Assembly: GCA_943350395.1 (NCBI GenBank)
Contig: CALRAD010000003.1
Span: forward strand, 45,044 to 109,043
Length of the DNA: 64,000 nt
From: Candidatus Peribacteria bacterium
GTDB taxonomy: Bacteria; Patescibacteriota; Gracilibacteria; Peribacterales; Peribacteraceae
Direction: 5' to 3'
This document shows positions 1 through 64,000 of this stretch, in pieces. How positions within the stretch are numbered: the stretch's first letter is position 1; the number at the start of each line of letters is the position of its first letter. Both the position numbers and the translations under genes were made by a program. The notes below the pieces were generated by a model that was not told the origin of the DNA, searched no databases, and saw nothing but the letters and a program-made list of their open reading frames with translations.

Positions 1-1
1 T

Positions 2-1165
2 TGCCCCGATACGCTGCCGGAGTCTCTGGATTTTCTGCCGAACTTCAAACATCTCACGCAGTCGATCAGCAGTGACCAGCAGTTTGTCATTACGCTCGAC
101 ACAAGCGGCGGGATGGAACTCGACACGCTTCGCTATACGGTCGAAGAGAACAAAGTGAATATCATCGTGACGCCGAAGAAGGGGACGCTCAAGGAAAAGG
201 ACATCAGTTTTCTGAGTACCGGATCGTCCTTCGATCTCCTTGTTGTGGTCGACAGTGCGGAACTCTCGCTCCTCGGTTCCTTCTACACTGACAATATCGA
301 TTTGTTTTCAACGACACCGATCCTGAATATCGATCATCACATCAGCAACACGCGCTTTGGACAGCTCACACTTATCGATCCGACCGCGGCAAGTGCTACT
401 GAAGTGCTCTACTCATGGTTTATGACGGAGCCGAAATGGAAGGAGATGGTGACCGCGGATATTGCGACATTGCTCCTCACTGGTCTCATCACCGATACGC
501 GAAGCTTCCAGAATCCGAATACCACGCCGAGGTCTCTCGAGGTTGCGGCGAATCTTCTCGATCTGGGCGCCAGACAACAGGAGATCATCCAGCATATTTA
601 TAAGACCAAGCCGCTCTCGACACTCAAGATCTGGGGTAGAGCGTTGAACCGGATTCAGATGGATCCGGATGCAAGAATCGTTTGGTCATCCGTGAGTAGG
701 GAAGATCTTACGGAGATGGGTGCAACGTCGAAGGAAACGGCAGGACTTCTCGACGAATTAATCTCGACGATTCCGGATGCCGACGTGCACGTGCTCTTCA
801 CCGAAATCGAAGAGGGAGGGTTCAAGGCGAGTATGCGTTCATCAGTTACTGTGGATGTGAACCGTGCAGCGGGAAGACTGTTCGGCGGCGGCGGACATGC
901 GCGCGCCGCTGGGTTCAAAGTGAAGCAATATGGAAATTTTCAATTGAAGGTCGTCGAATGCATTCAGCAATTGAAGACCGAGATGCAGTCGCAGAGACAC
1001 GAGGCCGACAGCCCTGAGCGCGCTCTTCCCGTACCTATGCGCACCGGTGAGGCGCAGAAACAAGCCATAAAACCCGATGCAACGACGGGTGAAACTGCGA
1101 GTGTCGAGATGAAGAAAACAGAATCTGTTACGACGGATATCGTTTCAAAGCTCGCTAAGCCCTAA
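2..1165 (+). CDS. DHH family phosphoesterase / NrnA-like oligoribonuclease (5' truncated by window edge)
   Basis: Frame is open to the window start; DHH-family motif 'NIDHHISN' and C-terminal DHHA1-like 'GGGGHARAAGF'. Confidence 0.88.
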   Translation, partial: CPDTLPESLDFLPNFKHLTQSISSDQQFVITLDTSGGMELDTLRYTVEENKVNIIVTPKKGTLKEKDISFLSTGSSFDLLVVVDSAELSLLGSFYTDNIDLFSTTPILNIDHHISNTRFGQLTLIDPTAASATEVLYSWFMTEPKWKEMVTADIATLLLTGLITDTRSFQNPNTTPRSLEVAANLLDLGARQQEIIQHIYKTKPLSTLKIWGRALNRIQMDPDARIVWSSVSREDLTEMGATSKETAGLLDELISTIPDADVHVLFTEIEEGGFKASMRSSVTVDVNRAAGRLFGGGGHARAAGFKVKQYGNFQLKVVECIQQLKTEMQSQRHEADSPERALPVPMRTGEAQKQAIKPDATTGETASVEMKKTESVTTDIVSKLAKP

Positions 1166-1203
1166 GGTTCTGTGCTAGGCTCAATCGGCTTTTTCATGTT
1201 GCT

Positions 1204-3450
1204 ATGCGACTCGTACAGGTTGCGAAAATCTTAGGCATAACAGGTCAGGAGCTTCGAAAGGAGCTGGAAACCGTTGATTTTGGCGTGAAACCCACGGATC
1301 GCGAGGTCTCTGACAATCTAGCGATGGGGGTAATACGCTTCGTCGCAAACAGGAGGAAGATCACGGTGGACTGGGATGCAGTCGAGGCGATGAGGTCCGG
1401 TATCGGTGTCGATACGGACGACACAGAAAAGCCGACGACAGCGTTATCACCCGAAGTAACTGTGCCTGTTACGGAAGAGAAGAAAGCAGGAGTGAAACCC
1501 GAGAACTTAAATGTACTTCGAAAGCTCACACTCGAAGGAGTGTCCAAAGAAGCGATCGACCGCCAGAAAGTAGCGCTCGAGAAACAGAAACCGAAGATTC
1601 TCTCGAAGGAAGAAATGGAACAACGTAAAGTTGAGGGGAAGCTCTTGCAATCTCTCGAGAAGAAAGACAGATCGGTGCATCAGGAGCAGATCAAGAAAAA
1701 GACAGGCATTGTCCTTATACCGTCTCAGATTTCCGTGAAAGAATTTGCGGAGAAGACGGGTATTCAGGTTCCGAAGATCGTCTCCACACTCATGAAGAAC
1801 GGGGTGCTTGCGAGCATCAACCAGCAGATCGATTACGACACGGCTTCGGTGATCGCTCTCGAGCTCGGGGTTGAAGTGCAGAAAGATGCGGGAACCGTGT
1901 CCGTGGAGGCGCTCCTCAGCAACGACCTTGCAGAGCTTATCAAAGACGATGCGACGGTTCTGAGGCCTCGCGCTCCGATCGTGACCGTCATGGGTCATGT
2001 CGACCACGGAAAGACTGCGATCCTCGATGCCATTCGCAGTACGAATGTCGTTTCCGGAGAAGCAGGTGGCATCACGCAGCACGTCGGTGCGTATCAGGTT
2101 GTGCATGACGGCAAATCGATTACGTTCATCGATACGCCCGGTCACGAAGCGTTCACTGCCATGCGCGCACGCGGTGCCCAGCTCACAGACATCGTGATTC
2201 TCGTCGTGTCTGCCGAAGAAGGCGTGAAGCCCACGACCATCGAAGCGATCAATCATACGAAGGATGCAGGCGTGCCGATCTTGGTCGCACTCAATAAAAT
2301 CGATCGTCCGAATGCCGATATCGAGCGCGTAAAAGGGGAGCTTGCTGCGCAGGGGTTACAGCCCGAAGATTGGGGAGGAGACATCGCGATGATTCCATGT
2401 TCGGCGCATACCAAGCAGGGGATTCCGGAGCTTCTCGAGCACGTGCTCCTGATGGCCGAGCTGGAGGAATTAAAAGCAAATCCCGATCGCAATGCCATCG
2501 CAACGATCGTTGAGAGTCATCTCGACAAATCGAGAGGTCCGCAAGCAACGGTGATTGTGAATACGGGTACACTTCGGATCGGAGACATCATCGGATGCGG
2601 TGGCGCATCGGGCAAAGTAAAATCACTGACGGACGCACTCGGCGTGCGCATTGATACGGTCCTTCCCTCGGGTCCTGCCGTGATTTCCGGTTTTGACGAA
2701 CTTCCGGAGCTCGGAGAAATTTTGCAGGTGTTTCAGACGGATCGCGAATTGAAGTCGTATCTTGAAGCGTATCAGCAATCCCAGGGACAAAAGCAGAAGC
2801 GCGGGTTTGCAGATCTCGTGAGCAGATTATCCGAAGGCAAGCTCTCGCAGCTCAAGATCATCCTCAAAGCCGATGCGCAGGGATCGCTGCAGTCGATCAC
2901 TGAAGCGCTCACGAAGTTGACGACGGAGAAAGTGCAGCCGAAGGTCATCCATGCGGCGATCGGAGACATTTCCGAGAGCGACGTGATGATGGCGTCGGCC
3001 GGTGAGGCGGTGGTCATCGGGTTTAATGTTGAAGCGTCTTTGGCAGTCGGTCGTACGGCGGACAGAGAGGGTGTGAAGATCAAGCATTACGACATTATCT
3101 ACAAGCTGCTCGAAGACGTTGAGCTGATTTTGAAAGGCCTGATTGAACCTGTCGAAGAAGAGAAGATTACGGGTCATCTCGAGATCAGGGGCGTGTTTCT
3201 CACCAAAAAGTCCGAGCAAATTGTCGGTGGTAAGGTGATGGATGGCGTTATCAAGCGCACGCCGTTTAGGATTCTGCGTGCAGGAGAGCTTGTCGGTACC
3301 GGTCGCATCACCTCACTCAAGAATGTCGAGAAAGACATCAAGGAAGCCAAAGAAGGAGCCGAGTGCGGCATGCGCGTCACGGTCTCTATCGGGCTTGAGC
3401 TTGGGGACATGCTTGAGGGGTTCACCAAAGAGTTTACGAAGGTAGGGTAG
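1204..3450 (+). CDS. infB: Translation initiation factor IF-2
   Basis: GTPase motifs '[12 protein letters not shown]', '[17 protein letters not shown]', 'NKID'; 748 aa; IF-2 C-terminal domains. Confidence 0.97.
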
Positions 3451-3455
3451 CACAG

Positions 3456-3580
3456 CCCTCACTCCGCCCCGCCGAGCGGGGCACCTCTCTCCAACATTTG
3501 GAGAGAGGAAGATTTGTTTTGAGGAAAGCTCGGGCTCCCCCTTCTCCGGCGGACGGAGAAGGGGCTAGGGGATGAGGACC
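3456..3580. repeat. Intergenic multi-hairpin palindromic repeat (family R2, copy 1)
   Basis: Three stem-loops (CCGCCCCGCCGAGCGGGGC; CCTCTCTCC..GGAGAGAGG; CCCCTTCTCCGGCGGACGGAGAAGGGG) followed by GGGGATGAGGACCGCTA; related to 21895-21999 and 22838-22880. Confidence 0.7.
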
Positions 3581-3581
3581 G

Positions 3582-4793
3582 CTACCCCTTCGGCAGCTTC
3601 GCTATGTCCGTTGCATTTGCGAGAAATTTCTTCGGTGCTTTCCATAGCTTCTCAAGTGCCCATCTCTTCTCATCCCGATTGAGCGTTTTGAACACCTTCG
3701 AGAGTTCTTTGTTTCCGTCTGTGATCAAACCGATATCCGCTTCCGTGGTCAGGTCTCTCCCCACAAGTATTTTCTTTGCTTCACGCACATTGTTTGCATT
3801 TACACTTTGCAGTTCTTCGATTGCCGCAGGAGTGAACTTTCTCACGAACTTCAGATCTTCCTGATTGAATTGGTCGAAAGCCGCAATGGCTTTCTTCGCT
3901 TCCGGATCCAGTGCGTTCGGGTGTGCCATGAGGTAGGCGAGTCCGGCATACGTCAGTGTCAGCTTATTGATCGGACTCTTGCTTAAGAGGCTATAGGCGA
4001 CACCGACCATGGCAAGTCCCCCGAAGCCGATCATGCCGAGTGCGCGAAGCGGTCGCGTGTCCATCGAGTTTCCTGCATTGTTCTTTCGCCATGCATGTCT
4101 CATTGCTTCGACCGGATTCACTCGCTTCAGTTCCTGCAGTCCCTTCATGGTGTTTGTAATGGCTTGGAACAGCTGACCGTTTTTTGGGTTATTATTTGCC
4201 GGATCTTTCACGAAATCTCTGAGCACTTTGCTGTTGCCGATCGATTGGATCCTTTGGATGTCTGTGTCCACCGCTTCCTGTTTGATGTCGGGAATCGAGC
4301 CGCGATTGTACCAATATCTGCTTTTTGCACTTCTGCCGAGAACATCAGCCGGGTTTTCGGCTAGACCAACGGCCATCAGAGAAAGGTCTTTGCCAATGCT
4401 TTGCAGATCTTTGTTGTCACTATCGAGCAGCGGCCCGAAGTTCTTGATGAGCGCTTCGTCGACGGTCATTTTTCCTCTGACTCCGACGACTGTTTTCATG
4501 ACATTCGGAAACATGTCCGCTCGGATGACGATTGCTTCTTTGTAGAGATCCCCGAGCTCTTCCATCAGTGCCTTCACTGCATCTGCTCCATCCTCGCGTT
4601 TCTGTGCTGCTTCCATGCGAGCAACGATGCCGCGTCCAAGCACACCCATTTTCTGGAACTTTGGGTTGCTTGCAAGCAGGCCTTCCATCTCGGTCCAGAG
4701 CTTCTTCGCTTGTACGACATCACTTGGCTTCTCCTGCTGCTTCGGCTGAGGGAGATTGACGCCGCCGCCTTTGAAGTTGATGCCGCCAACCAT
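3582..4793 (-). CDS. Hypothetical protein, 403 aa, one or two predicted TM segments
   Basis: Long ORF with hydrophobic stretch 'ALGMIGFGGLAMVGVAYSLL'; directly downstream of the 587-aa membrane protein on the same strand. Confidence 0.75.
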   Translation of the reverse strand: MVGGINFKGGGVNLPQPKQQEKPSDVVQAKKLWTEMEGLLASNPKFQKMGVLGRGIVARMEAAQKREDGADAVKALMEELGDLYKEAIVIRADMFPNVMKTVVGVRGKMTVDEALIKNFGPLLDSDNKDLQSIGKDLSLMAVGLAENPADVLGRSAKSRYWYNRGSIPDIKQEAVDTDIQRIQSIGNSKVLRDFVKDPANNNPKNGQLFQAITNTMKGLQELKRVNPVEAMRHAWRKNNAGNSMDTRPLRALGMIGFGGLAMVGVAYSLLSKSPINKLTLTYAGLAYLMAHPNALDPEAKKAIAAFDQFNQEDLKFVRKFTPAAIEELQSVNANNVREAKKILVGRDLTTEADIGLITDGNKELSKVFKTLNRDEKRWALEKLWKAPKKFLANATDIAKLPKG

Positions 4794-4821
4794 AGTGTGG
4801 ATTTAGGTTCGAGGATTTTAT

Positions 4822-6585
4822 TTACGGAGCGTTTGCAATAGCCTTATTGAGATCTGCCTGATTGATTTGCCGTTTTACATTGGCATCGAAGCCGCCTTTG
4901 TTTATTTCTGCGTGCAATGCTTGGAGCAACTGTTTTTCGTTTAATGCCTGTCCGCCAATCGTATTTTGGAGATCCTTGATTCCTGACTTATCGTTGAGGT
5001 GTAACTTATTGATCGCTGCAACAATATTGGCGGTATTTCTACTATCGGCAACAAGGTTTGCTTGAACGGCAGGATTATTTGCTCCTGGAATCGGAACTTT
5101 ATTCGGTTGCACAGGTGCTCCTCCATTATTCGCATTCCTGAGCTGATTGAGAAACTTCTGCGGACCACCGAGTACCTGTCCGAAGTTGACCTGCTTGCCA
5201 CCAATCGGAACAGGGAACGGGACTGCAAGTGGCAGCTGGTGTGCGATACCGAAGATGACATCGCCGAAGCCTTTGATTTTATCCGTGATCTTTCCGGTGA
5301 TCGCACTTCTCCGAAGAGCCGTAAAGGCTCCGATCCAGATGATGCCGATGGCGGCAAAGATCCACATCAGTTCCCACCAGATATTGACTCCCGCAAGAAG
5401 CGGAACGCCGAAGGCTTGTCGGAACCCGGGGGGTGCCGGGATGACTGCGACAGTCGACAGCATGATGAAGCCGATGACAAACGGAATACCGACGACTGCA
5501 GGCAGGAACGCTGCATTGATGAATTCCTTCCAGAGGTCGATCTCGAAGCCGAAGAGATTCGTTCCAAGTTTTCCGGTGATCACGTATCCGAGAAAGGTAA
5601 ACGGCATGAAGGCGATCGTCACCCAGAGGATGATAATGCGGATGAAGAGACCCACCACCAGTCCGAGGAGTGGCAGAACGAGGATCGCCTGGATCAGGGC
5701 CGTCATGAAGATATGAAGCACGAGGTTAAAGGTCGTTTGGAAAGCGGCAACGGCGCCACCTCCTCCACCCGCTCCGCCTCCGATACCTCTTGGAATTTGT
5801 CCGAGTGCCTGCACTTTCACGAAGCTTGTGGCAAGTCCGCTGACCATCGCATGAGCATTACCTTTTGTTAATTTTGCTTTTGTGTAGGGGATTTTTTGAA
5901 AGCAGAATGCAGGTGCAAAGTTACAGTTGCACGTTGGTGCAAGTGCAGGGGTATTACAGCCATTGAGGTTTTTCCACGTATTGATTGCTTGAGGAGGATT
6001 CGCCGGCAGCAGCGTATCTACAATCACATCGCAGGGTGTACCATCGAATTTTGTGCACGCAAATCCCGGGAGCATATCAGGGACGGAATACACGGTTGAG
6101 GTGAGCACGTTCGCTGCATCGATGATGACTCTGGGGAAGAACCACGAGAAATTGACGAGGACGACTGCAACGACGAACTGCCCCCACTTGTTTTTGATCA
6201 ATTCGGACTTCGAGGTGACGATGGTGTAGAGAGCGACTCCGATCAGCATGAGCGCGAAAATGATGTTCATGATGTTCCGAGACAAGATCCAGATGCTGTT
6301 GAGTGATCCCATCATGATCGGATCATTGAAGAAGTTAGCCTGCAGGAGGTACTGCAGGAAGTTGAGCACGATAAAGATCAGAATTTGCAAAAAAGCATTG
6401 ATGAACGCCAAATGGCTCATCATGTAGATAATCGGGTTTGCGCCGGGCGGTGCACCGACTCCGGCAAACGGTCCTGCGAACTGCGCAAGGGCGACTGGGA
6501 TTCCCGATACCAGAGCAAGGGAACAAGCGCCTGCAAGGATGCAGAGAGTCAGTCCGCGATAGAAGAGTGTTTTGTGTGTGAACAT
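4822..6585 (-). CDS. Polytopic membrane protein, TrbL/VirB6-like (type IV secretion-like) family
   Basis: 587 aa with N-terminal signal/TM and many TM helices; overall layout resembles TrbL/VirB6-like proteins. Confidence 0.6.
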   Translation of the reverse strand: MFTHKTLFYRGLTLCILAGACSLALVSGIPVALAQFAGPFAGVGAPPGANPIIYMMSHLAFINAFLQILIFIVLNFLQYLLQANFFNDPIMMGSLNSIWILSRNIMNIIFALMLIGVALYTIVTSKSELIKNKWGQFVVAVVLVNFSWFFPRVIIDAANVLTSTVYSVPDMLPGFACTKFDGTPCDVIVDTLLPANPPQAINTWKNLNGCNTPALAPTCNCNFAPAFCFQKIPYTKAKLTKGNAHAMVSGLATSFVKVQALGQIPRGIGGGAGGGGGAVAAFQTTFNLVLHIFMTALIQAILVLPLLGLVVGLFIRIIILWVTIAFMPFTFLGYVITGKLGTNLFGFEIDLWKEFINAAFLPAVVGIPFVIGFIMLSTVAVIPAPPGFRQAFGVPLLAGVNIWWELMWIFAAIGIIWIGAFTALRRSAITGKITDKIKGFGDVIFGIAHQLPLAVPFPVPIGGKQVNFGQVLGGPQKFLNQLRNANNGGAPVQPNKVPIPGANNPAVQANLVADSRNTANIVAAINKLHLNDKSGIKDLQNTIGGQALNEKQLLQALHAEINKGGFDANVKRQINQADLNKAIANAP

Positions 6586-6815
6586 TTCTCCTCATTATAG
6601 CATAAAAAAGTGGGAAGGGAAAGGTTGAGGGAAGCGATACAGTTAAGACTGACGCAGATTATTTTCAGCAAAGAAATACTGAATACATTATTTGTTCAAT
6701 AAGTAGTAAGATAGAAGGCTAAATAATCAGTCAAATGGCTTGCACAAAACAAAAGAATTTGTATACAAAAGTAGTACTAATAGACTGTACAATTTTCTTG
6801 CACTATCCTCCTTAG

Positions 6816-7424
6816 GTGAGTAACATTTGTGAACAGATGGTTCATGACGCACTTAAAGCACTGTTCTCCTCCCAGACAAGAGTGAAACTCCTCTCTGTGT
6901 TCCTTCTCCATCCGGAGGAGGAGTACTTCATCAGACAGCTTACGAGACTCTTAAATGAACAGATCAACTCGATTCGAAGGGAGCTCGAGAATCTTCGTCG
7001 TATCGGACTCGTGAAGTCCAGGCACAAGAACCGGAAGAAGTACTACAAGGCGGATACGGATTTCCTTTTCTTCAATGAGCTCAAGACGATGTTCGGCAAA
7101 GAAGTGAGAGGAGGGGAGAGTGCGACCGTGGCATCTCTGAAGACACTCCCCGGATTGAAGTTTTTAGAGCTTGCCGGCAGTTTCGTCGGTACGCATAGCA
7201 AAGTGGACTTGCTTGTGGTCGGAGACATGAAGAAGGACGTTATCGAGCTTTTGTTGACCCAGGATCCGACGATGCGAAATGTGAAGTACTCACTGTTTTC
7301 GAAGGCGGACTTCCTCTATCGTCTGAGCCTTAGGGACAGGTTTATCCTCGAGATTGTCGATGACCCAAGGCACCTCGTTGCGCTCAATCACATCGAGAAG
7401 GAGATGGAAGAGGCGAGGAAGTAG
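6816..7424 (+). CDS. Winged-helix transcriptional regulator with nucleotidyltransferase-like C-terminal region (start may be 6837)
   Basis: 'LFSSQTRVKLLSVFLLHPEEEYFIRQLTRLLNEQINSIRRELENLRRIGLV' wHTH; 'GSFVGTHSKVDLLVVGD' resembles the MNT nucleotidyltransferase core. Confidence 0.8.
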   Translation: MSNICEQMVHDALKALFSSQTRVKLLSVFLLHPEEEYFIRQLTRLLNEQINSIRRELENLRRIGLVKSRHKNRKKYYKADTDFLFFNELKTMFGKEVRGGESATVASLKTLPGLKFLELAGSFVGTHSKVDLLVVGDMKKDVIELLLTQDPTMRNVKYSLFSKADFLYRLSLRDRFILEIVDDPRHLVALNHIEKEMEEARK

Positions 7425-7429
7425 CGTAC

Positions 7430-7537
7430 TTCTCGATACGCCCCGCTGATGCGGGACTACTCGAAGTGACACAGTGCTACATGAGCTTGGATGTGTCAGT
7501 TCGAGTAGCCAGAGCCGAAGCGAGGGCGTATCGAGAA
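7430..7537 (+). repeat. Palindromic repeat family R1, copy A
   Basis: TTCTCGATACG...CTACTCGAAGTGACACA...TGTGTCAGTTCGAGTAG...CGTATCGAGAA; terminal and internal inverted repeats; begins 5 nt after a stop codon. Confidence 0.85.
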
Positions 7538-7580
7538 CCCCTTTACACTTCTTTCTCTATTCTCTAAAATCCTTCAGCTC

Positions 7581-8018
7581 ATGACAGGTATCGCACTTTT
7601 TTCGCAGGCTGAGAAGATGATGAAGGGTCGCCCCGAGATTCGTCCCGGGTTTACGGTTCGTGTTCACCAAAAGGTGCAGGAAGGCGACAAAGAGCGTATC
7701 CAGATCTTCGAGGGACTCGTGATCGGCATTCACAAAGGTCACAGTCCGTCTGACTATAATTTCACGGTTCGTCGCATCGCTTCCGGTGTCGGAGTCGAGA
7801 GGATTTTCCCTCTCCATTCTTCGATGATCGAGAAGATCGAGGTGAAGAAGATCGCCAAAGTTCGCAGAGCGAAACTCAACTTCCTGCGCGCAAGGAGCAA
7901 CAAGAGTGCGCGTCTGAGCGAGCGATTCACGAATTCCGAAGATTTTGCGGTAGCAGCAGCACCGGCAGCAGTCGTGGAGGTTCCGAAGGCGGAAGAGATG
8001 ACGGAGGCTGCGAAATAG
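7581..8018 (+). CDS. rplS: 50S ribosomal protein L19
   Basis: '[29 protein letters not shown]...[28 protein letters not shown]' is L19. Confidence 0.96.
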
Positions 8019-8058
8019 TTGCTGACTCTATGCACTCGAGGGGTGGTAGACTCTTTGC

Positions 8059-9015
8059 ATGCGTTGCATCCTGATTGGGAACTACGGTGTCGGCAATATC
8101 GGTGACGAAGCATTGATGGCGTACTTCCTCCGTGCATTTCCAGACATCGATTGGATCATTGTCACCGCTTCTCCAAAGGGAGAGAGAGAAGTACCGCGTT
8201 TGCCGCTTGGTTTCCGTTCGTTCTTCAGACCGTGGGGGAAAACACTGCAAGCGATAGCGAGAGCCGATGCTGTTGTTTTTGGCGGAGGATCGCTGTTTAC
8301 GGATAGCGAATCGGTCTTTGCATGCGTGCTCTGGTGGTGGCATGCATCGGTTGCTCGTCTCTTCAGGAAACCTGTATTTCTAGCTTTTCAGGGCGTTGGA
8401 CCGTTTCGGACATCATTTGCGGAGTGGCTTGCACGATCAGCATTCAGGTCAGCTGCGTTCGTTTCCGTTCGTGACAGTGCTTCGTTTCGACGAGTGCAAT
8501 TGTGGAATATGCATGCGACTCCGGTACAGACTTTTGATCCGGTTTTTATGTTGTTCGCGCGAAAGAAGCCCGTACCATCTCCCAAAAAAATTCTCACGAT
8601 TATTCCGCGCGGACGCTCGAACGACGCATTCTTTACGGAAGTCAGCTTGGTTTCTCGGCGTCCGTTCGATCAGCTTCGGATTGTACTGATGCAGCCGAGT
8701 GCACAGGAGCGTGCGATGGCTGAGAGGATCAAAGCAGCAGCGCCCATTGAATCCGTTGTTGTTCCCGTACTGTCTCCAGAGCAATTGCTCGACGAAATTT
8801 CGATGTCGAGTCAGGTGATCACTCAGCGATATCACGGTGCACTTGCAGCTCTCGCCGTTGGCATTCCCGTGACGATTGTGCCGCAGGTGAGTGGTGACAA
8901 GCTTTGGGAGCTTCGGGAGATGCAGCATGATCCGCAGAAATTTGCGGAACTTCTGAGGCGCGGAGAAGACGCAATGGCAAAGGCGCTCCCATGTGCTGTA
9001 CACTTTCTTCAATGA
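8059..9015 (+). CDS. csaB: Polysaccharide pyruvyl transferase family protein (CsaB-like)
   Basis: 'IGNYGVGNIGDEALM', 'ADAVVFGGGSLFTD', 'SSQVITQRYHGALAALAVGIPV'. Confidence 0.85.
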   Translation: MRCILIGNYGVGNIGDEALMAYFLRAFPDIDWIIVTASPKGEREVPRLPLGFRSFFRPWGKTLQAIARADAVVFGGGSLFTDSESVFACVLWWWHASVARLFRKPVFLAFQGVGPFRTSFAEWLARSAFRSAAFVSVRDSASFRRVQLWNMHATPVQTFDPVFMLFARKKPVPSPKKILTIIPRGRSNDAFFTEVSLVSRRPFDQLRIVLMQPSAQERAMAERIKAAAPIESVVVPVLSPEQLLDEISMSSQVITQRYHGALAALAVGIPVTIVPQVSGDKLWELREMQHDPQKFAELLRRGEDAMAKALPCAVHFLQ

Positions 9016-9431
9016 ATACGTTGTATTTCTTACAGATCTCGGAGAAGGCAGCATTCGATCGTCTGCCGGATGCTTTGAAAGAAGGCTGGAAGATTGCGAC
9101 GAGTGCGGGAGGAAAGACCGGCGATACTCCGGAGAGATGCTTGCTGCGTGCAAGTCTGATCCGCCTGCATGATCCTGTCCTCAGAAATTTCCTAGACAAA
9201 GCAAAAACGTGCAACACCGAGAAAGAACTTGCAGTCCTCTTCTCACGCATCGATCTCGGATCGGTTCATCCTGATGATCTACTCGAACTTGTCTTTGCTC
9301 TTGGGCCCGACGCACTTTCCGGCATCATTCTGCAGCTGCTGACGTCTGCGAAGACCGATCAGGATGTGCTCGGGATCGCAGCGCTCTCGTTTCTTCGCGA
9401 AGAACTTTTTGCCGCTTCCGCCGCTTCATGA
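9012..9431 (+). CDS. Hypothetical protein
   Basis: ORF beginning MNTLYFLQISEKAAF; stop overlaps the next start (ATGA), suggesting coupling. Confidence 0.6.
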   Translation: MNTLYFLQISEKAAFDRLPDALKEGWKIATSAGGKTGDTPERCLLRASLIRLHDPVLRNFLDKAKTCNTEKELAVLFSRIDLGSVHPDDLLELVFALGPDALSGIILQLLTSAKTDQDVLGIAALSFLREELFAASAAS

Positions 9432-10282
9432 GTCCTTCCTTCGATCAGCCTCAGGCAGTTCCCGAGCATTTTGTTCCGACACCCGAGAGATTGTCTGGGT
9501 TCTCGTTTCTCGAACTCAAGCAGGAAGAGGCACGCGATCTTCTGATGAGTGTTCAGGGGAGAAAAGAATTGCTCGAAAGAATTTTGCCTCATGCGACCGA
9601 CATCAAGAATCTTCATCCGGATTTCGACCTTCAACGTCTGCCGAAGCAATTGGAAGAGGTTTCACTCTTGATGAATGAGCACACAAAGCTCTTCGAAGCT
9701 GCCAATTCGAAAGAGAAAAAATCGCTGTTCCAGCGTGCGATACAGACCATCAAAGAGTTTCCGAAGAATCATCCGTTTCTCACGGCAATTCTGGGCATTG
9801 CGCTTCTGACGGCAGGCTTGATCAGACTGGGGTATATCAAGCTTCCCAATTTCAGCGGGGGCTTTGGCTTTGGACAGAGCGGTGGAGGCGCACTGAGTGC
9901 AGAAAAAGCAGCCGATGCCACTGCGAATGCCCTCGGTGCTGCCGAAAATGCCGTAGGTCAGCAAGAAGCTGCTGCTTTGCCTGAGCTTTTCCAGCGTGCC
10001 ATCAAGGCAGCCGAGGCTCTTTCTCCCGGCCCCAATGACTTTATTGTTGCGGATCGTCAGATTCTCTTCGGCGGTAACGTCTATGATGCTTCGAATCTGG
10101 AGTCACTCGCTGAAGCGCTGCAAACTTCCGAGATAGGAAATGCGGCAACCATTCGTATTCTTCGGGATTCTTCCGCACGTGTGACGGCATGGCAGAATCT
10201 CCAATCATTTTTGGTGAACGATCTGAAGATTCCGTCTGAGAAAGTGGTGCTCGTCAAAGATCTTTTGCAGAGTCCGGAATGA
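9428..10282 (+). CDS. Hypothetical membrane-anchored protein, 284 aa
   Basis: Single TM 'HPFLTAILGIALLTAGLIRLGYI' and C-terminal alpha/beta domain; ATGA overlap with upstream ORF. Confidence 0.7.
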   Translation: MSPSFDQPQAVPEHFVPTPERLSGFSFLELKQEEARDLLMSVQGRKELLERILPHATDIKNLHPDFDLQRLPKQLEEVSLLMNEHTKLFEAANSKEKKSLFQRAIQTIKEFPKNHPFLTAILGIALLTAGLIRLGYIKLPNFSGGFGFGQSGGGALSAEKAADATANALGAAENAVGQQEAAALPELFQRAIKAAEALSPGPNDFIVADRQILFGGNVYDASNLESLAEALQTSEIGNAATIRILRDSSARVTAWQNLQSFLVNDLKIPSEKVVLVKDLLQSPE

Positions 10283-10341
10283 AGCTGTAGTCGCTGAATT
10301 TTCGCATATTCTTGCGGTGCAGGACATGCTATTCTTTCGTC

Positions 10342-12162
10342 ATGCATCGCCGCAACTTCTGCATTATTGCTCACATCGATCACGGGAAATCGACGCTGTC
10401 CGATCGGATGATGGCGATGACCGGGACATTGCAGAAACGAGAATTGAAAGAACAACACCTCGATTCCATGGATTTGGAACGGGAGCGCGGCATTACGATC
10501 AAACTGACGCCCGTGCGGATGAATTATAAAGGCACAGAACTGAATCTGATCGATACGCCGGGACATACGGATTTTCGGTATGAAGTGAGCAGGTCTCTTG
10601 CGGCATGCGAAGGAGCGATCTTGCTTGTCGACGCTTCACAAGGCATCCAGGCGCAGACGCTTGCGGTGCTGTACATGGCGATGGAACACAATCTTGTCAT
10701 TATTCCGGTACTGAACAAGATCGATCTGCCTGCATCGGATCCCGAGCGAGTCAGCAACGAAGTCATCAAGATGCTTGGCTGCAAAAAAGAGGATATTCTG
10801 AAAATTTCCGCGAAAGAGGGGACGGGAGTCGATGCCGTTTTGCAGGCAGTGATCGATCGTATTCCGGCTCCTCCCGGCCAAAACAGTAATGCGACGCAAA
10901 CTGCGCGCGCACTGATTTTCGATGCTGTGATGGACGAATATCGCGGTGCGGTTTCCTATGTCCGCGTCGTCGAAGGTGAATTCAGGAAGGGTGTGAAGGC
11001 AAGATTGCTCGGATCGAAAGTGGATTTCGAAGTGCAGGACGTCGGTTACTTCTCGCCGAAGTATATTTCGGATTCTTCGCTCATCGCAGGGCAAATCGGG
11101 TACATCGTCACGGGACTCAAGAACGTTGCCGAAGCGCGAGTGGGAGACACGATTTCATCGAATCCCGAATCGCTTCCGCTCCCCGGTTACAAAACTGTTC
11201 AGCCGATGGTGTTTGCAGGCCTGTATCCGATTCAGGCTGACGATTATCCGAAACTCCGAGACTCGCTTGAAAAACTTTCCCTCAACGACGCGGCGGTCGA
11301 CATCAGTTACGAACACAACACAGCGCTCGGAAATGGCTTCCGTTGCGGGTTTTTAGGACTGCTCCACATGGACATCATTCAGGAGAGACTCGAGCGCGAG
11401 TACGGATGCGAGCTCATCATCACCGCACCGAGCGTACTGTATGAAGTGAAACTGAAAGCCGCTCGGCCCGCTTCTGTTGTGCGTGCCAGTCTTCTGCAGG
11501 TCGATGATCCGACTGTTGCACTCATCAGCAATCCGGCTGAGCTTCCCGATCCCACGTACATCGACGAAGTGCGAGAGCCGTGGGTGCGACTCGAGATCGT
11601 GTGCAGAAGACAGGATGTGGGACCCGCGATGCAGTTGGTGCAGGATCGCCGCGGTATTTATTTGTCGCTTGAATACATCGATGATGACAGAGCGCTCATG
11701 CATTTCGAGGTACCGCTCGCGTCGATCGTTCTGGATTTCTTTGACAAGCTGAAGTCGGCATCGTCCGGGTACGCGTCTCTGAGTTACGAACATCTCGGGT
11801 ACAGAGCCGGTGATCTCGTGAAGATGAGCATTCTTCTTCTCGGAGAACCGTCGGATGCCCTCAGTCTCATCATCCACCGGTTGGAGGCGCACGATGTCGG
11901 CGACAAAATCTGCAAACAGCTGAAAGAGGTGATTCCGAAGGCACAGTTCCAAATCCCGATTCAGGCGGCGATTGGAAGCAAGGTCGTTGCGAGAGAGGAC
12001 ATCGCGGCTCTCAGGAAAGACGTGACAGGGTATCTCTACGGAGGTGACCGCAGCCGCAAAGACAAACTTCTTGATAAACAAAAACGAGGAAAGAAGCGAA
12101 TGAAACAGATGGGGAGAGTCACGCTCAGTCAGGAGGCGTTTTTGGCTGTGCTGAAGAGGTAG
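10342..12162 (+). CDS. lepA: Elongation factor 4 (LepA)
   Basis: 'MHRRNFCIIAHIDHGKSTLSDRMMAMTGT', 'DTPGHTDF', LepA C-terminal 'KKRMKQMGRVTLSQEAFLAVLKR'. The tracked ORF start (10312) is upstream; Met at 10342 fits better. Confidence 0.97.
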   Translation: MHRRNFCIIAHIDHGKSTLSDRMMAMTGTLQKRELKEQHLDSMDLERERGITIKLTPVRMNYKGTELNLIDTPGHTDFRYEVSRSLAACEGAILLVDASQGIQAQTLAVLYMAMEHNLVIIPVLNKIDLPASDPERVSNEVIKMLGCKKEDILKISAKEGTGVDAVLQAVIDRIPAPPGQNSNATQTARALIFDAVMDEYRGAVSYVRVVEGEFRKGVKARLLGSKVDFEVQDVGYFSPKYISDSSLIAGQIGYIVTGLKNVAEARVGDTISSNPESLPLPGYKTVQPMVFAGLYPIQADDYPKLRDSLEKLSLNDAAVDISYEHNTALGNGFRCGFLGLLHMDIIQERLEREYGCELIITAPSVLYEVKLKAARPASVVRASLLQVDDPTVALISNPAELPDPTYIDEVREPWVRLEIVCRRQDVGPAMQLVQDRRGIYLSLEYIDDDRALMHFEVPLASIVLDFFDKLKSASSGYASLSYEHLGYRAGDLVKMSILLLGEPSDALSLIIHRLEAHDVGDKICKQLKEVIPKAQFQIPIQAAIGSKVVAREDIAALRKDVTGYLYGGDRSRKDKLLDKQKRGKKRMKQMGRVTLSQEAFLAVLKR

Positions 12163-12231
12163 AGACGCCCCGCTGGGGCGTCTAAAGAACAAGCTGCGAG
12201 CACTGTGAGACGCTCCAGCGGAGCGTCTCTA
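12160..12231. repeat. Palindromic repeat family R3 (two related hairpins with terminal inverted repeat TAGAGACGC/GCGTCTCTA)
   Basis: TAGAGACGCCCCGCTGGGGCGTCTA ... GAGACGCTCCAGCGGAGCGTCTCTA; its first three bases are the lepA stop codon. Confidence 0.8.
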
Positions 12232-12252
12232 CAAAACGATCAATCCTCTTTA

Positions 12253-12957
12253 CTATTCATCTTTTTCTTCCTCCTGATTCGGATTCTGTTCTTCTCTGAT
12301 TCTTGCAAAATATTGCTCCATCGTTTCCATGTGCGGCTCGATGACGTCTTGAAGAATTTTGATCGTGAGCGGTTGAAGTTCTTCAAAGGGGATGAGCATT
12401 TTCTGTTGCTCGAAAAAATCCACGAGCACGAATGTCGAGAGCTGGAGCACCGTTCCGTCGATGTTGTCTTCGTCGACCATCAGCTTACTGAGGATTTTCT
12501 CCGTATCAGTCGTCATCACGAGGCTCAGGCGCCCGATCCAGAGAAACAGCTCGTTTCGAACTTCCGGACTGAGATCATTCTGCCCGTCCCGAAGAATGCG
12601 GCTCTCCGGCAGATCGAGGACGATCTTGTGTTCGACGATGTACTCCTCCACTGCTTCTCTCGAGGGTGGGTGGATCAGAGAGAGGATGGCGAGAATAAAC
12701 ACGGACGGACAGTCGCGTGCGGCGAGGCGTGAAATGAGCTGGAAAAAATGTGCGTAATGTTCGTCACTGAGAAACTGACGGATGGTTGCCGCTACACGGT
12801 CGTCACGTTTCCTCGCCTTCTTCTCGTCTCGAGCCATTTGCTTGCTCTGAGCAGCACCCGCAGCAAATTGTTCTCTGGCCTGCTCGGAAGCCTGCTCCGA
12901 TACATGACCGGTGCCTTCATCCGGCGTTGCCGATTCGGGACCTGAGAAACCTTGCAT
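12253..12957 (-). CDS. Hypothetical acidic protein (~234 aa)
   Basis: Start placed at the MQGFSGPESATPDEG Met so it does not overlap rplI; upstream ORF extension is inside rplI. Confidence 0.65.
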   Translation of the reverse strand: MQGFSGPESATPDEGTGHVSEQASEQAREQFAAGAAQSKQMARDEKKARKRDDRVAATIRQFLSDEHYAHFFQLISRLAARDCPSVFILAILSLIHPPSREAVEEYIVEHKIVLDLPESRILRDGQNDLSPEVRNELFLWIGRLSLVMTTDTEKILSKLMVDEDNIDGTVLQLSTFVLVDFFEQQKMLIPFEELQPLTIKILQDVIEPHMETMEQYFARIREEQNPNQEEEKDE

Positions 12958-12967
12958 AGGGAGTGAG

Positions 12968-13423
12968 TTATTTCGCTGCCTCCTCAGCTCTGATCTCAAC
13001 GGACATCTTGATAGTCTGCGTTCCAACTGTCAGTTCCACCGAGTGCATACCAATTGCTTTGATGGGGTTCTGAATGACGATTGCATCGGCAGCAATAGTA
13101 GCACTGTGTTCTTTCTTGATGGCCTCCGCGATGGCAGATGCCGTCACGGCTGCGTAGAGCTTTCCAGCGGTGCTGACCTTTGCTGCAATGTGCACCGTCT
13201 TTCCGCCAAGAGCAGAGGAGAGGGACGATTGCATTTCTCTCTCCTTCTCACGTTCCAACGCGCGGACTTTTATTTGTTCAGCGTAGCGCTTTCGCACGTT
13301 TGGAGTGACCACGAGAGCCTTGCGACCCGGGAGGAGAAAATTGAGGGCAAAGCCGCTCTTTACGATGATGAGATCGTTTTTTTTACCGATGCCGAGTATG
13401 TCGGTGAGGAGTAGAACTTCCAT
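12968..13423 (-). CDS. rplI: 50S ribosomal protein L9
   Basis: 'MEVLLLTDILGIGKKNDLIIVKSGFALNFLLPGRKALVVT' L9 N-terminus; full-length two-domain protein. Confidence 0.93.
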   Translation of the reverse strand: MEVLLLTDILGIGKKNDLIIVKSGFALNFLLPGRKALVVTPNVRKRYAEQIKVRALEREKEREMQSSLSSALGGKTVHIAAKVSTAGKLYAAVTASAIAEAIKKEHSATIAADAIVIQNPIKAIGMHSVELTVGTQTIKMSVEIRAEEAAK

Positions 13424-13498
13424 TGGATGATGATGCAAGCGATTTCCTCGCCTGAAGCCGAAAGATCATAGGCAAACTTTGGTTCTAGCACAAGGGAA

Positions 13499-15745
13499 TC
13501 ATTTGCCCCGCATGACCCCGAGGAGCCAGCTCGGGAAATGAAGCCAGCTTCTTCCTTCGAGAAATTGACGTTCTGTGACGCTGTACCATTGATCCGATGT
13601 CGCAAACCGATCCGCATGGAGAGCAAGCCTTGTTTGTGTCATGCCGTGAATGCTCTGGTCTGCGCCGTAGATAGAGAGCGGGGAATAGAGCACGATGGCG
13701 GGGATGTCTTTTTTGAACAGATTCTTCAACTCCGATAGCGCATTGGTGCGGGATTTGACGTTACTGGTTTCCCGGATGCGCACAAGCTCACTGTCGGCTT
13801 CAAAGGAGGTGTACTGCGACAAGTTGAATGCGTCCAGTTTCATCTTCTTTGCATCTTTGCTGCGATCCTGAATCTGGCTGCTATGCCAGTAAGGGTAGCT
13901 GTCCAGATTGTCGAACAGCGATTGTCCGAAGAGGAGGATGTCGTAGTTTCTTTTCAAGAGTTTTTCCTCAAATTCGCGTTTGGACTCCGGAATATCGAGT
14001 TTGATCTCGACGCCGACACTCTGCCACTGTTTTTGGATGATGGCGGCGACAGCGGGATAGCTCGCCGGCGTCGCACTCGTGAGCAGTGTGAGGAAGAGGG
14101 GATTACCTTTTCCGTCGATGCGCGTGTGCGGCTGATCTGTTGCGGTTTTGCGTCGCAGAAAGCGGTGATCGAGATAAAGGTTTCCGATGCCAATGAACGT
14201 CGGGTCGGTTTCTCTCAGCTTCTTCGATCGCAGGAACTCCGTCACCAGTCTCTGTTCCTCGGATGCCAGTGAAAATATTCGCGCATCGGTGATGCGATCC
14301 AGGAACGCCGTATCGATGATGTCATTTTTGCCGTCTGTAAGCTGCACGATGTTCATGCCCATCTTCAGCGTTCCGCTGCCGCCGTTTCCGGCCTTCAGAC
14401 GGACGATCCAACTTCCGGACAATGTCTGGACGGTGCCGTCTTTCAAAACCACTCCCGTTTGCACCTGTGTTCCGTTCACGGAAACCGGCATCTTGATGCC
14501 TTGCATCGAACCTGTCACCGTCAGGATAGAGCCGCTCCCGAGCAGTGCAATTCGGGGAATCGAGGAGAGAGGTCCGACTGCGTTCGCTTCATGTTGTTCG
14601 AGGAGTCGTTGCAGATGCACTTTCTCAGGAATGTTCCAGCTGGATTCGAAGAATGCCCCTTTTGCTGCGGCAGCATCGAATCGGTATCGCCAGTCACCCG
14701 TGTCGAGCTCGAGCAGGGGAGTATCGATGATCTGCGTTTCATGAATCGCATCGGCGACCTCCTGTTTATTCACTGCAAGTTGCAGCCCGAGCCTTACACC
14801 TTTGTCTGCGGGAACGTCACGGTCGAGATTGAAGAAGAGAGCGACGTACTGCGGCAACGTGTAGGGCATGGGACGGAAATGCCTCGGGAGAATGGGGAGA
14901 CCTTTCTCGTTTCTCGGTACGACACGTACCCCGTTTAAGTTTGTGATGTCCGTGAGGAGTGCCGAGTAGTCTGGAAATACTCGGAGTACCATGCGGTCGA
15001 TTTTATAGTCGGGCATGCCCGGTCTGTCGAAACGCTTGATGGTAATTTCGGTCGAGAGGTCGGTCTGGAGCATACTGACAAAGCCATAGGGACCGGCGCC
15101 GATGGGGTGGAAACCGAAGTCCAGTGTTTGGTCCAGTTTGCCTGCGGGGACGTCGACGAAGGATGCGGCCGGCAGCAGTCCGAGCGTCAAGTTGCTGGTG
15201 AAGAACGAGTAGGGTTTGCTGAGTCGGAAGCGGACAGTGCGTTCGTCGATTTTATCGATTTCGATGCCTTGGAAATTTTGCTTCAGGATTGGATTCGAGA
15301 ATTCGGGATTTTGGATTGTTGTAAACGTGAAGACAACGTCGTCCGCCGTAATCGGATGTGGTTTTTCTTTCGTCGAATCGTGCCATACCAAGTCCGGCTT
15401 CAGTGTTGCCGTGAAGACGCGATTGTCGCTGCTGATCTTCACTGTTGCGAGGTCGTCGACGATTTTTCCGGTTGCCGGGTCGTACTTCATCAGACCTGAG
15501 AAGATCAGGGACACGATGTCCCTATTCACGTCGTTGCCCGTGACGAACCAGGGATTCAAGGGCTGGAGTTCTCCGACCGATCCCTCGATGTACGTTCCTC
15601 CTCTTACGGCCACGAACATCGTGTTTTGTACGTAGAATCGTCGCAGGAGCACGACGAAGCTAATAATGAGAATACTCAGGAGCACCGACAGAACGATGCG
15701 TTCCACTTTGGTCATTGCCGAAAGAAGTCTCAGAAGAGAACGCAT
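13499..15745 (-). CDS. Extracellular solute-binding protein family 5 (oligopeptide ABC transporter SBP), membrane anchored
   Basis: N-terminal TM then 'LQPLNPWFVTGNDVNRDIVSLIFSGLMKYDPATGKIVDDLA...ITADDVVFTF' typical SBP_bac_5. Confidence 0.85.
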   Translation of the reverse strand: MRSLLRLLSAMTKVERIVLSVLLSILIISFVVLLRRFYVQNTMFVAVRGGTYIEGSVGELQPLNPWFVTGNDVNRDIVSLIFSGLMKYDPATGKIVDDLATVKISSDNRVFTATLKPDLVWHDSTKEKPHPITADDVVFTFTTIQNPEFSNPILKQNFQGIEIDKIDERTVRFRLSKPYSFFTSNLTLGLLPAASFVDVPAGKLDQTLDFGFHPIGAGPYGFVSMLQTDLSTEITIKRFDRPGMPDYKIDRMVLRVFPDYSALLTDITNLNGVRVVPRNEKGLPILPRHFRPMPYTLPQYVALFFNLDRDVPADKGVRLGLQLAVNKQEVADAIHETQIIDTPLLELDTGDWRYRFDAAAAKGAFFESSWNIPEKVHLQRLLEQHEANAVGPLSSIPRIALLGSGSILTVTGSMQGIKMPVSVNGTQVQTGVVLKDGTVQTLSGSWIVRLKAGNGGSGTLKMGMNIVQLTDGKNDIIDTAFLDRITDARIFSLASEEQRLVTEFLRSKKLRETDPTFIGIGNLYLDHRFLRRKTATDQPHTRIDGKGNPLFLTLLTSATPASYPAVAAIIQKQWQSVGVEIKLDIPESKREFEEKLLKRNYDILLFGQSLFDNLDSYPYWHSSQIQDRSKDAKKMKLDAFNLSQYTSFEADSELVRIRETSNVKSRTNALSELKNLFKKDIPAIVLYSPLSIYGADQSIHGMTQTRLALHADRFATSDQWYSVTERQFLEGRSWLHFPSWLLGVMRGK

Positions 15746-15796
15746 GATTTATCTGTACCGAGCACTATACCAGCACTTTCGAGCAACCGTGAGGCT

Positions 15797-16012
15797 TTAG
15801 ATGTACATCAGTGCGATCGCGATCGCGAAGAAGGCGACGGAGATCCAGACTGTCAGCGTGAAGAGAACTTTCTCAGCTCCGCGACGCTGAACGTACGCCG
15901 TTCCGCCTCCTCCGAACGTGGCGGAGAGACCCGATGCTCGGTGTTGCAGGAGGATCAGGAGTGCAAGAAGCGACCCGAGAACCATTTCGATGACGAGGAG
16001 GATCTGTGACAT
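15797..16012 (-). CDS. secG: Preprotein translocase subunit SecG
   Basis: 'MSQILLVIEMVLGSLLALLILLQHRASGLSATFGGGGTAYVQRRGAEKVLFTLTVW'. Confidence 0.88.
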   Translation of the reverse strand: MSQILLVIEMVLGSLLALLILLQHRASGLSATFGGGGTAYVQRRGAEKVLFTLTVWISVAFFAIAIALMYI

Positions 16013-16077
16013 AGCGGAGGTATGGTAGTGGAGAGAGTGGACAATTGACAATAGACAATAGACAATCGTCGTACGTC

Positions 16078-16154
16078 GGGCGCCTAGCTCAGCTGGTTAG
16101 AGCATCTCGCTTACACCGAGAGGGTCGGGGGTTCGAATCCCTTGGCGCCCACCA
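16078..16154 (+). tRNA. tRNA-Val (anticodon TAC), CCA encoded
   Basis: GGGCGCC/GGCGCCC acceptor, TCTCG-CTTACAC-CGAGA anticodon arm, GGGTTCGAATCCC T arm, terminal CCA. Confidence 0.95.
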
Positions 16155-16190
16155 ATTGCAAAATAGTGTTTTATCTGTTAAAATAGTAAT

Positions 16191-18143
16191 GTGGCTCCTG
16201 AACAAACAAAAAAAACAGAGATTTCCTCGGAGGATCCGAATGAGACTGCTCGTCGCAAATCTGAGCAGACTGTCTATATGGGGAAATTACAAGCGATGCA
16301 GCTTCAACAGCAGAATGCCATTACCTCTAACGCAGCAAAGGTTGTGGTGAAATCTTTGGACATTCCATATGATCAGATCAGAAAATCTTTGTCTGCTCCG
16401 CAAAAGAACCCGGAGCAACAATCAATCGTCGATCTCTATACACAGGAAATCATACAAACAATAAAATACATCGAAGCAAGCCAGAGAAATCTTGATTCAA
16501 TAAAGGAATGGCGAAAAACCAATAGAAACGCTGAGGACTTATTGGCTGATGCGCTGACATCTGTCAGTAAAAAGATAAACATGCCGGTTGATACTCTGCG
16601 CTCGATCTGCGAAGCTAAAAACTTCTTTGAGGAACAAAAGGATTTGCCAACAGGCTTACTCCTAGCTGAGAAAGCAGAAGCGTTAAAAACTGTCGTTGAT
16701 ACATATCTTAAAACGGAGAGATCTGTTATTGAAAATCAAAAGTATCTTACTGTGCTCAAGGGATGGCGAGGCATCGAAGTGCACAATGGAAGTGCTGAGG
16801 ATTTGTTCACTGAAGCGTTGGCTGATGTGAGCAAGAAAGCACGCATTGCCCCAGAAGTTTTACGTGCAGTCTGCGATGCAAAAAGCCTCTATGAGCAACA
16901 AAAAGACTTACCAACAGATTTATCGCTCGCCGAGAAAGCAAAAGCAATAAAAACTGTCCACGATACATTCGTAGAGCTCGAGAATAGATTCAGATCTGAA
17001 CAGGCACTGGAAACTGAGGTCTTGGATATTGATGCACTAATAGCAAAAACGAATGTCAGTGCGGAGCAAAAAGCACAGTGGAAACAGATGCTCACCTTGG
17101 ATATCCCCAAAGATGCCCGGATCAAAGTAATCTCACTCATCGGGGGAGCGGGACTTTCCATGAAAGGCGAATTGGATCACGTGAAGAGTGGCTTGAAAAA
17201 AGCAAAGGGCACATCGACGGTGATATATGCGAGCACAATCGATAATACAAAACTCACAAAAGAAGAGACTCTTGTGGCAATGAAAAGAGAGGAGGAAGCC
17301 GACGATGCCGATTTCATCATCGTATATGCGTCGAGTCATGGTTTAACCCCAAGCATTGACACCCCTGAATTACCAATGCGCCTAGGATTTACAGAGCTCG
17401 GCTCGAAGGATGATATCTTCCATATTCAGAATGAAAAGGCAACTGATACAGCGGATAGTAAAATGTACAAATACTATTCAGAAGCAACAGAGGCTGTTCA
17501 GGCCTTATTGAAGGAAAATCCGAACTTCTTCAAGGACCGAAAAGGGCAACCACGAGTGATCAAACCCGGCGAAATTGTAACAATCGGAAAACATAACATT
17601 CGTATCATAGAGGATACGAAGGAACCTGATGAATTAATCAAGCGTCTTTTGTTGTACTTATACGTTCAAGATATCGCGCAACACAGCGTGAGCTCGGATG
17701 ATCTGTTAAAATTGCAGCAGGAAGCGGTCAGCAAAAATCCAAAAAAAGAAGTTCTGTATATACTGGATAATTGCTTTTCGGGATCGGCAACGGACGATCG
17801 GCTGGCATCACTCCCCAGTACAAAAGCGATTCTAGCAGCTTCATCAGCAGACGAGCCTGCCCGTGAAAGCTCCAAAACTCATCGCGGAGAATTCATGGAA
17901 GAGCTGTTTCACAATTTAGAACTGGGAAATTCTCTCGGAGAAGCTTTCATTCGAGCGGATATAAAACTGAATTTTAGCGCTCATCCACGTTTCAGTCCGT
18001 CATCAGGAGCAAAACATTGGCAGAATCCATCTGGTGCCGTCAAAAATGTAAAGGGTGAAACCATCCGCGTAAGTTCAGTCTCAGATTCTATCTTTCCGAT
18101 AAGAGATAATTCTGATGAAAAAGACAGGGTTGCCCAGTCATAA
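16191..18143 (+). CDS. Caspase-fold (C13/C14-like) peptidase with N-terminal tandem helical repeats
   Basis: Putative catalytic His in 'FIIVYASSHG' (codon 17337-17339) and Cys in 'LYILDNCFSGSATD' (codon 17772-17774); GTG start; two ~85-aa repeats at about 16461-16976. Confidence 0.75.
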   Translation: MAPEQTKKTEISSEDPNETARRKSEQTVYMGKLQAMQLQQQNAITSNAAKVVVKSLDIPYDQIRKSLSAPQKNPEQQSIVDLYTQEIIQTIKYIEASQRNLDSIKEWRKTNRNAEDLLADALTSVSKKINMPVDTLRSICEAKNFFEEQKDLPTGLLLAEKAEALKTVVDTYLKTERSVIENQKYLTVLKGWRGIEVHNGSAEDLFTEALADVSKKARIAPEVLRAVCDAKSLYEQQKDLPTDLSLAEKAKAIKTVHDTFVELENRFRSEQALETEVLDIDALIAKTNVSAEQKAQWKQMLTLDIPKDARIKVISLIGGAGLSMKGELDHVKSGLKKAKGTSTVIYASTIDNTKLTKEETLVAMKREEEADDADFIIVYASSHGLTPSIDTPELPMRLGFTELGSKDDIFHIQNEKATDTADSKMYKYYSEATEAVQALLKENPNFFKDRKGQPRVIKPGEIVTIGKHNIRIIEDTKEPDELIKRLLLYLYVQDIAQHSVSSDDLLKLQQEAVSKNPKKEVLYILDNCFSGSATDDRLASLPSTKAILAASSADEPARESSKTHRGEFMEELFHNLELGNSLGEAFIRADIKLNFSAHPRFSPSSGAKHWQNPSGAVKNVKGETIRVSSVSDSIFPIRDNSDEKDRVAQS

Positions 18144-18391
18144 CGAGGTTTGCACTTCCACAACTCCAAAACAGTTTTCGCATGAAGTTTGAATTTGTTT
18201 CTCATCTATTATTTTTTTGTGGAATGGGTTCTGGAATTGATTATTCCCCAAAAACCCCACCTTCATCCTAAACCCAAACAAATAGTAACCTAGGGGCAAG
18301 CACGCACCAACTTTTGGCTTCGATAAGACATTCCAGCGTTTCGGCTGTCTATTTTCTTTGACGACGCTTGACTGAAGGGGATAGTCGCATC

Positions 18392-18757
18392 ATGCACATG
18401 GGTCATCTTGAGCATTTACTCCATTTTGAGTCGGATACGACAGCCTGCCCCGATGTGGCAGTCGAAACGATAGCAATGAATACCGTCTCAGGCGTGCAGG
18501 AAGTGGGAGCTGATGGATTTGCCTTGGCTCAGACTTTCGAAACGCGGTCGGAGACTGTGTTGCCGCATCATGAATTTCTTCACACTCCCGAGCAAATATC
18601 TGTCGATTGTATTGCTGAGAATATTGTAGCCAGAGCGCGTCGTTCTTCTGGTTCACTTTTGAACGATAATTATGCAGAACCTCGAAAACCAAGGAGAAGC
18701 CATAAGATCCACAAGGTTGTCGTTCGTACGCCACTCAAGTGTTCCAGGAGGAGGTGA
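18392..18757 (+). CDS. Possible small hypothetical protein downstream of the caspase-like gene
   Basis: Open frame (track start TTG 18368; ATG at 18392) with coding-like G-rich first codon positions; no recognised domain. Confidence 0.4.
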   Translation: MHMGHLEHLLHFESDTTACPDVAVETIAMNTVSGVQEVGADGFALAQTFETRSETVLPHHEFLHTPEQISVDCIAENIVARARRSSGSLLNDNYAEPRKPRRSHKIHKVVVRTPLKCSRRR

Positions 18758-18804
18758 AAGTTGTGTTGCATCGCCTCCCTTCGCCCGCTACACTCCCCGA
18801 GCTC

Positions 18805-19122
18805 ATGTTTGCGTTCGTCAACATCGCCGGCTTCCAGGAGAAGGTGGAGAAGGGTATGAAAATGCATGTCCCGAGTCTTGAAGCAAAGGACGGCGAGACC
18901 GTGACGTTTGATCAGGTCATGCTTCTTTCGGAGGACGGAAAAACTGCGATCGTCGGTAAGCCGTACATCGCCGGAGCGAAGGTCGAGGCAAAAGTGCTGA
19001 TGCACGGACTCGACGACAAGATTGTCGTTCGCAAGTTTAAGCGTCGCAAGCGTTACCACAAGACACTCAGAGGACACCGACAGGGATATACGGAGATCGA
19101 GATCACAGCGATTTCGAAATAG
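18805..19122 (+). CDS. rplU: 50S ribosomal protein L21
   Basis: 'VEKGMKMHVPSLEAKDGETVTFDQVMLLSEDGKTAIVGKPYIAGAKVEAKVLMHGLDDKIVVRKFKRRKRYHKTLRGHRQGYTEIEI'. Confidence 0.93.
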   Translation: MFAFVNIAGFQEKVEKGMKMHVPSLEAKDGETVTFDQVMLLSEDGKTAIVGKPYIAGAKVEAKVLMHGLDDKIVVRKFKRRKRYHKTLRGHRQGYTEIEITAISK

Positions 19123-19146
19123 GTCGCTTCTTCATCTCGATGAAGA

Positions 19147-20223
19147 TTATATTTTTTGTGATGAAATTTCTTTTTGCAAATTTCGCATGTGTTTCAGAAT
19201 CACCCCCATATTCTGCAAGCACGCGAGAGTTTCTCCGTAGCGTTCGCCGATGCGAAGCAGATGATGCAGGTAGCTTTTGAGATGTTTGCGGCTTGTTGGA
19301 GCAGGTGAGTCTTGGTCGATCGGCGTGTGATCATTCTGGAATTCCTGACGACGGATACGGAGTTTCTTCCCTTCGGAAAGCCATACGTTTCCATGCCTGG
19401 CTTCGCGCATCGGAGAGACACAATCGAACATATCGATCCCGAGGCGCACGGCTTCCCGTATTTGATGCAGTTCGCCTACACCCATCAGGTAGCGTGGTTT
19501 ATTTTCGGGAAGCAGAGGACAGATTGCTTGCAGCACAGCGACCATTTCGTCTTCTGTTTCCCCGACGGCGAGTCCTCCGAGTGCGTACCCGTCGAAGCCG
19601 ATTGCGATCAGTTCTTCTGCACATTTCTTCCGGAGATCGAGTTCGAGACCGCCCTGCACAATACCAAACAGCATCGGTGAACTTTTTCTCTCGACCTTCA
19701 GCCGTTCATGTTCCTCTTTGCATTGCTTCGCCCACTTGAGAGTTCGGTCGACAGCCTTGATCTGATCTGCGCGAGGTGCAGTGGACGGTGGGCATTCATC
19801 GAAGCACATGATGATGTCCGCACCCAGTTTGTGTTGGACATTGGTCGCTTCGATCGGACCCAGAAAGAGGGGATTTCCGTTTCGGTGATCTTTAAATGCG
19901 ACACCTTCGTCCGTGATTGAACGAATATTCTCGAGAGAGAAGACTTGAAATCCGCCGGAATCAGTGAGGATAGGCTTCTCCCAGCGGATGAATGAGTGCA
20001 GTCCGCCGGCGTCGCTTACGATGTTCTCTCCCGGAGAGAGATGCAGATGATATGTATTGCAGAGGAGGATGTCAGCACCCAGACCCAGAAGATCATCGAA
20101 CGTAATTCCCTTCATTGCTCCTGCCGTAGCGACCGGCATGAAAAACGGCGTGGGTATGTTGCCGTGAGGAGTTTGTATTTCCCCGTTTCTGCCGCAGGAA
20201 GTGCTCTTTTTCAGATCGAACAT
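19147..20223 (-). CDS. tgt: tRNA-guanine transglycosylase
   Basis: 'TPFFMPVATAGAMKGITFDDLLGLGADILLCNTYHLHLSPG', 'LTDSGGFQVFSL', 'GGLAVGE', 'PRYLMGVG'. True Met at 20223. Confidence 0.95.
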   Translation of the reverse strand: MFDLKKSTSCGRNGEIQTPHGNIPTPFFMPVATAGAMKGITFDDLLGLGADILLCNTYHLHLSPGENIVSDAGGLHSFIRWEKPILTDSGGFQVFSLENIRSITDEGVAFKDHRNGNPLFLGPIEATNVQHKLGADIIMCFDECPPSTAPRADQIKAVDRTLKWAKQCKEEHERLKVERKSSPMLFGIVQGGLELDLRKKCAEELIAIGFDGYALGGLAVGETEDEMVAVLQAICPLLPENKPRYLMGVGELHQIREAVRLGIDMFDCVSPMREARHGNVWLSEGKKLRIRRQEFQNDHTPIDQDSPAPTSRKHLKSYLHHLLRIGERYGETLACLQNMGVILKHMRNLQKEISSQKI

Positions 20224-20331
20224 GCAGACAGTGTACCCTTGTTTTGGTTCCTCTTGCCTCTTCGGATTTTTATCACTTTTTATTATTTTACTGTGCGATA
20301 ATTCCTCCGAATTCTTTCCCCCTTCCCTTCT

Positions 20332-20805
20332 ATGTCCTGCTGTTCTTCTTCCGCGCCATGCTCGTGTGGCAGCACCAAGTGTCCTTCGAAGTTCTCGTGC
20401 TGGATTCCGCGCATTGCGTTCGGTTTGGTTCTCGCCGGATACGGCGTCAATCATTACCGCACACTCAGTCAGTTTGTCGGCATGGCGAAAGGCGTGTTCC
20501 CGACTGTCGCTATTCTCGGTATGCTCTCTGGCATTCTCGCGTATATCGTTCCGGCTCTCATGATCGTCGGAGGCGTTCTCTTTGCCATTCGTCAGCTTTG
20601 CTGCCTCAGCAAGATGTGCATCCTCGCTTCTCTCGGTGGCATCATCGGTTGGGCGGGTCTCGCGGTTCTTGTCGGTGATGGCAATGCAGCAGGCGCCATG
20701 ATGCCGATGATCCAGAACGCATCGATTCTTCTGATCCTCTACTACACGATCAAGAAGAAGCCTTCTTGCTCCACTGGTTCTTGCGCAGGCGGTTCCTGCA
20801 AATAG
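20332..20805 (+). CDS. Cys-rich small membrane protein
   Basis: N-terminal MSCCSSSAPCSCGSTKCPSKFSCW and C-terminal SCSTGSCAGGSCK flank about four hydrophobic segments; followed by a strong terminator. Confidence 0.75.
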   Translation: MSCCSSSAPCSCGSTKCPSKFSCWIPRIAFGLVLAGYGVNHYRTLSQFVGMAKGVFPTVAILGMLSGILAYIVPALMIVGGVLFAIRQLCCLSKMCILASLGGIIGWAGLAVLVGDGNAAGAMMPMIQNASILLILYYTIKKKPSCSTGSCAGGSCK

Positions 20806-20828
20806 TTTGATCGTTTGAATATTAAAAA

Positions 20829-20857
20829 GGAGAGAGTGATCCTCTCTCCTTTTTTGT
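20829..20857 (+). terminator. Rho-independent terminator
   Basis: GGAGAGAGTGATCCTCTCTCC stem-loop followed by TTTTTTG. Confidence 0.85.
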
Positions 20858-20860
20858 TGT

Positions 20861-21088
20861 TTAGATCAATGCAGTCTTGAGATTATTCCTAATGTGAATT
20901 TCCATTTCAGTAAAGACAATCCGAGCATCTGCAGTTCCTGCTTCCGCCTTTATCAGAGCTTGCCTCGGACTGATCGATTCATTACCGATCCTGATGCACT
21001 GAGCATCAGGTGCAGGTGAAGTAGCGTGGTACTCCCGTAACAGAGCGATTTCTGTTTGATTGAGCGGTTCCGAGTTAGTTGCATTCAT
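20861..21088 (-). CDS. Small hypothetical protein, 75 aa
   Basis: Isolated ORF between clpP and the Cys-rich gene. Confidence 0.45.
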   Translation of the reverse strand: MNATNSEPLNQTEIALLREYHATSPAPDAQCIRIGNESISPRQALIKAEAGTADARIVFTEMEIHIRNNLKTALI

Positions 21089-21124
21089 GCAAATAGAGTA
21101 CAGAATGCTATTCTAAATGCAAGC

Positions 21125-21772
21125 CTATTTTCTCTCGACCTTCGTGATGATCTTGTCGATCAATCCGTATTCGAGGGCATCTTTCGCCGTCATAAATTTA
21201 TCGCGCTCCGTGTCGATCTTTACTTTGGCGAGTTTTTGTCCTGAGTGCAGTGCGATCAATTCGTTGAGGAGTCCCTTGGTCTGGATGATGTGTTCGGCAT
21301 GGATTGCGATATCTGTTGCTTGTCCTTCGGTACCTCCGAGAGGCTGGTGGATCATCACTTCGGAATGGGGGAGCGCAAAGCGCTTGCCCTTGGCACCGCC
21401 CATGAGGATGATCGCGCCGCCGGAAGCAGCCATACCGAGACAGACTGTTGAAACATCGGGTTGTATCAATTGCATCGTGTCGTACATTGCCATCGTCGAG
21501 GTGACCTGTCCTCCGGGAGAGTTGACGTAAAAGATGATGTCTTTCTTCGGATCCTGCTTCTCGAGGAAGAGGAGCTGCGCGATGACCGAATTTGCGACGT
21601 CGTCGTTGATCTGCGTGCCGAGAAACACGATGCGTTCCTCAAGGAGTCGCGAGTAGATGTCGTACACGCGCTCGCCGAATTGTGTCTTCTCGATGACGGT
21701 CGGAATGAGCGTTGCTTGCGGATAACGTCTCGAAGACATGCTCCTGGCAACGGATTGGATCATGGGATGCAT
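21125..21772 (-). CDS. clpP: ATP-dependent Clp protease proteolytic subunit
   Basis: '[54 protein letters not shown]', '[34 protein letters not shown]'. Confidence 0.97.
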
Positions 21773-21894
21773 ACGGAAGTGAGGAAAGAAATTCAGTGTC
21801 TATGTTGTCATTATTATAGCGAAAATCATGAGTGTGCGGCAGTTCTCGTAATGTTCATAGTATGTTTTTTTGATGTATTGAGTAGTTTGGTTGT

Positions 21895-21999
21895 CATCAC
21901 CCCCACCCCTAACCCCTCCCCCGAAGGGGAGGGGAATGTCGTTATTATCAAATCAGAGCTTCCTTCCCCGTCGGGGGAAGGATTGAGGATGGGGGTCCG
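21895..21999. repeat. Palindromic repeat family R2, copy 2 (two hairpins)
   Basis: CACCCCCACCCCTAACCCCTCCCCCGAAGGGGAGGGG ... CCTTCCCCGTCGGGGGAAGGATTGAGGATGGGGGT; ends just before the miaA start. Confidence 0.8.
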
Positions 22000-22001
22000 C
22001 T

Positions 22002-22985
22002 ATGATCTCTTCGATGCAATACTCCGTTTCTTCTCACACATGGCAGCAATATCTCGATGATTTTCTCGTAGTGAAGCCGGAAAAACCTTTGGTTGTTCTT
22101 CTCGGTCCTACGGCAAGCGGTAAAACTTCGCTTTCGATACATATGGCAAAGTATCTAGAATCTCAAAAACAATCTGCCGAGATTATCAATGCCGATTCGA
22201 GACAGTGTTACAAATTTCTGGATATCGGTACGGCAAAGATCACGCAGAAAGAAATGCAGGGCGTTGCGCACCATCTTCTCGATCTTCTCGATCCTAAAGA
22301 GGATTGCACGATCTCGTGGTATGCAAACGAGGCAACGAAGGCGATCGAGGCAATTCTCGCACGAGGCAATCTGCCAATGCTCGTCGGAGGTTCGATGCTC
22401 TATATCAGTGCGATTATCGACGGACTCCAGTCGATGACGGCATCGGATCCTGCAATTCGAAAACGATTGTCGGATGAATATGATGTTGATCAAGGGGCTG
22501 CGTTGCATGCGAAACTTTCGAACGTCGATCCGGAATCTGCAGCGATCATCCCGAGGCAAAACAAAGTGTATCTTTTGCGTGCTCTCGAAATTTTCGAGAC
22601 CACGGGCAAACCGAAGTCGGCTCAGAAGTTGAAGAGTGAATGCCCGTACGATTTGTTGTTGCTTGGTGTCGAAGCTGACCCCGAGGTTCTTCGAACGCGT
22701 ATCGATGCTCGCACTGCTGCGATGCTGAAATCTGGTTGGCTCGAAGAAGTGAAGTCGTTACTCGATCGTGGGTATACGGCAGCAGATCCTGGGATGAAGA
22801 GTCATGGGTACAGAGATATTATTGAGGCACTGAACGGTCCTCATCCCCCGACCCCTTCTCCATCGGCTGGAGAAGGGGAGCTCTGCGAAAAAATCGCGAG
22901 TCAGATTCGTCGCTACGCAAAAAGGCAGCGAACGTGGTGGAGAGGGGATGAGAGAATCAGGTGGATTGACAAAAATAATAAATAG
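22002..22985 (+). CDS. miaA: tRNA dimethylallyltransferase
   Basis: 'VVLLGPTASGKTSLSIHMAK', 'INADSRQCYKFLDIGTAKIT', 'GGSMLYISAIIDGL'; carries an in-frame repeat-derived segment PHPPTPSPSAGEGEL. Confidence 0.94.
   Translation: MISSMQYSVSSHTWQQYLDDFLVVKPEKPLVVLLGPTASGKTSLSIHMAKYLESQKQSAEIINADSRQCYKFLDIGTAKITQKEMQGVAHHLLDLLDPKEDCTISWYANEATKAIEAILARGNLPMLVGGSMLYISAIIDGLQSMTASDPAIRKRLSDEYDVDQGAALHAKLSNVDPESAAIIPRQNKVYLLRALEIFETTGKPKSAQKLKSECPYDLLLLGVEADPEVLRTRIDARTAAMLKSGWLEEVKSLLDRGYTAADPGMKSHGYRDIIEALNGPHPPTPSPSAGEGELCEKIASQIRRYAKRQRTWWRGDERIRWIDKNNK
22838..22880 (+). repeat. R2-type half repeat inserted in frame within miaA
   Basis: TCCTCATCCCCCGACCCCTTCTCCATCGGCTGGAGAAGGGGAG inside the CDS. 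Confidence 0.8.
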
Positions 22986-23001
22986 AGTTATTATAAATTA
23001 T

Positions 23002-23775
23002 ATGGCAACAGAGTATGACCCAGGGACTCCAGCGGCCCGTTGCAAATATAGGCGTCTATCATCCAATGAAAGTGAGGTTGTCGCAAAATTTGCGGCATTA
23101 ACGGACGAGGAGAGAACACAGATTCGGGAGTTGTTCGGATCGAGAGATTCGAGAGCCAGAGAGATTGTTGAATGTAGAATTCTCCACAATCCAGATCGCA
23201 CGCTTGAAAGTCTCGGTGAACAATTCGATGTCAAAGCGGAACGCATTCGTGTCCAGCAAAATAATGTACTGCATCAGCTTGATGATTTTTTACTGCAGCG
23301 AGAATATGCACTGTTGAGAGACACACCTGAACAGGTGTCTGTACTGAGTATTCGGTCGCTTGGTTTATCCAACAGAGGATGTCAGATTCTTCAGCGCTTA
23401 GGGTATGTCACGGTCGGTGATCTAAAACCACTGCAAGGGAGCCGTTATATTTGCCCCGCTTTAGGAAAGGACGATCAGGAAATTTTTCGAACCAAAATGA
23501 CCGAATTAGGTTACATGCAGTATCCCGTTCGGGTTCATCAAATGCCGGAGCAGGATCCGTACAATGGTCCGAGACAACAGGTGCTTGATCGGGAAATTTC
23601 GAGATTTCCTCTGTCCGTTCGAGCACGGAGAGCTGTCAGTCGGAAGAGTTGTATGACCGTTCGTGATTTTCTTGCTGTGAGTTCTTCTGATTTTCGTTCC
23701 CTTGCAGGAATCGGAGATACAACACAGATGGAACTTGACGCTTTTCGTCAGCAGGTTCTTTCAATCCCGGAATAG
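23002..23775 (+). CDS. Sigma-70 region 4-like HTH fused to two RNA polymerase alpha-CTD-like domains
   Basis: 'RTLESLGEQFDVKAERIRVQQNNVLHQL' HTH; 'SVLSIRSLGLSNRGCQILQRLGYVTVGDLKPL' and 'PLSVRARRAVSRKSCMTVRDFLAVSSSDFRSLAGIGDTTQMEL' alpha-CTD-like; no region 2. Confidence 0.7.
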   Translation: MATEYDPGTPAARCKYRRLSSNESEVVAKFAALTDEERTQIRELFGSRDSRAREIVECRILHNPDRTLESLGEQFDVKAERIRVQQNNVLHQLDDFLLQREYALLRDTPEQVSVLSIRSLGLSNRGCQILQRLGYVTVGDLKPLQGSRYICPALGKDDQEIFRTKMTELGYMQYPVRVHQMPEQDPYNGPRQQVLDREISRFPLSVRARRAVSRKSCMTVRDFLAVSSSDFRSLAGIGDTTQMELDAFRQQVLSIPE

Positions 23776-23861
23776 TGATTCTTTTATCAGCGCGCCCCGA
23801 ACGGGTGCTCCCATTGATGAATATTTTCTTCAATGAAAGAAAATCTTTCTCTCAAAGGAGA

Positions 23862-23878
23862 GCGGGCATTCTGCCCGC
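23862..23878. repeat. GCGGGCA-TTC-TGCCCGC hairpin (R5) between convergent genes
   Basis: Perfect 7-bp arms with 3-nt loop. Confidence 0.6.
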
Positions 23879-23888
23879 GGTGTTTCGA

Positions 23889-24293
23889 TCAAAACTTGAA
23901 CACATCCGCATGGCTCTCGATTCTCTGTTTCATCTCCCAGAGCTGTTCGATCATGTTCGCAAGCTGTGGGCAGGCATCCGGAGTCTGCTTGGATTTGTAG
24001 AAGCCGTAGATATGCTCCAGAAGCGTTGCGATATTCAGCATCGCGAGATCCGTCTTCGTTTTCCACTCGGGAGCGAGGGTGTTGTACACCTCTTTATTCA
24101 GAAATGATTCCGGCTGCGTGATGTCGATCTCACCGTTCTCGAAGAGCTTTGTGATCGTGATGCAGAAATTCTTGTGCTCGTCTCCCATATCGCCGCCCAT
24201 GGGTGTTCCGGCTTTCTTCTGCTCCGCTTCGGAGAGAGGCGAGGGGTTTGCCATAGAGGAAGCGAAGTCGGACATCAGGAGAGAGTGTATCAT
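23889..24293 (-). CDS. Hypothetical protein, ~134 aa
   Basis: Soluble helical ORF, divergent from recG. Confidence 0.65.
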   Translation of the reverse strand: MIHSLLMSDFASSMANPSPLSEAEQKKAGTPMGGDMGDEHKNFCITITKLFENGEIDITQPESFLNKEVYNTLAPEWKTKTDLAMLNIATLLEHIYGFYKSKQTPDACPQLANMIEQLWEMKQRIESHADVFKF

Positions 24294-24301
24294 AATTCTA
24301 C

Positions 24302-26347
24302 GTGCACTTCTCCGATCTCCTCACTCCGGCACGTCTCAGGACAACGCAGGCATTCGTTGATGCACTGGAAGCGATGAATATAAAAACCGTTCAAGACCTC
24401 CTGCTCAATTTTCCAAGAGCGTACGAAGATCTGAGTCAGGTCACGACGATTCTCGATGCGCCGCTCAATGAAAAAGTCACGTTACGGGGCACGATCGGCA
24501 ACCTCAAGCTCGTGCGGACGAGAACCAGAAAGCAGCTTGTGCAGGCGAAATTCAGTGATGAGACGGGAGAGACGCTCGACACCATTTGGTTCAATCAGCC
24601 ACACATTATGAGGATGCTTTCGGAAGGTCAGTCGGTGACGCTTACGGGCAAGATTTCAGAGAACGGATACAAGCTCCAGATGCAGAGTCCGAGTTTCGAG
24701 GATGGCAGTCGCCAGATGACGCTGCACGCGGGGAGGATTGTCGCGGTGTATGCGCAATCCGAACAGATCACGACACGGTGGCTTCGGGAGAAAATGGCGC
24801 TCGTCAAAGATTGTATTCAGGAACTGAAGGAAACATTGCCAGCAGACATTGTTGAATCCGAGAAGCTCCTTCCGAGAAGTGATGCGATTCTCGAACTTCA
24901 TTTTCCGACAACTCCTGAAAAATTGGAGGAAGCGAGAGCGCGTATGGCATTCGAAGAGATGTATGCTGTGCAGATCGAGGCGCTCGAGAGAAAGAAAGTG
25001 TGGCAGGGGGAGAAGCAGGAGAGACTGAAAGTTCCGATGGACATCGAACTTGTGAAAGCGTTCTTCGCGTCACTTAATTTCACACCGACCGGAGGCCAGA
25101 AAGTTGCCATCTACGAAATTCTCAAGGACATGGAACAAGACCGACCGATGTCACGGCTTCTCGAGGGTGATGTCGGATCCGGAAAGACGCTCGTCGCCGT
25201 CGCCGTCATCGAAAATGTGCTGAGTAGACGCGGTCAGTGTGCCATCATGGTGCCGACTGAAGTGCTCGCAAGGCAACACAGCGCGACGATCACGAGGTTA
25301 CTTCTCAATTTTCATACGTACATTCAGAGTGATGCTTGCTCGAGTGCAGGGATCAAAGCTGAACATCTCAAGACAATGCGTGCTCCGAGCGTTGCTCTCC
25401 TGACGGGTTCCGTCCCGCAGTCCGAGGCGGAAGAGATTCGGCGCAGGCTCGCATCGGGTCTTATCGATGTCGTCATCGGCACGCATGCACTTATCGAAGA
25501 TACGGTGCAATTCAAAGATCTCCGCCTTGCGATCGTCGACGAACAGCATCGTTTCGGTGTGGCACAGAGGCAGCGCCTGAAAGACAAAGGCAATCCGCAT
25601 TTTCTTGCGATGACGGCGACCCCGATTCCGAGAACACTCGCTCTCACGGCGTACGGAGATCACGATCTGTCGGTTCTTCTCGAGAAACCGGGACAGCGTA
25701 AAAAAATCATCACGAAGGTCGTTTCCCCAAGAGAGAGGCATACGGTCGATCTCTTCATCGACCATCAGATCGGGGAGGGGAGGCAGGCGTATGTCATCTG
25801 TCCTCTCATCTCGGAATCCAAGGCGGACGAGATGGCAGAGATCAAGAATGTTGAAGCTGAAGAGAAGCGTCTGAAGGTCGAGTTTCCGAGGCGCAGAATC
25901 ACCAAGCTGCACGGCAAGATGTCGCCGGATGAAAAGAATGCCGTGATGGCGGAATTCAAGGATAGGCAGTTCGATATTCTCGTGTCTACATCAGTTATTG
26001 AAGTCGGCATCGATGTTCCAAACAGCACAATCATTGTGATCGAAGGAGCGGAGAGGTTCGGACTGTCGCAGCTCCATCAGTTTCGAGGACGAGTCGGAAG
26101 AAGCGATATCCAGAGTTACTGCTACCTGTTCACAACGTCAGCCTCGCAGGCGCATTCCGAGCGTCTGAAAGCCATGGAACAGCATGATTCCGGCTTCCTG
26201 CTTGCGGAAATCGACCTGAAGATCCGGGGACCCGGGGAGCTCTTCGGCACGCGCCAGAGTGGCATTCCGGATCTCCGGTTCGGCGGACTGCTGAATGTCG
26301 ATTTGGTGGTGAGAGCGAGAAAGGCGGCGCAGAAAATGCTATCATGA
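24302..26347 (+). CDS. recG: ATP-dependent DNA helicase RecG
   Basis: 'RLLEGDVGSGKTLVAVAVI', 'VVIGTHALIEDTVQF', 'DEQHRFGVAQR', 'MTATPIPRTLALTAYGD', 'QFRGRVGRSDIQSYC'. Confidence 0.96.
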   Translation: MHFSDLLTPARLRTTQAFVDALEAMNIKTVQDLLLNFPRAYEDLSQVTTILDAPLNEKVTLRGTIGNLKLVRTRTRKQLVQAKFSDETGETLDTIWFNQPHIMRMLSEGQSVTLTGKISENGYKLQMQSPSFEDGSRQMTLHAGRIVAVYAQSEQITTRWLREKMALVKDCIQELKETLPADIVESEKLLPRSDAILELHFPTTPEKLEEARARMAFEEMYAVQIEALERKKVWQGEKQERLKVPMDIELVKAFFASLNFTPTGGQKVAIYEILKDMEQDRPMSRLLEGDVGSGKTLVAVAVIENVLSRRGQCAIMVPTEVLARQHSATITRLLLNFHTYIQSDACSSAGIKAEHLKTMRAPSVALLTGSVPQSEAEEIRRRLASGLIDVVIGTHALIEDTVQFKDLRLAIVDEQHRFGVAQRQRLKDKGNPHFLAMTATPIPRTLALTAYGDHDLSVLLEKPGQRKKIITKVVSPRERHTVDLFIDHQIGEGRQAYVICPLISESKADEMAEIKNVEAEEKRLKVEFPRRRITKLHGKMSPDEKNAVMAEFKDRQFDILVSTSVIEVGIDVPNSTIIVIEGAERFGLSQLHQFRGRVGRSDIQSYCYLFTTSASQAHSERLKAMEQHDSGFLLAEIDLKIRGPGELFGTRQSGIPDLRFGGLLNVDLVVRARKAAQKMLS

Positions 26348-26351
26348 TGTT

Positions 26352-26714
26352 ATGCCGATTGAACTCACATCCACACAGCTCGATCTGGCGGAGAAGCTGT
26401 CGCAGCACTCGAAAGATGCCTGCGAGCTCGTGGACCTCAAGTGTCAGAAGTGTGAGCCGAAGAATTTTTATCTGACTGTGCACCGTTATTACGGCAGAGT
26501 GCAGGGGATGACGGCAGAAGTCGATCGTTGCATTGACTGGTGCATGAGCAAAGGGAAGATGGTCTTTACCGCACAGCGTTTCGGCAACTGGTGCCAGAAC
26601 AAAGTGAAGTGGGATAGGGAGGAGGAGATCAAGAAGCAGGAAATGGCAAAGCTGAAAACAGGAACTGTCTATCAGCAGGAAGATTACGCAAGACGGATGA
26701 TGCCGAGAGGTTAG
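26352..26714 (+). CDS. Hypothetical protein, 120 aa
   Basis: ORF 4 nt after recG stop, conserved-looking Cys/Trp content. Confidence 0.65.
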   Translation: MPIELTSTQLDLAEKLSQHSKDACELVDLKCQKCEPKNFYLTVHRYYGRVQGMTAEVDRCIDWCMSKGKMVFTAQRFGNWCQNKVKWDREEEIKKQEMAKLKTGTVYQQEDYARRMMPRG

Positions 26715-28060
26715 TGCTCTTCTTTTCGTGCAAACCACACGCAGACCGTGAGCATGAGCATCGCCGCCGGGATCATCATCTGTCTGTAGTACGATTCTGC
26801 GTTCAGAAGAAATTGCACATTCGGAGTGAAGAGGTACACGAAGAGCACTTCGACAAGGACGATAAGCCCCCATACGATTGGCAGAAGTTCTCTGCGATGT
26901 TCATTCTTTCGAAGCACTTCGACGATCATCCACGGAATTGCGACCGCTAGTACGGTCCATGCGATGCCGAACGAACCGCGATCGAACATCCCGCGAAGCA
27001 CCTCCGGGATGCCTTCCGGACGGAAGGCGAAGAGCGTGTCGCTGCCGTGTGGCGTGAGCAGAAGTCCTTTGCTGATTGCGAAGAGGGGCCAGGCAATGGA
27101 GAGTACGATCGCGAGTGCGCCGCTCTGCACTGCTTCTTTTCTCTGCTTCTTCATGAACATCAAAATGCCGAAGATGAGGAGCAGCCACGGCAGCAGACCG
27201 AAGATCAATCCTTCGGATTTCGTCCACACGCTTGCGGCGACAAAAATACCGGAAAGCCAAAGCCATGCAGGATCATCCTTCTTGTTCCATGCCAGAAGAC
27301 ATGCAAGCGACAGAAGAAGTTCCTGCACCAAAACAATATCCGCGTAGCCTTGCCCCAGATGCAGCGAGAGGAGGGGAATACCGAGGATCATCGTCAGTGT
27401 GATCAGGGCATTCGTTCTCGTGAGGAAGCCTCGGAGGATCAGGAAAATTCCAAGGAAGCTCGAGAGAGACAGGAGCCAGAGGATTGCATTGGCGGCCGTA
27501 TCATGCCATCTCGGCTGTCCTTGATTCACAGTGATCTGCAATGCATGAAACAGGAATGGGTACTGCGGTTTCGCCATGCCTCTCACTTCGTCTTTGTCGA
27601 ACGCAATTTTTTGGTCAACGAAAGAAATCTCGGAACGCATTGTCCAGTTCGTCGCACTGTCATACTGGAATGTCGGGAGTAGCACCGCGTGCGCGAAGCT
27701 GTAGATCATCGTGACTGCGATGAGTGTAATGCAGACAATGCCGAGGATGTTCTCGCTTTTGTCTTCTTTTGATGTCGGAAGATGCTCATGTGTTCGGCTT
27801 GAGACGGGAATTTTGCGAGCGATGAGAGCCAAGATGCCGATTATGATTCCATGAGGCAGCAGAAGACTCATCGGTGTCAGCGCGACGCCGAGCAGAGTCC
27901 AGTCGAAGACAATCAGGACATTCAGGAATGCTGCGATCGGAAGGCCGAGCGAGAGAAGAAGCCACAGTCGATTTGTTCTGAGGATCACGCGTGCGATCAG
28001 CGCTCCTTCCAAAAGCAAGAGCAGCGTGATATCGGTGAAGAACAGAAAAGACGTCATCAT
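26711..28060 (-). CDS. Polytopic membrane protein, GT-C/GT39-like glycosyltransferase candidate
   Basis: 449 aa, ~11 hydrophobic segments; 'YDSATNWTMRSEISF' loop; family assignment is inference. Confidence 0.55.
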   Translation of the reverse strand: MMTSFLFFTDITLLLLLEGALIARVILRTNRLWLLLSLGLPIAAFLNVLIVFDWTLLGVALTPMSLLLPHGIIIGILALIARKIPVSSRTHEHLPTSKEDKSENILGIVCITLIAVTMIYSFAHAVLLPTFQYDSATNWTMRSEISFVDQKIAFDKDEVRGMAKPQYPFLFHALQITVNQGQPRWHDTAANAILWLLSLSSFLGIFLILRGFLTRTNALITLTMILGIPLLSLHLGQGYADIVLVQELLLSLACLLAWNKKDDPAWLWLSGIFVAASVWTKSEGLIFGLLPWLLLIFGILMFMKKQRKEAVQSGALAIVLSIAWPLFAISKGLLLTPHGSDTLFAFRPEGIPEVLRGMFDRGSFGIAWTVLAVAIPWMIVEVLRKNEHRRELLPIVWGLIVLVEVLFVYLFTPNVQFLLNAESYYRQMMIPAAMLMLTVCVWFARKEEH

Positions 28061-29133
28061 GTTTTCGGGGGAGGAGACAGTTTGAAGAGTATTTCACCGC
28101 TCGGGTACGTACTCAGCTTCTGCGCTTTGCTGTTCATCTCTCCGCATTTCACCGTCATCATGGTCTCGTCTTTCGTGATAGAGGTCTCGAAGCTCCATTT
28201 GAATTTATCCATCACCACCGCATAGTCGGCGGAGTCTGCTGCGTCCGGCTCCGATGAAATCCGGATCGGGTAGCTGAAGTACCGGAGCAGCTTCTCTTTG
28301 AAGTTCGTTCCATCGCGACAGACGTAGACCGTCGTGTTCTTCGGTTCTTTCGCCAGCGACAAGAGCACCTCTGCAAGTGAGTGGACCGATCCTGCTTCGT
28401 CGTACGTACCTTCCGCGTACTCCCTCGTGTGTTCTACCGTGTACTTGAGAAGATCGATGGCAAATCGTGCCTGATAGAGAAGGCTTCCGACGATCAGCGT
28501 CATGAGAATGGTTTTTCTGCAGTGCTTGTTCGGGCTTAGAATACAGCAGAGAAGCACGACGATGATCGTCAGGATTGCAAGCATCACCGTAAACGAACGT
28601 CCGAGCATTCGGTAGCCCCGAAGCGCGTGATAGCTGCTTGGCGTATAGAATTCCTTGGTGAAAAGATGTCTGGTTGCTGCGATTGCGATGTTTTGTGAGC
28701 CCTCGGTTTTGAATTCAATCGAACTGAATGCCGCGTTTGTTTTTTCTTCTTTGCCAAGCAGATTGATGAGCCATTTCTGGTTCTTCATCGACCAACCGGG
28801 AGACACCGTCAGATCGATTTGTATCGTTCCTTCCTCCGCGGCAGGCAGCGTAAATCGCATGTAGTCCGTCGGCACATAGCTTTCGTTTGCCTGCATCGGC
28901 ACCATGTAAATCTCGAGCGGATCGCTGCTTTGGTATGTGATTTCGAGGATTCCTCCCAGACCTTCGACGGTGGTCGAGGCACTGCTTTTCATCGTCATCA
29001 GCGCCTGTTCGAGCGTGTGCGATTCGTCTATCAACGCTGGCGTAATGTGCAGTGTCTGTGCGTGCACGAGGAAAGGCACAAACGCAGCGCAAAGCAGTGC
29101 GAGTGAGCCGGTGATGGTTTTCCCTGCAGGCAT
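28057..29133 (-). CDS. Hypothetical secreted/membrane protein
   Basis: Signal peptide 'TITGSLALLCAAFVPFLVHAQ', internal TM pair, 4-nt overlap with the downstream GT-C-like gene. Confidence 0.65.
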   Translation of the reverse strand: MPAGKTITGSLALLCAAFVPFLVHAQTLHITPALIDESHTLEQALMTMKSSASTTVEGLGGILEITYQSSDPLEIYMVPMQANESYVPTDYMRFTLPAAEEGTIQIDLTVSPGWSMKNQKWLINLLGKEEKTNAAFSSIEFKTEGSQNIAIAATRHLFTKEFYTPSSYHALRGYRMLGRSFTVMLAILTIIVVLLCCILSPNKHCRKTILMTLIVGSLLYQARFAIDLLKYTVEHTREYAEGTYDEAGSVHSLAEVLLSLAKEPKNTTVYVCRDGTNFKEKLLRYFSYPIRISSEPDAADSADYAVVMDKFKWSFETSITKDETMMTVKCGEMNSKAQKLSTYPSGEILFKLSPPPKT

Positions 29134-29198
29134 AGCCTTGGGAAGATTGTACACTTTCTCCAGACTTCGGCTACAATGCGTTTCACTCTTCATTTTTT

Positions 29199-29594
29199 AT
29201 GCCAACCACCAAGCAAGATCTTTCGGCTCTTACGAAACTCGGCAAAACTTCGGCTCCTTCTCGCACACTCGAAGTGTTCCCGAGTCACGGAGCAAAGAAT
29301 ATGGAGGTAACGTTGCATTGCAGCGAATTCACCTGCGTGTGTCCGCTTACGGGTCAGCCGGATTTCGCGACCATCGATATTTCGTATGTTCCGAAAGACT
29401 TTATCGTCGAATCGAAGTCGATGAAGCTGTATCTCGAGACATTCAGGAGCGTCGGCATCTTTCATGAGCACCTCGCTGTCGACATCGGCAAAGATTTTCT
29501 GAAGTTCGTGAAACCGAAATCAGTGTCAGTTACTGTTCATTTCAACGTTCGCGGAGGTATTGCGATTGATGCGAAATGGAGCCATGGATATTAG
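29199..29594 (+). CDS. queF: NADPH-dependent 7-cyano-7-deazaguanine reductase
   Basis: 'EFTCVCPLTGQPDFATIDISYVPKDFIVESKSMKLYLETFRSVGIFHEHLA' QueF signature. Confidence 0.95.
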   Translation: MPTTKQDLSALTKLGKTSAPSRTLEVFPSHGAKNMEVTLHCSEFTCVCPLTGQPDFATIDISYVPKDFIVESKSMKLYLETFRSVGIFHEHLAVDIGKDFLKFVKPKSVSVTVHFNVRGGIAIDAKWSHGY

Positions 29595-29622
29595 TATCGT
29601 AAACCGCTACTCTATGCGCGTT

Positions 29623-29698
29623 CGGGACGTAGCTCAGTTGGTAGAGCGCCTGGTTTGGGACCAGGAGGCCGCGAGTTCGAGCCCCGCCGTCCCGACCA
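29623..29698 (+). tRNA. tRNA-Pro (anticodon TGG), CCA encoded
   Basis: CGGGACG/CGTCCCG acceptor, CCTGG-TTTGGGA-CCAGG anticodon arm, terminal ACCA. Confidence 0.95.
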
Positions 29699-29704
29699 AA
29701 GACA

Positions 29705-31474
29705 TTAAAACTTCTGCTTCTCCCACAGCTCAAAGAACCTCCCTCTCTTTGCGTACAGTTCGTCAAAGCTTCCCGATTCGATGATCTTTCCGCCCTCCAG
29801 GACGAGAATGCGGTCCATTTCTTTGATGGTCGTGAGTCGGTGTGCGATAACGACCGCCGTGACGTTCTGGAAGAAACGATGCAGCGAATCTCTGATTTTC
29901 GCTTCGGACTCCAGATCGAGATGCGAGGTGGCTTCGTCGAGGAAGAGGATCTCCGGCTGCTTGAAGACTGCTCTCGCGATGCCGACGCGCTGCTTCTCGC
30001 CACCGGAGAGTTTGATGCCTTTCTCTCCGATGAGTGTCGAGAGTCCGTTGGGCAAACGATCGAGGAAGTCTCGCACGTGAGCGGTTTCGATTGCCTGCGA
30101 CAGGAGTGTTTTGTCTTCCGCATGGGAAATATTGGCGAGCGTGATGTTATCGAGCAGCGTGAAATTGAAGACTTCGGTGTCTTGGAGAACGACTGCGGTC
30201 TTCCGGAAGAAATCACTCCGACGGATGTCTCGAAGCGGTACGTCGCCGATTGCGATATTGCCAACGTAATTTTCGTGTTCCTTGAGAAGCAATTTGAAGA
30301 GCGTGGATTTGCCGGCGCCCGATACGCCGACGATGCCGATACGTTCGCCTCGTCGTATCGTGAAAGAAATTTCGTCGAGTACTTTCTGCTTGCCGTACGA
30401 GAACGAGAGATTCGAAACGGCAATGCTGTTCCATGACACAGGGAACGACTGCTTGCCATGCTCTTCATCGATACGGACAGGCTCATGCAGGATATCGCGC
30501 ATTCTCGAGATGCCGTACTTCGAGACGATGAAATCAAGGGAGAGATCCGAGAGTTGCTGGATCGATTCCCAAATGTAGTTGAAGTAGTTGAAGAAGAGCA
30601 CTAAAAATCCGACGTCGCGTCTGCCATGAAAGACGTCGAGAGCGATGAAACACATGATGCCGACACGGAAGCACTGCGCCCAGAGATTGAGGACGATGTT
30701 TCGGATGCGGAAGCATCGAATGCGTACGAGGATTTTTTGGAAGAGATATTCGATATTTTTGCTGATGATGCCGAGGAGTCCTTCCTGCATGCCGAGAACT
30801 TTGACGCTCCGGACATTGCTTAAGCCTTCGAATACGACACCTTGTAGTTCTTCATCAGCCGTATTCACCATGTGCTCTGCCCGCCCCGCCCGCCCTGTAA
30901 GAACGTACGAGAATGTAAAATAGGTGAGGAGGAAGAAAAGCGTGGCTGCGCCCACGAACGGATCGAATGCGGCGAGGATTGGGATCATTCCTCCGAAGCG
31001 CACGAATGCAGGGATGCCGGTCCGAAACCAGATGCGAGAAAGTCGGTTTATTCCTTCTGTTCCTCGTTGGATCTTCTTGAGCTTCGATCCTGCATTCTCT
31101 CTTTCATGCCATGTGAGATCGAGCCTGAAGAGGTGAGCGATTGTCGCAAGTTGCATGTTGAGTGCCGTACGCTCCGCGATGCGATTGCCGATGGCATCGA
31201 CGACCTGGTCACAGCTGTAGTGCCAGATTGATACGAGGACCCAGAGGATGAAGATTGTTCGGATCTTCTCCATCGTTCCTGCTCCGATGTCCTCGGTGAG
31301 AAGATTCACGAGTGTCGCCATCGCAAACGGCGGATAGAGCCAGACGATTGCGCCGGTGAGTGCGAGCACGCAGGTACCGAGGAACGTCCAGCGACGTTTG
31401 CCCAAAAACTCCCAGAGATCGCGGATGAGCGCGATTGTCGAATATGCCGGCGTTTCAGTATTTTCCGTCCTCAT
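29705..31474 (-). CDS. ABC transporter, fused permease/ATPase
   Basis: 'GIVGVSGAGKSTLFKLLL', 'LSGGEKQRVGIARAVFKQPEILFLDEATSHLDLESE', six TM N-terminal region. Confidence 0.93.
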   Translation of the reverse strand: MRTENTETPAYSTIALIRDLWEFLGKRRWTFLGTCVLALTGAIVWLYPPFAMATLVNLLTEDIGAGTMEKIRTIFILWVLVSIWHYSCDQVVDAIGNRIAERTALNMQLATIAHLFRLDLTWHERENAGSKLKKIQRGTEGINRLSRIWFRTGIPAFVRFGGMIPILAAFDPFVGAATLFFLLTYFTFSYVLTGRAGRAEHMVNTADEELQGVVFEGLSNVRSVKVLGMQEGLLGIISKNIEYLFQKILVRIRCFRIRNIVLNLWAQCFRVGIMCFIALDVFHGRRDVGFLVLFFNYFNYIWESIQQLSDLSLDFIVSKYGISRMRDILHEPVRIDEEHGKQSFPVSWNSIAVSNLSFSYGKQKVLDEISFTIRRGERIGIVGVSGAGKSTLFKLLLKEHENYVGNIAIGDVPLRDIRRSDFFRKTAVVLQDTEVFNFTLLDNITLANISHAEDKTLLSQAIETAHVRDFLDRLPNGLSTLIGEKGIKLSGGEKQRVGIARAVFKQPEILFLDEATSHLDLESEAKIRDSLHRFFQNVTAVVIAHRLTTIKEMDRILVLEGGKIIESGSFDELYAKRGRFFELWEKQKF

Positions 31475-31526
31475 GCACCGAGTCTACAGCAAGGCGCGAA
31501 TGCCTGTCTGCGGCTATACTGAGCCT

Positions 31527-32204
31527 ATGGTCATCTCCGAAATTTTCCACTCACTTCAGGGCGAAGGACGAACAGTCGGAACACCGTGCGTGTTCGTGCG
31601 ACTCGGCATGTGCAATTTGAAGTGCAATTTTTGCGATACGCCGTATACGTGGAAAGAAGGACATGAGGATTACAGTGACGAAGCGAACGAACGTATCATG
31701 GAAGCTGTCTCAAAAATTCTAGAGGAATTTCCGTACACCCATACGATCGTCTGGACCGGTGGTGAGCCGATGATGCAGCAGCGCGATATTGTCGCCGCGA
31801 TCGATTATCTGAATCAGCGATTTGCTTCCCGAAGACTTGAACACGAAGTGGAAACGAACGGGACGATTCTCGCGCAGCCCGTATTCGATGAGCGCATCGA
31901 TCGCTACAACTGTTCGCCGAAAACCGCGATGTCAGGGAATTCGCAGTACTCGGTGAAGCTGAAGAACTTCGAGAAGACCACGTATAAGTTTGTGGTCGGC
32001 GACAAAGATCATTGCGCCGAGGCTTTAGCGGAAATCGAGCGTCAGAAACTCCCGAGAGGGCGGTGCATGTTCATGGTGCTCGGGACGACAGCGAAAGAGA
32101 TGCAGGAGCGTTCGCCAGCGATTGCCGAAGTCTGCAAGAGAGAGGGGATAGCGCTGTGTCTGCGACTACAGTGTATTATTTGGGGTGACAAACGCGGCGT
32201 ATGA
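31527..32204 (+). CDS. queE: 7-carboxy-7-deazaguanine synthase (radical SAM)
   Basis: 'MVISEIFHSLQGEGRTVGTPCVFVRLGMCNLKCNFCDTPYTW', 'WTGGEPMMQ'. Confidence 0.93.
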   Translation: MVISEIFHSLQGEGRTVGTPCVFVRLGMCNLKCNFCDTPYTWKEGHEDYSDEANERIMEAVSKILEEFPYTHTIVWTGGEPMMQQRDIVAAIDYLNQRFASRRLEHEVETNGTILAQPVFDERIDRYNCSPKTAMSGNSQYSVKLKNFEKTTYKFVVGDKDHCAEALAEIERQKLPRGRCMFMVLGTTAKEMQERSPAIAEVCKREGIALCLRLQCIIWGDKRGV

Positions 32205-32926
32205 GAACGATCAACGAAATCCTCACAGGCTACACCGATGACACGCTTCTGCCTCCCGTAGGCAGCAGCGGAGTACAGATACTGTCAGGCGGAATGGATT
32301 CGGTCACGCTCCTGCATTTTTTGGTGAAGCACAGAAAGTGCACGATGAAAGCGCTGTCGTTTGAGTACGGACAAAAACACTGGAAGGAATTGGAGTGTGC
32401 GAAAAAGAATTGCGAAGAACTCGGGGTAGAGCATTCTATCGTTGCGTTGCCGTTCATCAGTGCACTCTTCCAGAGTGCGCTCCTCACGGGAGGCAGTGAT
32501 ATTCCGGAAGGTCACTATCAAGCCGAAAACATGAAGCAGACTGTTGTGCCGAACAGAAACATGATCATGAGTTCTATTGCCGTTGGTTTTGGCCAGAGCT
32601 CCGGATGTTCGTTTCTCTCCCTCGGTGTGCATGCCGGAGATCACGCGATCTATCCCGATTGCCGCAGCGAGTTCATCGATGCCTTCAGAGCTGCGGTCGA
32701 GCTCTCAGATTGGAATCCGTTCACAGTCTTTGCACCGTTCCAGCGCATGACGAAGATCGAGATTCTCGAGATCGGGTTGCAGCTAAAGCCTCCCGTGAAC
32801 TACGGCAGCACGTGGACGTGTTATAAAGGAGAGGAAAAAGCTTGTGGCAAATGCGGAGCTTGTCAGGAGAGGCTTGAGGCATTTTCCGTACTCAAGATCG
32901 CTGATCCGTGTGTGTATGGAAAATAG
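32201..32926 (+). CDS. queC: 7-cyano-7-deazaguanine synthase
   Basis: 'LSGGMDSVTLLHFLV', 'LSFEYGQKHWKELECAKKN', 'VPNRNMIMSSIA', C-terminal 'CYKGEEKACGKCGACQERLEAF'. Confidence 0.94.
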   Translation: MRTINEILTGYTDDTLLPPVGSSGVQILSGGMDSVTLLHFLVKHRKCTMKALSFEYGQKHWKELECAKKNCEELGVEHSIVALPFISALFQSALLTGGSDIPEGHYQAENMKQTVVPNRNMIMSSIAVGFGQSSGCSFLSLGVHAGDHAIYPDCRSEFIDAFRAAVELSDWNPFTVFAPFQRMTKIEILEIGLQLKPPVNYGSTWTCYKGEEKACGKCGACQERLEAFSVLKIADPCVYGK

Positions 32927-33134
32927 AAACATCATTCCTATCGGTCCCTATTTTGCACATCCGCCTCCACGGCAGTCGGTGCATACGCCTCGACAGGCTC
33001 AGTTGCCATTTCCTATTACCGGAAGTCCGGTAAAACTGCTGAGTGTGAGAGACGGAACCATAAGAGATTACCGTCGTCTTATGGCGTATACGCAGATCGA
33101 TGTTTCATCGAACGGAATCACCATTGTGGAGTAG
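32919..33134 (+). CDS. Small hypothetical protein, 71 aa
   Basis: ATG overlaps queC stop by 8 nt; ends just before rarA; operon-like. Confidence 0.5.
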   Translation, partial: ENRNIIPIGPYFAHPPPRQSVHTPRQAQLPFPITGSPVKLLSVRDGTIRDYRRLMAYTQIDVSSNGITIVE

Positions 33135-33158
33135 CGACTGGTGTATCATCGTTTTCCA

Positions 33159-34400
33159 ATGGACTCTCATGCTCCTCTCGCATACCGGCTCCGTCCGAAA
33201 ACTCTTGATGATTTTGCAGGTCAGGAGGAAATCGCAGGACAGGGAACTCCTCTTCGGAAAGCGATAGAACAGGACATCCTCTCATCGGTTATCTTTGCAG
33301 GCCCTCCAGGAACGGGAAAGACAACGCTTGCAAAAATTATCGCCGAGGCGACGAAGGCAAACTTCACTCAGCTGAATGCTGTGACAAGCGGTGTGAAAGA
33401 CATCAAAGAAGTGTGTACGCAGGCGGCGGCACTTCGAGAATCTGTGAAGCATGGGGGAGCGATGTTTCCCACATCCGGGCGAACGGTACTCTTCATCGAT
33501 GAGATCCATCGGTTCAATAAATCGCAGCAGGATGCGCTTCTGCCATCGGTTGAGAGCGGAAGCATCATTCTGATCGGTGCGACGACCGAGAATCCTTATT
33601 TCTCAGTCAACAGTGCGCTGATCTCGAGATCGCAGGTCTATCTGCTCAAGCCGCATGCAGTCGAGTCTCTCGAAAAAATACTTGAGCGAGCATTGAAGAG
33701 TAAAGAAGGTTTTGACGGAAAAATCCAGATGCATCCGGATGCCATCAAAAAAGTGGCAGAGATGAGTAACGGCGATGCGCGCATTGCCCTAAATCTTCTG
33801 GAGCTTGCAGTGCTGATGATTGGCACGAAGATCACAAGAGAGGATGCGGAAAAGCTCTTACAGCAGAGGTCGATGCGGTACGACAAAAAAGGCGAAGATC
33901 ACTACGACACGGTTTCCGCATTCATTAAAACGCTTCGAGGAAGCGACGCGTCGGCTTCACTTCTTTGGATGTACAAGATGCTACAGTCGGGAGAGGATCC
34001 GAATTTCATCTTCAGGCGCATGGCGATCTTTGCAAGTGAGGATATTGGCAATGCAGATCCACATGCGCTTGTCCTCGTGACCTCTGCATGGGATTCTTTT
34101 TTGAAAGTGGGTCTTCCGGAAGGCGAGTATTTTCTGTCACAAGCGTGCACGTATCTGGCAAACGCGAAGAAGGGCGATGCCGTCAAAGTCGCGATGATGG
34201 AGGTAAAATCGATTATTGAATCGGGTATGCCGCTCGAGGTGCCGATGCATCTTCGGAATGCTCCCGTGAAAGCCATGAGCGAGAAACACGGCTACGGAAA
34301 AGGCTACAAGTATCCCCATGATTTCAAAGACGCAAAAGTTGATGAGGATTATTTTCCGATTGGGTACGAAGGCAAGAGAGCATTGTATCGAGTGATATGA
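33159..34400 (+). CDS. rarA: Replication-associated recombination protein A (AAA ATPase)
   Basis: 'LAYRLRPKTLDDFAGQEEIAGQGTPLRKAIEQ', 'FAGPPGTGKTTLAKIIA', 'FIDEIHRFNKSQQDALLP'. Confidence 0.96.
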   Translation: MDSHAPLAYRLRPKTLDDFAGQEEIAGQGTPLRKAIEQDILSSVIFAGPPGTGKTTLAKIIAEATKANFTQLNAVTSGVKDIKEVCTQAAALRESVKHGGAMFPTSGRTVLFIDEIHRFNKSQQDALLPSVESGSIILIGATTENPYFSVNSALISRSQVYLLKPHAVESLEKILERALKSKEGFDGKIQMHPDAIKKVAEMSNGDARIALNLLELAVLMIGTKITREDAEKLLQQRSMRYDKKGEDHYDTVSAFIKTLRGSDASASLLWMYKMLQSGEDPNFIFRRMAIFASEDIGNADPHALVLVTSAWDSFLKVGLPEGEYFLSQACTYLANAKKGDAVKVAMMEVKSIIESGMPLEVPMHLRNAPVKAMSEKHGYGKGYKYPHDFKDAKVDEDYFPIGYEGKRALYRVI

Positions 34401-34481
34401 AGAAACATGCGCAGTGCAAGACTTGCGAAAAATATGAAAATGAAGTATAATGTAATCAATACAAACTTCCTTTTCTCTTCT

Positions 34482-36323
34482 ATGAAGAACTTTTCTTTCG
34501 CGGAACAGCGTTTGATCGGCTATGAACAGGTGCAAAGAGAAAATCTATCGGTTGCTTCCGAAAAAGCTGAAGTCGATCCCCGTGATCGAAGTGTCGAAAT
34601 CAATGATGCTCGAGCAAAATTGCAGAGGCAGATTAAAGAATTGGAATCAAGAACAGGCAAGATGGGTCCGGATCTTGCGAACAAATGGCAGAACTATGTT
34701 GGGAATCGCAGGGGTGAGATTGAAACAGCAATCAAGAAAAGCAACGATGGAACCGGGACGCAGCAGGCTGCTCTCGACGCGATTGAGAGGTGCTCGAAGG
34801 GGCTGAAGCCTGTTCTCGAGTACAAGTTTGAGGATGCTCTTCGGCAAGCTCCCTACACTATCGAGATGTCCCGCGAGGGTGTGCGTGTGACGGTTCCGAA
34901 TACAGGAGGAAAATACAAACCGTATTTGCGTACGGACAGGGGATTCTCTCAAAATGGAACGCTCGATGCATCAGGCAGGTATGAGTGGAAGATTCCCGGA
35001 CCATTGGCAACTGATGCTGTGCTTGTGGGATCCTACAATGATGCAGGAGTGGCGACGGAGACCCAGATTGATGCAAGGAAATCGACTCCGACCGACATCG
35101 CGAAAGGTCCAATGATTTCAATCGACAGTACGATTTCGGAAGCAAAGCCGAAGTTGAAGGAAACGGCTCCCGAGAAAAAGCGGATGGAGGAAGTAAAGCA
35201 GGCAGTGCCTCTTTCTCCTGGCGAACAAGTGAATGCAGACCTTTCCGATGATGAGAGAAAAGTCATGAAGCGATGGGATCTTGGGCCACTTCAAAGCACC
35301 ACGGACGGTGAAAAGCTTGTTTCAAGCTATGAAAGAGCGGGCTTGAGATTGGATCAACTTCAGAAGCAATTCTCAGACTTGAAATTGGGAGGAGTTGCTC
35401 CTGTCAGGGAAGGCGAAAAAACTGAGGACCAAAAAGCAATGGAGGCAGTTCAGGCCAGATATGCTGCCTTTCGACAAAAGAGGGCAAACGTAGAGACAGC
35501 GTATCAAGCGAAAGATAATGCGAGTAGATACGTGAATCAGGCATTGCCTGAAACGAAGGCAGCTTTTGATCAGGCTGCATCTGTTTATACAGAGCGTCGA
35601 GCAGAGTTGCAGGATGAGCCTGGCAAAATTATTGCAGAGATCCAACGAGTTTCAGAGCAGTTTGCAAACACTGTTCAGAGTACTTCGGAAGGAAACAACG
35701 TTGCTAAAAAAATTGAGGCTGCACTGAAGTTACCTGCAGCTGAAAAGGTTGATGCGCTCGTGAATGGATTAGAGCTACCGGATGAGAAACTCATTCTTGA
35801 TTTGAAGCAGATACTCAATGCATGTGACGACGAAGTGAAGACAGATGTTCAGCAACCCGATCTCAGTGAACTTCATCCCGATATGGATTTCGGCGGAAAG
35901 CTGATCGTTTACGATGCAGCAGTCTATAATCTCCGCGAGAAAGGAGGCAGTTTCACCAAATTAGATCCGATGGTTGCAAAGGCTGAGAGAGTTGCCAGCC
36001 AGTTGCAAAAAACGGAACGCCCCGAAGAAATTGTTGCTCAAACTTTGAAATTTGCTCGTAGACAAATGTATCTGGAGGCTCTGAAGAAACTTGTTAAGGA
36101 ATTGAAAACTGCGAGACAATCGAGAGAAGATCTTTCGGTTGGTACGCTTGATAAGAGAATGGAGCAATCCATGACCGATGCGGAAAAATATCGCTTCTTT
36201 CAAGTGAAGAATATGGGCGAATCCGAGATGCAATTCTTGGGACAAAGAAGGGGGGATCAGACAAAAATTGAGGAAATTCAAAAATTGATCGATAAGCAAA
36301 AGAAAGAAGAAAAGAAATCCTGA
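34482..36323 (+). CDS. Hypothetical coiled-coil protein
   Basis: Long Lys/Glu/Gln-rich helical ORF starting MKNFSFAEQRLIGYEQ. Confidence 0.75.
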   Translation: MKNFSFAEQRLIGYEQVQRENLSVASEKAEVDPRDRSVEINDARAKLQRQIKELESRTGKMGPDLANKWQNYVGNRRGEIETAIKKSNDGTGTQQAALDAIERCSKGLKPVLEYKFEDALRQAPYTIEMSREGVRVTVPNTGGKYKPYLRTDRGFSQNGTLDASGRYEWKIPGPLATDAVLVGSYNDAGVATETQIDARKSTPTDIAKGPMISIDSTISEAKPKLKETAPEKKRMEEVKQAVPLSPGEQVNADLSDDERKVMKRWDLGPLQSTTDGEKLVSSYERAGLRLDQLQKQFSDLKLGGVAPVREGEKTEDQKAMEAVQARYAAFRQKRANVETAYQAKDNASRYVNQALPETKAAFDQAASVYTERRAELQDEPGKIIAEIQRVSEQFANTVQSTSEGNNVAKKIEAALKLPAAEKVDALVNGLELPDEKLILDLKQILNACDDEVKTDVQQPDLSELHPDMDFGGKLIVYDAAVYNLREKGGSFTKLDPMVAKAERVASQLQKTERPEEIVAQTLKFARRQMYLEALKKLVKELKTARQSREDLSVGTLDKRMEQSMTDAEKYRFFQVKNMGESEMQFLGQRRGDQTKIEEIQKLIDKQKKEEKKS

Positions 36324-36349
36324 TCAGCAAAATTTCTACCATTTATCCG

Positions 36350-36934
36350 ATGCACACCCTCACACACCGTCTCCGGCTCTTTGCCCATCAGCATGACGAT
36401 ATTCCTGCATTCCATGCGGCGTATCTCGTCACGACGTTTCTTGTGGCAGCGGTGTTCAGTCTTGGTTATTTCGCGATTCTTATCGTGCTGCACATGATGC
36501 TCGATTACGTGAAGTATCGAGATTATTTCCGCTTTCCGCTGCGGTTGACTCTGAAGGCGATGATGCTCGAGAGCATCGTCGACATCGCACTTCTCTGTCT
36601 CTCGCTGACCCTCTCGGTGTACCTGAGCACGGGTCTCGCCCTCTCTCTTGTCTCCGGCGTTTTTCGCTCGAGTCTCACGCTCATCGCCGCTCTTGGAACG
36701 ATTATTCCGAAGATTCATATTCTCGAGCACCTTCTCGCCGTATTTCTCGATGTGCATTCGTACATGTATACGCCGCATGCCGACATTCGGCGACCGTTGT
36801 CCAAGATCAACAAGATCGCGCTCGGAACGATCATCGTGACTGTCCTTCTGCTCCTCCTTTCGATTGCACTCTTTCACGGACGAGAAGCAGAACTTTTGGA
36901 TCTGATACTCAGTCGACTGTCTCTGAAGCTGTAA
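36350..36934 (+). CDS. Hypothetical membrane protein, 194 aa
   Basis: Several TM segments (HAAYLVTTFLVAAVFSLGYFAILIVLHMML etc.). Confidence 0.7.
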   Translation: MHTLTHRLRLFAHQHDDIPAFHAAYLVTTFLVAAVFSLGYFAILIVLHMMLDYVKYRDYFRFPLRLTLKAMMLESIVDIALLCLSLTLSVYLSTGLALSLVSGVFRSSLTLIAALGTIIPKIHILEHLLAVFLDVHSYMYTPHADIRRPLSKINKIALGTIIVTVLLLLLSIALFHGREAELLDLILSRLSLKL

Positions 36935-37940
36935 CGTCCGGGGAACCGTCTGGAAAGTACTCCCGCTCGATTTCTTTGATGATGGAGAACCATTTTTTAT
37001 GCAATTCATTTTCCACGCCTTTTCCGTAACGCTTGATGAAATCGGCATACCGCTCGTCGAGTGTCACGATCCTGTCGAAGAGCACGCGTTTGTCCGCATA
37101 TGTCAGAAGTTTCTGTTCAATCGTTTCAGCGAGTGGCGTGCCGGCAAGTTGTATGCCGCTGTGCGTCGAGACGATGTTTCCGATGACCGAGTACCCGCGC
37201 TCTGCAAGAAATTTTTTCGCAGCTTCTTCGTGCGGAGTTCCGTATCGATTTCTCAGATCCGTCCAGATTTCTTTCTCATGTTCGCTTGGGTTGAAATCGC
37301 CGTCGGGCTCGTACGTTTTGAAATCGACGAAGCGAAGGAGATCGTGTGTGCGAGCGGCGGCATGCAGCGCCTGTCTTCTCATGAGGATGGGAGAACTTTC
37401 AGCAAGCAGCTGCATCAACTTGTCAGCGACCGCCGTCACTTGACTGATGTGTTTCTGTATGTGAACGGGGAGCCGTACATCCTGGATCCATGCGTCGATT
37501 TCGCCCTCACTTGGAACCGGGTGATCGAGAAAATCGCAGCGGATGATCCGCTTGTCTCTTTGGTCGTCAATATGCACATGGATGTGCGGGCCGATGCTGC
37601 TGCTGTCGATTCTTTCCGCCCACTCAATCAGTTTGATGCCATGGACATCGTTCGAGTGATCGAGAAATTGTTTGGCCTGCTTGGTACTCAGTCGGTAGAG
37701 ATCGATGTGCGTGAAGCGTTCGTATCGGTTTTCGAGTGCGTACGTTGGGCTTTGGACCCTATCTTTTACTCCGAGTCCTTCCGCAAAACCCTGTGCAAAG
37801 GTTGTCTTGCCCGCTCCCAGTTCACCAGTCAGTAAGACGATGAGATTTTCGTCATAGAGAGACTCTGCCAGCGATCGTCCCGAAACCCTTGTTTCTTCGC
37901 TTGTAAGAGCCTCTAGAGTGCTGTCAGAGTAGATTGACAT
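36909..37940 (-). CDS. tsaE: TsaE (t6A biosynthesis ATPase) fused to a C-terminal HD-type phosphohydrolase-like domain
   Basis: N-term 'LIVLLTGELGAGKTTFAQGFAEGLGVKDRVQSPTYALENRYE...HIDLYRL'; C-term 'HISQVTAVADKLMQLL...ALHAAARTHDLLRFVDF'. Confidence 0.82.
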   Translation of the reverse strand: MSIYSDSTLEALTSEETRVSGRSLAESLYDENLIVLLTGELGAGKTTFAQGFAEGLGVKDRVQSPTYALENRYERFTHIDLYRLSTKQAKQFLDHSNDVHGIKLIEWAERIDSSSIGPHIHVHIDDQRDKRIIRCDFLDHPVPSEGEIDAWIQDVRLPVHIQKHISQVTAVADKLMQLLAESSPILMRRQALHAAARTHDLLRFVDFKTYEPDGDFNPSEHEKEIWTDLRNRYGTPHEEAAKKFLAERGYSVIGNIVSTHSGIQLAGTPLAETIEQKLLTYADKRVLFDRIVTLDERYADFIKRYGKGVENELHKKWFSIIKEIEREYFPDGSPDVTASETVD

Positions 37941-38010
37941 TATATTATAATAACACTATAATAGTTACTGTAAAGATCTCACAAACTCACACTCATCCTA
38001 TCACGCCTTC

Positions 38011-39486
38011 ATGATTGCTTCCCGTCTCGGATTTAGGGCACAGTCGATCTATCAGCTGAAGAAGCCTTCGTTACTCAAGGCTGCGCGCCAGCAGTTCTCG
38101 TTCATGATTGCATCGTTATCTCTTTTTGCATTCGTGGTCGGCAACATGGTGGGGCAGCACGGCTGGTATTCTTTTTGGAAAACGGTGCTCGGCAAAGAAG
38201 AGGATGTTTCTATTGCATTCGTCGGAACAGTGTCACCCATCGAGAAAATTCCAAATTATTCCGAATGGGCCAAGTATGGAGGCAGCAAGAAGCTGCACAC
38301 CTTCAGTCAGGTGCCGGAGCAGGTGCTCTATGCTCTTCCGTCGTACGATCAATCGGCACTGTCATCCGGTGCAGCATCATCGTTTGCGTTGCAGGTGTAT
38401 TCCACACTTTGGGCAGGCGGCTACGATTCTCCAAACGGCAGCCACGCAGGTGTCGATATTGATGCGCCACGCGGCACGCCCATTCAGTCGATTGCAAATG
38501 GTATTGTCGAGCGGGTGAGTATGGGAACGACGGGATTTGGGCACTTCGTGATGATCAGACATCCGAATGCTCCGGACTCGGGAAGCCCGGGTGGCATCAC
38601 GACGCTTCGTTCGTCGTACGCTCACATGGATGAGGTATCCGTGAGGGAAGGTGAGATTGTCCACAAGGGACAGCGCATCGGCACTGTCGGCAATACAGGC
38701 CTCGTATTCGGTGCTACCGGCTACCATCTGTACTTCGAAGTCGACAGAGACAGCGCCCCGTACCACCCGTATTGGCCGTTTACCAGTGGGGAGGCGAGCG
38801 AGGCTGGACTTTCGTATGTGCAGGCAGTGAACAGCCCTCGTTTTCAAGACAGGCTTCTTCAGTACACGTTGAATCCAATGGCGTTCGTGCAGCAACACCG
38901 AACGTACGTCCCCGTTTCCGTTCTTGCAGCGAAGCCTGCCGCCGAATCTTCTGGAAGCAACCCCGAAGTTTTTGTTCCGTCTCTCTCTGCAGGAAACAGG
39001 CTGAAGCAAGTGGCTCTGAACCGTCTGCGATCCCGCATTGCGAGGTCATCGACGGCTGTTGTCGCTCAAATATCGCCGTCCCCGTCGGCTCCTGTCGTTA
39101 CGACCTCTGTCGTTGAGGTGACGCAGACCGTGTCGACGGCCGATACACCTTCCGAAAGTCCGATCATCGATCCTTCAACGAATACGGAAGTGCACTCTCT
39201 TTCGATCAGCCATTCGGGCAAACTCGGTCGTACGTGGCAGAAGATTCAGATTTCCGCATTGAATGCAGCCGGAGTTCTCGTACGTTCACCGTCATTTTCC
39301 GGTCGACTCTACGTGCTTCCGGATTTTGGCGAAGCGGAGATTCGTCCCGCAGAACTCTCGTCTCTCGACTTCGTGAACGGCGTTGCAACCATTCATCTCC
39401 TTGCTCGCAGTCAGACAAAACCGGTATTCGTTCTGACTCGGGGAGCGTTTGAAACGAGAAGCACGCCGCTGGAGCCGTCGAGATAA
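38011..39486 (+). CDS. M23 family metallopeptidase, membrane anchored
   Basis: 'GSHAGVDIDAPRGTPIQSIANGIVERV', 'YAHMDEVSVREGEIVHKGQRIGTVGNTGLVFGATGYHLYFEV'. Confidence 0.9.
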   Translation: MIASRLGFRAQSIYQLKKPSLLKAARQQFSFMIASLSLFAFVVGNMVGQHGWYSFWKTVLGKEEDVSIAFVGTVSPIEKIPNYSEWAKYGGSKKLHTFSQVPEQVLYALPSYDQSALSSGAASSFALQVYSTLWAGGYDSPNGSHAGVDIDAPRGTPIQSIANGIVERVSMGTTGFGHFVMIRHPNAPDSGSPGGITTLRSSYAHMDEVSVREGEIVHKGQRIGTVGNTGLVFGATGYHLYFEVDRDSAPYHPYWPFTSGEASEAGLSYVQAVNSPRFQDRLLQYTLNPMAFVQQHRTYVPVSVLAAKPAAESSGSNPEVFVPSLSAGNRLKQVALNRLRSRIARSSTAVVAQISPSPSAPVVTTSVVEVTQTVSTADTPSESPIIDPSTNTEVHSLSISHSGKLGRTWQKIQISALNAAGVLVRSPSFSGRLYVLPDFGEAEIRPAELSSLDFVNGVATIHLLARSQTKPVFVLTRGAFETRSTPLEPSR

Positions 39487-39525
39487 CCGCACGAAATACC
39501 AATGGTCATTTTCAGGAATTGCTCT

Positions 39526-40557
39526 TTATTTTTTGGAATGTATCCAAAAGTGTATCGACCCAACAAGAACGATGAGCATGACGCCAGCGATCGCTTTCTG
39601 TGCAGTCGAGAGAAACAACGCCCCTCCACCGAATGTCGTAGCGATCATCGCGGTCAAACAAACGATATGGCGTGGAGACCAGCCGCGTGCGAGAAGCAGG
39701 TGATGCAGGTGATCCTTGCCGCCGCGAAACGGCGAGTGTCCGGCGTGTATTCTCCGGAGAATCACGAACATTGCATCGATGAGCGGGATGCCAAACGCCA
39801 GGAACGCAGTCGCCACTTTTCCCCCGTGATAGACGCCGAGAAGTCCGAGCATCAGACCGAAGAACATCGAGCCTGTGTCGCCCATCAGCATTTTTCCGGG
39901 CGGGAAATCGAATAGGATGCCGGCTCCTGCAATCGCCGCGAGCGAGAAGCAAAGCAGTGCGACATCGGGCTCGCCGTTTCGAAAAAGCGCAAGAAGGCCG
40001 AGCATGAGAAAACCGATCAGTGCAATCACGTTTACCTGTCCTGGGATGCCGTCGAACCAATTGAGCGCGTTGATCGTGAGGAGAAGCCAAAAGATCGTGA
40101 AGATGCCACTCAGGACAGGCAGCGGTCCAAACATGCTCGTGTTCAGAAGAAAGCTGTCGAGTTTCAAAAATCCGCCGAATGGATTCGTCAACGTGTAGAT
40201 CTGTGAACCTGTGAGGAAGATGACCGTAACGATGACAATCTGGATCAGAAGTCGCAGAGACGAGGGGAGGGGAGTGCGGTCATCGATGAAGCTCGTGACC
40301 GAGAGAAGGGTGACGGCGATGAGCACGCCGATTTCTTTCTGTCCGTGAGGCAGGAGAAAAAATCCCGCGAGGATAAAGACAAGAACGGCGACGATGCCGG
40401 TAGGGTAGGGGAGTCGTTGGCGTTTGAGGCCGTATCGCTCGGGAAAATCCAGAAGTCCGAGTACTGGAAAAATTTTCAGTGCCGCCCCGTAGGCGATGAC
40501 TGTGACAAGAAAGACGATGGTGACGGGGAGAATCATCGCTAGAATTGTAGCATGCAT
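39526..40557 (-). CDS. MraY/WecA-like glycosyl-1-phosphate transferase (start 40557 or 40536)
   Basis: 'LLTINALNWFDGIPGQVNVIALIG', 'PPGKMLMGDTGSMFFGLMLG', 'RRIHAGHSPFRGGKDHLHHLLL'; track ORF extension to 41214 rejected. Confidence 0.88.
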   Translation of the reverse strand: MHATILAMILPVTIVFLVTVIAYGAALKIFPVLGLLDFPERYGLKRQRLPYPTGIVAVLVFILAGFFLLPHGQKEIGVLIAVTLLSVTSFIDDRTPLPSSLRLLIQIVIVTVIFLTGSQIYTLTNPFGGFLKLDSFLLNTSMFGPLPVLSGIFTIFWLLLTINALNWFDGIPGQVNVIALIGFLMLGLLALFRNGEPDVALLCFSLAAIAGAGILFDFPPGKMLMGDTGSMFFGLMLGLLGVYHGGKVATAFLAFGIPLIDAMFVILRRIHAGHSPFRGGKDHLHHLLLARGWSPRHIVCLTAMIATTFGGGALFLSTAQKAIAGVMLIVLVGSIHFWIHSKK

Positions 40558-40896
40558 GAATTCGTCTGCGGTCTCATCGGTTCCTCGTGCACGTCGCATG
40601 CGCGCACGAAGTGGAATGCGCTTTTTCTGAAGCACGGGTATTCCGCATTTTTTGATTTTTACAGAACCAAGACGAAAGAGGAATTGGAGCTTCGGCTTTC
40701 CGAGATGTTTCTGCACGAGAGGAGGGGATATATCGTTGCACCCGATTGGCAGACGATTATTCTGCCGCTTCTTGATCGACTGGATGCTTCCGTACAGGAA
40801 CATGGCTGTGTCGATACCGTCACAAATGAGAGGGGAGTACTCGTCGGATTTTTTTGTGGAGATGACGACGAAGCGAGGATGAAGGTGTGGTTTTGA
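40552..40896 (+). CDS. Stand-alone, degenerate shikimate dehydrogenase (AroE) N-terminal-like domain protein
   Basis: 'NALFLKHGYSAFFDFYRTKTKEELELRLSEM...LLDRLDASVQEHGCVDTVTNERGVLVGFF' parallels the AroE substrate domain; no NADP-binding domain. Confidence 0.6.
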   Translation: MHEFVCGLIGSSCTSHARTKWNALFLKHGYSAFFDFYRTKTKEELELRLSEMFLHERRGYIVAPDWQTIILPLLDRLDASVQEHGCVDTVTNERGVLVGFFCGDDDEARMKVWF

Positions 40897-40944
40897 AAAG
40901 GCGTTTTTTCTTGCTTTTTTCCGTCCAGATCTTAGACTTGTCGC

Positions 40945-42141
40945 ATGCAGTCCTATCGCACGCTCGATCAGGCAAGAGTCAAAGGGAAGCGTGTGCTTCT
41001 GCGTGCTGGTTTCGATTTGCCAATGAAGAACAGCAAGGTCACGGATATCTCGAGAGTGAAAGCAATCGAGAAGTCGATGAAGTACGTGCTCAAGGGTGGA
41101 GGTATTCTCATTGTAATGGCGCATCAGGGACGACCGAAGAATGGTCCGGAGGCTCAGTTCAGCCAGAAACCGATTGTTGCGGTTTTGAAGAAACTTTTGA
41201 AAACCACCGTGCATTTCGCGTCAGATTGTATTGGTCCTGAAGCTGAAAAAGCCGTTGCCAAAGCAAAGCCCGGGGAAGTGGTTCTTTTGGAAAATCTTCG
41301 GTTTCATCCCGAGGAGAAGAAAAACGATTATGCTTTTGCGAAACAGCTCAAGAAACTGGGGGATCTGTACGTGAATGATGCGTTCACCAACTGTCACCGC
41401 GAGCACGCCAGCATGCTTGCACTGCCGAAGATGATGCCTTCGTTTATGGGATTTTCTCTTACGGAGGAAGTGAAGCATCTGAGCGCCGTTCTCAAGTCTC
41501 CGAAGCGTCCGCTTACGCTCATCGTCGCCGGAGCCAAGATGGAAACGAAGGTTCCGGTGATTGAACACTTCTTGAAAAAAGGCGATCATATTCTGATCGG
41601 GGGCTGCATCGCGAACACCTTCATCGCTGCGCGCGGTTTCTCCGTCGGGGCTTCGAAGTACGACGAGGCGGGTATGGAACAGGCACAGGAGCTGATGCTG
41701 AAGAGCGAGAAGCCCAGGCGTGCGAAAATTTACGTGCCGCCTGATGCGGTTGTGGCCAGTGAACTCAGCGAGAAAGCGACGAAAATTGATCTCCCCGTTG
41801 AAGACATCGAAGGGGACATGTGCATTTTTGACATCGGAAAAGTCACGGTAAAGCGGTACTGCGACCTGATCTCAGCCTCGAAGATGATCGTCTGGAACGG
41901 ACCGCTCGGTGTGTATGAATTCAATCGTTTTTCTCATGCGAGCAAGCGTATTGCAGAGGCTATCGTCAAGGCAACTAAAAGGGGAGCAGTGTCCATCATA
42001 GGCGGAGGGGACACGATCGATTTTCATCTGCGGTACAAATATCCGCTTTCTGCCTATACATTCGTGAGCATGGGCGGAGGTGCGATGTTAGAGTTCATCG
42101 GTGGCAAGAGATTTGCGTCGCTCAAGGTGCTCGAGAAATAG
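40945..42141 (+). CDS. pgk: Phosphoglycerate kinase
   Basis: 'GKRVLLRAGFDLPM', 'CIGPEAEKAV', 'VNDAFTNCHREHASM', 'VIGGGDTIDF'-type motif 'SIIGGGDTIDFHLRY'. Confidence 0.96.
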   Translation: MQSYRTLDQARVKGKRVLLRAGFDLPMKNSKVTDISRVKAIEKSMKYVLKGGGILIVMAHQGRPKNGPEAQFSQKPIVAVLKKLLKTTVHFASDCIGPEAEKAVAKAKPGEVVLLENLRFHPEEKKNDYAFAKQLKKLGDLYVNDAFTNCHREHASMLALPKMMPSFMGFSLTEEVKHLSAVLKSPKRPLTLIVAGAKMETKVPVIEHFLKKGDHILIGGCIANTFIAARGFSVGASKYDEAGMEQAQELMLKSEKPRRAKIYVPPDAVVASELSEKATKIDLPVEDIEGDMCIFDIGKVTVKRYCDLISASKMIVWNGPLGVYEFNRFSHASKRIAEAIVKATKRGAVSIIGGGDTIDFHLRYKYPLSAYTFVSMGGGAMLEFIGGKRFASLKVLEK

Positions 42142-42166
42142 AAGGAAGTCAGGCATACTCTTCGTC

Positions 42167-43801
42167 GTGCCGCAGTCGGAGAAAACACCGGTGTCGTTGC
42201 TCACCGTTTTCATCACGGGTGAGCATGCATCGCCAAAGCAGCTCCTGAGCGCCGTGCGAAAATCTGCAGGTCCATTTTTGATGGTTCTCGGTCCCGAGAG
42301 TCTGCTTGGTCTTGATGATGATGCAATACGGAAAGTCTTTTCGGATTCCAAAGCGCTCAATGCGGATCGGCGAATCGTGCTTGCCACGAAAGATGTTCGT
42401 GCGATCGATGCTGCGAAGGAGGCAGGCTGGCAGACGGTTTCCGGCATACGGGAACTTAAAATGCTCCTTCGGTCTCATTCGTCGCTACCGGAAGCAATTC
42501 GCGCATTCAGCCCTGTCTCATGGAGGAGAGACATCCGTTCCAGATTGCAGCTTGTCGGACTGCTTTCACTCCCGAAACTTCGCATCTGGTCACTGCTCAT
42601 TTTAAGTGCCGTTGCATTCCTGTACGTATTCTTCCGTTTTCTTCCGTCAGCGACGATCCGCATTTGGTCCAATCAGGAGACCGTAACTTTTACAACCAAC
42701 GTTTTTTTGGTTGAGTCCGGCGCAACGCTTCCAGTTCCTCCCGATCGGGTGAAGTCGTTGCCCCTTCGCAGGCTCACCGTTCATATCGACCGCACGATCA
42801 CCTACGATCAGATCAGTAAGAATTTCACGGGAACGAATGCTCAGATGACGGTGACGATCTATAACGAAGCAGACGAGTCATATTCCCTTCGAAAGCACTC
42901 AAGGATCTTCAATCAGGCAGGCATGCGTTTTCGACTTCAGGAGGATCTGATCCTTGCGCCGCACACTAAACAGGAGGTTCGTACAGTTGCGGATCCCATC
43001 GATCAGTTTGGCGAAGTACTCGGAGAGCGTGGTAACGTTCCTGCGGGCATTAAGTGGGATTTCATCGGGCTCTCCGAGAGGGAAAGAGCACTCGTGTACG
43101 GTAGAAATGAGAAACCTGCGACCGGCGGCGTGACGTCGTACGTCAATACGCTTTCAAGAGATGATATGATCGGTTCCGCGAAGCATCCGGGAGCGAAACA
43201 ACGTCTTGAACAAGAATTGCTGATGGTAGCAAAGCAGCAGGTCGAGGATCAGCGAATTGGAGACAATAATCAAAGCGGTACTCACTATGTTCAATTGCAG
43301 AGGGAAGACCTTACGAAGACCGTTTTCAGCAATTTTCAGTTATCCGAGTCGTTCATCGGTCAAAACGTCAATTCAGTGCCTGTTTCAGGGAGCGTCGACT
43401 ATACGGTCGTTCTTTACGACGAAAACCTTCTTTTAGAACTTCTGAAAGGGGAGGCGACTGACCGAGTGCCAGCGGACAAAACCATTTCGCTTCGTTCGCT
43501 GTCGAAAGACAATATGGATCTGCATGTCATCCCACCGTGGGATGATGATCTGCTCTGGATTAAGATCACTGCAGATTTGACGTACACGCAACGCTATGTG
43601 TTAAACCCTCTTACGCCGGTCGGTGCAAAGTTCGGGAAATATATTCGAGACAGTGTCGAAGGCAAAGACATTACCGAAGCGAAGCGGGTGATCAAGAACC
43701 TTCCGGAAGTCAGCAAAGTCGAGATAAGCATTTGGCCGCCGTGGGCATACACACTGCCGGAGATTGGTTCGTCGATCAGCATTATTGAGGAAGAGGAATA
43801 A
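42167..43801 (+). CDS. Membrane-anchored baseplate J/gp47-like or uncharacterised CPR protein
   Basis: Cytoplasmic N-term, one TM, large extracytoplasmic region with 'GERGNVPAGIKWDF'; GTG start at 42167; family assignment is inference. Confidence 0.6.
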   Translation: MPQSEKTPVSLLTVFITGEHASPKQLLSAVRKSAGPFLMVLGPESLLGLDDDAIRKVFSDSKALNADRRIVLATKDVRAIDAAKEAGWQTVSGIRELKMLLRSHSSLPEAIRAFSPVSWRRDIRSRLQLVGLLSLPKLRIWSLLILSAVAFLYVFFRFLPSATIRIWSNQETVTFTTNVFLVESGATLPVPPDRVKSLPLRRLTVHIDRTITYDQISKNFTGTNAQMTVTIYNEADESYSLRKHSRIFNQAGMRFRLQEDLILAPHTKQEVRTVADPIDQFGEVLGERGNVPAGIKWDFIGLSERERALVYGRNEKPATGGVTSYVNTLSRDDMIGSAKHPGAKQRLEQELLMVAKQQVEDQRIGDNNQSGTHYVQLQREDLTKTVFSNFQLSESFIGQNVNSVPVSGSVDYTVVLYDENLLLELLKGEATDRVPADKTISLRSLSKDNMDLHVIPPWDDDLLWIKITADLTYTQRYVLNPLTPVGAKFGKYIRDSVEGKDITEAKRVIKNLPEVSKVEISIWPPWAYTLPEIGSSISIIEEEE

Positions 43802-43811
43802 AAGAGGGCCA

Positions 43812-43847
43812 TTGAATGATGTACAAGATACATTGTGCATCATTCAA
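43812..43847. repeat. Long near-perfect inverted repeat (15-bp arms)
   Basis: TTGAATGATGTACAA-GATACA-TTGTGCATCATTCAA, one T/G wobble position. Confidence 0.85.
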
Positions 43848-43937
43848 GAGACAGGCTGATTCTCTCCCCTTTCTATGGTTTTCTCAGTCTGAGATTCAAA
43901 AATAAACAATAATGCGTTGTATTTGCAGCAGTACTTG

Positions 43938-43982
43938 TTGTGCACAGACATGTGGATAACCCGGAATCGACGATGTGGATTA
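43938..43982. other. Cluster of three DnaA-box-like 9-mers
   Basis: TTGTGCACA (43938-43946), TGTGGATAA (43951-43959, perfect reverse TTATCCACA), TGTGGATTA (43974-43982, one mismatch). Confidence 0.5.
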
Positions 43983-44037
43983 TTAGTGTCCGATGCTATG
44001 AAGTCTGATCCCCTTTTCTTCTGTCTTACAGTACTTT

Positions 44038-44763
44038 TCAGAGGCCAGTTCCAAGGATTAGGCTGAGAAGAAGCAGTAGAACCGGCTGGTGAAGCATGTA
44101 GATAAGAAGTGATTGTTTCGAAATCGCTTCGATGATCGCTTTCTGCTTGGTTTTCAAACCTGTAGGAACAAACCATCGTGTCCCGGATGTTCCGTAACCG
44201 TATCCAAGCGCCATACCAATAAGACTGATGCCAAACCAGGGTAGAAGAGGAAAGTAGTCCACGGACTCGAAACCTGCGGGTAAAAACCCAAGAGGAAGAA
44301 GCAGCGATGTGTCGACTGTTGTTCCTTTCGTAGAAATCCCAACCCAGAGGATTAGAAGCCCGATGAGGAGGTTGAGGCGTCGAAGCGGGGCGAAGAGCGG
44401 GAGAAGCACCGTCGTGCCTGCGATGAGATGCAGGATGCCGAATCGAACGTAGGTTGGAGGATCGAAGGCATACGTCACGATGCTGATGACAGCAGCGTAG
44501 GCGAGGATACGTAGTCCCCTTTTCAGGAATTTTCCGTACTGCGGGCTTGCTTCCCATGAAAGAGTGAAACAGAGTCCGGTGAGCAGGAGAAACATCCCTG
44601 CAGAGATCTTTTCGAGCACCGACCAAAACATTCCATACAGATTTGTTTCAAACTCATAGTAGATCTGCAGGTCGTACGCGAGATGGTAGGCGACCATGAG
44701 CACGATCGCGATGACGCGCAGGCAATCTATTTCGATGAAACGCTCGCGGGGTTTTTGCATCAC
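44038..44763 (-). CDS. DUF1624 / heparan-alpha-glucosaminide N-acetyltransferase-like membrane protein
   Basis: 'RFIEIDCLRVIAIVLMVAYHLAYDL...GMFLLLTGLCFTLSW...RFGILHLIAGTTVLLPLFA'. Confidence 0.85.
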   Translation of the reverse strand: MMQKPRERFIEIDCLRVIAIVLMVAYHLAYDLQIYYEFETNLYGMFWSVLEKISAGMFLLLTGLCFTLSWEASPQYGKFLKRGLRILAYAAVISIVTYAFDPPTYVRFGILHLIAGTTVLLPLFAPLRRLNLLIGLLILWVGISTKGTTVDTSLLLPLGFLPAGFESVDYFPLLPWFGISLIGMALGYGYGTSGTRWFVPTGLKTKQKAIIEAISKQSLLIYMLHQPVLLLLLSLILGTGL

Positions 44764-44832
44764 CAGGGGATTGTAGCCTTGTATCAGGATGCAGATGTTC
44801 TCAGGTGTCTATTTCTTTTGATTGCTTTTAGG

Positions 44833-44848
44833 GTGTACGAGTGTACAC
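44833..44848. promoter_or_regulatory. Palindromic operator GTGTAC-GAGT-GTACAC, candidate LexA/SOS-type site
   Basis: Perfect 6-bp arms with N4 spacer, same arms and spacing as the site upstream of recA. Confidence 0.65.
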
Positions 44849-44855
44849 TCATGAC

Positions 44856-45116
44856 ATGACGATGACTTCGCGGATTCCACAGGCTCTCGACCGCAAGAAG
44901 ATGATTCTCGACTGCAGAGACATGAACTTCGATATTCCCTCCTCCGAAGGAATCGCGGACTCCGTGATCGCCTGGGTCATGAGTTTTCCGCAGAGGAATG
45001 CGATGCATGTGTATCTCCCCTCCTCCGCTCCTTCGGTGCGCAGGCTCCAGTGCACGCTGCAGGGCCTCGGATGCGCCGTTTCCCGTGTAACAAAATGTCT
45101 TCCGTCCCGTTTATAA
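44856..45116 (+). CDS. Hypothetical protein, 86 aa, downstream of candidate SOS operator
   Basis: MTMTSRIPQALDRKKMILDCRDMNFDIPSSEG...; tracked start 44841 (GTG) lies inside the operator. Confidence 0.6.
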   Translation: MTMTSRIPQALDRKKMILDCRDMNFDIPSSEGIADSVIAWVMSFPQRNAMHVYLPSSAPSVRRLQCTLQGLGCAVSRVTKCLPSRL

Positions 45117-45122
45117 GATCCA

Positions 45123-45221
45123 ATGTCAAAAAAAGCGTACACCGCCGTCGGCAAAGCATTTCTCCTCTCAGCGGCCCTCGTGTCCGCACCGGCGCTGATG
45201 CTCAGGTTTTGGGTGATGTAG
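45123..45221 (+). CDS. Single-TM microprotein (32 aa), family member 1
   Basis: MSKKAYTAVGKAFLLSAALVSAPALMLRFWVM; 14/32 ungapped identities to the 45881 microprotein; starts 6 nt after the upstream stop. Confidence 0.55.
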   Translation: MSKKAYTAVGKAFLLSAALVSAPALMLRFWVM

Positions 45222-45282
45222 ACGAGGATTATTGGAGAACAAGGAGGGTGGGGGTGATTTTTGAGTTCCTTCGGTCTGTTTT

Positions 45283-45654
45283 ATGAAGCGCAATCATCAG
45301 TATTGGATTTACATGCTGCAATGCAGTGATGGGACGTATTACACGGGAGTGACAAATAACATCGAACGTCGATTCGCTGAGCATCAGAACGGTTTGCATG
45401 TTGAATCGTATACGTTTATGCGCAGGCCTTTATGTTTGGTCTATGCTTCTGAGTTTCAGTATGTTCAGGATGCGATCTCTGCAGAGAAACGACTGAAGAA
45501 ATGGAGTCATGCGAAGAAGCAGGCTGTTATTGATGGCAGGCTCGAATTGTTACCGGATTTGGCGAGGAAAGACTTCTCGATACGCTCCGCTGCGGCGGAG
45601 CTACTCGAAGTGACACAAATCAGTACGCCCTTGCGGTGGGGCTACTCGAAGTGA
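45283..45654 (+). CDS. GIY-YIG nuclease superfamily protein
   Basis: 'YWIYMLQCSDGTYYTGVTNNIERRFAEHQNG...PLCLVYASEF...AEKRLKKWSHAKKQAVI'; C-terminal tail encoded by repeat R1. Confidence 0.93.
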   Translation: MKRNHQYWIYMLQCSDGTYYTGVTNNIERRFAEHQNGLHVESYTFMRRPLCLVYASEFQYVQDAISAEKRLKKWSHAKKQAVIDGRLELLPDLARKDFSIRSAAAELLEVTQISTPLRWGYSK

Positions 45655-45722
45655 CACAGTCATAGGTGTCTCAGTTGTGTCAGTTCGAGTAGCCCCGAGC
45701 CTCTGCGAGGGCGTATCGAGAA
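45574..45722 (+). repeat. Palindromic repeat family R1, copy B (with internal duplication)
   Basis: TTCTCGATACG...CGTATCGAGAA; CTACTCGAAGTGACACA occurs twice (45601 and 45643). Confidence 0.85.
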
Positions 45723-45771
45723 CCGTAGCGGATTTATGTAATAAATCCCCCGCTCCCTCGTCTTCTAGGGT

Positions 45772-45867
45772 ATGCGTACTCATGCATACCCCCACATCGG
45801 CGGACTGGCTCTCTTCTTCCTTATTGCATTCGCGGGTGCACTTGCACTCGTTCTCGGCGGTATTTGA
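45772..45867 (+). CDS. Single-TM microprotein (31 aa), family member 2
   Basis: MRTHAYPHIGGLALFFLIAFAGALALVLGGI; shares the MxTxAYxxIG start with member 3. Confidence 0.5.
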   Translation: MRTHAYPHIGGLALFFLIAFAGALALVLGGI

Positions 45868-45880
45868 TCCCCCTATGATC

Positions 45881-45979
45881 ATGTCCACACGTGCATACAG
45901 AGGCATTGGCATAGCATTCGGTCTTTCGCTTCTCATTATCACCGCTACCGCGGTGGTTTTGAGGGGGTTGGTGGGGTAA
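45881..45979 (+). CDS. Single-TM microprotein (32 aa), family member 3
   Basis: MSTRAYRGIGIAFGLSLLIITATAVVLRGLVG; upstream alternative ATG at 45875. Confidence 0.55.
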   Translation: MSTRAYRGIGIAFGLSLLIITATAVVLRGLVG

Positions 45980-47302
45980 TCAATGTATTCTTATAAACTT
46001 CCTCTTCCCTACCTTCACTACCCCTTCTTCTGCTTTTGCCTCAACAGATGTCACAACAACTTCATTTACCTTCACTCCTCCCTGTTCGATAAGTCTTCGT
46101 GCTTCGGATTTGCTTGAAACGGTGCCGCTTGCAAGCAAAGCATCGATCAGCGACTCCCCTTTCTTCGCCTTATATTCAGGCATGTCTTCAGGAACGCCTT
46201 TGTTCTTGAAGACATTCTCGAAAGCCGTTTCTGCAGCCTCCGCTGCCTCCGCGCTGTGGTACATGGTTACGATCTCGCGTGCGAGGCGCATTTTCAGATT
46301 TTTTGGATTTTCTTTGCCGTCTTTCAGCGCTTTCTCGGCTGCTTTCACGTCCGTCATTGGCAAGTCTGTGCAGCACTCCATGTACAAGGGAATAAGTGCG
46401 TCGGGCATCGACAGGATGCGACCGTACATTTCTTCCGCAGAGTCCGTGAGGTATACGCAGTTGTTATAAGTTTTGCTCATTTTCCGGCCGTCGGTGCCTT
46501 CGATCAGTTTTGTCGTGAGGACGAACTTGTCGCGTTTCTTGTACTTTTTTTGCAGCTTACGGCCACAGAGCATATTGAAAAGTTGGTCATTCCCTCCAAT
46601 TTCACAATCAACATCAAGCATAACGGAATCGTAAGCTTGGAACATCGGATACATGATTTCCATTGAAGTGACAGGATTTGGAGGTGGAATAATCGTTTCT
46701 TTCGTGCAGAGAGTCTTTTTCCCGCAATGACTGCATACAATTTCTAAAGTTTCAATTTCTGCATTCTCTTTGTCTTCGGTGCTTTGGAATTGAATGGGAG
46801 AGTCGCTAAGTTCTTTGCAATGTTGACAAATGACTTTCCATTTCATTCTTTCCCTAAACATATCTCTTTGCATCATTTGCTGCACTGTAAAATGGCTTGC
46901 TAGACGCATGAAATCGAGAGCAGTTTCCTTGTCATACCATTCGCTGTTGAATCGGATTTCGACTTTTGAGAAATCAAGAATTTTTCCTGCTTGTGCTTTG
47001 TAATCCTGGAAATTTTTCTCAATCTGTTCACGAGTCAATGTTTCACGCAGTTCACTTCTCCCTGTCGGATCTCCTATAGTTGCCGTAAAACTGCCAATCA
47101 AAAAAATCACCTCGTGTCCCGCATCCGCGAAGGCCTTCAGTTTGCGGAGAGGGACTGAATGTCCAAGATGTAATTTGGTGCCAGTCGGATCTATTCCGAG
47201 GTATAGACGCAGCGGCTTGCCGGATTTCAGCTTCTCTTCAGCGAGCTTTCTTGGCACAACGTCCGATACTGCCCGTGTTAAAAGTTCATCATTGGATGTC
47301 AT
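45980..47302 (-). CDS. tyrS: Tyrosyl-tRNA synthetase
   Basis: 'LYLGIDPTGTKLHLGHSVPLRKL', 'IGGNDQLFNMLCGRKL', 'KMSKTYNN', C-terminal S4 domain. Confidence 0.95.
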   Translation of the reverse strand: MTSNDELLTRAVSDVVPRKLAEEKLKSGKPLRLYLGIDPTGTKLHLGHSVPLRKLKAFADAGHEVIFLIGSFTATIGDPTGRSELRETLTREQIEKNFQDYKAQAGKILDFSKVEIRFNSEWYDKETALDFMRLASHFTVQQMMQRDMFRERMKWKVICQHCKELSDSPIQFQSTEDKENAEIETLEIVCSHCGKKTLCTKETIIPPPNPVTSMEIMYPMFQAYDSVMLDVDCEIGGNDQLFNMLCGRKLQKKYKKRDKFVLTTKLIEGTDGRKMSKTYNNCVYLTDSAEEMYGRILSMPDALIPLYMECCTDLPMTDVKAAEKALKDGKENPKNLKMRLAREIVTMYHSAEAAEAAETAFENVFKNKGVPEDMPEYKAKKGESLIDALLASGTVSSKSEARRLIEQGGVKVNEVVVTSVEAKAEEGVVKVGKRKFIRIH

Positions 47303-47331
47303 TACTCCCTAGAGTGCGGCATAGTAGGCCC

Positions 47332-48306
47332 ATGCGTCAAACTTCATCATCAATTCCGACCGAAACCGAGTGGCTCGAAGCGCCTTCGGGCGGCGGTATG
47401 CGCTTAGATCTCCTCCTTGCGACGATTCCGGAGGTCAAGAGCAGGAATGCCGCGCAGAAAATGATCGAAGCCGGGCGGGTGCGTATCAGCGGAAAGAAGG
47501 AACTGAGGTCGTCACGGATACTGAGAGCAAACGATTGTGTCGAATACATGTTGCCGGCACCTGATGCGGTTCCGGCGGAAGCAGGAGTCGATCTGCACTT
47601 GAGCGTGCTTCATGAAGACGATGATTGTTTCGTGATTGAGAAGCCCGCAGGGATCGCAGTGCACACGGGAAACGGAATGTCCCGGAATGACACGACGATC
47701 TTGGACGGTCTTCGTTTTCTCTTTCGGAAACGAAAACTCCCTTTCTCGGTTTCCGAAGTGCTGGTCCATCGGCTCGACAAAGAAACGACCGGGTGCCTTC
47801 TCATCGCAAAGAATCCGAAAGCGCATATGGCGCTTCAGAAACAATTTGAGAAACGCACGGTCTCGAAGTTCTATCTTGCACTCGTTTCCGGCGTCCCCTC
47901 TCCCGCGGCCGCAATGATCGATGCGCCGATTGGCAGGCACACGGGTGACCGAACCAAAATGTCGATCATCCAGACCGGAAAGACGAGAAATGCCGCGACG
48001 ACGTACCGAACGCTCACGACGTCGAATGGCATGTCTCTGCTGTCCTGCGAACTGCACACTGGACGCACGCACCAGATTCGCGTTCACCTCCTGAGCATCG
48101 GTCATCCGATTCTCGGGGACGCAAAGTATGAAACGATGAAGTCACTCAAGATGACGGCTCTGATGCAGATTGATTTTCTCTGTCTGCACGCATGGAAGCT
48201 GAGCTTCGTATCACCGACGTCGAAGAAAAAAATCTCCGTGAGCTGTCAGCTTCCGAAGAAATTCGAGAATTTTCTGTCGGAACACGACATGAAACTTACG
48301 GTCTGA
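47332..48306 (+). CDS. RluA-family pseudouridine synthase with S4 domain
   Basis: 'MRLDLLLATIPEVKSRNAAQKMIEAGRVRISGK' S4; 'VHRLDKETTGCLLIAKN'; 'LHTGRTHQIRVHLLSIGHPILGD'. Confidence 0.94.
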   Translation: MRQTSSSIPTETEWLEAPSGGGMRLDLLLATIPEVKSRNAAQKMIEAGRVRISGKKELRSSRILRANDCVEYMLPAPDAVPAEAGVDLHLSVLHEDDDCFVIEKPAGIAVHTGNGMSRNDTTILDGLRFLFRKRKLPFSVSEVLVHRLDKETTGCLLIAKNPKAHMALQKQFEKRTVSKFYLALVSGVPSPAAAMIDAPIGRHTGDRTKMSIIQTGKTRNAATTYRTLTTSNGMSLLSCELHTGRTHQIRVHLLSIGHPILGDAKYETMKSLKMTALMQIDFLCLHAWKLSFVSPTSKKKISVSCQLPKKFENFLSEHDMKLTV

Positions 48307-49999
48307 AATTAATCGTGTACTCGAGCACGTCTAAGATCTCGCCGTCTTTGTTTCTTGAGACGATGCGGTAGACGTTTCTGCCGCGCTTCATGGTTGTAAG
48401 GTCGGTCGAGGCGATGTAGTTCCAAGTTGTTTTGCCCGGAAGGTAGAGGGACAGCGTGTACCCGTTAATCGATACGGAGTAAGTCTCGGCAGCCGTGCTT
48501 CCTGCGAGTATGACTTCTTTCTGGTCGGTGGTTGCTTCGTTTCCTGCAGCTGGCGTTTGTACCGAGAGAGTCCCAGGCATCAGCGGAGCGTTCTGCTTGA
48601 GCGGAGGCTCAGTGGTTCCGGTGCCTGTTAAAGGTCCCGAGAGACTGAAATTGATCGTGATGCTACGCGGCTGACTTCTGTTGCCGTCGGCATCGAGTAC
48701 GTAGACTGTGTAGACGTTCTTTCCTGCGACCATGTTTCCGAGAGCCGTGCTTGCAAGGTAACTCCAGGTGCGGCTTCCCGGTTTGAAGAGCTGCAGTTTG
48801 TAGTCATTCATCATGATGGCGGCGGCTCCCGCAGGAGCTTCACCCGTGATTTCGATTTCCTTGAGACTCGTGTTCAGCGTGCCGCCGGAAGCGACCGGAG
48901 ATTTGAAGCGGACGGCCTCGACTAAAGGCTTGTAGTCATTGGTGATGGTCCGCTCGATCGAATCGAGCGTGATGCCTTGCATGTCTTGTGCTTCGACTCG
49001 CAGGTTCATCGTCTCTTCTTTTCCGAGACTCATGTCCACGGAGAAGCTGAGATCTTTGCCGAGAGGTACGCTCTGTCCGTCCACGAGTACGAGTGCGACG
49101 CGATTGCTTACTTTTCCCTTCACTGTCACGGTCTTCGTGACGATGCGTGCATGATTTTCCGGCGCAGTGACGGTGAGATCTACTCCTTCTATTTCGCCGG
49201 CAACGGCGGTGCCGCTTCCAGATACGGGTGCGGGAGCCTGGCTCAGCAATGCGTAGCTTTCGGTCAAAAAGAGCTCTTTCAACATTTGCTGCGTTACGGG
49301 ATCGCGGAAATCATACGGATCTGTCCCTGCGGAGATCGCCTGCATTGCCTCTTTAGAGAGGCGCAGATACTGGCCTTCTCCGACGATCACATGTTCGTTG
49401 TCTGCTCCTTCGATGCTGACATCCAGTCCTTCTCCAGCCGCCTTGAGCACCGTGATGGTACTTTCGGAAATCATGGCTTGCGTGCTCGCAGGAATTTCCG
49501 TTGAAGCACTTTCCGTGATGACGGTTCGTACGATGACCCCGGAATTTGTCAGGATGGACGGTGTGGCAATCCAGATTCTTCCGGAACGCAAGCTGAGTTC
49601 TAAGGAAGAAGTGCCCCTTTCGATGTTGTCGCTTCTTTCGATTTTTGCATCAGTGTTCTGATCCAGACGCACCCGCGTTCCATCGAAGAAGGTCAGAATT
49701 GCATCGGCACTTCCACGAACCGCAACTGCGTCTCCGCTGTAGAGGCGAAGACTCGTATCCGCATGCTGCCACTCACCGCCCTGCAGAGAGACTTGAACAT
49801 TTTGGTCTCCCGAACGAACCGTAAGCATCGTCGCAGTTTTTCTGCCGATTGAATAATCGAAGAGTGAGAGGACTTTGGTCACGAGATACCAAGCAATCAT
49901 GAGCGCAAGCACGATGATCATCAGCCGCATGAGGGCACGCGGACGCCTCGGCTCTGTCGTGCCGATCATGGAGAGACGTCGTCTGTGTCTTGGAAGCAT
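48296..49999 (-). CDS. FecR-domain protein with extracytoplasmic Ig-like repeats
   Basis: 'LRLYSGDAVAVRGSADAILTFFDGTRVRLDQNTDAKI'; later repeated 'YKLQLFKPGSRTWSYLASTALGNMVAGKNVYTVYVLD' and 'YTLSLYLPGKTTWNYIASTDLTTMKRGRNVYRIVS'. Confidence 0.8.
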   Translation of the reverse strand: MLPRHRRRLSMIGTTEPRRPRALMRLMIIVLALMIAWYLVTKVLSLFDYSIGRKTATMLTVRSGDQNVQVSLQGGEWQHADTSLRLYSGDAVAVRGSADAILTFFDGTRVRLDQNTDAKIERSDNIERGTSSLELSLRSGRIWIATPSILTNSGVIVRTVITESASTEIPASTQAMISESTITVLKAAGEGLDVSIEGADNEHVIVGEGQYLRLSKEAMQAISAGTDPYDFRDPVTQQMLKELFLTESYALLSQAPAPVSGSGTAVAGEIEGVDLTVTAPENHARIVTKTVTVKGKVSNRVALVLVDGQSVPLGKDLSFSVDMSLGKEETMNLRVEAQDMQGITLDSIERTITNDYKPLVEAVRFKSPVASGGTLNTSLKEIEITGEAPAGAAAIMMNDYKLQLFKPGSRTWSYLASTALGNMVAGKNVYTVYVLDADGNRSQPRSITINFSLSGPLTGTGTTEPPLKQNAPLMPGTLSVQTPAAGNEATTDQKEVILAGSTAAETYSVSINGYTLSLYLPGKTTWNYIASTDLTTMKRGRNVYRIVSRNKDGEILDVLEYTINFRP

Positions 50000-50056
50000 T
50001 GGTTCGTCATGATAGACGCACCTTTGGATGTGTTGCAAGTGCTGCTGAACTCGTTT

Positions 50057-51172
50057 TTAGATCGCTGTGACGCGATCAATTTCGGTCTGCGTCGTCACGT
50101 GATCCGAAACCATGACCTTGCCCCACTCCGACATCGTCTTGAAACCTTCTTTTTTCGCCTGTTCCAGAATTTCTCCTGTCGTGCCCTGGTTCAGGATGAG
50201 ACTTCTGGTTTTCTCAGAGGCTACGAGCAGTTCCGGGAGAGACAGCTGTCCGGTGTAGAACTGGGGTTCGCTTTCCGTGTGCATGGTTGGCGTTTCCCGC
50301 ATTGCAGGATTGATTGAGCGCACGAGTCTCTGCGCCAAGATCGCGCGCAGTGCCGGAGCAAACGTGTAGGGACTCACCCCCATCGATAGAAGTCTTGGGA
50401 TCGCTTCGATGGCGGAATTGGTGTGGAGTGTTGCAAGCACAAGGTGACCCGTGAGCGATGCGTCGATTGCGGTCTGCGCCGTCTCCTGATCTCGGATCTC
50501 ACCCACAAGGATGATGTCGGGATCATGTCGGAGAATCGCACGGAGTCCTGTTGCAAACGTGTACCCGTGATCGACGTCGATCTGACTTTGAATGATGTTC
50601 TTCAATTCGTATTCGATTGGATCCTCAAGCGTGATGATGTTTCGTTCTTTGCCGGCAATGGTCGAGAGCAAGGCATAGAGCGTCGTCGTTTTTCCGGATC
50701 CTGTCGGTCCCGTGACGAGAATGAGTCCGTTTGGAAGTTCCACCAATTCTTGGAGTTTCTTTCTGATTTCTTCGGGGAATCCAAGTTTTTCAAGAGGGAC
50801 GATGCCGCGTTCCGGATCCAGCAAACGGAGCGTGTACGCTTCGCCAAAACGTGAGGGAAGGCTTGCGACACGTACGTTCACCATGCGCCCGCCAGTCGGG
50901 AATGTGTACTGTCCGTCCTGTGCGACGGTCTCAAGATTCAGTTTCATTTTTGCTTTGAATTTGATGCGTCTTCGCATTGCTTCAAAGATGTCCGGAGTGA
51001 TCGTGAGAACGGTCTTCAGGATCCCAAGTTCTCGCCATTCGATCTTGATGCAGGTCTTCTGCGGGTTTAAGTGAATGTCCGAAATTCCTCCACGCACGGC
51101 TTCCTGCTCGAGTGTTGAGAGAAGTTCCTCCCCCTGCAGCCGTTCAAGCTTCTTTGGGTCTATCGGTGTCAT
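50057..51172 (-). CDS. Type II/IV secretion/pilus assembly ATPase (GspE/PilB-like)
   Basis: 'LILVTGPTGSGKTTTLYALL', 'NIITLEDPIEYELKNIIQSQID', 'RHDPDIILVGEIRDQETAQTAIDASLTGHLVLATLHTN'. Confidence 0.93.
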   Translation of the reverse strand: MTPIDPKKLERLQGEELLSTLEQEAVRGGISDIHLNPQKTCIKIEWRELGILKTVLTITPDIFEAMRRRIKFKAKMKLNLETVAQDGQYTFPTGGRMVNVRVASLPSRFGEAYTLRLLDPERGIVPLEKLGFPEEIRKKLQELVELPNGLILVTGPTGSGKTTTLYALLSTIAGKERNIITLEDPIEYELKNIIQSQIDVDHGYTFATGLRAILRHDPDIILVGEIRDQETAQTAIDASLTGHLVLATLHTNSAIEAIPRLLSMGVSPYTFAPALRAILAQRLVRSINPAMRETPTMHTESEPQFYTGQLSLPELLVASEKTRSLILNQGTTGEILEQAKKEGFKTMSEWGKVMVSDHVTTQTEIDRVTAI

Positions 51173-51214
51173 CTCATTATTATAGCAGATTTTGGTCTGT
51201 TTTTCCAGAGCTCG

Positions 51215-51256
51215 CTTCGAGATGCGCTCGCTGAAGCAAGCGCTCCTCAGCATGAC
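51215..51256. repeat. Hairpin-rich REP-like sequence (R4)
   Basis: CTTCGAGATGCGCTCGCTGAAGCAAGCGCTCCTCAGCATGACAA, single copy in window. Confidence 0.4.
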
Positions 51257-51258
51257 AA

Positions 51259-52167
51259 TCAGTCCTCGTTTTCCTTGATGGGAAGCCTCTCCCCCCACTT
51301 CAGCTTCGTGCGCAGCGTCGAGAAATATGTTTCCTCGCTTCGTCTCAGGAATTTTACTGTTTCTTTCGCAATTTTCGCACGTACAACGTCTCCCTTTCGA
51401 AGCGTCACGTATGTCTGCCCGTCCAGCGTCAAACTCACCTGCACGTCTTCGAATCGGTTCTTCTTGGTCAGGATGTGAATTTCCACTTCATTCTCTGCAG
51501 GCAACACCAACGGTTTCTGAGTGAAACTGTGAGGGTTGATGGGCGTCAGGATCGTTGCTCGAAGTTTTGGATGCACAATCGGTCCTCCTGCAGCGAGCGA
51601 GTACGCGGTGGAGCCGGTGGGGGTAGCGATAATCACACCGTCGGCATGAAAGACTGCGAGCGGATCGCCATTGACACTCGTCTTCAGGTCGATGAGTCGT
51701 GCGATGGCACCTTGCGCAATCACCGCTTCATTGAGGACTTTCCCCTCAAACAGCTTCTTCGTTCCTCGAATTGCTGTCACATGGAGAAGGCTTCGCTCCT
51801 CGATCGTTCCGTGTCCCTCGAGAAAATCAGTGAGCATGTGAACGCTCTTCATTTCCATTTCCGTTAAAAACCCGATCGTGCCTCTGTTGATCGACAGAAT
51901 CGGTACGCTGAAATCATCCATTTCCCGCACCGCTCTCAAAATCGTGCCATCTCCTCCGAGGATGATCAGGAGGTCTAGGTCCTTGGTGTGTTTGAAGCAC
52001 CCGAATTTCTTGATTGACGGATCTGTGCAACGTTCGCAGTCGAGAAGGACGTTTGCTTTCGCTTTCCTCACTATCTCTGCAATCAGCGTCACGATTTCAC
52101 CGAGATTCGCGATATCGGATCTCGCGGTAATGCCGACGGTTCTGTAGGCGTGCTTCATCATTGCCAT
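51259..52167 (-). CDS. nadK: NAD kinase
   Basis: 'LLIILGGDGTILRAVRE', 'INRGTIGFLTE', 'HADGVIIATPTGSTAYSLAAGGPIVHPKL'. Confidence 0.95.
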   Translation of the reverse strand: MAMMKHAYRTVGITARSDIANLGEIVTLIAEIVRKAKANVLLDCERCTDPSIKKFGCFKHTKDLDLLIILGGDGTILRAVREMDDFSVPILSINRGTIGFLTEMEMKSVHMLTDFLEGHGTIEERSLLHVTAIRGTKKLFEGKVLNEAVIAQGAIARLIDLKTSVNGDPLAVFHADGVIIATPTGSTAYSLAAGGPIVHPKLRATILTPINPHSFTQKPLVLPAENEVEIHILTKKNRFEDVQVSLTLDGQTYVTLRKGDVVRAKIAKETVKFLRRSEETYFSTLRTKLKWGERLPIKENED

Positions 52168-52217
52168 TCTAGCACTTTTGGTGGCAAAAGAGCTTGTTTT
52201 TTGATAGTATTCGCCCG

Positions 52218-52808
52218 ATGTTTGAAAAACTCTCACGCGTTCTTCGGGTCATGGAATTGGAGGAAAAAGTTTTGCATGTCGGGCTGATGCTTTGCGTACT
52301 CGGGTTGTTCGTTCCGTGGATCGGCGGTCAGTGGGCGGGAGAAGCAGCACAGTGGAATGGATTCGGTTTCTACACCGGTTTCATCGGACATGTTGTTTTC
52401 CTGATTGTGCTCTTCATTGTTGCCATGACGCTGTCACCGCTTCTCGGCGGTCCCGTCATCGTTCGCAAGGCTTCCAAGAATTATCTTCGCCTGCTGCTTT
52501 CGGCCGCGAACAGCGTGTTGCTTCTGGGCTGTTTCACAATTCTTTTACGTCTCACGTCGCAGGTTTCGGGCGTCGAGATTCGCTTCGGGATCTACGTGTC
52601 GATCGTCGGCAGCGTTCTTGCAACGCTCTATGCCTTTCTCAAGTATGATGAGCAGCGAAAGAGCGAGGTTCAGCAGCTCTTTCGTCATCCCGATGACGAG
52701 CAGGGACAAAAGAGAATCGATATCGCTCCTACGCATGAAGATCGTCATCCCTTGCCTCCTCCACCTCCACCGATGCCTGCCGAAGATCATTCCCTCTTTA
52801 AGTCATGA
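52218..52808 (+). CDS. Hypothetical membrane protein
   Basis: Four TM segments and a Pro-rich C-terminal tail. Confidence 0.7.
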   Translation: MFEKLSRVLRVMELEEKVLHVGLMLCVLGLFVPWIGGQWAGEAAQWNGFGFYTGFIGHVVFLIVLFIVAMTLSPLLGGPVIVRKASKNYLRLLLSAANSVLLLGCFTILLRLTSQVSGVEIRFGIYVSIVGSVLATLYAFLKYDEQRKSEVQQLFRHPDDEQGQKRIDIAPTHEDRHPLPPPPPPMPAEDHSLFKS

Positions 52809-53167
52809 CGTCTCCATCCACAGATTTATCGCAAGCTTCCAAGGCGCCGTACAAAGATGATGATCTTGTGTACGTCGACCCCGAGACACGTTCGGTAGTC
52901 GGAATCGTCGAATGGGATAAGACCGGAGAAAAACCACTCTCAAAAGCATATGTTGCTCCTGTTATTGCCGTTGATCCTTTGAAAGCAAAAGGAAAAGGAA
53001 AAGATGAATCCAAGAGATCGTTCTGGCGCAGGATGTATCCGTGGGGAACGTATCGGAGCATGAAGAGGATCTTCAAAGTTGAAGGCAAGATCAAAGATGC
53101 CGAGCCCAATAAGACACTTGAGGAAGTGCTGCCGAAAGCCTTGAACGAAGCGTTCTGGAAGTGGTAA
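52805..53167 (+). CDS. Hypothetical protein, 120 aa
   Basis: 4-nt overlap with upstream gene; repeat R1 starts 1 nt after its stop. Confidence 0.65.
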   Translation: MTSPSTDLSQASKAPYKDDDLVYVDPETRSVVGIVEWDKTGEKPLSKAYVAPVIAVDPLKAKGKGKDESKRSFWRRMYPWGTYRSMKRIFKVEGKIKDAEPNKTLEEVLPKALNEAFWKW

Positions 53168-53168
53168 C

Positions 53169-53271
53169 TTCTCGATACGTGCGCTCGAAGCGCACTACTC
53201 GAAGTGACACATTACGTGTGTTCGGTGTGTCTGTTCGAGTAGCCCGAGCCAGAGCGAGGGCGTATCGAGAA
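53169..53271 (+). repeat. Palindromic repeat family R1, copy C
   Basis: TTCTCGATACG...CTACTCGAAGTGACACA...TTCGAGTAG...CGTATCGAGAA. Confidence 0.85.
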
Positions 53272-53276
53272 CCGCA

Positions 53277-54215
53277 TTAAGCACTCAAAATCTTGCTGAC
53301 CCGCTTCACCTCTTTCTTCGCACCGATGATGATCGGCGTGCGTTGGTCGAGATCGGTAATCTTCACGTCGAGAATCGACTGTGTGCCGTCGGAGGAGGCG
53401 CCTCCTGCTAGTTCCATCAGATAGGCGAAGGGTCCGCATTCATAGAGAAGTCGGAGTTTGCCATGCGGATACTTGCTGCCGCCGATGTTCGTAAAAATGC
53501 CTGCACCTTTGATGAGCATATGATGAATGTCCGGAACCATGCCGCCCGAGTACCGCAGCGTTAAGCCTTCATCGAGCCACAGATTCATCATTGCGCGGTA
53601 GGACGGTGTATCGACGACGGCGCGCAGATTGCCCGGCGCGTAGGTTTTCACCTCGTCTTTTATCGTCAGATTGTTCTGAAGTAGCGTAAATTCCCCAACT
53701 TCATTGAGGTAAAACGCGTGAACGCCTTTGCCAGTGCCGTAGACGAGAATCGTCCTCGGACCGTAGACGAGGTACAGAGCTGCGACCTGATCCCTCGGAC
53801 TCTTTCCCATCAGCTTTCCTTTGCTTTCGTAGATCCCGAAGATCGAGCCAATCGCGAGATTGCAATCGAGAAGCGAACTGCCGTCCAAAGGATCGAAGAC
53901 GACGGTAAATGGAGCATCGGTGCGAAGTTCGGTCATTGCACTCGATTCTTCTTCCGAAGCGTAACAACAGACGAGTCTGCTTTCGCACAGTGCATCTTTG
54001 ACGATCGTATTGCTGAGGACGTCGAGCTTCAATTGTTCTTCGCCAAAGGTATTACTCGATCCTGCGAGTCCAAGATCCGTCGTTCGAATCGCACTGTGAA
54101 TATACTTCCCTGCTCTCGCGATATCGTTGATGAGATGGCGTAGTTCATCGGGCACGCCCGATTGGTACAGGTGATTATTCAGGGAGATTCTTGATGGAAT
54201 GGGACAGGATGACAT
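53277..54215 (-). CDS. fbp: Fructose-1,6-bisphosphatase class I
   Basis: 'VVFDPLDGSSLLDCNLAIGSIFGIY', 'LRYSGGMVPDIHHMLIKGAGIFTN', 'KLRLLYECGPFAYLMELAGGASSDG'. Confidence 0.95.
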   Translation of the reverse strand: MSSCPIPSRISLNNHLYQSGVPDELRHLINDIARAGKYIHSAIRTTDLGLAGSSNTFGEEQLKLDVLSNTIVKDALCESRLVCCYASEEESSAMTELRTDAPFTVVFDPLDGSSLLDCNLAIGSIFGIYESKGKLMGKSPRDQVAALYLVYGPRTILVYGTGKGVHAFYLNEVGEFTLLQNNLTIKDEVKTYAPGNLRAVVDTPSYRAMMNLWLDEGLTLRYSGGMVPDIHHMLIKGAGIFTNIGGSKYPHGKLRLLYECGPFAYLMELAGGASSDGTQSILDVKITDLDQRTPIIIGAKKEVKRVSKILSA

Positions 54216-54225
54216 AGGTGGTGGA

Positions 54226-55242
54226 TTAGAGAAGTGCTCCCATCTTCAGCGTCATTTCTGTGACACGCATCGCGTAGCCCCATTCGTTGTCGTACCAGCT
54301 GAGGATTTGAGCGGTTTTGCCGTCGATCACTTTTGTTGACGGCGCATCGATGATCGACGAATGTGGATCCGTCTGGAAATCGATCGACACGCACTGATCG
54401 TGTGAGATCGAGAGGATGCCCATCATCTGTGGTGTTTTTGCAGCCGTTTCCAGTGCCGCATGAATCGCTTCGACACTCGCCTCTTTTTTAAGGGAGAACG
54501 CCATGTAGGCGCAGCTTACGGTAGGGACCGGAACACGAAATGCCATGCCGTCCATTTTTCCTTTCAGATGCGGGAAGATGTCGGCGCAGGCTTTTACTGC
54601 ACCGGTCTTGGTAGGAATCATCGAGAGGGTTGCGGCTCTGGCTCTCCGGAGTTCGCCTGCTTCTTTTGGTTTGTTGTCGAGAAGGTTCTGCGTTGCCGTG
54701 AATGCATGGACGGAACTCACAAGCAAATTCTGCACGCCAAACGTTGCATCGATCACTTTGATGACCGGTGCGATGCAGTTTGTGGTACAAGAGGCGTTGC
54801 TGATGATGTGCATGTCTTTTGTGAGCGCGTCGTCATTCACGCCCATCACGAACGTCGGCGTCTTGTCCTTCATCGGTGCGGTCACAATGACGCGCTTCGC
54901 ACCTGCAGTGAGATGCGCCTCCGCCCCCTCTTTCGTGTCGAAGTGGCCGGTAGACTCGATGACGACATCGACGTTTAATTCTTTCCATGGACATTTGCCC
55001 GGCTCACGTTCTTTGACGACGCGAACTGTTTTTCCGTTCACGACGATATTCGCTCCTTCCACTTTCACATCAGCATCAATTCTCCCGTGCAGAGAATCGT
55101 ACTTCAGAAGGTACGCGCGCATTTCTGCGTCTGACGAAGCATTGATTGCGACGACCTCGACTTGGTCTCCGTACATTTCCACGAATTGCCGGTGCACGTT
55201 CCTTCCGATCCTTCCGTACCCGTTGATTGCAACGCGGAGCAT
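54226..55242 (-). CDS. gap: Glyceraldehyde-3-phosphate dehydrogenase
   Basis: 'RVAINGYGRIGRNVHRQF', 'ISNASCTTNCIAPVIKV', 'WYDNEWGYAMRV'. Confidence 0.97.
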   Translation of the reverse strand: MLRVAINGYGRIGRNVHRQFVEMYGDQVEVVAINASSDAEMRAYLLKYDSLHGRIDADVKVEGANIVVNGKTVRVVKEREPGKCPWKELNVDVVIESTGHFDTKEGAEAHLTAGAKRVIVTAPMKDKTPTFVMGVNDDALTKDMHIISNASCTTNCIAPVIKVIDATFGVQNLLVSSVHAFTATQNLLDNKPKEAGELRRARAATLSMIPTKTGAVKACADIFPHLKGKMDGMAFRVPVPTVSCAYMAFSLKKEASVEAIHAALETAAKTPQMMGILSISHDQCVSIDFQTDPHSSIIDAPSTKVIDGKTAQILSWYDNEWGYAMRVTEMTLKMGALL

Positions 55243-55260
55243 GCTCTGATCCTACACTTT

Positions 55261-56334
55261 TTATCCGTAAATTCCAACGAGGACTCCGAGGAATGCGAAG
55301 AACACGCCGATGATCCAGAGGCGCATCGTCACTTTACTCTCGCCCCAGTTCAGGGCTTCCAGATGGTGATGGAGAGGAGCGGAGATGAAAATTTTTCGCT
55401 TGAAGTATTTCTTGCTGGTCAGTTGCAGAATGACGGAGAGCATTTCGATGACGAATACGAAGCCGATGAGCGGGAGGATCAGCACTTGGTTGATCATGAA
55501 CGCCATCACGGCGAGCGTCCCTCCCAGTGCCAGCGATCCCGTATCGCCCATGAAGAAGAGTGCAGGGGGTACGTTGTGCCAGAGGAATGCGGCAATTGCA
55601 CCAGCAGTGACTCCGCAGAAGGCTGCGAGAACGTAGAGATCCGAGACGTATGCTGTCACTCCGAATGCCGTGAACGCGATGATCAGAAGCCCGCTCGCAA
55701 GACCGTCGAGGCCATCCGTCACATTCACCGCATTTGCCGTGCCGATCACAACGAAGAGAAAGAATGGAATATAGAGCCAACCCAATTGCCACTCATTGCT
55801 CAAAAGTCCGATCGACGTGCCGAATGGAATATGAACCGATTGGTAGTTCAGGCGAAAGTAAAACCAGCTTGCCGCTGCGGCACTCATGGCAAGCAGGCAG
55901 AGCAGCTTATGTGACGCATTCAGTCCCCTGTTCTTTCCGATACCATTGATGTTGCAGTAGTCGTCGACTGCTCCGAGGATTCCGAAGCCGAGCAGCATCG
56001 CGAGCGGGATATACACCTGCCCGCGTTGCAGTAGCGAATGGTCGACGGTGCCGAAATACGAGAAGAGACGTGAAAGTATGACCGTGAGCACGATCGATCC
56101 CCAGATCAGGATCCCGCCCATGGTCGGTGTCCCCGCTTTCTTTTGGTGATACGTGAGAAACACGCTCGCAGATCCCCCGTCGACGGCTTCGACTCGGAGC
56201 TGTTTGCCGAGGCGATACCGGTGCAGGAATCCAAGGAATGGCTTCGTGAGAGCTAGAGCGATCACAAATGCGAGGAACGAGTACAGGAGAATTTCGCTGA
56301 GCGAGATTGACGGTCGAATCGGAAGGGTGAGCAT
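55261..56334 (-). CDS. mraY: Phospho-N-acetylmuramoyl-pentapeptide-transferase
   Basis: 'KKAGTPTMGGILI', 'NAVNVTDGLDGLASGLLII', 'FFMGDTGSLALGG', 'PLHHHLEALNWGE'. Confidence 0.96.
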   Translation of the reverse strand: MLTLPIRPSISLSEILLYSFLAFVIALALTKPFLGFLHRYRLGKQLRVEAVDGGSASVFLTYHQKKAGTPTMGGILIWGSIVLTVILSRLFSYFGTVDHSLLQRGQVYIPLAMLLGFGILGAVDDYCNINGIGKNRGLNASHKLLCLLAMSAAAASWFYFRLNYQSVHIPFGTSIGLLSNEWQLGWLYIPFFLFVVIGTANAVNVTDGLDGLASGLLIIAFTAFGVTAYVSDLYVLAAFCGVTAGAIAAFLWHNVPPALFFMGDTGSLALGGTLAVMAFMINQVLILPLIGFVFVIEMLSVILQLTSKKYFKRKIFISAPLHHHLEALNWGESKVTMRLWIIGVFFAFLGVLVGIYG

Positions 56335-56374
56335 CGGGGCAGATGGAAAAATGAGACTGAGCTGTAAGAGAATC

Positions 56375-57805
56375 TTATTCGTCGTCGACGATCGCTCGTC
56401 TCTGTTGCATCGGTTTCATTTGCCCGATCATTTTGCCGCTGACTTTCGAAGCGAGAGACTGAGCCTCGTGCGCTTTGTCGATATCGTAGAAGCGCATTTG
56501 CTCTTTCTTGAACATCAATTCAACTCTCCCCGTCGGACCGTTTCGGTGCTTCCGGATATAGATGTCCGTAATGCCCGGTCTATCGGAGTCTTCCTCGTAG
56601 TAGTCTTCGCGGTACATCATCAGCACTACGTCGGCATCTTGCTCGATCGAACCCGATTCGCGGAGGTCACTGAGCTGCGGGATATTGCCGGGTCTGTTTT
56701 CGACGGCACGAGAGAGCTGGCTGAGAGCCACGATCGGGATTTTCAGTTCGCGTCCGAGCATCTTGAGAGAGCGCGAAATCTCGGAAATTTCTTGCACTCT
56801 ATTCCCGACGTATCCCTGGTTTCCTGTGCTCATAAGCTGCAAGAAGTCCACGATAATCATATCGAGTCCATGCTCCATCTGGAGACGGCGGGCTTTCGCT
56901 CGCAGTTCCGGGATCGACGAGCCCATGGAATCGTCGATGAAGATGTTCGCTTTGTTCAGGTCATCCATGATGGGTCCCATGTTTTGGAAATCTTTATCAT
57001 CAAGTTTTCCTTTTTGCAGCTTCCACGAATCCACGCCAAGCATTGAGGCGAATAGACGATCCACCAGCTGTTCTTTGCTCATTTCGAGAGAGAAGATGCC
57101 GATCGTCTTGTTGTTCTTGATGGATGCATTCTGTGCGATATTGAGCGCGAGTGCCGTCTTTCCCATGCTCGGTCTTCCGGCGATAATGATGAGATCGCTC
57201 GGTTGGAAGCCAGACAACTTCATGTCGAGTGCCGTATAGCCGGTTGCGACTCCTTTGATGGCGCTGTCTTTCGACTCGTGCATCTCAGCGAATTTTTCGT
57301 AGCGTGCGCTCAGGATGTCACGGATGTGAATGAATTTTTCTTTAAGGAATGTTGCGGAAATATGAAATACGGTTTTTTCGACCTGTTCCAAGAGATCCGG
57401 GATTTCTTTCTCGACTTCGAAACCGAGTGCTTTGATTTCCTCTCCCGCCCGAATGATTCTTCGATGCACGGCTTTGGTTTTCACGATCTGTCCGTACTTG
57501 TAGACGTGCGCCGACGTCGGAACTTTCGAAGCAAGTTCGGCAAGGAGCGCGCTTCCTCCGACGTCTTGGAGTTTCTTGTTGTCCGAGAGCTTGTTGCTGA
57601 CGGTGACGATATCGATCGGTTGGTGTCCCTGATACAGCGCAAGAACGGCTGCGAAGATCATCTTGTACGTCGGATCGTAAAAATCATCCGGCACGAGAAG
57701 GTCCGATACTTTGATGATGGCTTCCGGATCGACAAGCAGTGCTCCGAGCACCGTCTGTTCGGCTTCCAAACTATGCGGCTGTACGTCGAGGAAGGCTTGA
57801 GCCAT
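56375..57805 (-). CDS. dnaB: Replicative DNA helicase
   Basis: 'PHSLEAEQTVLGALLVDPEAI', 'LIIIAGRPSMGKTALALNIA', 'DFLQLMS', 'LRESGSIEQDADVVLMMYR'. Confidence 0.97.
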   Translation of the reverse strand: MAQAFLDVQPHSLEAEQTVLGALLVDPEAIIKVSDLLVPDDFYDPTYKMIFAAVLALYQGHQPIDIVTVSNKLSDNKKLQDVGGSALLAELASKVPTSAHVYKYGQIVKTKAVHRRIIRAGEEIKALGFEVEKEIPDLLEQVEKTVFHISATFLKEKFIHIRDILSARYEKFAEMHESKDSAIKGVATGYTALDMKLSGFQPSDLIIIAGRPSMGKTALALNIAQNASIKNNKTIGIFSLEMSKEQLVDRLFASMLGVDSWKLQKGKLDDKDFQNMGPIMDDLNKANIFIDDSMGSSIPELRAKARRLQMEHGLDMIIVDFLQLMSTGNQGYVGNRVQEISEISRSLKMLGRELKIPIVALSQLSRAVENRPGNIPQLSDLRESGSIEQDADVVLMMYREDYYEEDSDRPGITDIYIRKHRNGPTGRVELMFKKEQMRFYDIDKAHEAQSLASKVSGKMIGQMKPMQQRRAIVDDE

Positions 57806-57875
57806 AGGGGGAAAGTGTAGCTGAATTTCCCCCCGAGGCTAGCTTGTTTCTAAGAGTCCTTCATGATGAGATCAC

Positions 57876-58976
57876 CTAAATTGCACTCGCCTTCATATAC
57901 GCTTCTCGAATCTCTTTCTCGAGCTTCTCAGCGAGTTTTGCATGCTCTTTCAGGTACTGGCGTGCCATTTCCCGTCCCTGTCCGATCGTTTCTTCTCCGT
58001 GACGGAAGTAAGCACCGGATTTCTCGATGATTCCGTATTTCACTCCAAGATCGAGGATGTCTCCTTCTTTCGAGATTCCCTGTCCGTAGAGGATGTCGAA
58101 CTCTGCTTGCCTGAACGGCGGAGCGATCTTATTTTTGACAACTTTCACGCGTGTGCGGTTGCCGACAATGGTTTGTTCATCGGCACCTTTTTCGGTGATC
58201 TTGTCGATTCTGCGGACGTCCAATCGGAGTGAAGCGTAAAACTTGAGTGCGTTGCCGCCCGTTGTGGTTTCGGGATTGCCGAACATTACACCGATCTTCA
58301 TGCGCATCTGGTTGATGAAGACGACCGAGCAGTTTGTTTTGCTGACGATGGACGTAAGCTTTCGCAGTGCTTGGCTCATGAGGCGCGCCTGCAGACCCAT
58401 GTGGCTGTCGCCCATCATTCCTTCGATCTCGGCTCGTGGGGTGAGGGCTGCAACGGAGTCGATGACGATGATGTCAATGCCGCCGGACCGAACAAGTGTT
58501 TCGGTGATTTCAAGTGCCTGCTCGCCGTCATCGGGCTGAGAGACAAACAGATTGTCGATGTCGACACCAATTCTCTTGGCATATTGAATATCGAGTGCAT
58601 GCTCCGCGTCGATGAAGGCGGCTCTGCCTCCCCTCTTCTGGATCTGCGCGATTGCATGCAACGCAAGCGTTGTTTTGCCGGAGGATTCCGGACCGAAAAT
58701 TTCGATGATTCGACCGGTAGGAATGCCACCACCGAGGGCGAGATCGAGGCTGATACTGCCGCTGTGGTATGTATCGATTTGAACCATCTGTGCTTTGCCC
58801 ATATTCATGATGGCGCCTGCTCCGTACTGTTTTTCGATGTCTGCGATTGCGGCTTTGAGAGCATCAGTCTTCGCATTATCAAGTGCCGTTGCGACCTTGC
58901 CTTCTTTCGTCGCGGCAGGTTTTTGTACAGGTGTGACTGCTGCTACTGCGTCTATCGGGTTTGTCTGTTTCGTCAT
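57876..58976 (-). CDS. recA: Recombinase A
   Basis: '[41 protein letters not shown]', '[38 protein letters not shown]'. Confidence 0.98.
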
Positions 58977-59000
58977 GGGAGAGAAGGAGAAAAGAAATAG

Positions 59001-59016
59001 GTGTACGAACGTTCAC
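59001..59016. promoter_or_regulatory. Proximal recA operator GTGTAC-GAAC-GTTCAC (one mismatch from consensus)
   Basis: Same arms/spacer as 44833-44848 and 59084-59099, one mismatched position; 25 bp upstream of recA start. Confidence 0.6.
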
Positions 59017-59083
59017 AAGCACTATCTCTTTTCTGAGTGTACGCGTCAAACAGAAGGACTTGAAAGTGGCTGAGAATGTTATG

Positions 59084-59099
59084 GTGTACAATTGTACAC
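59084..59099. promoter_or_regulatory. Distal recA operator GTGTAC-AATT-GTACAC
   Basis: Perfect palindrome, extended to GGTGTACAATTGTACACC at 59083-59100. Confidence 0.65.
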
Positions 59100-59122
59100 C
59101 TTAGAAAGGTGTGGATTTTCCG

Positions 59123-59965
59123 TTACGGCTGAATAGACCTGCACTTCCCTATCTTCAGAGCAGGATCAAACACATCACAGAATGAACCTTGGGGGCAGAG
59201 AATATTTGCTGCTCCTCCGCATGGAGCTGAGAGCAAATCACCGGAGCCTGTGTTCGTCCCTCTTTTATCCGAGAGAAATTTTATCGAATTCAGTGCGAAT
59301 TCGAATTCACTCTCGAGGAGTTTTGCATCCTCTACCCGCTCGATCGATCGTTGCGTCGACACATCGAAACGAATATGGAGAATCGAATCGTTGTCTTCCA
59401 CAAAGACGTCGGCTTTGCCGCTTCCTTGCGTTCCGATGCGCACTGTTCGGTGACCGCTCAGGTAGTACTCGGAACCGCCTGTCGGCAGCGAACCGCTTCC
59501 GCTGATGCGGATGATCAGGAGAGGAATTTCTTCTCCCGGCAGCAGGAACGAAGCAACACTTTTTTGAATGTTTCCTTTCCAAGCATTCGGTGTTTGCAGT
59601 TGTATGTCGAGTGCAGGGATATTCCAGAGATGAAGCCCCGAGTCCCCTTTTACAGAGGTGAGTTTGCTGATGATCAGTACGGGTAAATGATTTTTCGAAG
59701 TGTTTTTTTCTGCGATGCCTTCGAGGTACACGGTTTGTCCTTCGACTGCGACAAGATTCTCGGTCTTGCTCTCAACGTAATAGGTTTGCTTCCCGTTGAT
59801 CAGGAAGAGATGAGATCCGCGCCTGAGGAGTGATACGTCAGCCGGGATCAGTGTTCCTGTACCGCTCACTGGACCGAGAGGAGACAGGCTGACTGTGGTT
59901 TTGGTGCAGGCAGCAACAGAGAAGAGCAGACCTGCAAAAATGCTAGCACAAAGAAATCGTTTCAT
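59123..59965 (-). CDS. Hypothetical lipoprotein
   Basis: 'MKRFLCASIFAGLLFSVAAC' lipobox signal peptide. Confidence 0.75.
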   Translation of the reverse strand: MKRFLCASIFAGLLFSVAACTKTTVSLSPLGPVSGTGTLIPADVSLLRRGSHLFLINGKQTYYVESKTENLVAVEGQTVYLEGIAEKNTSKNHLPVLIISKLTSVKGDSGLHLWNIPALDIQLQTPNAWKGNIQKSVASFLLPGEEIPLLIIRISGSGSLPTGGSEYYLSGHRTVRIGTQGSGKADVFVEDNDSILHIRFDVSTQRSIERVEDAKLLESEFEFALNSIKFLSDKRGTNTGSGDLLSAPCGGAANILCPQGSFCDVFDPALKIGKCRSIQP

Positions 59966-59988
59966 AGGTGATGAGTATAGCACTATCC

Positions 59989-61089
59989 CTATTTCTTCTT
60001 GCTTGCATCGAAGTCGTATACCGCACGACCGACACGGACGAAGTACGGCATCTTCTGGAGGTTCAAGCTGATCGTGCCGACTTTCACGGTGCGCTGCTTG
60101 CTGACCTCCTCGATGATTTGCTTCTTCGAGAGAGCTCCTTTCTCCTTGAGGATCGTCTCGATGACATCGGCAACCGTACCTGGCTCGAAGCCCCACTCAC
60201 GCAGTGCGTAGAGACCTCTGCCGACGAGGACGAATTGCGGATAGCGGATGAGTTCGTTATGGACGGCTTGGACGGTGACGTTCTTGTGGTCGAAGTGAGC
60301 TTCTCTGATTTGGTTCGCGATCTCCATGAAATGGAGAGGGTGTCCGATCTTCTTGAGAACGATCTCGACTTTGTCGCGGATCGAACGAGGACGCACGAAA
60401 CGCCACTCGGTAAGTCCCCAGCCTTCAGCAATCTCTTTCAGACGTTCATCGATTGCGAGACAGCTCGTAATAAGTTCTTGCGATGGTACGCGTCCTTGGA
60501 ATGCAGGCATCGCCTGGATGGAACTGATGAGCTCGACAGCTTTCATGCATGAGTGACGCTTGTTGAGGAACTTCACTCCCATGTCGACGATCGTCGAAAT
60601 GTCCTCAAGTCCGAGGTTCGAGAGTCTCCAGAACGGCTTATAGGTCATGCTGTGACCTTCGGATGCCATCTCGGTATCGATGGCAAAACTGAGACGAAGC
60701 ACCGTACCGTCGATCACTTCTGAGCCCGGCAAACGCTTGAGAACCGTCGAGACGAGTTCGGAAGAAAGCATGAGTCCGCCGTGGGTACGGAGAATCCCCT
60801 TCGCGATCTCGTTTACCTCGTTGAGTCGTGTGGTTCGAACCGTTCTCTTGAGCTTGCTTAAGGCAATGCTCTCGATCTGACGAATGCGCTCCCTCGTCAC
60901 GTTGAAGTGTTTACCGATTTTCTCGAGTGTCTGTTTTCCCTGACCCGTCAACGCAAACCGACGCTTGATGACTTCGGTTTCCTTCTGCGTGAGTACGAGG
61001 AACAAATCGCCGAGAAGATCCTGCAAATTCAGATTCAGTTGGGACTTCTGTGCGGCGTTTTGTGAACCTTGGGCGGTTGAGGGAGACAT
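59989..61089 (-). CDS. Sigma-70 region 4 HTH fused to HARE-like (RpoE-delta type) HTH domains
   Basis: 'LTQKETEVIKRRFALTGQGKQTLEKIGKHFNVTRERIRQIESIALSKLKR' region 4; 'IGHPLHFMEIANQIREAHFDHKNVTVQAVHNELIRYPQFVLVGRGLYALREWGFEPGTVADVI' HARE-like. Confidence 0.85.
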   Translation of the reverse strand: MSPSTAQGSQNAAQKSQLNLNLQDLLGDLFLVLTQKETEVIKRRFALTGQGKQTLEKIGKHFNVTRERIRQIESIALSKLKRTVRTTRLNEVNEIAKGILRTHGGLMLSSELVSTVLKRLPGSEVIDGTVLRLSFAIDTEMASEGHSMTYKPFWRLSNLGLEDISTIVDMGVKFLNKRHSCMKAVELISSIQAMPAFQGRVPSQELITSCLAIDERLKEIAEGWGLTEWRFVRPRSIRDKVEIVLKKIGHPLHFMEIANQIREAHFDHKNVTVQAVHNELIRYPQFVLVGRGLYALREWGFEPGTVADVIETILKEKGALSKKQIIEEVSKQRTVKVGTISLNLQKMPYFVRVGRAVYDFDASKKK

Positions 61090-61264
61090 ACGCGAGAGAG
61101 GTGGGGAATAAAACTATCTTGTTCTACCAGAACGTTGACAGAAAATAAAGTTAAATTTGCTTTCCTGTCCGGACCGGCGGAGATTTGCTCATTTTTTCTT
61201 CGAGTGAGCGGAAAAGAACAAGACTGTTTTCCCTATGAAAGGGAGTTATTATAGAATATTAGAA

Positions 61265-61663
61265 TTAGATGTCAATAGCATTCTTTTTGTCCATCCAGAC
61301 TGTGAGAAGAGCACATGCTGCAGTCGCATCAGAATCGCTTCCCTTAGCCGTAAAGTGAACGTTTGTCGTGTACCGTTCGTCAAGAAATGCAGGTTTCAGC
61401 CCGGTTGAATGCTCAATCATTTTTGCAGTCTCTTTGACGAGGCCAACTTGCTCCCCTTCCGCTCCCGAGGGAAGCAGAGGAAGACCGATGATCAGCTGAT
61501 CTATTTTTTTACTCTTCGTGATGGAAGTCACTTGCCTTGTGAGTTCTTCAGTCGTTCTATGATGGATTGTGTCCAGTGCAATAACGATGCCGCTCTTTGT
61601 TTCTCCATACGCAACGCCCGTGCGACGAAGACCGATATCCAAGGCGAGAACGTTCATCAACAT
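61265..61663 (-). CDS. ruvX: Putative pre-16S rRNA nuclease / Holliday junction resolvase YqgF (RuvX)
   Basis: 'LALDIGLRRTGVAYGET', 'IDQLIIGLPL', 'FLDERYTT'. Confidence 0.88.
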   Translation of the reverse strand: MLMNVLALDIGLRRTGVAYGETKSGIVIALDTIHHRTTEELTRQVTSITKSKKIDQLIIGLPLLPSGAEGEQVGLVKETAKMIEHSTGLKPAFLDERYTTNVHFTAKGSDSDATAACALLTVWMDKKNAIDI

Positions 61664-61738
61664 GATTGTAGCAGGCAATATTTTATCGCACGAAAAATTT
61701 GAGTATTTTGTTTCAGGCATCGCGACCACGGAGGGTCG

Positions 61739-62005
61739 CTATTTCTTTCGAACGTTCGTCAGTCTGCTGAGGAGAGACTTCTTGTTTGCAGCGTTTTTCT
61801 TGTGAATGATCTTCTTCTTTGCAGCCATGTCGATCGCCTTGAATGCGACCGGCAACACTTTGAGTGCTTCGTCGATCTTTCCTGCTTTTACGAGATCACG
61901 GACTTTACGCATCTGCGTTTTCATCGAAGTCTTGAATGGAAGCCTGCGAGCAGCACGAACTATATTCTGGCGGGCTGCTTTGATGGAGGAATCAAGAATC
62001 GGCAT
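61739..62005 (-). CDS. rpsT: 30S ribosomal protein S20
   Basis: 'SSIKAARQNIVRAARRLPFKTSMKTQMRKVRDLVKAGKIDEALKVLPVAFKAIDMAAKKKIIHKKNAANKKSLLSRL'. Confidence 0.93.
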   Translation of the reverse strand: MPILDSSIKAARQNIVRAARRLPFKTSMKTQMRKVRDLVKAGKIDEALKVLPVAFKAIDMAAKKKIIHKKNAANKKSLLSRLTNVRKK

Positions 62006-62068
62006 AGAGCTGATTCAGGGTAGGGATACAGATGTGCGGTGTCAATGGAAGACTGATACCATGCGAGT

Positions 62069-63847
62069 ATGTGCGGAATCTTCGGATACACCGGTCCCCG
62101 GAAGAATGCCGGTGTTGTTGTGATCAAAGGCCTCAAGAATCTTGAATATCGAGGGTATGACTCGTGGGGAGTTGCCATGCGCCTCAGTGATGGATCGCTT
62201 CGAACGTCGAAAGAGGTCGGCAAGATTGGTGCTGTCAATAATGAGGACTTTGCGGATGAGAGCAGTCTCGCCATCGCTCACTCTCGCTGGGCGACGCATG
62301 GTGGCGTGACGAAGGAGAACGCACATCCGCACTTCAGCGGCGACCAGCGCATTGCCGTCGTGCATAACGGCATCATTGAAAACTTCGAGGCTCTTCGAGA
62401 TGAACTGAGGGCGAAGGGTCACGTGTTCGCATCGGAGACCGATACCGAAGTCATCCCCCATTTGATTGAAGAATTGTTGAAAAAGAATGGTACGACATTG
62501 AATGAAGCGGTGAGAGCTGCATGCAAGCGTTTTGCAGGCAGGTATGCGATTCTCGTAATGGACCGGACATCTGAGACGCTCGTAGCGGCGCGTACGGGCT
62601 CTCCTCTTATTGTCGGTGTCGGAGAGAAAGAATTTTTCATAGCGTCCGATATTCCGGCATTCCTCGAGTATACGCGCACGGTCGAATATCTTGATGATGG
62701 AGAGATGGTCACGGTTGAGAATGGAGCGATTCGTTTCCAAAATATCGACACGGGAGAAGAGAGAGCGAAGCGTCTCGTGACGATTGACTGGACTGTGAAA
62801 GATGCGGACAAAGGAGAGTACGAGCACTACATGATGAAAGAAATCATGGATCAGAAGCAGACGATCCAAAGAGCCGTGCATCAGGACGACGAACAAATTA
62901 TGAAGGTCGCGAAGGCGATCGAGACGTGTCTCGGGTGCATTCTGTGCGCGTGCGGCACCGCAGGGAAAGTCTGCATGGCTGCCGATTACTTTTTTTCGGT
63001 CATCGCAAAGAGGCACGTGAACTTCGCACCTGCGAGCGAGTTTCCGATTTACCATCACTTCTTGAAGCCTGAGAGTTTGATCATCGTCGTATCGCAGTCC
63101 GGAGAAACGGCAGACGTTCTGGAGGCGATGAAGGTGGCGAAGAAAGCGGGATCGAAAGTGCTCGCGATCGTGAATACCGAAGGCAGTTCGATCGCGCGTG
63201 CCGCGGACTTCACTCTTCTGATCAATGCCGGCCCCGAGCGCGCCGTCGCATCGACGAAAGCGGCGACCGGACAGATGGCTGTGCTCCTTCTTATCGCACA
63301 TGCGGTGGCAGGAAAACTAAACGTCGGTCGTACGCTTCTCCTCGAAGCGAGCGGACAGATCAACGATATGCTTAACCCACGTTATATCGATCACATTCAA
63401 GGTATTGCGAAGAAAATCTGCACGCACGAGAATATGTACATCATCGGCAAAGGTTGGAACTACCCGATGGCACTCGAGAGCGCGATCAAGATTCAGGAAG
63501 TGAGTTATATTCATGCCGAAGGTTTTGCGGCAGGAGAGCTGAAGCACGGTCCGATTGCGCTTATCGAAGAAGGAACGCCGTGCATCGCGCTCCTTGGCAA
63601 TGACGAATTCACGTCAGATATTCTCAGTAACATTATGGAACTGAAGGCGCGAGGAGCATTCATTATCGCCGTCTCTCCTGTTCGTCATGAGATGTTCGAT
63701 CTCTGGATCAAAGTCCCGGACGCGGGTGCTGCGCAGCCGATTGTGAACATTATTCCTATCCAGATTTTGGCTTATTCTCTTGCTGTTCTCAGAGGCAAGG
63801 ATCCGGATATGCCACGCAATTTGGCGAAGTCGGTGACGGTGAAATGA
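62069..63847 (+). CDS. glmS: Glutamine--fructose-6-phosphate aminotransferase (isomerizing)
   Basis: 'MCGIFGYTG', 'HSRWATHGGVTKENAHPH', 'VSQSGETADVLEAM', 'NPRYIDHIQ', C-term 'DPDMPRNLAKSVTVK'. Confidence 0.98.
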   Translation: MCGIFGYTGPRKNAGVVVIKGLKNLEYRGYDSWGVAMRLSDGSLRTSKEVGKIGAVNNEDFADESSLAIAHSRWATHGGVTKENAHPHFSGDQRIAVVHNGIIENFEALRDELRAKGHVFASETDTEVIPHLIEELLKKNGTTLNEAVRAACKRFAGRYAILVMDRTSETLVAARTGSPLIVGVGEKEFFIASDIPAFLEYTRTVEYLDDGEMVTVENGAIRFQNIDTGEERAKRLVTIDWTVKDADKGEYEHYMMKEIMDQKQTIQRAVHQDDEQIMKVAKAIETCLGCILCACGTAGKVCMAADYFFSVIAKRHVNFAPASEFPIYHHFLKPESLIIVVSQSGETADVLEAMKVAKKAGSKVLAIVNTEGSSIARAADFTLLINAGPERAVASTKAATGQMAVLLLIAHAVAGKLNVGRTLLLEASGQINDMLNPRYIDHIQGIAKKICTHENMYIIGKGWNYPMALESAIKIQEVSYIHAEGFAAGELKHGPIALIEEGTPCIALLGNDEFTSDILSNIMELKARGAFIIAVSPVRHEMFDLWIKVPDAGAAQPIVNIIPIQILAYSLAVLRGKDPDMPRNLAKSVTVK

Positions 63848-63904
63848 CAAGATTTGTTCCAATTGCAGCAATTAGGGTTACACATTCGTAGGTAGGGTGA
63901 AGTC

Positions 63905-64000
63905 ATGAAATCTCACACCTCCTTCCGTTTTGCTGCCATGAAAGCTTCCGTCGTTGAACAAGTTCTCTCCGGTGACATCTCCGTCTCTTCTGCTGCACGA
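63905..64000 (+). CDS. N-terminus of a HTH protein, possibly a transposase (truncated at window edge)
   Basis: MKSHTSFRFAAMKASVVEQVLSGDISVSSAAR resembles the first HTH of IS3/IS481-type transposases; only 32 codons visible. Confidence 0.3.
   Translation, partial: MKSHTSFRFAAMKASVVEQVLSGDISVSSAAR

What the first reader, a model, noticed from the sequence alone, without database searches (positions are those of the whole stretch)
44833..45221. The recA-type operator recurs at a small two-gene unit encoding an 86-aa protein and a 32-aa TM microprotein
GTGTAC-GAGT-GTACAC at 44833-44848 has exactly the arms and spacing of the distal recA site. It overlaps the start region of an 86-aa ORF, with a possible TTGATT-N18-TGTACA promoter in which the operator covers the -10. 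Six nt after that ORF stops, a 32-aa ORF encodes MSKKAYTAVGKAFLLSAALVSAPALMLRFWVM. SOS-induced single-TM peptides that inhibit division are established (Caulobacter SidA, B. subtilis YneA), so this is a candidate DNA-damage checkpoint module in a CPR-like genome. The microprotein is below the 60-aa cutoff of the supplied ORF track.
Basis: partly seen in the sequence, partly recalled or inferred. Interest (0 to 1): 0.85.

Follow-up and report, generated by a model that had tools for sequence, protein, structure and literature searches.

The report
SOS-controlled small-protein operon in Peribacteria
A family of tiny uncultured bacteria carries a gene, apparently switched on by DNA damage, for a small, previously unnamed protein, often followed by a 32-residue membrane peptide that also has a second, stress-type promoter of its own, which points to an unknown way these cells respond to damage.

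Summary

The box is the LexA operator of this lineage (Candidatus Peribacteraceae, Patescibacteria). It precedes lexA, recA, ssb, comM, recG and dinB genes and occurs in 73 of 74 genomes of the order. The 86-aa protein is a new family: 55 of 74 genomes, none found outside the family. All 30 loci examined keep the operator, 7-10 nt before the start codon in 27. The operator is fused to the -10 element (TTGNNN-N17-TACACT), so the mRNA is probably leaderless.

The 32-aa single-TM protein is also real (pN/pS 0.2-0.6) and is linked to the 86-aa gene in 23 of 32 genomes that have it. However, where it stands alone it has no LexA box (0 of 7 examined). It carries its own ECF-sigma-type promoter, TGTAAC-N16-CGTT (24 of 30 loci; 0.08 expected). 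The same motif follows the gene of a conserved ECF sigma factor in 27 of 30 genomes.

So the dedicated SOS product is the 86-aa protein. The microprotein looks primarily like an ECF-regulon membrane peptide that receives SOS read-through. Division inhibition remains untested; the 86-aa function is unknown.

The parts
44822..44827 (+). -35-like hexamer TTGCTT (family consensus TTGNNN, 16-17 nt from TACACT)
   Evidence: TTG within about 16 nt upstream of the box in 28 of 30 homologous loci
44833..44848 (+). LexA operator GTGTACGAGTGTACAC
   Evidence: same box at recA, lexA, ssb, comM
44844..44849 (+). -10-like hexamer TACACT, formed by the last five bases of the operator plus an invariant T
   Evidence: T after the box in 30 of 30 loci
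44856..45116 (+). 86-aa protein, new Peribacteraceae family, predicted beta-alpha-beta-alpha-beta
45086..45111 (+). ECF-sigma-type promoter TGTAAC-N16-CGTT inside the 3' end of the 86-aa gene, ending 11 nt before the microprotein start codon
45123..45221 (+). 32-aa single-TM microprotein
59084..59099 (+). LexA operator upstream of recA, distal, exact
59001..59016 (+). LexA operator upstream of recA, proximal, one mismatch
57876..58976 (-). recA
   Evidence: PF00154 E 6e-134

Best explanation
44833-45221 is an SOS transcription unit of Candidatus Peribacteraceae. Without damage, LexA bound to GTGTACN4GTACAC covers the spacer and -10 of a sigma-70-type promoter. RecA-triggered LexA self-cleavage frees it, and a probably leaderless mRNA starts at or next to the ATG of an 86-aa cytoplasmic alpha/beta protein, the dedicated SOS product and founder of a new family. 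The mRNA runs on into a 32-aa single-TM microprotein. The microprotein also has its own promoter, TGTAAC-N16-CGTT, of the type found behind a conserved ECF sigma factor gene, so DNA damage and an ECF (presumably envelope) signal meet on one membrane peptide where the genes are adjacent. Shown: operators, gene families, conservation, selection, promoter motifs. Inferred: LexA binding, induction, leaderless start, recognition by that ECF sigma. Functional guess: the 86-aa protein is a cytosolic SOS effector that tunes RecA/LexA or arrests the cell cycle (about 0.5 together); the microprotein binds an envelope or divisome membrane protein (about 0.4).
For: LexA with HTH and S24 domains, TIGR00498 above cut-off, and a one-mismatch box before lexA itself. 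Boxes before recA, ssb, comM in this genome and before comM (14), ssb (9), 23S-IVP-type (3), recG, lexA, recA (2 each) and dinB (1) among 55 fetched regions of relatives. Box in 73/74 genomes of the order, 57/57 good ones; reversed control pattern about 8 times in all. 86-aa profile in 55/74 genomes of the order, none outside the family in the class sample. Box in 30/30 examined loci, 27 of them 7-10 nt before the start codon, invariant T after it. 86-aa gene directly upstream of recA in G011, G018, G056. pN/pS 0.10-0.26 (86-aa) and 0.20-0.56 (microprotein). ECF motif before 24/30 microprotein genes against 0.08 in shuffles, including 5 of 7 unlinked ones in a slightly looser form, and after 27/30 orthologues of the ECF sigma gene. 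No terminator found between the two genes.
Against: No LexA-binding, transcript or protein data. About a fifth of good genomes lack a detectable 86-aa homologue, so it is not essential to SOS in the family. The ECF promoter match in the window overlaps coding sequence (R-V-T-K codons), and exact matches are not enriched genome-wide (4 against 6 control). In three loci the first in-frame ATG/GTG/TTG is 34-42 nt after the box, so leaderless initiation is not universal.
Confidence: 0.72

Rival explanations
1. One reading: the unit is a SidA/YneA-type checkpoint in which the SOS-induced 32-aa TM peptide blocks the late divisome (FtsW/FtsI).
For: Single TM helix, short N-terminal tail, conserved small residues (G10, S16), placed behind an SOS gene in 23 genomes. 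SidA is a 29-aa inner-membrane SOS protein acting on FtsW (PMC4211646).
Against: In 9 of 32 genomes the peptide is away from the 86-aa gene; the 7 loci examined have no LexA box, 5 of them an ECF-type promoter. More than half of the genomes with the SOS gene have no adjacent copy. A dedicated SOS inhibitor should keep the operator.
Confidence: 0.15
2. The 86-aa protein is a RecA/LexA-pathway modulator (works like DinI or RecX): SOS-induced, binds RecA filaments and sets the length of the response; the microprotein is a separate ECF gene that happens to be adjacent.
For: Operator retained in 30/30 loci; gene directly upstream of recA in three genomes; small soluble alpha/beta protein.
Against: No sequence or fold match to DinI or RecX; adjacency to recA in few genomes only.
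Confidence: 0.3
3. The 86-aa protein is the cytosolic division inhibitor (works like SulA, acting on FtsZ or another early division protein).
For: A consistently operator-linked non-repair gene of the regulon in this family; in E. coli that niche is held by SulA (general knowledge).
Against: No similarity to SulA (hhalign probability 0.4 percent); no direct evidence.
Confidence: 0.2
4. The 86-aa protein is a reduced STAS-like partner-switching protein that links SOS to sigma-factor or membrane-transport control.
For: Profile search of PDB sequences has STAS proteins (MlaB-type, named anti-sigma factor antagonist) at rank 1 and among the few others, E 0.006-0.01 for the best; predicted order beta-alpha-beta-alpha-beta is compatible with the STAS core.
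Against: Domain-level E-values about 0.5; no STAS entry among the 50 listed Foldseek hits of either model, best E 0.09-0.13; no hhalign support against E. coli MlaB.
Confidence: 0.1

Closest known systems
SidA (Caulobacter SOS division inhibitor)
   Same: LexA-linked tiny single-TM protein, about 30 residues
   Different: No sequence relation was tested; here the peptide is the second gene behind a conserved 86-aa gene, has its own ECF-type promoter, and has no LexA box when unlinked
YneA / SosA (Firmicutes SOS division inhibitors)
   Same: SOS-controlled small membrane protein
   Different: From general knowledge these are longer proteins with an extracellular part; the Peribacteraceae peptide has almost none
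LexA regulon of Patescibacteria (Sanchez-Osuna, Barbe, Erill 2017, Environ Microbiol 19:3465)
   Same: LexA-controlled DNA-damage network in the same superphylum; the operator may be described there
   Different: The paper is not held (known here only through citations), so whether it names this box or the 86-aa gene could not be checked
ECF sigma regulons with TGTAAC/CGT-type promoters (for example B. subtilis SigX, from general knowledge)
   Same: AAC motif at -35, CGT at -10, 16-nt spacer, sigma gene next to one of its own promoters
   Different: One target here is a TM microprotein embedded behind an SOS gene; the downstream partner of the sigma is a DUF5667 protein

Membership tests
LexA/SOS regulon | LexA homologue with HTH and S24 peptidase domains in the genome | tested here: met
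LexA/SOS regulon | Same operator at lexA and recA and at this gene | tested here: met
LexA/SOS regulon | Operator conserved upstream of orthologues | tested here: met
   30 of 30 loci, 28 exact, one with 1 and one with 2 mismatches; further loci
LexA/SOS regulon | LexA binding and induction by DNA damage | not testable with these tools
   needs EMSA and transcript data
SidA/YneA-type division inhibitor (32-aa peptide) | Small single-TM protein | tested here: met
   (hydropathy only)
SidA/YneA-type division inhibitor (32-aa peptide) | Its own expression controlled by LexA | tested here: inconclusive
   Read-through from the LexA promoter expected where linked; 0 of 7 unlinked loci have a box
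SidA/YneA-type division inhibitor (32-aa peptide) | Blocks division, contacts FtsW/FtsI/FtsN | not testable with these tools
   needs expression and interaction assays
ECF sigma regulon (32-aa peptide) | Promoter motif shared with the sigma factor's own locus | tested here: met
ECF sigma regulon (32-aa peptide) | Transcription by that sigma factor | not testable with these tools
   needs in vitro transcription
SulA (86-aa protein) | Sequence/profile similarity | tested here: not met
DinI (86-aa protein) | Sequence/profile similarity | tested here: not met
STAS domain (86-aa protein) | Significant profile or fold match | tested here: inconclusive
   weak PDB profile hits, no listed fold match, no hhalign support

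The most novel reading that the evidence does not exclude
Peribacteraceae use a damage checkpoint of a kind not described: a leaderless, LexA-controlled 86-aa effector of a new protein family, coupled on one transcript to a TM microprotein that is independently switched on by an ECF sigma factor, so that DNA damage and envelope stress converge on one membrane target.
Probability: 0.3. Interest if true: 0.8.

Novelty: new variant of a known kind. Interest (0 to 1): 0.62.

Why it matters
SOS effectors other than repair enzymes are mostly known from a few model phyla, and CPR bacteria are rarely open to genetics. This gives one family of CPR bacteria a concrete SOS regulon with a dedicated small-protein effector of unknown relationship, a second single-TM microprotein below usual annotation cut-offs, and a testable link between LexA and an ECF sigma factor. 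Both proteins are short enough for immediate expression tests in E. coli.

Tried and rejected
Family scans of 30 homologues of the 86-aa protein against Pfam, NCBIfam and PHROGs: only scattered single-member weak hits. hhalign against E. coli MlaB, SulA, DinI, BssS and IbaG: nothing (single-sequence targets, so weak tests). Two AlphaFold models (pLDDT 78 and 72) with Foldseek against the PDB: best E 0.13 and 0.09, all partial Rossmann-like matches. Rfam at the locus: nothing. Phage records: no relative of the 86-aa protein. An early reading that '-' strand hits lacked the box was an orientation error of mine, corrected. The A1 alignment was too divergent for the search for related loci; a subset worked. 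The 2017 Patescibacteria LexA paper is not held.

Full report
Observation. The box GTGTACGAGTGTACAC is at 44833-44848, the 86-aa ORF at 44856-45116 and the 32-aa ORF at 45123-45221. In the whole 1.25-Mb genome the exact pattern GTGTACN4GTACAC occurs three times and the reversed control never; the three sites lie upstream of the 86-aa gene, recA (59084-59099) and a ComM/YifB-type Mg-chelatase-like ATPase. At two mismatches the genome-wide count no longer exceeds the control (28 against 35), so only exact and one-mismatch sites are used below.

The box is a LexA operator. The genome encodes a LexA (202 aa, HTH plus S24, TIGR00498 above cut-off) and a one-mismatch box lies just upstream of lexA; further one-mismatch boxes lie at recA (proximal), at a double-SSB gene and at an ORF6N-domain gene. 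Across the order the exact box is present in 73 of 74 genomes (57 of 57 good ones), about three per genome, against about eight control matches in all. In 55 fetched box regions of relatives the downstream genes include comM (14), ssb (9), 23S-rRNA-IVP-type four-helix proteins (3), lexA, recA, recG (2 each) and dinB (1); 21 were left unclassified, among them what look like RmuC and DNA methyltransferase genes. Named relatives are Candidatus Peribacteria/Peribacteraceae.

The 86-aa protein. A profile finds it in 55 of 74 genomes of the order (47 of 57 good ones) and in none of the genomes outside the family in a class sample of 288. Alignment: invariant D19, L68, G72, C73, V75 and a pattern VVIDWS...LL.WV...P...IHVYLPS......R.LQ..LQ.LGCTVT.R. 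pN/pS among the three closest genomes is 0.10-0.26. All 30 loci examined have the box (28 exact), 27 of them 7-10 nt before the start codon; the box is preceded by G and followed by T in all 30, and a TTG lies about 17 nt before TACACT in most. TTGNNN-N17-TACACT is a sigma-70-type promoter whose -10 is the distal operator arm plus T; the expected start site falls on or beside the ATG, so the mRNA is probably leaderless (inference). In three loci the first in-frame start is 34-42 nt away. In G011, G018 and G056 the gene sits directly upstream of recA, and G031 has a second copy with its own box.

Fold. AlphaFold with 14 homologues gives beta-alpha-beta-alpha-beta at pLDDT 78, pTM 0.62; a second member gives the same order at lower confidence. 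Foldseek finds no significant match. Pfam, NCBIfam and PHROGs give nothing consistent. A profile search of PDB sequences puts STAS proteins of the MlaB type first, at E 0.006-0.01 but domain E about 0.5; this is a lead, not an assignment.

The 32-aa protein. Its alignment reads roughly MS+DTR.xGxAFLLS..LV.AAA..P.LL with G10 and S16 invariant, one hydrophobic stretch (Kyte-Doolittle 19-residue maximum 1.7-2.4), and pN/pS 0.20-0.56 between the window's copy and four relatives. A profile finds it at E of 1e-5 or better in 32 genomes of the order, and nowhere else in the class sample. In 23 of these it lies just behind the 86-aa gene; in 9 it does not. Of the 7 unlinked loci fetched none has a LexA box (at most one mismatch within 700 nt, at most three within 120 nt). 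Thus the operator belongs to the 86-aa gene.

A second promoter. Upstream of 24 of 30 microprotein genes, mostly starting 35-54 nt before the start codon, stands [TCG]GTAA[CG]-N16/17-CGT[TC]; dinucleotide shuffles give 0.08 on average and 2 at most. Five of the seven unlinked genes have it, one of them with a looser final base. In the window it is TGTAACAAAATGTCTTCCGTCCCGTT at 45086-45111. Exact matches are not enriched genome-wide (4 against 6 control), but one of the four stands 51 nt behind the stop of an ECF sigma gene; in 27 of 30 relatives the same motif follows the orthologous sigma gene, often overlapping its stop codon, and precedes a 440-484-aa protein, with a DUF5667 domain in this genome. 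This is the layout of an autoregulated ECF locus. That the sigma factor reads this promoter is inferred from motif sharing; the pattern was noticed in the data before it was tested, so the shuffle figure is descriptive.

Reading. In the window the genes are 6 nt apart with no terminator between, so SOS transcription should reach the microprotein, and the ECF-type promoter adds a second input. The SOS-specific product is the 86-aa protein. What it does is not shown: RecA/LexA modulation and division arrest are the main candidates. The SidA comparison (29-aa inner-membrane SOS protein acting on FtsW, PMC4211646) is a fair analogy for size and membrane topology only.

Prior art. A 2017 paper on the Patescibacteria DNA-damage network exists (cited in PMC8565304 and PMC7739468) but is not held; it may already list the operator. 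Full-text searches for LexA with Peregrinibacteria, or SOS with Peribacteria, found nothing.

Noticed in passing
L022, L025, L028 (downstream of the 86-aa gene): A second kind of 22-24-aa TM micro-ORF (MTFFILLIGILSLVWLLQHMLQSE and similar) follows the 86-aa gene in three genomes, overlapping its stop codon in L025.
   Followed up: partly
L020 and L021, about 80-200 nt downstream of the 86-aa gene: A 40-aa TM micro-ORF MRSNLYIPG...NVFLPAVLLVTAMLVLLFAF is shared by the two genomes in place of the usual microprotein.
   Followed up: no
L042, L043, L094: The 86-aa gene is directly upstream of recA in three genomes.
   Followed up: partly
L224 (G031:C1:598922): A second, divergent 86-aa-family gene in the same genome, again with an exact box.
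   Followed up: no
L178, L179, L218, L230: What look like DNA methyltransferase genes lie close behind exact LexA boxes in several relatives, suggesting SOS-controlled modification or restriction genes.
   Followed up: no
window 59989-61089 (-): Protein combining a sigma-70 region 4 with a HARE-HTH domain near recA.
   Followed up: no
G000:C2:126188-126784 and the gene behind it (L233): Conserved ECF sigma factor followed by a protein with a DUF5667 domain, with the TGTAAC-N16-CGTT motif between them in 27 of 30 genomes.
   Followed up: partly
window 45595-45710: Short direct and inverted copies of CTACTCGAAGTGACACA in and after the end of the GIY-YIG gene (45283-45654).
   Followed up: no
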